The notes under the pieces: generated by a model
The model's input: the letters and a program-made list of their open reading frames with translations, nothing else
Databases searched by the model: none
Told to the model about the DNA's origin: nothing
Translations under genes and position numbers: made by a program
From: a virus
Reading direction: 5' to 3' (one strand)
IMG/VR virus record: IMGVR_UViG_3300044712_000519
Coordinates: 1 to 36,975 of that record
Length of the DNA: 36,975 bases
In this document: positions 1-36,975 of the stretch, one piece after another
Layout: each line of letters starts with the position of its first letter
Position numbering within the stretch: position 1 is the first letter of the stretch

Positions 1-127
1 TCATCTAGCCACTTCTCCCTATCATTACTCACCTCTATCATCTGTCATGGTGTGAATTGTGGTATTGCATTTTCAGATAGTACTTCTCAGCATTTTAGGC
101 AATGTATCGGGTCGCTTTTTTTAACAA
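1..127. repeat. Terminal direct repeat, left copy
   Basis: These 127 bases are identical to 36849-36975. The repeat lies inside a coding sequence that continues in frame across the join, so it most simply marks a circular (or circularly permuted) genome of about 36,848 bp assembled with an overlap. A true packaged terminal repeat of exactly this length is less likely but cannot be excluded from sequence alone. Confidence 0.95.
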
Positions 128-623
128 TATGATTGCATAATTGTGATGCTTCTTCTCATGGGTCTTTTTCAGTTGGCTCTTCTTTCTCTAGGGAGGTGAG
201 GAACTCAAGTAATTCTTCATAAATACTTTCTACCTCATCATTATCTACTTTCATTGTATTTTTTCTCCTCTCCAGTTCTTCCCTTAGCTTTTCGAGAATA
301 GAGGACTCATTGAGTACCATAGTTTTCTTTTCTCAGTCGAGAGAGTATTCTACTTTGAGAGAGCTTTTATTCGCTATCTTTGGTCTAATAGGAACTCAGT
401 TATCATATTGCCAGTGTTCATCTTCTGTGATTTCTACTTTGACTTCTTTCCCTCTTTCTATTGCCTCAGCTCTTTTTTGGGAGAGGGGTTTTTCTTTTAA
501 TTCTATCAAAAGTCATACTCTAATCATGTTTTTAATAGTATCATTCGTGAGCCATGCTCATTCTATTTCAGTAGCTTCATCAGCCCATTTATATTCTTTT
601 CAGTTGTGTGTAAGAGTGAGCAT
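1..623 (-). CDS. Hypothetical protein, N-terminal part (gene continues across the circular join)
   Basis: ATG at 621-623. The frame runs to base 1 and, on the circle, continues from 36848 to a TAA at 36605, giving 288 aa with TGA read as Gly. The N-terminal half is charged and rich in Glu and Lys; around residues 170-190 there is a possible zinc ribbon (Cys-Asn-His followed by CLKCG). TGA codons lie in DGEK, NGVPI and similar turns. The start follows the stop of the upstream zinc-ribbon gene by two bases, with no Shine-Dalgarno sequence. An internal ATG at 252-254 has a GGAGAG-like sequence upstream and might give a shorter product. No family recognised. Confidence 0.8.
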
Positions 624-625
624 AG

Positions 626-814
626 TTATTTGGTTATTATTGGAACTAGATATTGAGAGAAACATCCTTTACAAAAATGTGCATCGCGTGGTATTCGATT
701 GTCTCCCGCAATTCATTCTCAGGCGATACTTCAATAACTGAGAGTGTAAACACCCTGTCAGTCTGTTGTGAGTTCTTTTTGGCATTTATCGCAAGTTACT
801 TTTCTTGTTATCAT
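626..814 (-). CDS. Small zinc-ribbon protein (62 aa)
   Basis: ATG at 812-814, TAA at 626-628. The protein opens MITRKVTCDKC and has a second pair, CKGC, about 36 residues later, so four cysteines could bind one zinc ion. Three glycines are TGA codons, one in the turn AGEGIAGD. It sits two bases before the large wrap-around gene, probably in the same transcript. Such ribbons are often DNA-binding or protein-binding; no specific role can be assigned. Fold inferred from cysteine spacing only. Confidence 0.75.
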
Positions 815-900
815 ACTATTTAGTTAAGAAAGTTATTCCTTTATAGAAAGGATAAGTAAGGAGGAGAGCTAGTAGGGTAGGAAAGATGAGATTTTGCATA

Positions 901-1230
901 TTATAATTGTGATAATTGTGCAGATAATTTGTGGGCTTCCTGTGCGACTTCTCGCTCACTCCATTTTTCTATGGTGTCTTCATAATGTGATGTATCAAAA
1001 CCAACTATATAGTCTTCTGGGTTCAGGTCTTTTATAAATGGTGCAAAGTGTTCTCACTTTATGTCTTTTACTTTCTTACCGAAAGTCAGACCGCCATGTA
1101 CCTCTACTGGTATGTCGTCATAGTGAACTCAATTATATTTGTGTCACTCAGGCAAAATTACATATCCATTACCAAATCCGTGTTCTATTCACGGTAACCA
1201 AGTGTTCTGTAATATAAATGTCTTAAGCAT
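901..1230 (-). CDS. Conserved phage hypothetical protein (109 aa)
   Basis: ATG at 1228-1230, TAA at 901-903. The motifs GNGYVILPEGHKYNG, YDDIPVEVHGGLTF and VGFDTSHYEDT resemble a widespread uncharacterised phage protein (my recollection of the pattern, not a search). TGA codons give the Gly in PEGHKYNG, a position that looks conserved. It is the first gene downstream of the TTGCAA-N16-TATACT promoter at 1258-1285, and its start follows the U/C-rich tract ATTTCCTTTT rather than a Shine-Dalgarno sequence. Early expression is likely by position; the function is unknown. Confidence 0.85.
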
Positions 1231-1257
1231 AAAAGGAAATTAGAAGTAAGTGAGGTT

Positions 1258-1298
1258 AGTATATTCATCTCTCTACATATTGCAAGTAATTATTGCAT
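1258..1298 (-). promoter_or_regulatory. Promoter P1 with upstream box
   Basis: On the minus strand TTGCAA (1280-1285) lies 16 bases from TATACT (1258-1263). A further element, ATGCAATAAT (1289-1298), sits three bases upstream of the -35. Exactly the same arrangement occurs at 5073-5113, so both are probably read by the same factor. TTGCAA is self-complementary, so the pair of TTGCA boxes could also bind a dimeric regulator. Inferred from sequence repetition and sigma70-like spacing. Confidence 0.65.
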
Positions 1299-1496
1299 TT
1301 ACTTTAATCTAATTCCTTTTCTCATTAATCATTTTTCTAGTCTTTCCTTGTAAAACTCAAAGTCTTTGTCCTTTAATACATCACGTTTATTACGAGTAAA
1401 CCAGTTTTGTATATTAGTACGTTTAGTAGTAGTGAGTTTAGCGAGTTCATCATATCGATACTTAGCTTCGTGTCTTAGTTTGTTGTATTTGTTCAT
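1299..1496 (-). CDS. Small HTH-like DNA-binding protein (65 aa)
   Basis: ATG at 1494-1496, TAA at 1299-1301; it overlaps the end of the RusA gene by 22 bases. It is highly basic, and the stretch RYDELAKLTTTKRTNIQNW (residues 14-32) resembles a helix-turn-helix in which TTTKRTNIQNW would be the recognition part. It is the last gene before promoter P1. One glycine is a TGA codon. A regulator is possible, but the HTH assignment rests on pattern only. Confidence 0.7.
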
Positions 1497-1840
1497 AGTG
1501 GGTTTATTATTAGTTCTATACGAGGGTTTTGTTTGTCTATTTCCATTATTTCTACTGTGGCTTTTTTTATTTGAGAATCGTCTTCAAATATTATTCCTGT
1601 CAGAGCGTCCATTGAGAGCTTGTGGTAATTATCCCAGTCTCTCACTCTTCTATCTCAAAAGAATATCTTTATTTCAATTTCTAATGTGTCTAGGAGAGGT
1701 TTTCACTTGTATTGTAGTCTAGTTTGTAGTATGTAACTATTCTTGAGCTCCTTAGCCTCTTTTTTCATAAATCGTATCTTTCAGGACTGAGCGTATGCCC
1801 ATTGTGTAGAGCGAGGATTTCATTTGAGAGTTATGTGCAT
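1475..1840 (-). CDS. rusA: RusA-family Holliday junction resolvase (121 aa)
   Basis: ATG at 1838-1840, TAA at 1475-1477. The length matches the RusA family (about 120 aa). The family signature is clear: RDWDNYHKLSMDALTG followed by IIFEDDSQI, giving the acidic residues that bind Mg2+ and cut four-way junctions, and the basic N-terminus MHITLKGNPRSTQ. RusA resolves branched DNA made during replication and recombination, which fits its place downstream of an HNH-like nuclease and of the Rad52-type annealing gene. Five of its six glycines are TGA codons, so without code 25 the gene is unreadable. It follows the upstream gene by a TAA-T-ATG junction. Confidence 0.92.
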
Positions 1841-1841
1841 A

Positions 1842-2273
1842 TTAGTTTGGATAATCGACTTTTAGTATTTGCTTTGTGTGTTCGTAGTGATGCCATGCTC
1901 TTGATACGATTTCTATGTTGCTGGGGTCTAGCCTATGCTCTTCTCATCGTGATTTTGGTATCGTGTGGCTAAAGTTGGTAGGCGTGAGGTCTTCTAATGC
2001 TATCAGTTTATAGCATTCTTCTCATCATACTGCTATTCAAGTTATGATTGCTCAATTTACTCTAGAAGTTAATGTCGTATCTCATGGCTTTGCTATATGT
2101 TTTGCTGAAACACACCCATTCGATAATGCTCTCTCTAGTGCTATCCTCTTAAACAACTCAAATTCTCATGTCGCTCCTTTCTTTTCCTTTGTAGTTGTCT
2201 TTCATACTTGGCGTATTGACAGCTTTTCTGCTATTGCTTTCTTCTTAGCTCTTTTTTCTTGGAGTGTTTTCAT
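1842..2273 (-). CDS. HNH-like endonuclease (143 aa)
   Basis: ATG at 2271-2273, TAA at 1842-1844. The C-terminal half has NFSHTIPKSRGEEH, DPSNIEIV and a later HHYEH, which fit the H...N...H pattern of HNH nucleases seen in phage recombination genes, although the usual zinc cysteines are reduced. The N-terminus is strongly basic. Eight of ten glycines are TGA. It lies immediately before RusA and is joined by a TAA-T-ATG junction, suggesting a shared role in processing DNA intermediates. The specific subfamily was not identified. Confidence 0.75.
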
Positions 2274-2275
2274 GG

Positions 2276-2434
2276 TTAGTTAAAATTATATTCCCATTTA
2301 CCATCTTCATATCGTGCTTTTCGTTGTGTACCATTAGGGAAAGTTTGGTAGACCATTTTTATTCAGTCTTCTATTTTATAGTCTACAAAACTTCCATCGT
2401 ATGTGTAGTGTTGCATTGAGTATTCATCTTTCAT
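2276..2434 (-). CDS. Hypothetical protein (52 aa)
   Basis: ATG at 2432-2434 within the recurrent start context AATAATATG, TAA at 2276-2278. A small, Tyr- and charge-rich protein without hydrophobic segments or recognisable motifs. One TGA codon (EDGIK). It lies two bases upstream of the HNH-like nuclease gene in the early operon. Confidence 0.75.
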
Positions 2435-2435
2435 A

Positions 2436-2573
2436 TTATTTTGTTTTAAGAACTCAATTTTCGCTATACCAAGTGTTGTATGATGTAAGAGGTCAGTGTT
2501 TCTTTACAAAATCTGTTATTTCCTTTGGGAGTTCGTAGTTACGAACAATGCTTACTCTTGTTTGGTAGTCCAT
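2436..2573 (-). CDS. Hypothetical protein (45 aa)
   Basis: ATG at 2571-2573 overlaps the stop of the upstream gene (TAATG). TAA at 2436-2438, followed by a TAA-T-ATG junction. Soluble and mildly basic, with TGA codons in KHGPL and ENGVL. No family recognised; coding status is supported by the precise junctions at both ends. Confidence 0.7.
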
Positions 2574-2767
2574 TATTTGAATATTTTAATAGTTTCAGAT
2601 TTAAGTTTCATAAACTCTTCGTCGGTGAGTTCTACTTCTAAAGACCTGCCCGCAATATACTTGAGTGGATAATCCATGTTTCTGCCAGACCATTTATCAT
2701 TGTATGATTTCATTTGTTCTTCGTAGTCAGGATTTTCTATTTGTTTTGTTATAAATAGTTTATACAT
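2573..2767 (-). CDS. Hypothetical protein (64 aa)
   Basis: ATG at 2765-2767, TAA at 2573-2575. It begins MYKLFITKQIENPDY and ends with an acidic helix (LTDEEFMKLKSETIK). It has no TGA codon. The stop overlaps the next start by one base (TAATG), so translation is probably coupled. Function unknown. Confidence 0.75.
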   Translation of the reverse strand: MYKLFITKQIENPDYEEQMKSYNDKWSGRNMDYPLKYIAGRSLEVELTDEEFMKLKSETIKIFK

Positions 2768-2769
2768 AG

Positions 2770-2931
2770 TTATTTAGTTAATTGCTTAAGTGCTGTTTGG
2801 TAACCGAGTTCGTAGGCTTTATCACTCTTCACTCGTGCGTAGTGTCTCATTGCCTTGAGCATGTAGTCATCAGTGGCACAGTGGAGCGAATAATGCTCTA
2901 GTATCTGAGGAGCCGTGCGGAGGGTTTTCAT
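2770..2931 (-). CDS. Hypothetical protein (53 aa)
   Basis: ATG at 2929-2931 in the context AATAATATG, TAA at 2770-2772. Basic, helical-looking protein (MKTLRTAPQILEHYSLHC at the start) without TGA codons. No function can be assigned. Confidence 0.7.
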   Translation of the reverse strand: MKTLRTAPQILEHYSLHCATDDYMLKAMRHYARVKSDKAYELGYQTALKQLTK

Positions 2932-2932
2932 A

Positions 2933-3055
2933 TTATTTATATTCTATAAGATGTCATTCCTGTATCAATTTTCGTATTATATCTACTGTATTATCAGATT
3001 TTACTGAATCCTCATTTATTTTGTAAACTATTCAGTCAAAAGAAAGTATTGTCAT
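2933..3055 (-). CDS. Hypothetical protein (40 aa)
   Basis: ATG at 3053-3055, TAA at 2933-2935, linked to the next gene by TAA-T-ATG. It has TGA codons in FDGIV and QEGHL. Very short; supported by its exact fit between neighbours rather than by homology. Confidence 0.65.
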
Positions 3056-3057
3056 AA

Positions 3058-3426
3058 TTAAATAGTTTGTAAATAAGCCTCTGCATTGGGAGCTTCGATA
3101 TTGAGTCAAGCATTGAAAGCCTTTTTAATATCTTCTTTTGTGTAGGTAGCTTTCTCATGTTTATTTCTAGGGAGTAAGTCTATTCCGTGGAACGTATATT
3201 GAGAACAGTGTACTTTCTTTCCGTTCTGATTAGTAAACCAACTCTTACAGTCTATCTTGTATCCTCTGTCTCGGAGCTTTCGTATACATTCAGTGTGGTG
3301 AGCTATACGAGGGCGAATATCGAGGAGCATAGGAAGAGATACAGGCTCTCATTTATGCTTTTTCAAGAGTTCTAGGACTCTGTCAGCTTGAGACTCGTGG
3401 CATTTGTGAAAAAGGAAATCGAACAT
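3058..3426 (-). CDS. Winged-helix/HTH-like protein (122 aa)
   Basis: ATG at 3424-3426, TAA at 3058-3060. Residues about 12-60 (ESQADRVLELLKKHKGEPVS, then LPMLLDIRPRIAHHTECIRK) look like the DNA-binding winged helix common in phage replication or regulatory proteins, with R-x-GYKI as a wing. Two TGA codons fall in loops (HKGEP, NAGLN). The start is preceded by the leader TTTCCTTTCCTTTTATT, also found before 4981, 11069 and 1230, so it may be first in a transcript even though no clear promoter is visible. Role inferred as DNA-binding. Confidence 0.75.
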
Positions 3427-3462
3427 AATAAAAAGGAAAGGAAATAAAAGTGTCGGTTAGGA

Positions 3463-3786
3463 CTATTTTTGGTCTGGTAACTTCTCTTTGATTTCTTCAA
3501 TCTTTTTTTCAAGCCATGCTTGGTAGTAATCGTTGAAGAATTTATATCCGTGTTTATTTACTTGTTCCCAGTAAACGTAGAGAGTGTTTCTGAGACGTTG
3601 AGAATTAGTCTTTCAATCACTAGGCTTTTCTTCTACATCTATTTGTTCTGCTATACCTGTTTTCTTCGCAAGAAATAGGTACGCCATCTGTTCTGGTGGT
3701 AGCTCAGGAGAATAGAGAGTAATTTTTACTCATCCATCACTCATCGTAGCTATTTGTCAGATTTCTATGTTTTTTAGAGAGAGCAT
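3463..3786 (-). CDS. Conserved phage protein near recombination genes (107 aa)
   Basis: ATG at 3784-3786, TAG at 3463-3465. The C-terminal half (SQRLRNTLYVYWEQ, then FFNDYYQAWLEKKIEEIKEK) resembles a family often found beside phage single-strand-binding and annealing proteins; that is recollection of the pattern, not a search. Four TGA codons, including the pair DGG. It directly follows the SSB-like gene by a TAA-T-ATG junction. Confidence 0.75.
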
Positions 3787-3787
3787 A

Positions 3788-4075
3788 TTAGAAAGGTACA
3801 TCATCAATAGATACTTTGTTACTGAACATTTCATTCGCTACGTCGTGGATATTGTTTGTAGGAGATGGTAAATCTCTTGGCTCACACAATGTAATACTTG
3901 GTTTATCTTGGTATATGCTCCAAAAGAAATTAACATAACCTTTAGGAGATTGTTTAGACAGCTCATTAAGTTTTTCTATATCTTTAGGACTAAAACTACC
4001 ACTTCCATATTCTTTTCCTGTTTTCTTGCTGATTTTCTTTTCAAACCAACCAAAGTAGTTTTTATTTTCTGCCAT
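3788..4075 (-). CDS. SSB-like protein with acidic C-terminal tail (95 aa)
   Basis: ATG at 4073-4075, TAA at 3788-3790. The protein ends SIDDVPF, very close to the DDDIPF tip through which bacterial SSB proteins recruit repair factors. The N-terminal part (NYFGWFEKKISKKTGKEYG) is aromatic and basic, as in a small single-strand DNA-binding domain, though shorter than a canonical OB-fold SSB. It lies directly after the Rad52-type annealing gene, the usual partner. No TGA codon. SSB identity is an inference from tail and context. Confidence 0.6.
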   Translation of the reverse strand: MAENKNYFGWFEKKISKKTGKEYGSGSFSPKDIEKLNELSKQSPKGYVNFFWSIYQDKPSITLCEPRDLPSPTNNIHDVANEMFSNKVSIDDVPF

Positions 4076-4076
4076 A

Positions 4077-4544
4077 TTATTTTAAGTTATTGATATAAGT
4101 TGTTAGGTCGTATACACGGTTTCATTGTTTATCTATTACATAAGGATAGTTGCTTTGTGTTTTTACTTCGTTTGAGTCTACAAATTGTATCTTCATAGAG
4201 TAAAGAAATCGACCTATGCCCCATTTTACTGCTGCTCGTTTAAAAGAGTCAGAAAGTTCTCACTTTTCTCATTCAATATCTGTTTCAGTACCTCAGTCTG
4301 TCTTCCATACCCATTCTCCACCTATTTTAATTCCGATAGAACACAACATAGTGTCTTTTACTTGGTAATACTTATCTTGCCAGTTTTCAGGTCATACAAC
4401 CTCGTCTAATAGCTCCTGTACATTTCGAGAATCTATATATGCTACACACTGAGCTAGTGGTTTATTTTTAGAGAAAGATTGTACTCTCCATTTAAATGGT
4501 AGTTCTTTTTGTAAATCTTTAAGGTTTATATTTTTAGTTTCCAT
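4077..4544 (-). CDS. Rad52/Rad22-family single-strand annealing protein (155 aa)
   Basis: ATG at 4542-4544, TAA at 4077-4079. The Rad52 core is clear: CVAYIDSRNVQELLDEVVG, then NWQDKYY, then WKTDGGTETDIEGEKGE and SDSFKRAAVKWGIGRFLY. Such phage proteins anneal complementary single strands during recombination-dependent replication and would work with the SSB-like product downstream. TGA encodes glycines in DGGTE and EGEKGE, positions that are small residues in the family, which is strong support for code 25. It lacks the long C-terminal region of eukaryotic Rad52, as usual for phages. Confidence 0.9.
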
Positions 4545-4545
4545 A

Positions 4546-4725
4546 TTATTTGAGTAAGAGAGATTTAAGTGTTATCTTCGGTCTTGATTGATACCACCAG
4601 TAAACTGAGAATGCAAATCAAGCATTATGGAGTTGTTCTTGTACTTCTTTTTCTGATAAAAATGATAGTTGTGCGTTTATTGTTTCAAAAACACAGACTG
4701 GTATGTCTTTATAAATTGAGTTCAT
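4546..4725 (-). CDS. Hypothetical protein (59 aa)
   Basis: ATG at 4723-4725, TAA at 4546-4548, TAA-T-ATG junctions at both ends. The middle (QLSFLSEKEVQEQLHNAG) is helical and the end aromatic (FAFSVYWWYQS). The frame also stays open further upstream, but that part overlaps the preceding gene and is not its start. Function unknown; it sits immediately before the annealing gene. Confidence 0.72.
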
Positions 4726-4726
4726 A

Positions 4727-4981
4727 TTAGCTGTGTATTTGTTTAGAAGTAAAATTTCAATCTTCATATATTCAATCTCCTGTGCATATCCCGAGAGACC
4801 AAGTGTCTTTTGGTTTCTTTCTTGTTTGGCTCTCGTATTTGAGGAGTTGCCAATGAATAGCAATCTTATCTCCGTAGAGTCATTTTCATACTTCTTCTGC
4901 TTCTCGTATAAAATCTTCTACTGTGAATGGCTCGGAATATCCAGAATCATCAAGAGGAATGTCGTATACTTGTTCAGACAT
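4727..4981 (-). CDS. Hypothetical protein, first gene after promoter P2 leader (84 aa)
   Basis: ATG at 4979-4981 after the U/C-rich tract ATTTTCCTTTT, TAA at 4727-4729. Acidic N-terminus (MSEQVYDIPLDDSG) and several TGA glycines (VGKGLYGD, GDGIYEDGN). It opens the operon carrying the annealing protein, SSB-like protein, HTH protein, HNH nuclease and RusA. The roughly 90-base leader from P2 contains no other gene. No family recognised. Confidence 0.75.
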
Positions 4982-5072
4982 AAAAGGAAAATAAAGAAAT
5001 AAAGAGCGTGTTAATCAAAGGTCTGTTAGTTCGGCATTGCCTGTTAAACGAAGTTATTGATTGAACATAGCA

Positions 5073-5113
5073 AGTATACTCAGATACTTTATGATTGCAA
5101 GAGATTATTGCAT
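5073..5113 (-). promoter_or_regulatory. Promoter P2 with upstream box
   Basis: Minus strand TTGCAA (5095-5100), 16 bases, TATACT (5073-5078), and the same ATGCAATAAT box (5104-5113) three bases upstream as in P1. It drives the recombination operon starting at 4981. The leader region 4982-5072 holds no tRNA or recognisable riboswitch; it shows a short GGCAATGCC palindrome-like segment around 5036-5044. Confidence 0.7.
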
Positions 5114-5131
5114 TATTTACTTGACGAGTCT

Positions 5132-5293
5132 TTATTTTGTGGTCACTTCCGTAGTTATCAAAGCTCCTCAGCCATACTCTGCTATCCCTACTATTACACC
5201 TTTCTTTCAGTTATGTATTGTATCACCGAGTTTATAACGGATAGGTTTTCAATACGTCATGAACTGGTTAGGGAGTAAGTGCATATATTCCAT
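5132..5293 (-). CDS. Hypothetical protein (53 aa)
   Basis: ATG at 5291-5293, TAA at 5132-5134. It contains YKLGDTIHNGKKGVIVGIAE, like a small beta-barrel (SH3/KOW-like) turn pattern, with TGA codons at YGKPI, HNGKK and YGGGA. It is the last gene before the P2 intergenic region. A methionine four codons in is an alternative start. Function unknown. Confidence 0.7.
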
Positions 5294-5294
5294 G

Positions 5295-5495
5295 TTATTT
5301 TAATAAACGTATAATAGTCTCTATGTCTTCTTTGCTTTCAGGAATAAGTAACTCAGTACCACTATCAGAATACATTTTCCAAACTCATTCTTCATATGTT
5401 AAGTTTATACCAAATAGAAGTTTCTCCCACCATTTCACATACTTATCATATTTGAATTTCATTTCTTTGAGTTCTTTTTCAGTTGGGTGATACAT
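5295..5495 (-). CDS. Hypothetical protein (66 aa)
   Basis: ATG at 5493-5495, TAA at 5295-5297, one base from the next ATG. Charged and aromatic (KYVKWWEKLLFG), ending in an acidic-then-basic helix (ESKEDIETIIRLLK). One TGA codon (EEGVW). No known family. Confidence 0.72.
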
Positions 5496-5499
5496 AATT

Positions 5500-5649
5500 T
5501 TATTTAGTTAAATATCAATTTTTTATAGCTTCGTAGTAAATTGCCCTGTATTTACTTTCCTTAGAGAGATTAGATTTCTCCCATTTGCTCCAGAGGGAGA
5601 GTTTTTGAGAGTCGGAGAGCTTTGCTAGTTCTTGTTGGTAGTCTTTCAT
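5500..5649 (-). CDS. Hypothetical protein (49 aa)
   Basis: ATG at 5647-5649 overlaps the end of the upstream gene by 25 bases; TAA at 5500-5502. Helical, charged (LAKLSDSQKLSLWSKWEKS). A TGA codon near the end (KNGYLTK) must be read through to reach the TAA just before the next gene. The frame is open farther upstream, but the overlap with 5625-5795 favours this start. Confidence 0.65.
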
Positions 5650-5795
5650 AGTTGCTCGATATATTGCTCTATTAAATCCTTTCCGTAAGAATGGAAGTAA
5701 AAATAGTCTGGTTTTCCTCATTCTTGTCATCTCCAATCATAAAGAACTTCAAGTATTTTATCGAGAGATAGTTTTGTTTTTGGAGGTGTACGCAT
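5625..5795 (-). CDS. Hypothetical protein (56 aa)
   Basis: ATG at 5793-5795, TAG at 5625-5627. It contains TKLSLDKILEVLYDWRGQ and three or more TGA glycines (WRGQEGG, QLGK). A short, soluble protein; visible only with TGA read as Gly. Function unknown. Confidence 0.68.
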
Positions 5796-5829
5796 ATTGT
5801 AGTTAGGTTAATTACTGAGAGTTCCATAA

Positions 5830-5988
5830 TTATCTTAATTTAGCACACCTATCTAGTATTTCTTGCAATCTCTTTTCATCTCTTTCGAGTCTTCTTTCCT
5901 CGGCTTCTATAATTCTATCATTATGTTGTATAGACTTAAAAGCTGAGCTAGAGAATAGAGCTAAAGGAAAGAGGAGTAGATAGAGCAT
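5830..5988 (-). CDS. Small secreted or membrane-anchored coiled-coil protein (52 aa)
   Basis: ATG at 5986-5988, TAA at 5830-5832. The N-terminus MLYLLLFPLALFSSSAF is a signal peptide or signal anchor; the rest (IIEAEERRLERDEKRLQEIL) is a charged helix. The design resembles small spanin-like (Rz-type) proteins, but it is far from the lysis genes. The start carries AATAATATG although no upstream stop is coupled to it. Function open. Confidence 0.7.
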   Translation of the reverse strand: MLYLLLFPLALFSSSAFKSIQHNDRIIEAEERRLERDEKRLQEILDRCAKLR

Positions 5989-6009
5989 ATTATTTTAGGT
6001 TATGAGGGG

Positions 6010-6276
6010 CTAGAGATAAACTATTTCTCAATTGTATTCATATCCTAGTGAAGTAGGAATAGCTTTGAGTTGGTAGTTCTTGTGTTTCTCAATATATTTC
6101 TCTCTGTATGCTTTTTGTAGCAAAGCAATCTCTGAGTTTTCAAATTCATTTCAGCAGTCTACACATTTATTCTTTTCAATATGTTTTGCCTTGCGAGAAG
6201 AAAATAACCCAAAGAAAGCAGATTGCTCTTCCATGACTGTCTCGATAATTTTGATAGGCTCTTTGTAGAAAGACAT
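6010..6276 (-). CDS. Zinc-ribbon-like hypothetical protein (88 aa)
   Basis: ATG at 6274-6276, TAG at 6010-6012. It has a half zinc ribbon, KCVDCGNEF (residues 38-46), whose Gly is TGA, followed by a charged helix. It overlaps 6159-6368 by 118 bases in another frame. The upstream gene also ends its clear part with a CKCPRC half-ribbon, so the two could together form one protein through a frameshift or sequence error, or be truly overlapping genes. Confidence 0.65.
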
Positions 6277-6368
6277 CGAGGACATTTGCACTTATAATCC
6301 TCAGAGTTGTAGTATTCCTCTGTTGCTTTTTCAAAACGTAATCTCATGAGTGAAATTGTTGAATTCAT
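6159..6368 (-). CDS. Short protein with CxCxxC motif, overlapping the next gene (69 aa)
   Basis: ATG at 6366-6368, TAG at 6159-6161. The first 37 residues, with EEYYNSEDYKCKCPRC, look like normal coding sequence. The last part coincides with the start of 6010-6276 in another frame and looks less protein-like. Either a frameshift joins them or the C-terminal tail is tolerated. No TGA codon. Function unknown. Confidence 0.5.
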   Translation of the reverse strand: MNSTISLMRLRFEKATEEYYNSEDYKCKCPRCLSTKSLSKLSRQSWKSNLLSLGYFLLARQNILKRINV

Positions 6369-6370
6369 AC

Positions 6371-6502
6371 TTACTTATTAAGAGATAGTCGTTTAGGCTT
6401 GAGAACACGGAGATAGTAGTCCTTTAGGTACTTGGTTCTTTTCTCACGTCTCAATTGTTTTATTTCTTCTTTCTTTTCGGAGATAAGGGAGTCGAGGGAC
6501 AT
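6371..6502 (-). CDS. Small basic protein (43 aa)
   Basis: ATG at 6500-6502, TAA at 6371-6373 just before the next start. Strongly basic helix (KKEEIKQLRREKRTKYLKDY). It could bind nucleic acid by charge; no motif is recognised and it has no TGA codon. Linked to its upstream gene by TAA-T-ATG. Confidence 0.65.
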   Translation of the reverse strand: MSLDSLISEKKEEIKQLRREKRTKYLKDYYLRVLKPKRLSLNK

Positions 6503-6503
6503 A

Positions 6504-6785
6504 TTATGAGTTTATTTTAGTATTTAGTATATCTATTCTATTCTTAGCAAAGCTGCAATTACTTCAAGTGACTTTAGCATTGAGACATAATTTCATTTGT
6601 TCGTGTGTAAAAGATGCTTCTAATTCTTTCATACAATCTCAATATTTTTTGTTTTCTCTTGAAAAGTTTTCCCATTCGATAGGTAAATCTCTCTTTGCAA
6701 ATTCTTTTTCTTCTTTTCTCCATTTTTCTACATCATCCTGTGTTGGTAGCCAAGGGGCAAATCGTGAGAACATCCATGCAAACAT
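6504..6785 (-). CDS. Hypothetical protein (93 aa)
   Basis: ATG at 6783-6785, TAA at 6504-6506. N-terminus MFAWMFSRFAPWLP is hydrophobic and could associate with the membrane; the rest is a charged helix with TGA codons at KYGDC and VTGSN. About 80 bases without a gene lie upstream (6786-6865). No family recognised. Confidence 0.7.
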
Positions 6786-6865
6786 AATAAATAATTAAAA
6801 TTAAACACTCTTATATTATTCACTTCTCTCTATAAATCAACTAATAATTAGATGACACACTTTAC

Positions 6866-7021
6866 TTACGGGAGAATGGGGTGGAAAACAATTCTTATAG
6901 AACAAGGTTTCTGGCAAGACTCACAAATCATACTTTTAGCTAGGTTATCTTCTAATTTTTCTCACTCAGGAACTATCATGCAGTTATAGTAAATAGAAGC
7001 GTTACAGCAATCAGATTTCAT
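6866..7021 (-). CDS. Cysteine-rich small protein (51 aa)
   Basis: ATG at 7019-7021, TAA at 6866-6868. Six cysteines, including DCCN and ICESCQKPC, suggest one zinc site. One TGA glycine (PEGEK). One of several tiny zinc-ribbon proteins in this genome. Function unknown. Confidence 0.68.
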
Positions 7022-7041
7022 AGTGTTATTATAGTTAAGAA

Positions 7042-7734
7042 TTAAAGTGTGGGAAATCCTATATATTTTCCGTTTTCAAAGAGATGTTTTCAGGCAAGTT
7101 TATGTTTCTTCTTGGCTAGTTCACGTTTAGATATGGGAGGAGTATATGGGACATATTCAAATTTTTTCTTCTCTGCATTATATTTAGGATTAGACCATTT
7201 GGTTACTTGTTCTTTCTTATGTTTCTTCTTTTTGTTTTTAATACGTTGTCTTATTCTATCCTGTGCCATCTTATTCATAGTTTTTTTCGATAAGAGGAGT
7301 TTATCAATCCGTTCCCTTTCTTGTTCTTTTTCTCTTTGTATCTTTTCTTCTCGCAGGGTTTTCCAGTCGCTTGTCATTTTACTTGTATCTATTCTCCACC
7401 GATTGATTTGAATCCCCGTAAATATTTCTAGTGTCTGAGATTTATGTACTCTAGTTTCAAAATCCTTGTGTAGTTTCTTATGGCAAAACTCACACAAAAC
7501 AACCAAGTCTCAATCTTTTTCATTAAATATATTTCTATAATGTAAATGATGCACTTGTAACAGTTTTGTAGATAGACACTTCTGACAGTAGCACTGTTTT
7601 TCAAGTATTCTTTTCCGTTTGATTCTCCACTTTGTAGACTTCAAGTATTTTCTATACTCTTCTTTATCTTTGGAGTTAGATTCCAATGTGGTACGGGTGA
7701 GGACGGGGTCTACGGCACTAGATACTTTTTTCAT
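7042..7734 (-). CDS. HNH endonuclease (230 aa)
   Basis: ATG at 7732-7734, TAA at 7042-7044. The N-terminal 100 residues are a textbook HNH nuclease: YLKSTKWRIKRKRILE, CYCQKC, LLQVHHLHYRNIFNE, then DLVVLCEFCHKKLH. Two CxxC pairs bind structural zinc and the HH/N/H residues form the metal site. The C-terminal half is a basic, charged helix rich in Lys and Glu. TGA gives the Gly in EKDGDLVVLC and LAGKHL; without it the gene breaks in the middle of the catalytic domain. It may be a free-standing mobile nuclease or serve in packaging or recombination; position far from the terminase favours the former. Confidence 0.9.
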
Positions 7735-7849
7735 AAGGGAACGGTATGTTAGATTTACATCTACTTATCCTAGCGAAGAGATTGAGCGTCGAGATAGCGG
7801 GCGTACCATATCTCTCTGTGGCTCTACAATGGCTCTCTATTATAGCCAT
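7718..7849 (-). CDS. Possible small protein (43 aa)
   Basis: ATG at 7847-7849 overlaps the end of the upstream reading frame by ten bases, and TAG at 7718-7720 overlaps the HNH start. The overlaps suit coupled translation, but the protein (MAIIESHCRATERYGTP at the start) has no motif and no TGA codon. The region is GC-richer than its surroundings. Low support. Confidence 0.4.
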   Translation of the reverse strand: MAIIESHCRATERYGTPAISTLNLFARISRCKSNIPFPYEKSI

Positions 7850-8088
7850 GACTCTATCTTTGTATGTTGAGTTCCAAAGGGCAGAGTGTATCTTACAGGG
7901 GTGGGTGGATTTCCCATCGTTATCACACAGAGGTAAGAGTACGGAGCTTTGTGTGCGACCTCCCAGTTATCTGGGTTTGCTTTGTGGATTGTATACGAAA
8001 AAACCCTTACAGCCCTTTTCTCTTTCGAGAACTGGAAGGTTAGGGTTTTACGGGTTTCTTCGTTATATATTCTATTGATACCTTCCAA
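7840..8088 (-). CDS. Hypothetical protein, TTG start (82 aa)
   Basis: No ATG is available: an in-frame TAA lies six codons upstream, so TTG at 8086-8088 is the best start. TAA at 7840-7842. The sequence (TIHKANPDNWEVAHKAPYS) is soluble with no recognised motif. It has no TGA codons and about 44% G or C at third positions, well above typical genes here, which suggests recent acquisition or a spurious frame. Part of a GC-richer block just below the lysis terminator. Confidence 0.5.
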   Translation of the reverse strand: MEGINRIYNEETRKTLTFQFSKEKRAVRVFSYTIHKANPDNWEVAHKAPYSYLCVITMGNPPTPVRYTLPFGTQHTKIESWL

Positions 8089-8170
8089 GGAAACAATTGA
8101 ATATTACAGAGACATTATACCTACCCATAGAATAATGCAAGATATTGTAGGTGGACAAATGGGATATTTG

Positions 8171-8265
8171 AGAAATAAAAATCCCCTCTGTTGTGTCTAA
8201 TGAATAGCTTTTTAGTATACACAATATTATTAGTGTCTAGTGGATTAGAAATAAAAATCCCCTCT
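8171..8265 (-). repeat. Direct repeat pair sharing the terminator arm
   Basis: The 19-base sequence AGAAATAAAAATCCCCTCT occurs at 8171-8189 and again at 8247-8265. The second copy forms one arm of the terminator hairpin; the first copy could pair with the same opposite arm (8275-8286). The spacer also repeats GTGTCTA (8193-8199 and 8233-8239). Confidence 0.8.
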
Positions 8266-8286
8266 CGTGCATTAAGAGGGGATTTT
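8252..8286 (-). terminator. Strong rho-independent terminator after lysozyme gene
   Basis: Perfect 12-base stem: AAAATCCCCTCT (8254-8265) pairs with AGAGGGGATTTT (8275-8286) across a 9-base loop. On the minus transcript it ends in a U-rich tract. It lies about 30 bases beyond the stop of the lysozyme-like gene and closes that operon. The region 8089-8314 holds no convincing gene. Confidence 0.9.
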
Positions 8287-8314
8287 AGAATATGAGTAGT
8301 GAGAGTTATTGCGA

Positions 8315-9064
8315 CTAGTACGCTGGATTATTTTTAAACCATTCAAAAGTAGCTGGATATTTTGATATAACAAATTTATGATACGCTGTATTTCCGTCAG
8401 GAGAATAGACCCCTAAATATCATTTAAGACTCTTATATCCCTCATAATGCTTCATAAACATTTCAGCATAGTCACGGCTTCATTCTATTTGTGCTGAATA
8501 GGTACAGAATCAATTACTAGATTTTATACATCTATCCCGTTTGTTGTTCTTTATCCCGTAGCAATTTCGTTGGTTCACACACTTTTTAGACTTACCGTGT
8601 CCGCTTTCAAAAGCATATTGTAGAGTCATCATAGTAGCACAACGAATAACTACATTATCTTCGTAGGTTATTCTATCCTTGTGTTTATCGTACATCTCTT
8701 GGCATATTGCTATTCTTTCTAGTCTAGCGTTATCTTGGGCAGAGAAAGTTTTTCAGAGTCACGCTTTTTGTCCAAGCGTCAAAGTATCTATTTCGACTTC
8801 TTTTGGCTTTTCCTGATTCTTTTCTACTTTTGGTGTCACTTTGACTGGTTTCGATACTTTCGCACGTTCTAGGGCGATTCTTTTGTCTTCCATCTCTTGG
8901 GTGTAGATAATCTCTTTATTAGCTACGATAGCTGGCATCTTTTGAGTTATATAGTCTCAGTAGGACACTCAGGCGAGACCGTTAGCCCTCAAAGCTGTTA
9001 CAAGTATCGCTAGGATAATAATTCAAGAGGCTAGGAGGATAAAACCTCATCTTATATGGTTCAT
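8315..9064 (-). CDS. Membrane-anchored lysozyme-like endolysin (249 aa)
   Basis: ATG at 9062-9064, TAG at 8315-8317. Residues 8-27 are a single membrane segment (FILLASGIIILAILVTAL), followed by a charged Lys/Pro/Glu linker (about 55-95) and a C-terminal catalytic domain from about residue 100. That domain has AFESGHGKSKKC with a likely catalytic Glu153, then NCYGIKNN and YAEMFMKHYEGYKSLKGYL, the pattern of lysozyme-like/N-acetylglucosaminidase muramidases. Extra cysteines suggest disulphides outside the membrane. TGA gives the Gly at SNGFC and LKGYL. It follows a holin-like gene and precedes a terminator. Likely a signal-anchor endolysin; exact glycosidase family uncertain. Confidence 0.8.
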
Positions 9065-9068
9065 GGGA

Positions 9069-9311
9069 TTATTTAGAAAGTAAAATCTTTGCTACTAGTA
9101 TAGTAATAGCCCAAACTGGAATAGTATATTTTCACCTCATCATTCAGCATTTCATAATTATCCAAATACTTCATAGTATTACTGGTATAATACGCCATAT
9201 ATTAGTGTAATCTCATCATATTTCTTGTCATAATGACAATGCTCAAAGCATTCACCAAAATATATGGTTCTGTAAAGATTTTTGTGTTTTCTTAATAAAT
9301 ATATTAGTCAT
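9069..9311 (-). CDS. Holin-like small membrane protein (80 aa)
   Basis: ATG at 9309-9311, TAA at 9069-9071. Two or three hydrophobic segments (IFWGMLGALSLG, IIPVILGSIWIIMKC, PVWAITILVAKILL) with a charged N-terminus. TGA codons supply many of its glycines, including GMLGALSLGQEIGG. Size, topology and its place directly upstream of the lysozyme gene make a holin role plausible. Confidence 0.68.
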
Positions 9312-9312
9312 A

Positions 9313-9675
9313 TTATTTGGTTAAGAGTTCATACACATTGCCTACAACTTCATAAAGAGGTACATTAAAATTGTAAATTGTGTCTTTGCGTTTTAGTGCT
9401 ATTCTCATTTCCTCATCATACCAAATAACTTGGAATATTTCTCAAGATGGTGCTTTCACAAGGTCATCAAAATAAACTTCTACAAGGTTATTGTCCAGTA
9501 GTCATGTAAACTGTCGTAACTCAAAATCTCATTTATACAGAGTTACTGTTTCAATTTCTGATACTTCATAGGATATACTAGCAATTTCTCAGTTTAAGAA
9601 CCAGCAAATTTTGCTAATAGAGTTTGCCATTCTTCTGTTAAGTTTGTCCCACACTTCATATTTTATAGGTCGCAT
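9313..9675 (-). CDS. YopX-like protein (120 aa)
   Basis: ATG at 9673-9675, TAA at 9313-9315. Begins MRPIKYEVWDK and carries LRQFTGLLDNN, VEVYFDDLVK and EIFQVIWYDEEM, matching the order of conserved blocks in the YopX family (Q-x-TGL-x-D, Y-x-x-D-x-V, V-x-W). TGA encodes the Gly of FTGLLD, a conserved position. YopX proteins are common phage accessory proteins of unknown role. Joined to the holin-like gene by TAA-T-ATG. Confidence 0.8.
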
Positions 9676-9677
9676 AA

Positions 9678-9842
9678 TTAGTTTTTATAAGATAAAGATT
9701 TCTCTACTTTCATAAGGAACGCAAGGACTCATCTTCCAAATGTTCTTCGGATAAAATGTCCTGTGGGAGTGAGTCATCTGTAAGGAAGCTCTCGGTTTTG
9801 ACTCCTTTGTGGAGTGTGACGATGGATAGTGTCGACATACAT
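9678..9842 (-). CDS. Hypothetical basic protein (54 aa)
   Basis: ATG at 9840-9842, TAA at 9678-9680 two bases before the YopX-like start. Arg-rich (GHFIRRTFGRG) with two TGA glycines. A second frame starting at 9838 is also open for 44 codons, but it has about half G/C third positions versus about 30% here and leaves a gap, so this frame is preferred. Function unknown. Confidence 0.5.
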
Positions 9843-9845
9843 AAA

Positions 9846-9971
9846 TTATTGATTAGGATTTAAACAGTCAAATCATATCACTCATCCTGTATCGTCTTTT
9901 AAGAGTTTACACTCATCATTTGAACACGAACATAAGACAAGAGAAGTAACTATTAGTAGTATATATTTCAT
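9846..9971 (-). CDS. Small lipoprotein-like protein (41 aa)
   Basis: ATG at 9969-9971, TAA at 9846-9848. MKYILLIVTSLVLCSCSN is a signal peptide with a possible lipobox ending at the second Cys. The mature part is about 25 residues with more cysteines and two TGA glycines. Could be an outer-leaflet lysis accessory or superinfection factor; placed just upstream of lysis genes. Confidence 0.65.
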
Positions 9972-9973
9972 AT

Positions 9974-10165
9974 TTATAGATAACGAGGTGTAAAAGATTT
10001 ACTAGCATCTAGGAGCTTTTGGAACTTATTTATTCTGAGAATATTTAATTCTACTGCTTTAGTCTCTAGTGGTGACATGTTTTGAGGTCTCTTTTGAGAG
10101 AGCCAACGGAGTGAACTTTCTGCGTTAGAAATTCAAATACGTAAGCGATGAGGAGAATATTGCAT
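9974..10165 (-). CDS. Hypothetical protein (63 aa)
   Basis: ATG at 10163-10165, TAA at 9974-9976. Basic and helical (PLETKAVELNILRINKFQKL). One TGA codon (LRIGIS). It lies directly downstream of the homing endonuclease, so it may be the gene next to which that element inserted. No family recognised. Confidence 0.68.
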
Positions 10166-10170
10166 ATATT

Positions 10171-10890
10171 TTAGTTATTAATTAATTTCCAAATAAAACC
10201 ACCAGCCTTTTCTTGTTTTCATCTATACGCTAGTGAAATGGAATATGGTCATAGATGCATTTCTTTAGCTGCACATTTTATAGAGGAAAATTCTCGTATT
10301 AAATTTCATTCGTCATCAAAAGCTCATATTCTTTTTGAAATACGAATTCTACTCATTTCTCAATATTTTTTGTATTGCTCTGCTGTCATTCATGTTTTCA
10401 GTACATGTATTCTGTGATGATGGTTCTCAGAATTAGTACACCATTCAAGGTTTTCTATACGGTTATCATCTCTTATTCCGTTTTTGTGGTTTATGTGTGG
10501 TTTATTCTCTGGATTTGGTATATAAGTCATTCATACTAACCTGTGGACTAAAAAAGCATGGAATCTCTCACCACATTTTTTGCCAATTCGGACACTCTTA
10601 TATCCGTACTGTGTTATAGTTTGTTTGAGAAATTTACCATATAGAATATCGCTTCTGGAGAATCAATTTCTTTTATATTTTTTGATTCTATTATGGCTCC
10701 AAACTTTTCCATCTTCCGTTACTGCGTATCGTCACTCGTAACCTGGAATATCTTTCATAAATCAGCAATAAAAAATAGGTGCATCGTGGAGTCCTGGAAG
10801 AGACACAATACACCTACTTCTTAATCAAATGTTTTTCCAGAACTCTTTTGATGAGTGTATTATATTTATAATGTTTAGGATTTCAAGCAT
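10171..10890 (-). CDS. Homing endonuclease, NUMOD4-HNH-NUMOD1 (239 aa)
   Basis: ATG at 10888-10890, TAA at 10171-10173. Residues 45-70 are a NUMOD4 module (MKDIPGYEGRYAVTEDGKVW), 115-160 an HNH_3 nuclease (VHRLVGMTYIPNPENK, HINHKNG, NRIENLEWCTNSENHHH), and 190-237 a NUMOD1 DNA-binding repeat (AFDDEGNLIREFSSIKCAAKE ending GGFIWKL). Such free-standing nucleases spread by cutting related phages. Eleven of about 21 glycines are TGA, including the conserved second Gly of GYEGRY. The first 44 residues have no counterpart in the family; the true start may be Met45. Confidence 0.92.
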
Positions 10891-10892
10891 AA

Positions 10893-11069
10893 TTACTTAT
10901 TTAAAGAATAGCAAATACGCTCTACTTTGGTTTTGCCAGAAGTGAATTTTACTACTGTAATTGCACAGACTTCTTTGTCTGTACGTTGTGTAAGATGCCA
11001 GACACGAGCTACTCCATAATCTGCGAAGAGATTACTTGAAAAGAGAGCGAGGAGGATAAGGGAACGCAT
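10893..11069 (-). CDS. Small secreted protein (58 aa)
   Basis: ATG at 11067-11069, TAA at 10893-10895. MRSLILLALFSSNLFADYG is a good signal peptide with cleavage after FA; the mature part is about 40 residues with two cysteines. It is the first gene after promoter P4, and its start follows the tract TTTCCTGTCCTTTTATT. No TGA codon. It could act in the envelope, for example against superinfection; that is speculation. Confidence 0.72.
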   Translation of the reverse strand: MRSLILLALFSSNLFADYGVARVWHLTQRTDKEVCAITVVKFTSGKTKVERICYSLNK

Positions 11070-11166
11070 AATAAAAGGACAGGAAATAAAGGTTTTACTG
11101 CGAGAACGGTGATTCGTGAACTGCCTTTGGCGTGTCGTGAACCTTGTCGTTTATCGAAGTACACAT

Positions 11167-11195
11167 ATCCTACACCAATAAACTACTTTTTGCAA
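11167..11195 (-). promoter_or_regulatory. Promoter P4
   Basis: Minus strand TTGCAA (11190-11195), 17 bases, TAGGAT (11167-11172). The leader to the ATG at 11069 contains the direct repeat TTCACGA twice about 23 bases apart (around 11120-11150) and a GCC-TTT-GGC hairpin between them, possibly an operator or RNA control element. Confidence 0.55.
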
Positions 11196-11240
11196 CTATA
11201 GCTTGTATATCACTAAAGGTATGAATACAATTTGTACTCA

Positions 11241-11888
11241 TTATGACAAATACTCCTTTACGAGAGCATTTTTGCGGTCTTCGAGAGACATTCATAGTCG
11301 TATCATAGTAGCGTTGCTCTTTTGCATATCATCCATGAGTTCCATTTTATCCTCTCAATATCTAGCTCTCTGATTAGGGCTAGGACTTCCTGAGACGAGT
11401 ACATTAAGCATAGTAGCTTCATCTCGATAATTGGAATGTCCGCTTTCAGCTATGGCGTTGCACATTCTTTTGTACCCCTCTTTAATTTTGTTTCTGCCGA
11501 TAGCTAGTCATTCCCCATCAAGAACAAACTTTATTATTTTATGCTTGAACTCAGGAGAGAGCCACATTGCAAAATCCATCAAAAGATATTGGCTCATCCA
11601 TGTACCTCAAAACTTTCATTTCTTTACTGATATTACCCCATCTACCTTTGGTTTGTCCTCTGAAATCATAACATGCGAATTCGCATCTTTAGAATTTTCC
11701 CTGTATAGAATCTCAATATATTCCTTTGTAGACTGATTCCGAAGGTAACTACCCATCTCTTTATTATCTCCTTTGCTAGCGTTGTATGCCTTGAGCATAT
11801 CAGTAGCATTATATAAAAGTGTATCTACTTCCTGTTTCACTTCCATACCCTCGAAAGGTCGGAATATTACCAAAGACTTATTCGGCAT
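11241..11888 (-). CDS. KilA-N domain protein (215 aa)
   Basis: ATG at 11886-11888, TAA at 11241-11243. The KilA-N domain spans about residues 20-125: LLYNATDMLKAYNA, SYLRNQSTKEYIEIL, then GKFGGTWMSQYLLMDFAMWL and SPEFKHKIIKFV. KilA-N is a DNA-binding module of phage and viral regulators and antirepressors. TGA supplies two of the glycines in GKFGGTW, which is nearly invariant, so this gene is strong evidence for the code. The C-terminal part is helical with no known motif. It has its own promoter with two palindromes and is flanked upstream by a terminator, so it is a separately controlled unit. Confidence 0.9.
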
Positions 11889-11909
11889 ATACTGTAATTA
11901 AATATTAAA

Positions 11910-11957
11910 TACTACTTATGTAGTAATATCAGTATATTGATATAATTTACTTTGCAA
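11910..11957 (-). promoter_or_regulatory. Promoter P3 with two palindromic operators
   Basis: TTGCAA (11952-11957), 15 bases, TATACT (11931-11936) on the minus strand. Two perfect inverted repeats follow: ATATCA-N6-TGATAT (11926-11943), which covers the -10, and TACTAC-N4-GTAGTA (11910-11925). Such an arrangement suits a repressor of the KilA-N gene, perhaps its own product. Confidence 0.6.
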
Positions 11958-11967
11958 TAGATAACAC

Positions 11968-12000
11968 AAAAAAACTCACCATTCAGAAAAACAGAGTTTT
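11968..12000 (-). terminator. Probable terminator upstream of KilA-N unit
   Basis: Minus strand AAAACTC (12000-11994) pairs with GAGTTTT (11977-11971) over a 16-base loop and runs into seven or more T. It lies about 60 bases after the stop of the 12063-12287 gene. The loop is long, so efficiency is uncertain. Confidence 0.5.
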
Positions 12001-12062
12001 ACTGAGATGATGAGCACATATAAAAGGCTTATAAATTCTAATAAATTATAATAGAATTACAA

Positions 12063-12287
12063 CTATCATATTTCCATACCATCGTATCAAACAATGTACT
12101 TTTTCTTTTCTCCAGTCATTGTTTCGTATTTTACTTCTTCTACTGGATTTTTAGTAGAATTATGAAAATAATATCTCGCATCTCATTTTTCTATCCAAGC
12201 ATAAGGTTCTCCTTGCACTATATGAAGTTTAGCTCATTCTAAGAGTTTGTTTATGTTGTCGTTATAGAGCCATTCTGTTTCAAGCAT
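12063..12287 (-). CDS. Hypothetical protein (74 aa)
   Basis: ATG at 12285-12287, TAG at 12063-12065. It contains EPYAWIEKGDARYYFHN and TMTGEKKKYIVGYDG; several glycines are TGA. It is alone between two terminators. TATAAT at 12294-12299 ends only six bases before the ATG, so transcription from it would be nearly leaderless. Function unknown. Confidence 0.72.
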
Positions 12288-12306
12288 ATTTAAATTATAT
12301 ACAAAA

Positions 12307-12326
12307 AATCCCTATTGCTAGGGATT
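12307..12326 (-). terminator. Strong rho-independent terminator
   Basis: Perfect 8-base stem AATCCCTA/TAGGGATT with a four-base loop, followed on the minus transcript by TTTTTT. It ends the transcript that carries the possible peptidase gene 12364-13323. Confidence 0.9.
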
Positions 12327-12363
12327 CTTTGTTATTTCGTGCTTTCCTTTTATAAAAGCAAGA

Positions 12364-13323
12364 TTATATTACTCATTTATAGATTAAATCAATAACGTCT
12401 CATCGTTTCACCTCCTTATTCCTGTCAGTCCCAAGGTATACAGGAACTTTAGAGCTTTTAGATAACATGGTAGTTACTTCAAATATAGTAGCTGGTTTGT
12501 CTTTGTCCTTTTTATTCCAGATATTCTTCTCAGGTACGAGAGGATTTAATTTTATTGCCATCCTAGAGCACTCATAGCGTGTGATATTGTCTCAGGCTCT
12601 CTCTCAGTTCCAAAGTTTATCTTTCATTCCTTGTAGGTAGCGTTTTCCCTTGTCTGAGAGACTGGACTCCTTAAAGAATATAAATACGTTCCTAGACTCA
12701 AAAGCCTTGTCAGTACACAGCATCAAATCATCTACGTTCTTATATCGGTATTTCTTTCCGTAGTTATCGAGGATAGTAAGAGTTCTTCGAGTTCTACAAT
12801 GTCCATATCTAGCTCATGGGTAGTTCCAGTAGTCAAGCTTGTCCATTACTCCGTCTACTTGGTCGAGAGTGAATTGACGATTACCACGAAGAGAAGTAGT
12901 AATAGGAATATTCTTTTGAGCAAGTTTTATTAAGAGTTCTTTTTCGTTTACCATTGCTGTGCGTATAGGGTCACTTGGATATTTAGTGTTATACCATCTT
13001 CGGACTACATCTACACCGATAGACGTAAACCCTCCAATAGCTGGGTCAAAGTCTCCAGAGGCAGAACGAGCCTTTACTATCTCTAGGCGTTCTTCTTTGG
13101 TCAGTTCTCTCCCCATTATTATTGATAGAGTGGTAAGCGGTCAGTACCCTGTACAGAGATTTCTTCCGTATTCAGGAAACTCTAATTGATTGTAGAGTTT
13201 TTCAAAGGTTGTTTCTTCACCGTATTCTATAAAGAAGTCTGGAGAGAATATATCATCACTTCAAGCGATATATTCATCGCCTGTTGGAGCATCTAAATCA
13301 ATAAGGTGAGTTTCGCTTGGCAT
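12364..13323 (-). CDS. Possible papain-like cysteine peptidase (319 aa)
   Basis: ATG at 13321-13323, TAA at 12364-12366. An acidic N-terminus is followed by EYGRNLCTGYGPLTTLSIIM (Cys57), and about 118 residues later by RYGHCRTRRTLTILDNYGK (His175, Asn187). This order and the DNYG ending resemble the Cys-His-Asn triad of papain/C39-type peptidases, which phages use to cut peptidoglycan crosslinks or process proteins. TGA gives the Gly after CTGY and in NYPGARYGH. It follows a set of small membrane proteins, so a lysis or entry role would fit. No homology could be tested, and the assignment rests on motif order alone. Confidence 0.5.
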
Positions 13324-13324
13324 A

Positions 13325-13594
13325 TTATTCGGTTAAACGTTTATCAGGCTTGCCTATTAAAATAGAAGCCACCATATCAGCGTAATTTGAGCCTACTGTT
13401 GGGGTGTAGAGTCTTTCTTCGATGGTCTCGGTGTCATGGACTCCGCTTTCCCATAATTCTCTAAAAACAGGAGAATAGAGGTCTACCCAATGAGGGGAGA
13501 GAGAATCGGGAGAGACTCACATCTTCTTAGCCATTTTTTGGATAAGAGAGACTTGAATACTATTTTCAGGTAACATTCCGAAGTATGTTTCCAT
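13325..13594 (-). CDS. Hypothetical protein (89 aa)
   Basis: ATG at 13592-13594, TAA at 13325-13327. Soluble; contains IQKMAKKMGVSPDSLSPHW and ends IGKPDKRLTE. One TGA (KMGVS). It directly precedes the possible peptidase with a TAA-T-ATG junction. No family recognised. Confidence 0.72.
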
Positions 13595-13604
13595 ATTAAA
13601 AAGG

Positions 13605-13733
13605 TTATGCCCACTTGCGAGGATTCTTTCCTACTTTTCGTTTTACTTTTACTATTCATGGTCTAGGGTCGCTCTTAGGGACTTTTACAAGTCACTTCTT
13701 AGGGTTTGTTTTTAATACTTTTTTAAATTGCAT
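13605..13733 (-). CDS. Small basic protein (42 aa)
   Basis: ATG at 13731-13733, TAA at 13605-13607. Very Lys/Arg-rich (KVPKSDPRPG, KVKRKVGKNPRKW) with two TGA glycines. It may bind nucleic acid or the cell surface by charge. Function unknown. Confidence 0.65.
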
Positions 13734-13734
13734 A

Positions 13735-13947
13735 TTATTCATTTACGAGCTTAAATGTCTGTCTGTCGTATTCAAATTCTGATTTCATTGTATCTCTTAT
13801 CGTGTTTTCTACAAGAGCATGTACTTGGTTTGGTATTTGTTTCTTTAAATCTTCTATTTTTAAAAACAATGCCCCTAGTAAGAGAGATATGACTCAAAGT
13901 ATAATTATTATAATTATATCTTTTATGTGTTCTTTTATTTCTTTCAT
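13735..13947 (-). CDS. Single-pass membrane protein (70 aa)
   Basis: ATG at 13945-13947, TAA at 13735-13737. One strong membrane helix (IIIIIILGVISLLLGALFL) near the N-terminus, in which the first Gly is TGA, then a charged helix. It overlaps the end of the upstream gene by 13 bases. The shape suits a spanin- or holin-accessory protein; unproven. Confidence 0.7.
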
Positions 13948-14231
13948 AAGTTTTTTATTCATTCCTCTATTCTAGCGAGGTGTTCAGCGTGTGATTTATG
14001 CCATTCATTACTAGTCGCTATTTGGTTTAGGAAAGATTCACTTATTTTATCGAGAGAGTTTTTAAATATTGTTTGTTGTTGTGCTGATAGTTCAGTGAAT
14101 TGTTTTACTACGTTATCAAACTTACTAACTAGGTACGGTATTCATTTGTAGACAGTCATAAAAAAGGTGAATACAAATAATCCATAGATTATGCCTTTTT
14201 CTGAGAAGATTGTTATGAGTATTTCTTCCAT
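13935..14231 (-). CDS. Membrane-anchored coiled-coil protein (98 aa)
   Basis: ATG at 14229-14231, TAA at 13935-13937. An N-terminal membrane helix (GIIYGLFVFTFFMTVY) followed by a long helix (FDNVVKQFTELSAQQQTIFK). One of four membrane proteins after the fibre genes, a common place for a lysis cassette. Possible spanin/holin partner; no direct homology. Confidence 0.7.
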
Positions 14232-14232
14232 A

Positions 14233-14424
14233 TTATTTGTCTCAAATGTTACGGTCTATTGTTCTGACTACTGTGAATCCACCAGCTACATAGCTGAGGA
14301 ACTTACCGAGAGAGACATACCACTCGTCATTAGCGAAGTCTGGAGATACTAGGACTGTACTTGCAGAGCCTAGTACGATAGCCCAGAATCTTGTAGAGAG
14401 TAGGAAAGAAAATTTATCGTTCAT
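14233..14424 (-). CDS. Holin-like protein with two membrane segments (63 aa)
   Basis: ATG at 14422-14424, TAA at 14233-14235. Segments FWAIVLGSASTVLVS and LGKFLSYVAGGFTVV flank a short acidic loop, and the C-terminus is charged. This matches small two-helix holins. An upstream TTG (14457) would add 11 residues but the ATG is preferred. One TGA (NIGDK). It lies just after the long fibre gene. Confidence 0.68.
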
Positions 14425-14458
14425 AGAGTTATTATAAGTATTATTTATGGGAGGCAAA

Positions 14459-17400
14459 TTAAGTTAGTTTGCGACCTAGCATATAAGTTCCTGCTTTGAT
14501 TGTTGATGTGCGCCCAGATGCAGGAGAAACATTAGCTGTTTGTAGTTTTACATCAGTAGCACCAGTAGTTACAATTTGAAAGTTAAGATAAAATGGTCTT
14601 GCCAAGTTATCACCATCATTGATTGTTCTACCATTACCACCAGCACTACCAAGAACAGTTTGTTGACTACCTATATTTCAGTTAGCTATTCCTTGCGCAC
14701 CTGCCGAATCTGGTCATCTATATATCCACAATCATCCGCTACCACTATTCCAAGCATTACCACCAGAAGACTGTATTTCTATTTTTATATCTCCTGTCGC
14801 ATTACTCGCAACTGATGAACCCATAATCTCAAAGTACCAACATTCACCAGCAGCAACAGGGCAAGACATTCAAGTTACATCAGTAAATGTAGAACTATTT
14901 GTTACTGTGAAGTCAGCAGTCATTTTATAAGCAAAATCCCAGTAGCCTCCAGAGATTGATTGCCAAGTTGCAGCAGTCGAAGAAGTAGCTACGAGTGCTT
15001 GACCAGAACTAGGAGCAGTTGCACCACTTACTGAAACAGTTGTAGTCGCTGATTTTAAACCAAGAGCAGCAGTAGCTTGACCAGCTGTATAACTTGCGCC
15101 TGTTCCTGTTATATTAGTCCCTACGAGAGCTGATGGAGTACCGAGGTCAGGAGTAACAAGAGCAGGACTAGTAGCACGAACAGGAGCACCAGAACCAGTA
15201 GCCGTTGTCCATACTGGGAGAGCAGAAGCACCACCACCAACGAGTATTTCTGTTGTTGCTCCATTAGCTAGAGTTTGTTGTGCTCCTGTTGCTGTTGTAC
15301 CTGTTGCTATGAGTGAATAAGCGGTAGTACCTGTTGACCGACCAGTACCACCATCAGTAACAGGGACATCAGCACCACCAGCACGGTAAACTATATTCCC
15401 TTCTACGTTAATATCACCAGCAGAAGCACGAGTAATAGTGGTGTCTGTGTTTTGTACTTCGAGACCTGTGTTTACTGTTGCAGTTGTGAAAGTACCAGTT
15501 GTAGGTGTAGTTGCCCCTACTGTACCGTTTATGTTTATAGAGGCTGTACCTGTGAGGTTAGTAACAGTTCAAGAAGAAGGTGTGCCTAGAGCACCACCAT
15601 TCATAAGAACATTAACACCTTCTACTGCTAATTGTCATGCGCTAGCTCTTGAAAGTGTGGTATCTGTTGCCCCAGCTCATAATTCAATAGTCGTTGCAGA
15701 CATTATTGTAGAGCCGAGGTTTGAAGTGCTAGAATTATATGTAAGACCTGTATTTGTTTTAGGTCATAAATCACCAGTTGCAGCAGTAAAGAAAGATGGG
15801 AAACAAGTAGTATCTGTTGCTTCATTCGCTACTGTAATAGCTGTTGGAGTTCATCCACCAGTTGAAGCAATAGTAACTGTACCAGCACTTGCAGTACCTC
15901 CAGTCGTTAAAGTAATATTAGAACCCTCGATAAGTTGGACACTTCCACCGCTCGCAGAAAGAGTAACAGTATGAGAAGTAGCGTCACTTGTGTTTGTAAT
16001 AGTTTGATTTCCAGAGTTTGTGCCACTTGTGTTTCCAATAACTGTAAGTTGAGCATCCGTGACGTATCGTTTATTAGATGAGTCAGCTATATCCGCAGTT
16101 GTAGCATCAGCACCAGCAGTTACGAGACCTTTCGTATCGTATGTGATTTTAGTTTTAGTTGCTCCAGTAATAGGCGCATTCCCGTCTACTTTATCATTTA
16201 TATTTTCTATAAAATCAAAGTACCCACCTGTGTTATTCCATACTGGAATTTGCCCTGATGTAGTGAGAGGAGTACCGTTTACGTCTGAAAGAGACTCTAA
16301 AGTGGTAGCATGCTGGATTCTTACAAGAATACTACCAGTACCGAGAGCACCAACAACTCCAACTTGACCTACAATATCTGAAAAATGAGGCACAGCAGGT
16401 TCTACATTTGTGAGAACTCAAGGATTAGTTTTTGAAACATAGAGAATATCTCCCTCAGCCCAAGTAGTTCACCAAATACCAGAACCAGAGTAATTAGTTT
16501 TGATATGCCGAACATACCCCATCGTAGTGATGAAACCGTCAGAATTATTTGCTATGTCCTGAGTCGTTACACCTGCTACGTTTCCTGATGGTGCTGTATT
16601 CCCTTGTGCTGGTGAGATGAGGGGTCTATTCCCAAGACTTCCACTGTAATATACAGGAGTACCATTATCAATAGTTACACCAGTTGTGTTTCGGACTTTA
16701 GCGAACATCTCCTGACCTATTTGGAGTGTTACATCTCCTGCACTCATACCTAAGTCGAGCGTTCAGTCAGTATCATTCCATTGCATGAGACCTTCTGCGT
16801 TTGTGATAGGTATAGCTCATGTGTCGAATTGTGTCCACGGTGTTGTTACACCAGCGACTTCTATATCGTTTGTTGTTACGTTCCCTTCGTCAGTTGCAGA
16901 TTGTAGGTCTACTACTACCGCACCTGTATCTCCGTTCACACTCAGAACTTGGTCTGTGTAGTCAGCTTTGAACCAGTTATTTAAAAATGTAGTTGTTGAT
17001 GCGTTGTCAGTAATAGCGATGATTCTATCGTTCACAACAAATGAAACACCGTCTACTGTTCCTGCTACCGAAACGATATAAGACCAGCCAGCTTGTGCTA
17101 CTCCCCCTCAAGGGAAAGTTCCAGCAGAAGCATCCCAAAGACCTTTTAATATAACTGCTTGGTCTAGTTGTGAAAGGGTAGTGTTAATCGTATCAATCTG
17201 TGTCTGAGCGTTGCTTGTCAGAGAGTTAATATACTGAAATTCTGTATTATTTACGCTTCCATCTGCTATTTTAGTTGCATCTATTCCACTTGAAAGAGTG
17301 GTAGCAAAAGAACCTGTCCCACTACCTGTTACTGCTCCTGTGAGAGTTATAGTTTGGTCTCAAGTATTTGTACCACTCGTGTTTTGAACTACTGTTAATT

Positions 17401-18082
17401 GAGCGTTTGTTAAGTGATTATACTGTCCAGTAGTACCGCCTTGTAGTCCTCATAGTAAGTTATGGTCAAGTTCACTTTCATCGACAGCTACAATAGGATT
17501 AGCTGGGTCAGTAGCATCTACGTCTATTCCGTGTCATGCTACAACAGAGTCTACTGTACCGCCACCGCCTCCACCTGTACCAAATTCTAAACCAGTTTCA
17601 TCTGCTTTCACTTTTACTATTTTTCACGCTTGACCTACATAAGAGCTAGGAGCATCTGTAAGATGTAGAAAGTCGTGTACTCCTGTACTCATTACAGGTC
17701 AGATACCACTTGTAAGATACATTTTCTTACCATCTTTCTTTATGAATTTTCCTCCTCTATCTTCTCCTATTTCGATAGAATCTACCTCATGTTTAGGCAT
17801 TCTCTTTATAAGTTTCTCTAGGAGTTTATCCTCTGGGAATACTTCTTTAATGAGTGCTTTTAATTCAGATTTAGTAGGAGTTTTACCGTTTTTACCGTTG
17901 AGACCGTTTTTACCATTGGTTCAGTTCGTACCGTCTTTCCCATTAAGACCTTTTATATTCTTTTCAATTTCTACGGTCTTTATTTCTTTTACATAGACTT
18001 CTTTAACCTCGATTTCCTCCTCTGGGATTTCATCGAGTTCTATTTCCTCAGTTTCTAAATCTTTGAGTTCAATTTCTTCCAT
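14459..18082 (-). CDS. Long tail fibre/receptor-binding protein (1207 aa)
   Basis: ATG at 18080-18082, TAA at 14459-14461. An acidic N-terminus is followed by a short collagen-like Gly-x-y run (residues about 45-67, GLNGKDGTNGTNGKNG), one of whose glycines is TGA. The remaining 1100 residues are low-complexity Thr/Ser/Gly/Ala beta-repeats such as TNLTGTASININGTVG and GTPSSGTVTNLTG, typical of phage fibres. The last 150 or so residues (DFTVTNSSTFTDVTGMS...GTYMLGRKLT) match the C-terminus of the short fibre at 18356-19249, so both probably present the same kind of tip. Codon frame was confirmed at several points along the gene. Confidence 0.9.
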
Positions 18083-18354
18083 TATTCGATAGTTAGTGAA
18101 CCTTTCCCAATAGTAGTGCGTGGCTTGTCTTGAATTCTAATTGAGTAGGTGTATTTACCTTTATCGAGGGCATCAAATAAGTCTTCATCGAGTTCTATAG
18201 TATAGACATCTCAATTCTTTTTGAAAGGTTGGTAGAGTAGTTCTTCGTTGTCGTCCTTAATGCAGAACACTATATTCTTATCGAGTCACTTTATAGAATA
18301 AGAAGAAATAAAGTCGTCTCCTTTTTGTATTGTATGTGATTTGAGTTCTTTCAT
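18082..18354 (-). CDS. Hypothetical protein between fibre genes (90 aa)
   Basis: ATG at 18352-18354; its TAA overlaps the start of the long fibre gene by one base (TAATG). A compact beta-rich domain (HTIQKGDDFISSYSIKGLDK, YTIELDEDLFDAL, YTYSIRIQDK) that resembles small baseplate or fibre-associated beta-sandwich proteins. Two TGA glycines. It could be a fibre adaptor or chaperone by position; not proven. Confidence 0.75.
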
Positions 18355-18355
18355 A

Positions 18356-19249
18356 TTATACAGAGAGTTTTCTTGCAAGCATATAAGCACCAGCCTTGAG
18401 TGTACTAGTTCTACCACCAGAAGCAGCGTTATTAGCTATTTGGAATTTAATATTTCCACTTCATGTTATTGATACAGTTATTTCAATTTCAATAGGTCTT
18501 ATAGTACCATCTCCACTGTTTACAGCAGCTCAACTTGTTGTAGAAGTAGTTGAAGGCATAACAGCGAGAGCAGAAGTAAAAGTTCCTGTATCGCCATAAT
18601 AGAATGTTCTTTTTACTCAAGAAGTGTCCCAAGTACCAGTAGTGATAAGGTCTGCTTTTATGTCTCCTGTTGTATCGTTTGCTGTTGTAAACCCTTGTAT
18701 CTGGACATACCATCTTTCACCAGCTACTACTGGAAGACTAAAACCTGTTACATCAGTAAGAGTTGAACTGTTTGTAACTACGAAGTCAGAAGCGAGTTGA
18801 GAGCTGAAATCCCAGAAGCCAGAAGTATCGTTTTGCCATGTAGCTGTTGTTGCACTTGTAGCCTTCAATACTTGATTTGCTACTGGAGCACTAGCAGCAC
18901 TCACATCTACTATTCCTGTTGCACTTTTGAGGGAGTTAGCAGAACCAGTTGTATTTTGGTTGAGTGTAGGGAAAGTACAGTTTGTAAGTGTACCACTTGT
19001 AGGAGTACCGAGAGCTGGAGTTACAAGAGCAGGGCTAGTAAATGTACCTGTACTTACTGTCGGGTTTGTAATCGTAGGAGCTGTTAATGTCTTATTCGTT
19101 ATAGTCTGAGTACCAAGACGACTCACGATAGCACCGTCTACATCGTCTGGAAGTTGAGCATTAAGAGCATCAAAGTTATCATTTAGGTCGTTCATTGCCT
19201 CAACGTTTGTCGTTGATTCTGTCAGGTCTATGATAGTTGCTTTAGTCAT
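18356..19249 (-). CDS. Short tail fibre-like protein (297 aa)
   Basis: ATG at 19247-19249, TAA at 18356-18358. The N-terminus (MTKATIIDLTESTTNVEAMN) is a short coiled segment, followed by Thr-rich repeats (TLTAPTITNPTVSTGTFTSP) common in phage fibres, then a C-terminal domain (DFVVTNSSTLTDVTGFSL, GERWYVQIQGFTTANDTTGD, GAYMLARKLSV) shared with the long fibre. One TGA (TSGVKR). The duplication of the tip domain suggests two fibres for one receptor or a recombining pair. Confidence 0.85.
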
Positions 19250-19250
19250 A

Positions 19251-19436
19251 TTAGGTTCGAGTTACCCAGTTTGGAGTGTTCCAGTTTGGGCTAAATATTA
19301 GGTATCCTTTATCTCATGGCTGAATAGCGGTGGAAAATGGGTAATAACGTGGATTATCAGGGAGTATATTTGTTGAGAATATGCTATCTTCATAATCGGG
19401 TTCTACCCGAGGTGTCCATGTTGGTACTGCTGGCAT
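19251..19436 (-). CDS. Hypothetical protein (61 aa)
   Basis: ATG at 19434-19436, TAA at 19251-19253. Begins MPAVPTWTPRVEPDYEDS and ends with NWNTPNWVTRT; proline- and tryptophan-rich. One TGA (QPGDK). Located between virion and fibre genes, so a small virion protein is plausible. Confidence 0.72.
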
Positions 19437-19460
19437 AACTTTATTATAAATAGAATTAAT

Positions 19461-19625
19461 TTATTTGTACTTTTTCATTGCCTGAGAATTTGTTTTGAGT
19501 TTCTTCTTTACTCCAGCTTTATAAAGAGCGATTGCAACAGCCTGTTTTTGTGGCTTTCAATGCTTCATTTCTGTACGGATATTAGCAGAGATTACTTTCT
19601 GTGATTTTCATTTTTTGAGTGGCAT
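19461..19625 (-). CDS. Conserved small phage protein (54 aa)
   Basis: ATG at 19623-19625, TAA at 19461-19463. The blocks MPLKKGKSQKVISANI and HGKPQKQAVAIALYKAG are those of a very common small phage protein of unknown function found near structural genes. Both glycines in KKGKSQK and HGKPQKQ are TGA and are normally Gly in that family, giving independent support for the code. Basic; may bind DNA or a virion component. Confidence 0.85.
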
Positions 19626-19689
19626 ATTGTTTTAGTTATTTATTAAGTATAATATGTTTATGGAATTTGTTAGATACATTTTGTGATTC

Positions 19690-19761
19690 TTATTTCTTCC
19701 CATTGTGATAGTTTGGTTTCTTAGGTGGTGGATTATTATATTTTTCGCTTGGAGTTTTCAT
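19690..19761 (-). CDS. Possible 23-aa peptide
   Basis: ATG at 19759-19761, TAA at 19690-19692. Pro/Lys/Asn-rich (MKTPSEKYNNPPPKKPNYHN). It fits between two genes 13 bases after the preceding stop. Too short to be sure; no TGA codon. Confidence 0.35.
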   Translation of the reverse strand: MKTPSEKYNNPPPKKPNYHNGKK

Positions 19762-19774
19762 TGGATATTGTGAA

Positions 19775-21280
19775 TTATTGCTGTATTGCTTTGTTTATCG
19801 TGTTTGTCACTCAAGATAGAAGATACTTAGCTCATTTTCTTACTTTACCCTGATTTTTAACCACTCATTTAACGGTGGTTTCTTTTTGTATTTGGTCTAT
19901 GAGTCTTTTCATAAATTGAGGTAATTGTTTTTCAACTTCTGCTGGGTTTATTTTACCACTTCTTAGCATTTTGAGAGGGCTTTTCTTTACAATTACATCA
20001 GCCACATCAATAGCTTGCTGTACTCACGGTAATTCAGTAACTTTTTCCACTAAAGCCCCTGCTCTTCAAGGTGTAGTTGCTCGTCATGCTGTCGAAGTAG
20101 CACCCTGTATCTGCTCTCTGATAAGATTTTTAACAGATTGTAAAGCTCAATATCGAGCATTAGCTTTTGAAATATCTACACCTGTATCTTTTTTGACGAG
20201 CTTTTCTGTAAGTGTTTTTAATGCAGAACGAACGTCATCAAGTTGGTCTACATTAAATCACGCTTTCTCTACTCACTTTTGAGTGAATATTTGATTAGCG
20301 TTTGTATGGAGTGTTTTTAATTTTGTTATTTCTTGTGCTGAAAGACCTTTTCATTTATTGAGTTTTATAAGACCTTTGAGAGTTTCTTGTACTGCTCTTG
20401 CTTCATCGCCTACTACATTTGTGTATGCCTCTTGAAGACCACGCAGAGCATCATCTATATTAGCATTCTTCACTCGTGAAGTAGATTTTGCAAGAACTGG
20501 CAATACTTTTTCTTTATAGATAGAGTTGGCTGTATCATCGAATACTCACTCTAATTGAGAAAATGTTTTTACATTAGCAAGTTTCTTTTGGACACTCGGA
20601 GGAGCATATTTAAGAACATACTTAAATCATTCTTTAGCCTTTGGAAATAATTTAGCCTGTCATGCACTTGGTTGTAATATGTTAGCTATAATATCATCAC
20701 TCTTCACTAATCTTGTGAGTGGTTTTGCTAAAGGAGCAACGAGTTTACCAGCTCATGCGAGTAATCATTCACCTACTGGAGCGGTAGCTATTGCCCCTCC
20801 TGCAAATTGCCCCACCTTAGAAGGTATTGATTCAGCATTTAATCATGCTTTAGCTCATATTGATTCTATTGCTCTTGCTGGAACTTCTGCCATCTGTTGC
20901 ATAGATTTTCCAAAATCACTTTTGTATCATGGAACGATTGCTTCAGGTATCTTTCCAAGAGTAACATCTAATGCACCTCAAACTACTCTGGCAGTAGAAC
21001 CAACAGCACGTGCTACACCTGTTGGTAATCACTGTACTACCTCTCCATATCATTTTGCCAGACCTTTCATAGCTTCCACGCCTTTTCATAGAGTAGACTT
21101 ATAAACATCAGCCATACTTTTAGGTTTGACTGGTGCTTCTTGAATATTACCTTCTATATCAATTTCTCATGCTCTGAATTTAGGGAGAATCTCAGCCTCA
21201 AATCTAGCCCTATCGTATCAGTTAGATTTTGCTGTTTGTGCGAGTTGTGCTTCTTCTTGTGTATAAGAGGTTATTGCCAT
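19775..21280 (-). CDS. Probable virion protein (501 aa)
   Basis: ATG at 21278-21280 overlaps the end of the 866-aa gene by ten bases; TAA at 19775-19777. Ala/Lys-rich, mostly helical (for example SAQEITKLKTLHTNANQIFT, LVKSDDIIANILQPSA), with a Gly/Ala-rich possible amphipathic region near residues 100-190. It carries far more TGA codons (over 20) than the neighbouring structural genes. Position and composition suggest an internal virion or ejection protein like those of short-tailed phages; no domain was recognised. Confidence 0.75.
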
Positions 21281-23871
21281 ATAGACGAAGGATTAACAGT
21301 AGTAGTTTGTGTCTTATTCTGAGTGAATATATTGTTCTTGCTTTCTGTTTGTGTCTGTGTTTGTTTTTCTCACCAAATAGTGTTAAAAAGTTCATCACCG
21401 TAAGCATTCTGTAGGTAAGAGTTCTTTAACGCCTTGCGAGAATCTAGGAGACCATCAAGACCAGCTACATTTAAATCATAAGACTTACCAGCAGAAGGGA
21501 AGATAGAGTCATAGAACTTTTCTTCAAATTCTGTAAGAGCAGCACCAGACCTAGCACGTCTAAGAGAATCGAGCTGGTCTCGAAGTGTTACACCGAGTTT
21601 AGCTATTTCGGGGTCTCATACTTTACCAAACTTATTAGCAATATCTTCGTACTTACCCTTTAGAAGACCTGTATTAACGCCTTTAGCTTTCAGGTTATCA
21701 AGAGTCTGTCTTACTTTTTCAAGTGAAGAAACAAGTGTTCTTGTTTGTTGGTATGCTGTCTTTTCTGGTGCTCCTTCGATATTATTAGAAGCAAGATTTT
21801 CAAGTTTAGTTCTCACTTGTGCTTCATTACCAGAAGATATTAAATCCTGTAATACCTTCTGCTCTTGTTTTTGGAGAGTAGGCTTATCGAAAGCGAGAAC
21901 ATTAAACGCTTGCAAGTAAGGGTCTGATTTCTGTGATTGTTGTTGTCCAAGTATTCTATACATTCAAGGACTTTCTCTTTTTAATTGAGACATTTGTACA
22001 CTTCTAAGTTGTTCTGGTGATAGGTCAGATACTTTTGTTCCTGCATTTATTCCTACCTCAGAAGATATTTGATTTCAATATCATTTTTCTGTGCTTCCAG
22101 TATTCCATCTGTTAAGAGCTTGCCCGAGTGTTAAGTTAGTATAACTTGGAGAAGACCAAAGGAGGTCATACGCTTTAAATCCTTCTTCGATAGTAGGGAA
22201 AGAAAAATAAGAGCCTCATTCGTTCGCTGGTCTATTAGTTCCTTTTTCAAAAGCAATACCAGCCTGTTGTAGACGATTTGCAAAAGAATCATTAAATGTA
22301 ATTCCAGCTGGATTGTTATTCTTTAAGCTAGCTTCACGAGGAAATTGACTAGCGTATTGTCTTAGGTCTCCACCTCCTCCAAAAGTACCTCATTCAGGTA
22401 CTTGTTTAAGCTGTCATGCTTCTAGGTAGTAATCTCAAGCCTTAAGACCTGTCTTTACTTCACTAGGTTGATTTCTTACCGCAGTAGCATATTCATCGAG
22501 TAAATCATCATAAGTTTCACCGACTGGAGTAACACCAAGTTTAGCGATAGCTTCCTTGAGGTTATCGAGGTGTTGTTGTTCGAGTCTAGTGAGAGTTTCC
22601 TTGTCTTTTTTATCAGTTCTTGCGATTTCATCAGCCAGCTTCTTATCTGCCCTTGCAAAGTCTTCTTGTCTGATTTCTGCAGCATTTGTAACTCAGTAAA
22701 GGTCAAATAGTCTTTGTTCTTGCTTCTGTTGATTTCCTACCTCCCAGTCTATTTCTGATTTAGCTTCATCGAGGTAAGAATTATAGAGAGCCACATTTTG
22801 AGAAAGGGTGTCGTTAACTTCGTAAATCTGGTCATCTATTCCTTTTGAAAGAGCAGAATATCCTGCCATAATCATAGAAATAGGAAGAGAGCTATTCTTC
22901 TTTTTGTAGTCTTCAAATATATCTCGTTTGGCTCTTTGAAGTTCTCGAAGTTGCGTCTGAGCGTTTACTATTTCGCCTCTTGCTACTTCCATGTCTGGAT
23001 AATTAGCATACACACGAGCTTTTATATCCCCGTAACTTTCAGCGTTAGCATCGAGTTTAGCAAGTTTAGTTAAAAGGTTTGTAAGAGCTTTATTTTGTAC
23101 TTGTGTATCCTCTCATTTTACGATAGAATCATTAGCTACTTGAATAGTATTCGCTGTATCGGTAATCGTACTCTTACGAGCCATATCTTTAGCCTTAGCG
23201 ACTAAATCAGGATTGATAGAAGTGATTTGTTCTAATTCACGATTTGAGACGTTACCGTTTACGATATTCTGAGCGAGTTGAGTGTCAGTCATCTGGGCAT
23301 ACTTTCGATATTTATCGAGATTAGCCTTAGCGACAGCAGTCATACCGTTTTCTGCACTAAATTTACCACCTGATTGTAGTATTTTGAGAGCTTCTTCTTT
23401 ATTAGTTGGTGCATATTCAGGAACTCCATTGACCATTGAATACTTAACTCCAGTGGCTTGAGCTTGTTTTTCTGCATCAGTTAATACTGGCGGAACTTCT
23501 ACTGGTTTTGTCTCGACAGGTTTTACAGGCTCTACAACAGGTGTTTTTACTTCTTCGGTAGTAACTGGTGCTGGTGGAGGCTGAACAGGTGTTACAGGTG
23601 GCTTTTTAGCGTCAATTTTAGCTTGTAGAGTTGGAGATACGTATGGTTTTACTCAAGTAACACTCTCTGGAAGTTGGTATTCAGGTAAAGGAGTAGTTAC
23701 AGGTTTTGTGGCTGGAAGAGGAGCAACAGGCGCAACAGTTGGAACTGGTACAGGTGCTGGAGCTGGTTGCGCTCACTGAATAGGATTCGTTACAACAGTA
23801 TTTGTAATCGTAGGATTTGGTATTCCTCATATATTTCTTCCGAGTGGGTCTACAAGCTGTGTTTTAACCAT
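21271..23871 (-). CDS. Large virion protein with probable peptidoglycan-hydrolase domain (866 aa)
   Basis: ATG at 23869-23871, TAA at 21271-21273. The first 150 residues are a Pro/Val/Thr-rich linker (PAPAPVPVPTVAPVAP). The middle is long coiled coil (VARGEIVNAQTQLRELQRAK). Around residues 480-570 is SLKNNNPAGITFNDSF, then SYFSFPTIEEGFKAYDLL and LTLGQALNRWN, the signature of a lytic domain found in phage virion proteins (NNNPGN-x, F-x-S-x-E-x-G, ALxRW). The rest is helical. Such proteins enter with the genome and locally open the cell wall. Few TGA codons for its length. Confidence 0.8.
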
Positions 23872-23872
23872 A

Positions 23873-24100
23873 TTATTGTTCGATAGGGATTAATACTTTA
23901 ATTCATTTATAAAAGGCGACTATATGAGCATTTGGTGTTACTGTTGTTGTTTCTATTCCTACTACTTTTAGACCATCTATTCGCATCGTTCCAAACTTGT
24001 CATACGCTTCAAATTGATTTAGTGTACCAATACTTTTTGGCTTGCTAATATCTAACTTCGGTAGTTCTTGTTTTTTAGGCTTTGACGATTCAGAGGTCAT
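23873..24100 (-). CDS. Hypothetical virion-region protein (75 aa)
   Basis: ATG at 24098-24100 overlaps the preceding gene by 26 bases; TAA at 23873-23875. A disordered Lys/Pro N-terminus is followed by a beta-rich domain (FGTMRIDGLKVVGIETTTVT). One TGA near the end (YKGIKV). Probably a small virion component by location. Confidence 0.72.
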
Positions 24101-25754
24101 AGTTGAAATTAAATATTTGAGGTGTTGATGTACCTGTTGTTGTTAGCTCTACAAACCAAGATATACATTTGAAACCTCTAATTGGGTTGTTACCTCGATA
24201 CTTCTTGTACTCGTTCGTTCCTTGAGTGGTGTTTGTGATAGTGTCATAGAGTATTTCAGTACCACTATTATCTAGTATATATGAAATTTTAATAGTTGTA
24301 TTTTCTGGCACACGGCATCATACTTTTAATTCTAATACTTCTTTTTCTGCACTCATATCAGCTCCATCGTCAGTACGAATAAACATCTTTCCACTCGGCT
24401 GGTAGCTTGTAGGAGTGTCGATAGTAATGTCATCGTAGTAATCTATACCAAATACTCCGTCTTCGTCTTCATAAGTGTAGAAGAAACCGTTTTTAGTAGC
24501 ATTACGATAGAGACAGCCGATACGTTTAAGTGATTTTCCTGCGCTGTTCTTTGAAACAACTACGCTCCAAGCATCTGGAGCACCTGCCACAGTATGACCA
24601 TAAGCATAAATCATACCTACATCATCCTTATTCGATATACAATAAACGACATCATTAATCCTCGCCCAGTTGTAATTCGTGAATCCGTAAATACCGATAA
24701 GGTAGAAAGTAGAGCCGTGATTCCCGAAAGCTACGTCAATATTGTTGTGATAGCGTGATTTTGCGATGAGCTGTTGAGCATCAGCACCAAAGCCATAGTG
24801 TTTGTAAACGTAGACACAGTTGTAAGTAGCAGAAGATGGTGAAGCAGTACCATTTGCGTAGGTGTAAGTATTTACATCACCAGCAACAAGAATATCAGTG
24901 TTATTCTTATTTACTCCGTGAAGGATTTTAGAAGAGCGTTCTACTTGGAGCTGTTTAGTACCATCATTCGCTACACCAGCCAATACTGTGACAGCAGAAA
25001 GCTCAGTAGAGAGCCTATTAGGAGCAGAACTAGCAGACCACACACTATCAGAGTGAACTGAGGAGAAAGTCACGTCTCATGGTTGGCTGATTCCTTGTCT
25101 ATAAGTTGCCAGAGTAGCATATCATGGTCAGAATGGTCAGCTCACGTCTATTCCTCCGTCTTCCGAAGTGACTGCTATATTCCATTGGTCTTGTGAGTCC
25201 CCAAAAAATATACTATCTCCTATTTGATAGAAAGGTCTACTAGCACCAACACTTGCAAAGTTACCGTTATTCATTTCGTAGGTGTAATCTTCCCAATTAT
25301 CAGTATAGGCGTTGTCATCACGAAACCATGTAGGATTCGCTGGAGTTGTGACAGTGAAAGGTATAAATATACCCTCATTGTAATCCCAAAAAGTGGCGTT
25401 ACTGCCTGATGGGATAAGTTCAAAAGCTCTCCAGTGTCCGTTGTTTGATGTATTTGCTGGTCGCAGAACGCTTCCCTGATAGCGCATAGTTCCCTCAGCA
25501 TCTATAATATCTTTATTCTCAAGAGCAAACCAAATATCCCTTTCATTAGTAACGGTGTTAGCGTTGTAGCTGTTATTGCCGATAATATAAACCATTCATG
25601 GAAGAGCTGTTTTATAGTTCGTAGGTTTGACCGCTAATTGAACCCATCGGGGGTCTCGGTAAATATCCAAGTTCTCAGAATACACAAATTGACCTTCTCC
25701 TAAAAGGTACTCATCGTTTCACATTCCACCATTAAAAGAATTTATATTAGTCAT
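24075..25754 (-). CDS. Probable tail (nozzle/hub-like) protein (559 aa)
   Basis: ATG at 25752-25754, TAA at 24075-24077. Begins MTNINSFNGGMGNDEYLLGE and is beta-strand rich throughout (GDSIFFGDSQDQWNIAV, GFGADAQQLIAKSRYHNN, STFYLIGIYGFTNYNWARI), like beta-propeller or tail-nozzle proteins of short-tailed phages. TGA codons are clustered at a few points (GPFGPGY, KVGCR). It overlaps the upstream gene by 13 bases. The assignment is by context and fold impression only. Confidence 0.7.
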
Positions 25755-26509
25755 TCTGGTTGTCCGTAAGGGCTAAAAATGGAGCGGTATTGTTCGTCTG
25801 GGTATTTAGCGTAGAAAGGTCATGTAGTTCTATCGCCTAAATCGTAGAGGGCTTTAGTTTCGAGACGTTCGTATTCAGCAGTTTCAGCATTAGCCTCATT
25901 AATCTTGCCCTGAAATCTATAAATATAAGGGATAAGCCCTTGAACGAGTACAGAAGAGTATTCCGAAGTGATACCCATTCCTGTTTCGTCTGTATCAGAT
26001 GTGTAGTCTACAATCTTTCTAATACCTGTTAGCTTGATTCCATTAGTAATTGCAACAGTAGGAAGAGGTGCGATGAAGATAGAATTATCAGCGATTATAT
26101 AAAGGGGTTTATTCGCTGGTTGATTAGCTTCGTACCACTCCCACTCTCTTTCGAGTGATGTACGAGTAACAAGAGTACATTTTGTGTATTCTAGTTTAGA
26201 AGTGTTAGCGTAGAGTGTATTATCATACGCTACATAAACAGATTCTATTTTCTTAGTACCTGCTCTATCAGTAGCTACTTCGAGCATAGGATACTCAGAT
26301 TGCCCTACAACACTGTTAGTTGTCCATTGTTGCCAACGGAAATCCTCACCAACAGCAGTTACGATGCCAGACCAGAACTTGTCTTTTACTTTGTTGAGCC
26401 AACGCAAACAAGTAGCTTGACCAATAGCATTACTCCCCCCGATTTGGTCGAGGGTAGTGTGTGAAAGTTCAAGTGCTTCTGTTATGACGGTTAGGGGTGT
26501 ATAAGCCAT
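25742..26509 (-). CDS. Probable head-tail adaptor/connector protein (255 aa)
   Basis: ATG at 26507-26509, TAA at 25742-25744. Starts MAYTPLTVITEALELSHTT and has CLRWLNKVKDKFWS, QQWTTNSVVGQSEYPM and GLIPYIYRFQGKINEA, resembling connector-type proteins that follow the capsid gene in podoviruses. Two TGA codons only, near the C-terminus. Located two genes after the capsid. Family not certain. Confidence 0.7.
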
Positions 26510-26521
26510 AAATAAAGTGTA

Positions 26522-26710
26522 TTACTTTTTGTTTCTTTTTGTAGGTTTTTCTACAATTTCTTCCTCTGATTCTTCGGTTTCCTCTACTTTCTCTTTAGGA
26601 GTTTCAGGGATAGTATCAAAAGGAACACCAAACTCTTTCCAGTGTTTATTGAGGTCTATCTTTTCTACGTATTCTACTTTCTGTAAACTGTGGTTGTAAA
26701 CTTTGAACAT
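26522..26710 (-). CDS. Small acidic-tailed protein (62 aa)
   Basis: ATG at 26708-26710, TAA at 26522-26524. A short N-terminal domain (MFKVYNHSLQKVEYVEKIDL) with an acidic Glu-rich tail ending in Lys/Arg. No TGA codon. It follows the capsid terminator, and may be a head accessory or decoration protein. Confidence 0.7.
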   Translation of the reverse strand: MFKVYNHSLQKVEYVEKIDLNKHWKEFGVPFDTIPETPKEKVEETEESEEEIVEKPTKRNKK

Positions 26711-26736
26711 AAATTGGAGTTAAAAATAATCCATAA

Positions 26737-26756
26737 AACCCCTCCGAAGAGGGGTT
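26737..26756 (-). terminator. UUCG-loop terminator after the capsid gene
   Basis: Minus strand AACCCCTC-TTCG-GAGGGGTT, a perfect 8-base stem with the very stable UUCG tetraloop, followed by TTTT. It starts seven bases after the capsid stop codon. Partial termination here would raise capsid mRNA over downstream tail genes and would protect its 3' end. Confidence 0.9.
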
Positions 26757-26762
26757 CTAACA

Positions 26763-27950
26763 TTATTCAGCAGCTTGGAGAATAACAGGAACGAAGTAAA
26801 GACGGTCAGCACCTTCTGTGAAGGTTTTAACACCGAATTTGCCCCATGTTGTATACTTCATAGCAAGACCAGTACCCTCACGGATTGCGAGAGAGATATT
26901 CTTCTGGAGTACCATGTCGATAGCCTTTCTCTGCATTACGATGGTCTTAACAGAGAATGCGCCCCATTTATCAGCAGCATCTGTGAGAGTCTGAGAAACA
27001 GGTCGGTAACCACGGAGTGATGTAATCACGAGAGTAGTACCAACAACTGTTGCAGAGATACCAGCGAGCTTAGCACGATTTGCTTTTGTTACTTCAAAGT
27101 AAGCAGTAGCAGAACCGGCACCAGCAGCATATCCGTTAGTGTTGTTTACAGCAGCAGCCAAGAGAGTAAGAGTAGCAGCAGCACTAGCTCCAATGTCGAT
27201 TTGACCAGCAGAAGCAGGAGTAGCCTTGAATGTCCAAGTTACACCAGCGATTGTTACTGTGTCATCAGCAGTAGGATTTGTAGCTACGTTGAGGATAGCA
27301 GTACCAGTGAGGTTTGGAGTAACATAGAGTTTAGTTCCGAGGAATGAACCCATGTAACCACGTTTGTAAGATTCATCAGCTACTTGGAAAGTATTACCGA
27401 TTGCACCTTGACCGATTTTCTGGAGAGTGAAAGGGTCAATAACAGTACAAAGTTCTTTCTCATCTACACCAGCATTCTGGAGGTTAGCAACAGCATCACC
27501 GTAAACTTTAACTACGAATGTAGCATCAGTAGAAACAGATGAGATTGTAACAGCAGAAGGAGTTGTGTAAGAAGAGACAGCAGCTTCGAAGAATTTACCT
27601 TCGATATACTGACGCATACGGAAAGCGTTGTTTTTAGCTTGGTCGCCAAGAACATCGTAACCGTTTTCGATTTCATCCACAGGGTCATATTGGAAAGTGA
27701 TTTGTGGGATGTTGTCTACTGTCATTGTTTCGTTTGTGTACTCTACATCAGACTCAGTTTGAGCTGTGTATTTAGTATACTGAGAAACATTGTTGTAAAC
27801 TGGGCGTGGGTAGTTAATTGTAGTACCGTTGCCGAATGAAGCGCGAAGCTCCATATTTGCCAAGTCCATTGCAATAAGTGACTCTTGAAGGAGTGCTTGC
27901 ACTGTCTTGGTGTATTTCTGTTGATTTAAGACAGATACGCTATTAGCCAT
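26763..27950 (-). CDS. Major capsid protein (395 aa)
   Basis: ATG at 27948-27950 (MANSVSVLNQQKYTKTVQAL), TAA at 26763-26765. The frame is open a little further upstream, but that part overlaps the scaffold gene. N-arm, then NYPRPVYNNVSQYTKYTAQT and DNIPQITFQYDPVDEIENGYD, as in HK97-fold coat proteins of the P22-like kind. Residues about 217-327 form an Ala/Thr/Gly-rich beta domain (TIAGVTWTFKATPASAGQID) that interrupts the fold, a likely surface insertion domain. The C-terminus resumes the core (VMQRKAIDMVLQKNISLAIR). None of its 29 glycines is TGA, unlike neighbouring genes. It follows a scaffold gene and precedes a terminator. Confidence 0.88.
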   Translation of the reverse strand: MANSVSVLNQQKYTKTVQALLQESLIAMDLANMELRASFGNGTTINYPRPVYNNVSQYTKYTAQTESDVEYTNETMTVDNIPQITFQYDPVDEIENGYDVLGDQAKNNAFRMRQYIEGKFFEAAVSSYTTPSAVTISSVSTDATFVVKVYGDAVANLQNAGVDEKELCTVIDPFTLQKIGQGAIGNTFQVADESYKRGYMGSFLGTKLYVTPNLTGTAILNVATNPTADDTVTIAGVTWTFKATPASAGQIDIGASAAATLTLLAAAVNNTNGYAAGAGSATAYFEVTKANRAKLAGISATVVGTTLVITSLRGYRPVSQTLTDAADKWGAFSVKTIVMQRKAIDMVLQKNISLAIREGTGLAMKYTTWGKFGVKTFTEGADRLYFVPVILQAAE

Positions 27951-27991
27951 AAAAAATATAGTTGTAAATAAAAGATTACAACATACAGATA

Positions 27992-28546
27992 TTATTCTTT
28001 CACGTTTCCAGTAGCTCTTGCCCATTTAAGGTATTCGCCATCTGGTAACTTGAGAGCTTCCTCTTGAGAGAGACTTGATATATCCTTAGGCTTAGAAGTG
28101 CTTCTAAGTGAAAGGTTGCGCTTGGTCTCACTAACAGGCTTATCCGCTTTAGCTAGTTTGAAAGCATCATCGAAATCCATATCAGGATATTTTTTCAGAT
28201 TAGCTCTAATTTCATCTTCGTAGTCCTTTGCGCTTGGATTCTCTAAAAAGAGAACTTTCAGCTCGATAGGAGCGTACTGTGTAGAAACAGGCTCATCTGT
28301 ATCCTCATCGTCAGAATCGTCTTCGTCATCAGACTCAGAATCATCTGAGGAAGATTTGTATTTAGCGAGTTCAGCCTTGAGAGCTTTATTCTCACCTTTC
28401 AACTTCTTCCAGTTCGACTTATTTTTCTTAGCTGGGGTGTTGTCTTCCCCTTCGCTGTTTAGACTTTCGTCAGAGTCAGCAGACTCAACGTTTTCAGTTT
28501 CATCGAGGTTAGCATTAACATCGACTAGTTCTTCTTCGTTATCCAT
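27992..28546 (-). CDS. Scaffold-like protein (184 aa)
   Basis: ATG at 28544-28546, TAA at 27992-27994. Extremely acidic first half with Asp/Glu/Ser runs (SSSDDSESDDEDDSDDED), a coiled segment (KKLKGENKALKAELAKY), and a C-terminal helix with basic residues. This composition and position just before the capsid gene are typical of capsid scaffolding proteins, which guide procapsid assembly and then leave. No TGA codon. Confidence 0.82.
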   Translation of the reverse strand: MDNEEELVDVNANLDETENVESADSDESLNSEGEDNTPAKKNKSNWKKLKGENKALKAELAKYKSSSDDSESDDEDDSDDEDTDEPVSTQYAPIELKVLFLENPSAKDYEDEIRANLKKYPDMDFDDAFKLAKADKPVSETKRNLSLRSTSKPKDISSLSQEEALKLPDGEYLKWARATGNVKE

Positions 28547-28561
28547 AATTAAATGGTTAAA

Positions 28562-28623
28562 AGTATTGCTCCGAGGAGCTCAGGTAATAACCTGAATGAT
28601 AGCCCCGATTGCTCGGGAATACT
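28562..28623 (-). other. Cloverleaf-like inverted-repeat element
   Basis: An outer stem AGTATT/AATACT (28562-28567 with 28618-28623) encloses three hairpins: GCTC/GAGC (28568-28579), TCAGGT/ACCTGA with a four-base loop (28580-28595), and CCCGA/TCGGG with a four-base loop (28604-28617). The pieces are perfectly complementary and nearly abut, giving a four-way junction in the 5' leader of the scaffold-capsid transcript. The loops are too small for a tRNA and there is no U-run for a terminator. Confidence 0.7.
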
Positions 28624-28632
28624 ATCAAATTA

Positions 28633-29157
28633 TTACGCAGGTATTTCTTCTGTTTCTGGCTGAGGTTGTACAAGGTCATTTGAGTAATCCTCATTATAAG
28701 GATTCATAGAATCTTTTGTACCTTTTTTGTTAGGGTCGAGAGTAGCGATGGTATTTTTGAGCAAACTCTTGAGATAATGAAAGCTCTTTACATCGAATCG
28801 AAGAAGGTCTGTTTTGCTGAAAATAGGAGAGTCTAATGATACACCCATTTCGTCCATAACCTTGTAGAGAATCTGAGAGAGAATAGCATCAATTTCTTTT
28901 ACAAGAAGTTCACGGAGATATTCTGCTTTCTCATCTTTAATATCCTTGAGGAACTTATCATAGAGTTCTTGTCTAGCCCACATAACACAATGAGTAGACT
29001 TAGTGATTTTAGTATCACCTTTGCTATCCATTATCTTTTGCTCTGCTACGTTGATACAGTCATCGAGTCATTTATCAAGTGCTTTCCACTCGTCACTCTG
29101 TTCGTAAGCTCGAAGGTCTTTATAAGCCTTCAGTTCGTCTGAAATAGTTTTTTCCAT
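28633..29157 (-). CDS. Head-region helical protein (174 aa)
   Basis: ATG at 29155-29157, TAA at 28633-28635. Highly helical and charged (AEYLRELLVKEIDAILSQIL), ending in a Pro/Glu/Gln-rich tail. One TGA glycine (DKGLDD) must be read to include the first 42 residues. Located between portal and scaffold; a head-assembly role is likely from context, but no family is recognised. Confidence 0.75.
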
Positions 29158-29173
29158 TAAAAGGAGTTAAAAA

Positions 29174-31033
29174 TTAAATGCTTTGAAGCTGTGAGTTTTG
29201 CTGTGCCATATTAGCACCTGTCATAGCACTTTGAATATTTTTAGCTGATTGGTCTGCTTCTACCATTCCTTCATTCAATTTAGGTTGAGTTGCTTGGATT
29301 CTAGTATAAGCGTCTAAATGTGCTTGCATGTGTAGAGACTTAGCGACTGTATCGAGACAGCCATCATTTATTAAAAGATGAGTCAGGTGGTCATCTGTTT
29401 CATTGATTGGTAAACTTATACCTTGATTCAGTAAGATGTTCTCTTGATAGGCTATAATCTCCTGAGGAGACTGAGGCACAAAAACATTAGCCTTTTGAGA
29501 TTCTATACCATTTGATTCGAGAACTTCACGAGCATGTAAATCCTGTGCAATCTTTGGTCGTTCAATGCCTTGAAGAATAGCGAACGTATTGTTAAGAGCT
29601 GTTCTATCCTTGAGCATGTCTTTTTCTTTCTCACTAGAAGAGATGACTTTAACTGAGACTTCTACATAACCGAGGAATTGTTCACGTGTGAGTTGCTGAT
29701 TAACAAATCCCATACCTGTTTTAATCTTCGCTATCTTCTTATCTCCAGCCTTGAAATTCTCTAGGTAAGAACGAAGCCAAAGACGGAGAAAGTCACGGTC
29801 AAACCATGATTGTATTTTATCATCGAGAGCGATACTTACATCTGTGCTATTCTGTACCATTTCTTGCACTCCTAAAGTCTGTCGAGTTTCTGGTGTTGTT
29901 CCATTGGCTACATTCCCACCGATTCCACTTGTAGAGCGAGAAAGATTAGTCTGGAGCATGTCAGTAATAGTCTCACTGTTGTCACTTCGTACATCTTTAG
30001 GGAAAGGAGCAATAGCGTTATTTATGTTCTCTCCGTCATCAGGATTTGTAGGTATAAACTTATTAAATCCCATATCTAGGTCAGCAGGTCTTTTGATAAG
30101 TCTCGTATTGTAAAGATACATTGGATAGAGTTCTGCTTTATCCTTTTTGTATCTGAGGTTCTGGATAAGGACAATAGCCATTTGGATATTCTTGCATACT
30201 GTTGCAAGTCTTTGACCAAATATAGTAGAACGGTCAGGTCGCCAGTTGTTGATAAGAACAGGGAAAGGAATTAAGTTATTCTCTTTCTTCTCTTCCTTAG
30301 TAACAGGTTCAAGTTTCTCCATGTATAGAATCACTGAATCGTTGTTACCAGTTACTACCAAATACTTCTCACCTTCGTAAGTAGTAAAGTGATAGTAAAC
30401 ATCGTAAACAGGATTGTTACTATCGTTAGAAATATCGAGGACATTGTTTGCGCTCTTTAAGCTCGCTTCATTAGCTGTTATCTTTTTTGTAAATTGGAGG
30501 GCTTCTTTGTCATAATCATCAGGAAGTTGGTCTTTTCTCTTCTGGGTCTCGAAGCCTATAAAGTTAAATATCTTACTCTGATAATCTCCATCAGGGTCAG
30601 GAATAACACACTGAGGTTTTACGACTTCAAAGATAGGACGTTTAGCGACTCAATCCCATCATGTGAGAGCAGCGATACCAGCACCGTATCTGTAAGTATC
30701 GAATTTCATTTGAAATCTCATGTTCTCAAAATCCTCACTTTCTAGGTCTGTGTCTTTTACTGCGTTCAAGTTATCAACAAAGTATTTTTGCATCTGGTTA
30801 AATTCTTTCGCTTCAAAGGTACTAATTGGTCTTTCAGTATAAGTTCGTGCCATGTAAGCCCATACAACGTTAAAGAAAGTTGTATCACCGATACTTTCCT
30901 TCTCTTTACGCTGGTCGAAGAAGATTAAGTCTTCCTCTATGAAATCGTTTCTAATTGCAATGACTGAATTGAGTCATCTTATATGTTCATCTCTCACTTG
31001 AGAGAGTAAATCAGGATTGGAATATTTAGGCAT
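29174..31033 (-). CDS. Portal protein (619 aa)
   Basis: ATG at 31031-31033, TAA at 29174-29176. The length, position between terminase and capsid genes, and motifs WAYMARTYTERPISTFEAKE, RYGAGIAALTGWDG, VIPDPDGDYQS and NNWRPDRSTIFGQRLA fit podovirus-type portal proteins, which form the dodecameric DNA channel. The C-terminal part is Gln-rich and helical. Only three TGA codons, all in the first third (IRGLN, TGWDG), and each sits at a plausible glycine. Confidence 0.85.
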
Positions 31034-31066
31034 GATTATATTATAAATACTATTTTATTTTTTGTA

Positions 31067-32398
31067 CTAGTAGGGGGACATTTCCACATCTGTTATCAAA
31101 GTCTCTTCCTCTTCCATGTCTTCTGGCAACATTCACATATCGTCTATCTCGAAACTTTCCATTATTTCATCGTTTCATTGTATGACTTCTCAAACAGGTC
31201 ATCTATTCTTGTGGAAATTATCAAGCAGACCAGAGAGTAAATCCACAGCATCATCGTTTACTTCTTTCGTAGGAAAGGCAATAATCTGGTCTACTAAAGT
31301 GTTAATCCTTTTATGATTCTTTGGTAAATAAACTCTATTAGCTCTAAAGTGTGGAACGTGAGGAGTAAAGTGAGTAACCTTATCACTTGGGTATTTTAGC
31401 TCACGAATAGGGAGGGAAATTCAATACTCCTCTTTGGCAAGTTTCTTTACCCAGAATCAAAATCATTGGTTCGCTTTCTCATCGTAGGTAAACTTCGTCA
31501 CTTTACTTTCCCATTTTTGATACATAACAATAGATGCTCTTGCTTGGGCTTCTACGTCTTGCTTCTCAAGTATAAAGTCTAATAGGTAGAAGTTCTTATC
31601 CAGTCCTTCTCCGATTACTCCAATAGCTGAATAATCGCTCGTTTCCTTTCCTGTGTGAGTTGTATCAGTGTGCATAAAGACTTCTACGAATTGAGTTACA
31701 TCTACATCATCATAGAAACGTAAATCTTCATAGTTAATCATTGAGTTCTCGTATACATCAACAAACTCAGCCAGATATTCTTGCTTCCAGATATAACTAG
31801 GAACTTGTTCTTTGATTTTATCCAAGTCCTCAGCTTTCCAGTAAGGAGAAGCGTAACAAGAGTAGTTAAATGTTTTCCATTCTTCGTCTATTCTCTCCAT
31901 TTGAGACAACTCAAAATACTTCTGGTCTGTTTTGCCCTTAGGCGTTCAAATAATCTTCACCTGAGCTTTCTTACACATGGGCTGTATTGTACGCTCCCAG
32001 AGTCATTCTTTCTTCAATATGATACCAGCTTCGTTTAAAACAACGTAATCATAAGAGAATCATTCTAAGTTCTCTGGTCTTTCAGCACTCCCGAAGTCTA
32101 TCATGCTTCCATTAGCAAACGTGATTATGTATTTCTGATTGTCTACTTTTACACTAGACCACAAATCACCGAGAATAGTTCTAAAGTAACGGTCAATATA
32201 CTTCCCGATATTCCCTTGCACAGTATCACACCATAATCACCGAGAATTAGGGTTTATCATCATCATTAAGCAAAGCCATTGTGTAGCTCACCAAGTCTTT
32301 CCAGATTGTCGTCAAGCTGGTATTACTGTGTATTTATGTGTATCTGCAAAAGCCTCCCGAATAAACGGAGAGAAATTAAGATTCACTTCCTTTGTCAT
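31067..32398 (-). CDS. terL: Terminase large subunit (443 aa)
   Basis: ATG at 32396-32398, TAG at 31067-31069. Walker A AGRQSGKT (residues 28-35), Walker B YDYVVLNEAG (116-125, with Asn where Asp is usual before the catalytic Glu123), coupling motif GTPKG (151-155), and nuclease acids around HTDTTHTG (D245), TSDYSA (D255) and NDDAVD (382-386). The enzyme pumps DNA into the procapsid and cuts it. Thirteen glycines are TGA, including the invariant one in Walker A and the first of GTPKG, so the gene only makes sense in code 25. It overlaps the small subunit gene by 23 bases. Confidence 0.95.
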
Positions 32399-32816
32399 TG
32401 AGGTTGGTTGTGATTACATAAGTAGCTACTTTCTCTCAGCCAGAAGTCATATCAATTTTATCACCGAACTTCTTAGGGTTTAGTTTACCGAGTACCCATT
32501 TACGAGTTTCTACTTTAAGTCTAGCTCTTTGTATGTTATCTTGGTTTACTATTGCGTTACCGTCTTTATCTATTTTTATGTCCTTTGAACTATCGTCTGC
32601 AATATCAAGCATCTCATCGAATATGTTTTCCGCTCTAATATCGCACGCGTGCGCGTATTGTTTGGTTTTCTCTTCATCATCTCTCAGCCATTTATAGAAA
32701 GTAGTCACATCAGGCATTCACTTATCCTTTAGTATTTCCCTTGTTGCTCTTCATTTCTCTATCTCTCAAAGTATAGAGTTAAATATAGTTTCAATTTGTT
32801 CTTGTGAGTAAGCCAT
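32376..32816 (-). CDS. terS: Terminase small subunit (146 aa)
   Basis: ATG at 32814-32816, TAA at 32376-32378. The N-terminal HTH region (RATREILKDKGMPDVTTFYK, then WLRDD) and the later ENIFDEMLDIADD and RLKVETRKWVLGKLNPKKFG match phage small terminase subunits that recognise the packaging site. TGA gives the Gly in KDKGMP, the expected turn of the HTH. Directly upstream of terL with overlap. Confidence 0.9.
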
Positions 32817-32817
32817 A

Positions 32818-33102
32818 CTATTTACTTATCTTTATAGAAAATAAACTCCTACTTGGATAGAATACTGATTTGATTTGAAATCATCTATCACTCCATTTTG
32901 TAAAAAGCTCATTCATATAGTTTCACCAATCAAGTATATCGTTTGGTCTTTCTATTATGTAAGTTTTTCCAGCAAGAGTTATAGAGTCTCAAGTACAAAA
33001 TCATTTCCATCTAAATTTCAGAGTAATAGATGAATCATCTATTACTTTTACTGTTTTAGTATCATGAATAAATCACAGATATGTTTTCTTATCGCTTCGC
33101 AT
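32818..33102 (-). CDS. Hypothetical protein (94 aa)
   Basis: ATG at 33100-33102, TAG at 32818-32820, one base before the small terminase ATG. Beta-rich (TVKVIDDSSITLKFRWKG, DSITLAGKTYIIERP) with TGA glycines at LGFIH, WKGFCTGD, DWGNY and DRGFQ. No function recognised; may be a virion-associated beta-barrel. Confidence 0.72.
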
Positions 33103-33104
33103 AA

Positions 33105-33476
33105 TTAATAAGTTTTATTAGCAACATCAGTAAAACCAGAACTTACATTATCTTCTGTTGTGAAAGTATAGTTTCTAAACTCTTCTACTTTATCCTTCAT
33201 AAACCATCTCTTAGTTCTTACTATTGTTTCTTTGTATGTACCATTTAGATTTGGTATTTTATCTATCATGTTCTTTCCTGTTTCTTGAAGAGTCCAGCCT
33301 ATTTGTATGTCTTTCTTTTTAGTAGGTTCGCAAGTGAAAGTGTATGTCTTATTCTTAATTCTTATAGTATCGCATTCACAAGGGTTAGAATTGAGTGAAA
33401 TAAATTTATAATTAAGAGTTCCTTTCATCACGAAAGTAATTCAGTTAATAGATAATGTATCTCCTTTCTTTTTCAT
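33105..33476 (-). CDS. Hypothetical protein with a phage beta-domain motif (123 aa)
   Basis: ATG at 33474-33476 overlaps the upstream stop (TAATG); TAA at 33105-33107. The pattern CDTIRIKNKTYTFTCEP, then DIQIGWTLQETGKNMIDKI, is similar to the beta domain inserted in the capsid protein (TVTIAGVTWTFKATP, then QIDIGASAAATLTLL), so the two may share a fold. One TGA (INGIT). Role unknown. Confidence 0.75.
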
Positions 33477-33637
33477 TACCTTTTCATTAGTTCTAAAAGT
33501 CTTATACCGTTTCCATCTTTAATCGCATTAGCAATTATTCATATCTCAGAGTTAGTAAAGTTATTGAGGACATCTTTTACCATTTGTTCGGCAAGTTGTC
33601 TTCGAGTGAGAGAGATTACATTTAGCTCTCTTGTCAT
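33476..33637 (-). CDS. Hypothetical protein (53 aa)
   Basis: ATG at 33635-33637 and TAA at 33476-33478; both ends overlap neighbours by one base (TAATG). Helical (SLTRRQLAEQMVKDVLNNF). One TGA (EIGII). It is the first gene after the intragenic promoter-like sequence at 33671-33698. Confidence 0.7.
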
Positions 33638-33891
33638 TATAACTCTTTGCTCTCTGGAGTTCATAGAACAATTATATTGTTATTCAATGGTTTTGCAAGA
33701 GCCTTTTTTCTTTCTATTTCCCTTTGTTTTGCTTCCTCGATAAATTCTAACTTCACTTGCTCTAAAGTGAATTGTTTGGGGCTTCTCCATTGTATTTGTT
33801 CTCTACCGATAATCTCACATTGTACCCATTCATTTTGTAACCAAAAAGGCTCGAAGTAGTAAGACGAGGTACAAGTGGTTTTAGTTATCAT
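33637..33891 (-). CDS. Hypothetical protein (84 aa)
   Basis: ATG at 33889-33891, TAA at 33637-33639. Trp/Cys-containing N-terminal part (FEPFWLQNEWVQCEIIG) and charged helix (LEQVKLEFIEEAKQREIERK). One TGA (VLGTPE). Its 3' part carries a promoter-like element for downstream packaging genes. Confidence 0.72.
33671..33698 (-). promoter_or_regulatory. Promoter P5 (intragenic)
   Basis: Minus strand TTGCAA (33693-33698), 16 bases, TATAAT (33671-33676), inside 33637-33891. It matches the -35 and spacing of P1 and P2 and lies 33 bases before the next ATG, so it could start the transcript for terminase and head genes. Confidence 0.5.
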
Positions 33892-33892
33892 A

Positions 33893-34096
33893 TTATTTAT
33901 TAGAAGATACTATTGTAATAATTACTCAATTTAAAAGGAAACTATCTTGGTATTCTCACAACTCCTGCAATCTTTTAAATAATTTGTTTGTAGTCTGTAC
34001 TCTCAATTCGTCTTCTGCTTGTTTCCAAAATAGTTGTTTGTTAGCTTCTCTTAGTTTTCTTCTGGTGATATTTAGGAGTTGCCTATCTGTTTTCAT
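33893..34096 (-). CDS. Hypothetical protein (67 aa)
   Basis: ATG at 34094-34096, TAA at 33893-33895. Basic N-terminal helix (LLNITRRKLREANKQLFWKQ) and a hydrophobic C-terminus (LLNGVIITIVSS). Two TGA codons. Linked downstream by TAA-T-ATG. Confidence 0.7.
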
Positions 34097-34100
34097 AGTA

Positions 34101-34349
34101 TTATTTATTTAGCTCTTGGATAGTATCGTTTAGCATCTCTTCTAAATCCTTTTTATTGTATCAATTAGTACCGTCAAAAACATCGGTATCTTTTGAATAG
34201 TTCTTTACTTTCGTAGGTGGTGCTAAGAACTTGATGAGATAATCTCAGTTTGGTAAAGCTTCCGAGAGTTCTAACCTGTCTAATAGAACTCAGTATTCAT
34301 TACGATATGTTTCGTGATTGAGTGTGTAATTTCATTTAGTTATTTTCAT
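34101..34349 (-). CDS. Hypothetical protein (82 aa)
   Basis: ATG at 34347-34349 overlaps the preceding gene by ten bases; TAA at 34101-34103. Contains LDRLELSEALPNGDYLIKFL and DTDVFDGTNGYNKKDLEEM; four TGA glycines. No family recognised. Confidence 0.7.
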
Positions 34350-34636
34350 AGCTCCTCTATTTTAGAAAGTACAGCTTGCAGTTCGGAGAGCCTTGAAACA
34401 ATATCCATGTATTCAAGAGTATATTCTTCGTGTTGGCTCTTTTCTTTATCCATTTTTTCTCTGAGAGTTTCTATCCTCTCTTTTATGTAATGTACTAATG
34501 GAATCATATTTATTGTTTTTCAGCAAGATAAACAGTTATCATTTTTTCTCTCATATTCTACTGGATTTATTCAAAGACAGACAGAAGATTTCTGCACACA
34601 CTCTAAGCATAAATAATTATTTGGTGGTAATGGCAT
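34340..34636 (-). CDS. Zinc-ribbon and coiled-coil protein (98 aa)
   Basis: ATG at 34634-34636, TAA at 34340-34342. Cysteine pairs YLCLECVQ and NCLSCGKT in the first 45 residues form a likely zinc site, in which CG is a TGA glycine; the rest is a long helix (IKERIETLREKMDKEKSQHE). Function unknown; one of several small zinc-ribbon proteins here. Confidence 0.72.
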
Positions 34637-34661
34637 AGTTTATTCTTTATATCCTAAGGGT

Positions 34662-35174
34662 TTAGAGTTGAAAATCTTTAGTAATTGTATTCTTCGGCAC
34701 TATCAATTGTTTTACAGATTGAGTATCACATCTATTATAAAGTGAGTTATCCCATTTTCTGGTAATTGTATTTTTTATATGTGGTTTCTCTGCGTTCGTT
34801 TCTATGATTTCTGTGGTTGCTGGGATAGAATCTAGAACGAATCCGCCATTATCTGTATTTTTATAGTAGTAATATCGGAAATTATCATTGGATTGTCCTT
34901 TAATACTTCACACCCCAAATCATAGAACAAATAATCATCTTCATCGTACATCACCAGATGAAACCATATTCCTCTCTATTGAGACAATGGGCGTTTTGTG
35001 TACCTCTAAACTATTCTTTACACAGTATTCTCGTTGTGCTAATTCTTCTTTATCTTGTCTCTCTGCTTCCCATTTCATAAAATGAAATATTCAATAAATA
35101 AGTGAGCAAAAGAAAAGACATCAGAATATAGCTTCTAATATTTCTCACTTATTGTAATCTTCGATAGGCTTCAT
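34662..35174 (-). CDS. Membrane-anchored hypothetical protein (170 aa)
   Basis: ATG at 35172-35174, TAA at 34662-34664. One membrane segment near the start (ILEAIFGCLFFCSLIYGIF), then a soluble domain with SIKGQSNDNFRYYYYK and GGFVLDSIPATTEIIETN, a pattern I recall from many uncharacterised phage proteins. Many TGA glycines (RGRGLFVLGFGVG). Possibly exposed outside the membrane; role unknown. Confidence 0.75.
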
Positions 35175-35176
35175 AC

Positions 35177-35548
35177 TTACGATTGGTTAGAGTTAAAGCC
35201 TAGATTCTCGGCAATGAATTTCAATATAGGTTCTTCTTGTTCGTAGGGGGATTTAGTTAGGTTGTATTGTACTGGATATATTCTTTTTACTGTATATTCT
35301 AAAATGTCTACCGCATGAAATGTTGGTTTAGTTTCATACTTTATCCATCCATCTCAGTCAATATTAAAATCTCATCATAGGCATAAAAGTATATCTTGGA
35401 GGGTTATAGGTCGAAAGTGTATCTCACGAGCTTCTGAGTTGTGATTTTCCTTGTCGATTCTCTCTTGCCATGAGTCATTACTTGCAAGAACTATATCTTG
35501 TCAGAGTTTTTCTCTGCATTTCTCTATTATGTATTGGAGGTGGGACAT
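35177..35548 (-). CDS. Hypothetical protein (123 aa)
   Basis: ATG at 35546-35548, TAA at 35177-35179. Soluble; contains IHFRPITLQDILLCLGGDFN and PYEQEEPILKFIAENLGF. TGA doublet at LGGDF. The combination of a start helix and ITLQDIL segment resembles other uncharacterised phage proteins; function unknown. Confidence 0.72.
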
Positions 35549-35551
35549 AAA

Positions 35552-35674
35552 TTATTTGTTATCGTGTTGAGCATCTAAAAACTTCATTATTGAGAATAAT
35601 AGAATCATCTCTGGAGTTTGTCATGGCTGAGGGTTTTCGCTTGCATGTTGTAGTATTAATTCGGATGGTTTCAT
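35552..35674 (-). CDS. Hypothetical protein (40 aa)
   Basis: ATG at 35672-35674, TAA at 35552-35554. A short helical protein (MKPSELILQHASENPQPG) with one TGA. Fits exactly between neighbours. Confidence 0.65.
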
Positions 35675-35680
35675 AGTGTA

Positions 35681-35929
35681 TTAGAGTGATTTTATAAATT
35701 CTTCGAAGTCTACATCTATAACATTGTTTCAAGAGTCTACTCTTTCTTGTACTTCTATACTAATTTTATTTTTCATCTCCTGTCTTGCTTCTTCGAGGAG
35801 GGCAATAACTGGTTTAGTTACAAGAAAATCATACATATATTCCTTTGTGTGAACTCAGTTATAGTTCAGAAAGTTGTATTTTATTTCTTCGAGTTTTTCT
35901 TCAATTTCACGAGGTGTTTTTGTAGGCAT
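35681..35929 (-). CDS. Hypothetical helical protein (82 aa)
   Basis: ATG at 35927-35929, TAA at 35681-35683. Acidic coiled-coil composition (PREIEEKLEEIKYNFLNY, VIALLEEARQEMKNKI). Two TGA glycines. No family recognised. Confidence 0.72.
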
Positions 35930-35951
35930 AGTAGGTTATTGGGTGAGGGTA

Positions 35952-36104
35952 TTATTTGTTTTCTTGGTAATACCAGAATAAAGTGCTAAGACAATAATAC
36001 AATGACATAAACAGCAACACATAGAACAGATTTTCACCGATAGACATTTTTGCCAGTATTAGTGATAAAAAAGCTAACATCATTGAGTATTGTGATTCTT
36101 TCAT
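35952..36104 (-). CDS. Small membrane protein (50 aa)
   Basis: ATG at 36102-36104, TAA at 35952-35954. Two hydrophobic helices (MMLAFLSLILAKM and NLFYVLLFMSLYYCLSTLFW) joined by a tight turn. No TGA codon. Could sit in the inner membrane as a superinfection or holin-type factor; unproven. Confidence 0.7.
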   Translation of the reverse strand: MKESQYSMMLAFLSLILAKMSIGENLFYVLLFMSLYYCLSTLFWYYQENK

Positions 36105-36106
36105 AT

Positions 36107-36355
36107 CTATTTCGTTAAAAGTTGTATAAGCTGTTTCCTTGTCTCCTCATATTCGGGGAGGGAGAGGTCGGATAGGTCAAGAGTTAGAGTGATACCTTTA
36201 GATTTTATATAATTCTCAAAACAGGCTTTTAGCATAGACTCATGCCATTTCGCTTCTTTTTTGGTATCACAATACGTAAGTAATTTAAATGACTGAACTC
36301 AGTATCAGAAAGATACAGTCCATTTTCAGTTATATTTTATTACTTTTGTGTTCAT
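36107..36355 (-). CDS. Hypothetical protein (82 aa)
   Basis: ATG at 36353-36355, TAG at 36107-36109. Contains YNGKWTVSFGYGVQSF and DTKKEAKWHESMLKAC, a small beta-then-helix pattern with three TGA glycines at the start. No function recognised. Confidence 0.72.
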
Positions 36356-36385
36356 AGTCTTTATTGAGGAAGTAGAGGGGAGGGG

Positions 36386-36589
36386 CTAGATAAAAGTAAT
36401 GATTGTTTCAATATGAAAACTCCGTATAGCTATATCTCAATCCGAATGGTCTCATTTATCAAATTCTTCGGTTGCTTTCGTTGGCTTTCTAAAATATTTA
36501 TGTGCTATCGGGTACCAGGAAGTAGTATCTACTGTATATAGTTTTCACTTTTTAAATGTATGTGATATTCTTTCTGATTTCTTAGTCAT
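36386..36589 (-). CDS. Hypothetical protein (67 aa)
   Basis: ATG at 36587-36589, TAG at 36386-36388. Basic N-terminus, WYPIAHKYFRKPTKATEEFD in the middle, and three TGA glycines (KKGKL, DKGDHSDGD). Its role is unknown. Confidence 0.7.
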
Positions 36590-36604
36590 AATAGTATATT
36601 AGGG

Positions 36605-36975
36605 TTAGAGGGGTTTCTTATTAGCTTTTATGAGTTGGTTTACTGCATTAGTGAGGAGTTCTATTTGCTCATAAGGAGTATTCTGTGTCATGCCAGTTTG
36701 ATTATTTATTACTGTCCATTTTGGTAGCAACTCTATATCTTCTTGGGGCTGTGGTCTGGCGTATTTTCTTATCTCATAGAAGTTCATATTGTTTTTTTCT
36801 AAAGAAACATGATATTCTCAATCTCTAAATGCAATAAATTTTCTTGGTTCATCTAGCCACTTCTCCCTATCATTACTCACCTCTATCATCTGTCATGGTG
36901 TGAATTGTGGTATTGCATTTTCAGATAGTACTTCTCAGCATTTTAGGCAATGTATCGGGTCGCTTTTTTTAACAA
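36605..36975 (-). CDS. Hypothetical protein, C-terminal part (gene continues across the circular join)
   Basis: TAA at 36605-36607. This is the end of the 288-aa gene whose start lies at 621-623 on the circle; bases 36849-36975 duplicate 1-127. The visible C-terminal part runs CLKCGEVLSE, then EPRKFIAFRDGEYHVSLEKN and ends TNAVNQLIKANKKPL. The frame passes through the join without a shift, which supports circularity. Function unknown. Confidence 0.8.
36849..36975. repeat. Terminal direct repeat, right copy
   Basis: Exact copy of 1-127. See left copy: assembly overlap of a circular genome is the simplest reading. Confidence 0.95.

What the first reader, a model, noticed from the sequence alone, without database searches (positions are those of the whole stretch)
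26763..27950. TGA-Gly is avoided in the capsid gene but favoured in early genes
I count 0 TGA among 29 glycines in the capsid protein and none in the scaffold; the portal has three in 619 codons. By contrast RusA has 5 of 6, the HNH-like protein at 1842-2273 has 8 of 10, and TerL has 13. The 501-aa virion gene (19775-21280) is TGA-rich, so this is not simply early versus late. It may reflect a limited supply of UGA-reading tRNA-Gly for the most highly expressed proteins, or mixed ancestry of the genes.
Basis: seen in the sequence. Interest (0 to 1): 0.7.

Follow-up and report, generated by a model that had tools for sequence, protein, structure and literature searches.

The report
UGA-glycine avoided in abundant phage proteins
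Viruses of bacteria that read the stop word UGA as glycine use it freely in most genes but strip it from the gene for their main shell protein, as their hosts partly do in ribosome genes, which suggests that the reassigned word is a poor one when a protein must be made in bulk.

Summary
In this 37-kb code-25 (TGA=Gly) phage the capsid gene has 0 TGA among 29 glycines, against 225/689 elsewhere (Fisher 1.8e-5); genes differ far more than chance (chi2 191, df 51, 0 of 5000 shuffles).

It is not a quirk of one phage. Across 19 code-25 phage contigs, almost all from Gracilibacteria MAGs, the HMM-identified major capsid protein (MCP) is TGA-depleted relative to its neighbours (Mantel-Haenszel OR 0.16, z -18). 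It is the most depleted gene in 11 of 19 contigs (1.8 expected, P 2e-7), in three or more MCP families. TGA also falls against GGA alone (OR 0.19), so third-base preference is not the cause. Glycine is the most shifted amino acid; ATA-Ile is second, and the two move together (rho 0.73). Low-copy TerL is TGA-rich; tail-tube candidates are depleted. Ribosomal-protein genes of 27 host genomes show the same direction (OR 0.48), and codon shifts of MCPs and ribosomal proteins correlate (rho 0.63).

Best reading: translational selection, with UGA-Gly least suitable in the highest-output genes. Limited tRNA-Gly(UCA) is plausible but unproven: each of three hosts checked has one gene, depleted or not. 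Mixed ancestry does not explain it. I found no earlier report for bacteria or phages.

The parts
26763..27950 (-). Major capsid protein, 395 aa; TGA 0/29 Gly, GGT 22, ATA 0/21 Ile
   Evidence: (phrog_267 major head protein 3.1e-11)
27992..28546 (-). Scaffold-like protein; TGA 0/4 (too few glycines to judge)
   Evidence: homologous to L084 6142-6414
29174..31033 (-). Portal; TGA 3/28
   Evidence: 26% identity to the 642-aa gene next to TerL in L084; no PHROG hit
31067..32398 (-). Terminase large subunit; TGA 13/26 (low-copy control gene)
   Evidence: (phrog_38 1.6e-31)
24075..25754 (-). 559-aa tail/virion protein; TGA 8/51, GGT 20
25742..26509 (-). 255-aa tail protein; TGA 2/17
   Evidence: (phrog_10775 tail 2e-5)
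14459..18082 (-). 1207-aa fibre-like protein; TGA 20/163, GGT 85
18356..19249 (-). 297-aa fibre-like protein; TGA 3/24
19775..21280 (-). 501-aa virion-region gene; TGA-rich, 24/47
21271..23871 (-). 866-aa virion-region gene; TGA 14/57
1475..1840 (-). RusA; TGA 5/6
   Evidence: (PF05866 5e-14)
1842..2273 (-).

Best explanation
The capsid gene is under translational selection, and in this recoded system the reassigned codon UGA (Gly) is the least suitable codon for a protein made in very large amounts. SHOWN: the avoidance recurs in MCPs of unrelated code-25 phages, is specific to TGA rather than to A-ending codons, goes with avoidance of ATA and preference for C-ending Phe/Tyr/Asn codons, and points the same way as the codon shifts of host ribosomal-protein genes. 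INFERRED: UGA is decoded more slowly or less reliably than GGN. Each of three host genomes checked has one dedicated tRNA-Gly(UCA), while GGT/GGC and GGA/GGG have tRNA-Gly(GCC) and (UCC). Its level may be held down because its U34 could also read UGG (Trp). In low-copy proteins (terminase, tape measure, early enzymes) mutation toward AT lets TGA accumulate; in MCP and tail-tube genes selection restores GGT or GGA.
For: 19 code-25 phage contigs: MCP against same-strand genes MH OR 0.164, z -18.1; TGA against GGA OR 0.187, z -12.9; MCP ranks first in 11/19 (1.84 expected, P 1.7e-7); both SU10 (OR 0.10) and HK97 (OR 0.26) groups. MCPs assigned by HMM. Logistic model with contig effects and over-dispersion: MCP effect z -9.3 after adjusting for A-ending use, GC3 and length. 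Gly Z 40, next Ile Z 24, other amino acids below 10. Low-copy control: MCP against TerL OR 0.076; TerL against other genes OR 1.5. Tail-tube candidates OR 0.11; their best fold matches are mostly tail-tube proteins, on a low-confidence model. Hosts: ribosomal proteins against background in 27 genomes OR 0.48; codon shifts of MCP and ribosomal proteins rho 0.63, 0.60 without Gly. TGA and ATA avoidance covary across contigs, rho 0.73.
Against: Three BD1-5 HK97 MCPs (L031-L033) show no depletion, and L080, L081 and L090 little. Ribosomal genes of seven hosts (G003, G075, G122, G212, G069, G100, G138) are not depleted, and in others TGA only falls from about 0.7 to 0.5. tRNA gene copy number does not separate depleted from non-depleted hosts. 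No expression, tRNA-abundance or ribosome-profiling data exist here; protein abundance is inferred from virion roles. The window's own host is unknown, so the ribosomal comparison uses other code-25 genomes.
Confidence: 0.8

Rival explanations
1. Mixed ancestry: the capsid gene came recently from a standard-code phage and has not yet gained TGA codons.
For: The window is mosaic: TerL 62% identical to L081, other head genes like L084; the nearest MCP relative found (L001, 35% identity) is in a standard-code contig.
Against: Depletion recurs in MCPs of SU10, HK97, phrog_267 and phrog_1357 groups, each beside TGA-rich portal or terminase genes. In L034 and L072 third-position usage of the MCP equals its neighbours' while TGA is 2/29 and 0/31. 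It would need many separate single-gene replacements, and would not explain host ribosomal genes.
Confidence: 0.06
2. General third-base or composition bias: the capsid prefers T-ending over A-ending codons, and TGA falls merely because it ends in A.
For: In the window TGA share correlates with A-ending use elsewhere (rho 0.62).
Against: TGA is depleted against GGA, which shares its third base (OR 0.19). In L072 the MCP uses 20 GGA and 0 TGA. The MCP effect survives adjustment (z -9.3).
Confidence: 0.05
3. Selection against mis-decoding: UGA occasionally yields Trp or termination, so it is removed where errors are costly, rather than because it is slow.
For: Proteomics of a BD1-5 bacterium found rare UGA peptides read as Trp and other residues (PMC4032931). 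Errors cost more in abundant proteins.
Against: In ribosomal proteins of code-25 hosts, conserved and variable Gly sites use TGA equally (OR 0.97 in depleted hosts, z -0.3). The test is indirect and was not done on MCPs.
Confidence: 0.25
4. Timing switch as in phages that recode stops in standard-code hosts: UGA content gates early against late genes.
For: TGA is unevenly distributed along the genome.
Against: Late genes TerL and virion501, and tape-measure-sized genes in relatives (72/83, 87/92), are TGA-rich. The code-25 hosts already translate UGA; no tRNA gene was found in the window.
Confidence: 0.03

Closest known systems
Reassigned codons depleted in highly expressed genes of Blastocrithidia (PMC12153298) and of an oligohymenophorean ciliate (PMC10553269)
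   Same: A codon reassigned from stop is used widely but reduced in ribosomal or highly expressed genes.
   Different: Those are eukaryotic nuclear codes. Here UGA=Gly in bacteria and, most strongly, in their phages' capsid genes.
Selection for translational efficiency strongest in the major capsid gene of gene transfer agents (PMC9765227)
   Same: The MCP, the highest-copy virion protein, shows the strongest codon adaptation.
   Different: Standard code; no reassigned codon involved.
Code-25 phages of Gracilibacteria and Absconditabacteria (PMC10746230; RSA-ATP1 in PMC13059738)
   Same: Same kind of phage, dense in in-frame TGA.
   Different: PMC10746230 suggested that dense TGA may be translated more efficiently; MCP and ribosomal data here point the other way. 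Neither text, as searched here, reports a per-gene dependence on expression.
Stop-codon recoding that gates late genes in phages of standard-code hosts (recalled; summarised in PMC10746230)
   Same: Uneven in-frame stop codons among phage genes.
   Different: There recoded codons mark late genes; here the most abundant late products avoid them and the host itself is recoded.

Membership tests
Genetic code 25 (UGA=Gly) phage | TGA aligns with Gly in standard-code homologues | tested here: met
   11 of 20 ungapped TGA sites in TerL are G, none W
Genetic code 25 (UGA=Gly) phage | Relatives in hosts that carry tRNA-Gly(UCA) | tested here: inconclusive
   TerL 62% identical to a contig of Gracilibacteria-class MAG G181. 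One tRNA(UCA) found in each of three other code-25 genomes. The window's own host is unknown
Translational selection in highly expressed genes | High-output genes share a codon bias with host ribosomal proteins | tested here: met
   rho 0.63 over codons, 0.60 without Gly, using code-25 hosts in general
Translational selection in highly expressed genes | Bias scales with measured protein abundance | not testable with these tools
   No expression data; virion copy number used as proxy
Translational selection in highly expressed genes | Preferred codons match abundant tRNAs | tested here: inconclusive
   All three Gly tRNAs single-copy in G046, G075 and G036; abundance unknown
Reassigned codon avoided in highly expressed genes (Blastocrithidia type) | Reassigned codon depleted in ribosomal-protein genes | tested here: met
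   MH OR 0.48 over 27 genomes; seven genomes are exceptions
Reassigned codon avoided in highly expressed genes (Blastocrithidia type) | Effect larger than for other codons | tested here: met
   Gly Z 40 against 24 for the next amino acid in MCPs. In ribosomal proteins AGA-Arg (z +24.6) is as strong as TGA (z -21.9)
Late-gene stop recoding as a switch | Recoded codon concentrated in late structural and lysis genes | tested here: not met
   The capsid has none, while early RusA and late TerL have many

The most novel reading that the evidence does not exclude
After the UGA-to-Gly change, UGA never became a fully competent codon in these bacteria. tRNA-Gly(UCA) is kept scarce or slow, perhaps because it would misread UGG Trp codons, so UGA acts as a built-in brake: hosts and phages set protein output partly by how much UGA-Gly a gene carries, and phages purge it from capsid and tail-tube genes.
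Probability: 0.3. Interest if true: 0.8.

Novelty: new variant of a known kind. Interest (0 to 1): 0.64.

Why it matters
It gives quantitative evidence, in bacteria and their viruses, that a reassigned stop codon can remain second-rate although it is the commonest glycine codon in many of these genomes. It bears against the published suggestion that dense TGA speeds translation in these phages. It also gives a practical marker: in a code-25 phage contig the gene most depleted in TGA is usually the major capsid protein. I picked three by this sign and HMMs then confirmed all three.

Tried and rejected
Direct relatives in viral contigs through TerL and portal: none; through the capsid: one standard-code contig. 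Scans with the MCPs of L034 and L035: none. Capsid in the phage record collection: none. TGA as Trp: rejected. CGA/CGG read as Trp, as in Absconditabacteria: the window reads Arg at 5 of 7 ungapped sites. Third-base bias, composition and gene length as sole cause: rejected. Retention of old GGN codons at conserved sites: no difference between conserved and variable sites. tRNA gene dose as cause: not supported. Structure models of the tail-tube candidates had low confidence (pLDDT 41 and 29), so their identity is suggestive only. Borges et al. 2022 and Campbell et al. 2013 were not held and could not be read.

Full report
OBSERVATION. The window is a virus record with nearly all genes on the minus strand, read in code 25, and no tRNA gene. 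Counting per gene, the capsid gene 26763-27950 has 0 TGA among 29 glycines while the rest of the genome has 225 of 689 (Fisher 1.8e-5). Over 52 genes the TGA share is far more uneven than chance (chi2 191 on 51 df; the largest of 5000 shuffles gave 92). The fibre-like genes (20/163 and 3/24) and the 559-aa tail gene (8/51) are also low; TerL (13/26), the 501-aa virion gene (24/47) and most small genes are high. TGA means Gly: in TerL, standard-code homologues carry Gly at 11 of 20 ungapped TGA sites and never Trp.

RELATED PHAGES. A DNA pattern for a GTPase motif with TGA as its first glycine found Gracilibacteria genomes. Searching these orders for terminase and capsid families, with one viral-contig search, gave code-25 phage contigs. 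In L034, L035 and L036 one gene stood out by low TGA (2/29, 0/44, 6/29); PHROGs and Pfam then identified exactly these as major capsid proteins. The pattern continued in L072 (0/31), L071 (1/27), L079 (9/30 against 0.85), L082 (9/34 against 0.87), L084 (0/26), L085 (5/27), L086 (2/36) and L083 (0/33), all with MCP identity from HMMs. L030 was milder (13/33 against 0.81). L080, L081 and L090 were weak, and L031-L033 showed none.

STATISTICS. Over 19 contigs, including the window, MCP against same-strand genes gives OR 0.164 (z -18.1). Against GGA only, OR 0.187 (z -12.9). The MCP is the lowest-TGA gene in 11 of 19 (1.84 expected, P 1.7e-7). Contigs were collected by terminase or capsid matches, not by TGA, and L070, whose MCP has the same glycine codon counts as that of L072, was left out. 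With contig effects, over-dispersion and adjustment for A-ending use, GC3 and length, the MCP term stays at z -9.3. Compared by amino acid, Gly has Z 40, Ile 24 (ATA avoided), Phe 9, Tyr 8 (C-ending preferred), and Lys, Gln and Pro about zero. TGA and ATA avoidance covary across contigs (rho 0.73), and the contigs without TGA avoidance mostly avoid ATA less too (L033 is an exception).

EXPRESSION AXIS. Terminase, needed in few copies, is TGA-rich against other genes (OR 1.5), and MCP against terminase gives OR 0.076. In L071, L083, L079, L082 and in L072, L036, a second gene is depleted (OR 0.11); it lies a little before the tape-measure-sized gene in L071, L072 and L082. A low-confidence model of the first group (pLDDT 41) finds mostly tail-tube proteins in the PDB, which fits the second most abundant virion protein; this is suggestive, not proof.

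HOSTS. Ribosomal-protein genes around L2, identified by conservation across 30 loci, against random regions of the same genomes: OR 0.48 over 27 code-25 genomes, for example 0.13 against 0.55 (G201), 0.25 against 0.66 (G227), 0.13 against 0.45 (G046). Seven genomes show none or the reverse (G003, G075, G122, G212, G069, G100, G138). Codon shifts of phage MCPs and host ribosomal proteins correlate (rho 0.63; 0.60 without Gly). In ribosomal proteins TGA is among the strongest shifts, with AGA-Arg.

MECHANISM. These facts fit translational selection in which UGA-Gly is the poorest glycine codon. Why it is poor is not settled. Near-complete hosts G046, G075 and G036 each have one tRNA-Gly(UCA), one (UCC) and one (GCC), so gene dose does not explain the difference between depleted and non-depleted hosts; tRNA abundance or intrinsic decoding rate could. 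eLife 2021 (PMC8629427) notes a potential for ambiguous translation through U34 wobble between UGA-Gly and UGG-Trp, a reason to keep this tRNA scarce. The accuracy version (misreading as Trp, seen rarely by proteomics in PMC4032931) predicts less TGA at conserved glycines; ribosomal proteins show no such difference (OR 0.97). I put about 0.55 on speed or supply and 0.25 on accuracy.

ALTERNATIVES. The window is mosaic (TerL 62% identical to L081; portal, scaffold and tail255 like L084), but ancestry cannot explain a depleted MCP beside a TGA-rich portal in several unrelated phages. Third-base bias is excluded as the sole cause by the GGA comparison. A timing switch is excluded by TGA-rich late genes.

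KNOWN WORK. Depletion of reassigned codons in highly expressed genes is reported for Blastocrithidia (PMC12153298) and a ciliate (PMC10553269), and capsid-gene codon adaptation for gene transfer agents (PMC9765227). For code-25 phages, PMC10746230 proposed the opposite, that TGA may aid efficient translation. I found no report of this effect in bacteria or phages in the library searched; subscription papers were not searchable.

LIMITS. Gene calls are mechanical ORFs; contigs are MAG or viral fragments; the window's host is unknown; abundance is inferred from virion roles; two relevant papers could not be read.

Noticed in passing
window 1-127 and 36849-36975: Exact 127-base direct repeat at the two ends, as in a complete, circularly assembled or terminally redundant genome.
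   Followed up: partly
L079:10027-10101 (-): This phage contig encodes its own tRNA with anticodon UCA (U73, CCA end, G1:C72, but U2:A71), beside tRNA-Leu and tRNA-Met; its capsid is still TGA-depleted (9/30 against 0.85). RSA-ATP1 (PMC13059738) is a published phage with such a tRNA.
   Followed up: partly
window 26763-27950 and MCPs of related contigs: The capsid also avoids ATA (0/21 Ile in the window) and prefers C-ending Phe, Tyr and Asn codons.
   Followed up: yes
L087, L088, L089: Terminase-bearing contigs from G155 and G176 of the code-25 order of G004 have almost no in-frame TGA and equal coding density in codes 11 and 25: code-11-compatible phages, or contamination of the MAG.
   Followed up: no
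L043, L103, L107, L108, L110, L111, L112: Seven code-25 hosts show no TGA depletion in ribosomal genes; in G003 TGA is 93% of ribosomal glycines.
   Followed up: partly
L034:9439-10962: A homing endonuclease gene directly after the capsid gene carries 34 TGA of 35 glycines, beside a capsid with 2 of 29.
   Followed up: no
L004 (JAMOPZ010000019.1): A contig labelled Campylobacterales carries the TGA-containing GTPase motif, so it is probably a misbinned Gracilibacteria contig.
   Followed up: no
window 31067-32398: TerL CGA/CGG codons align with Arg (5 of 7 ungapped), so the Absconditabacteria CGA/CGG-to-Trp change does not seem to apply to this phage.
   Followed up: partly
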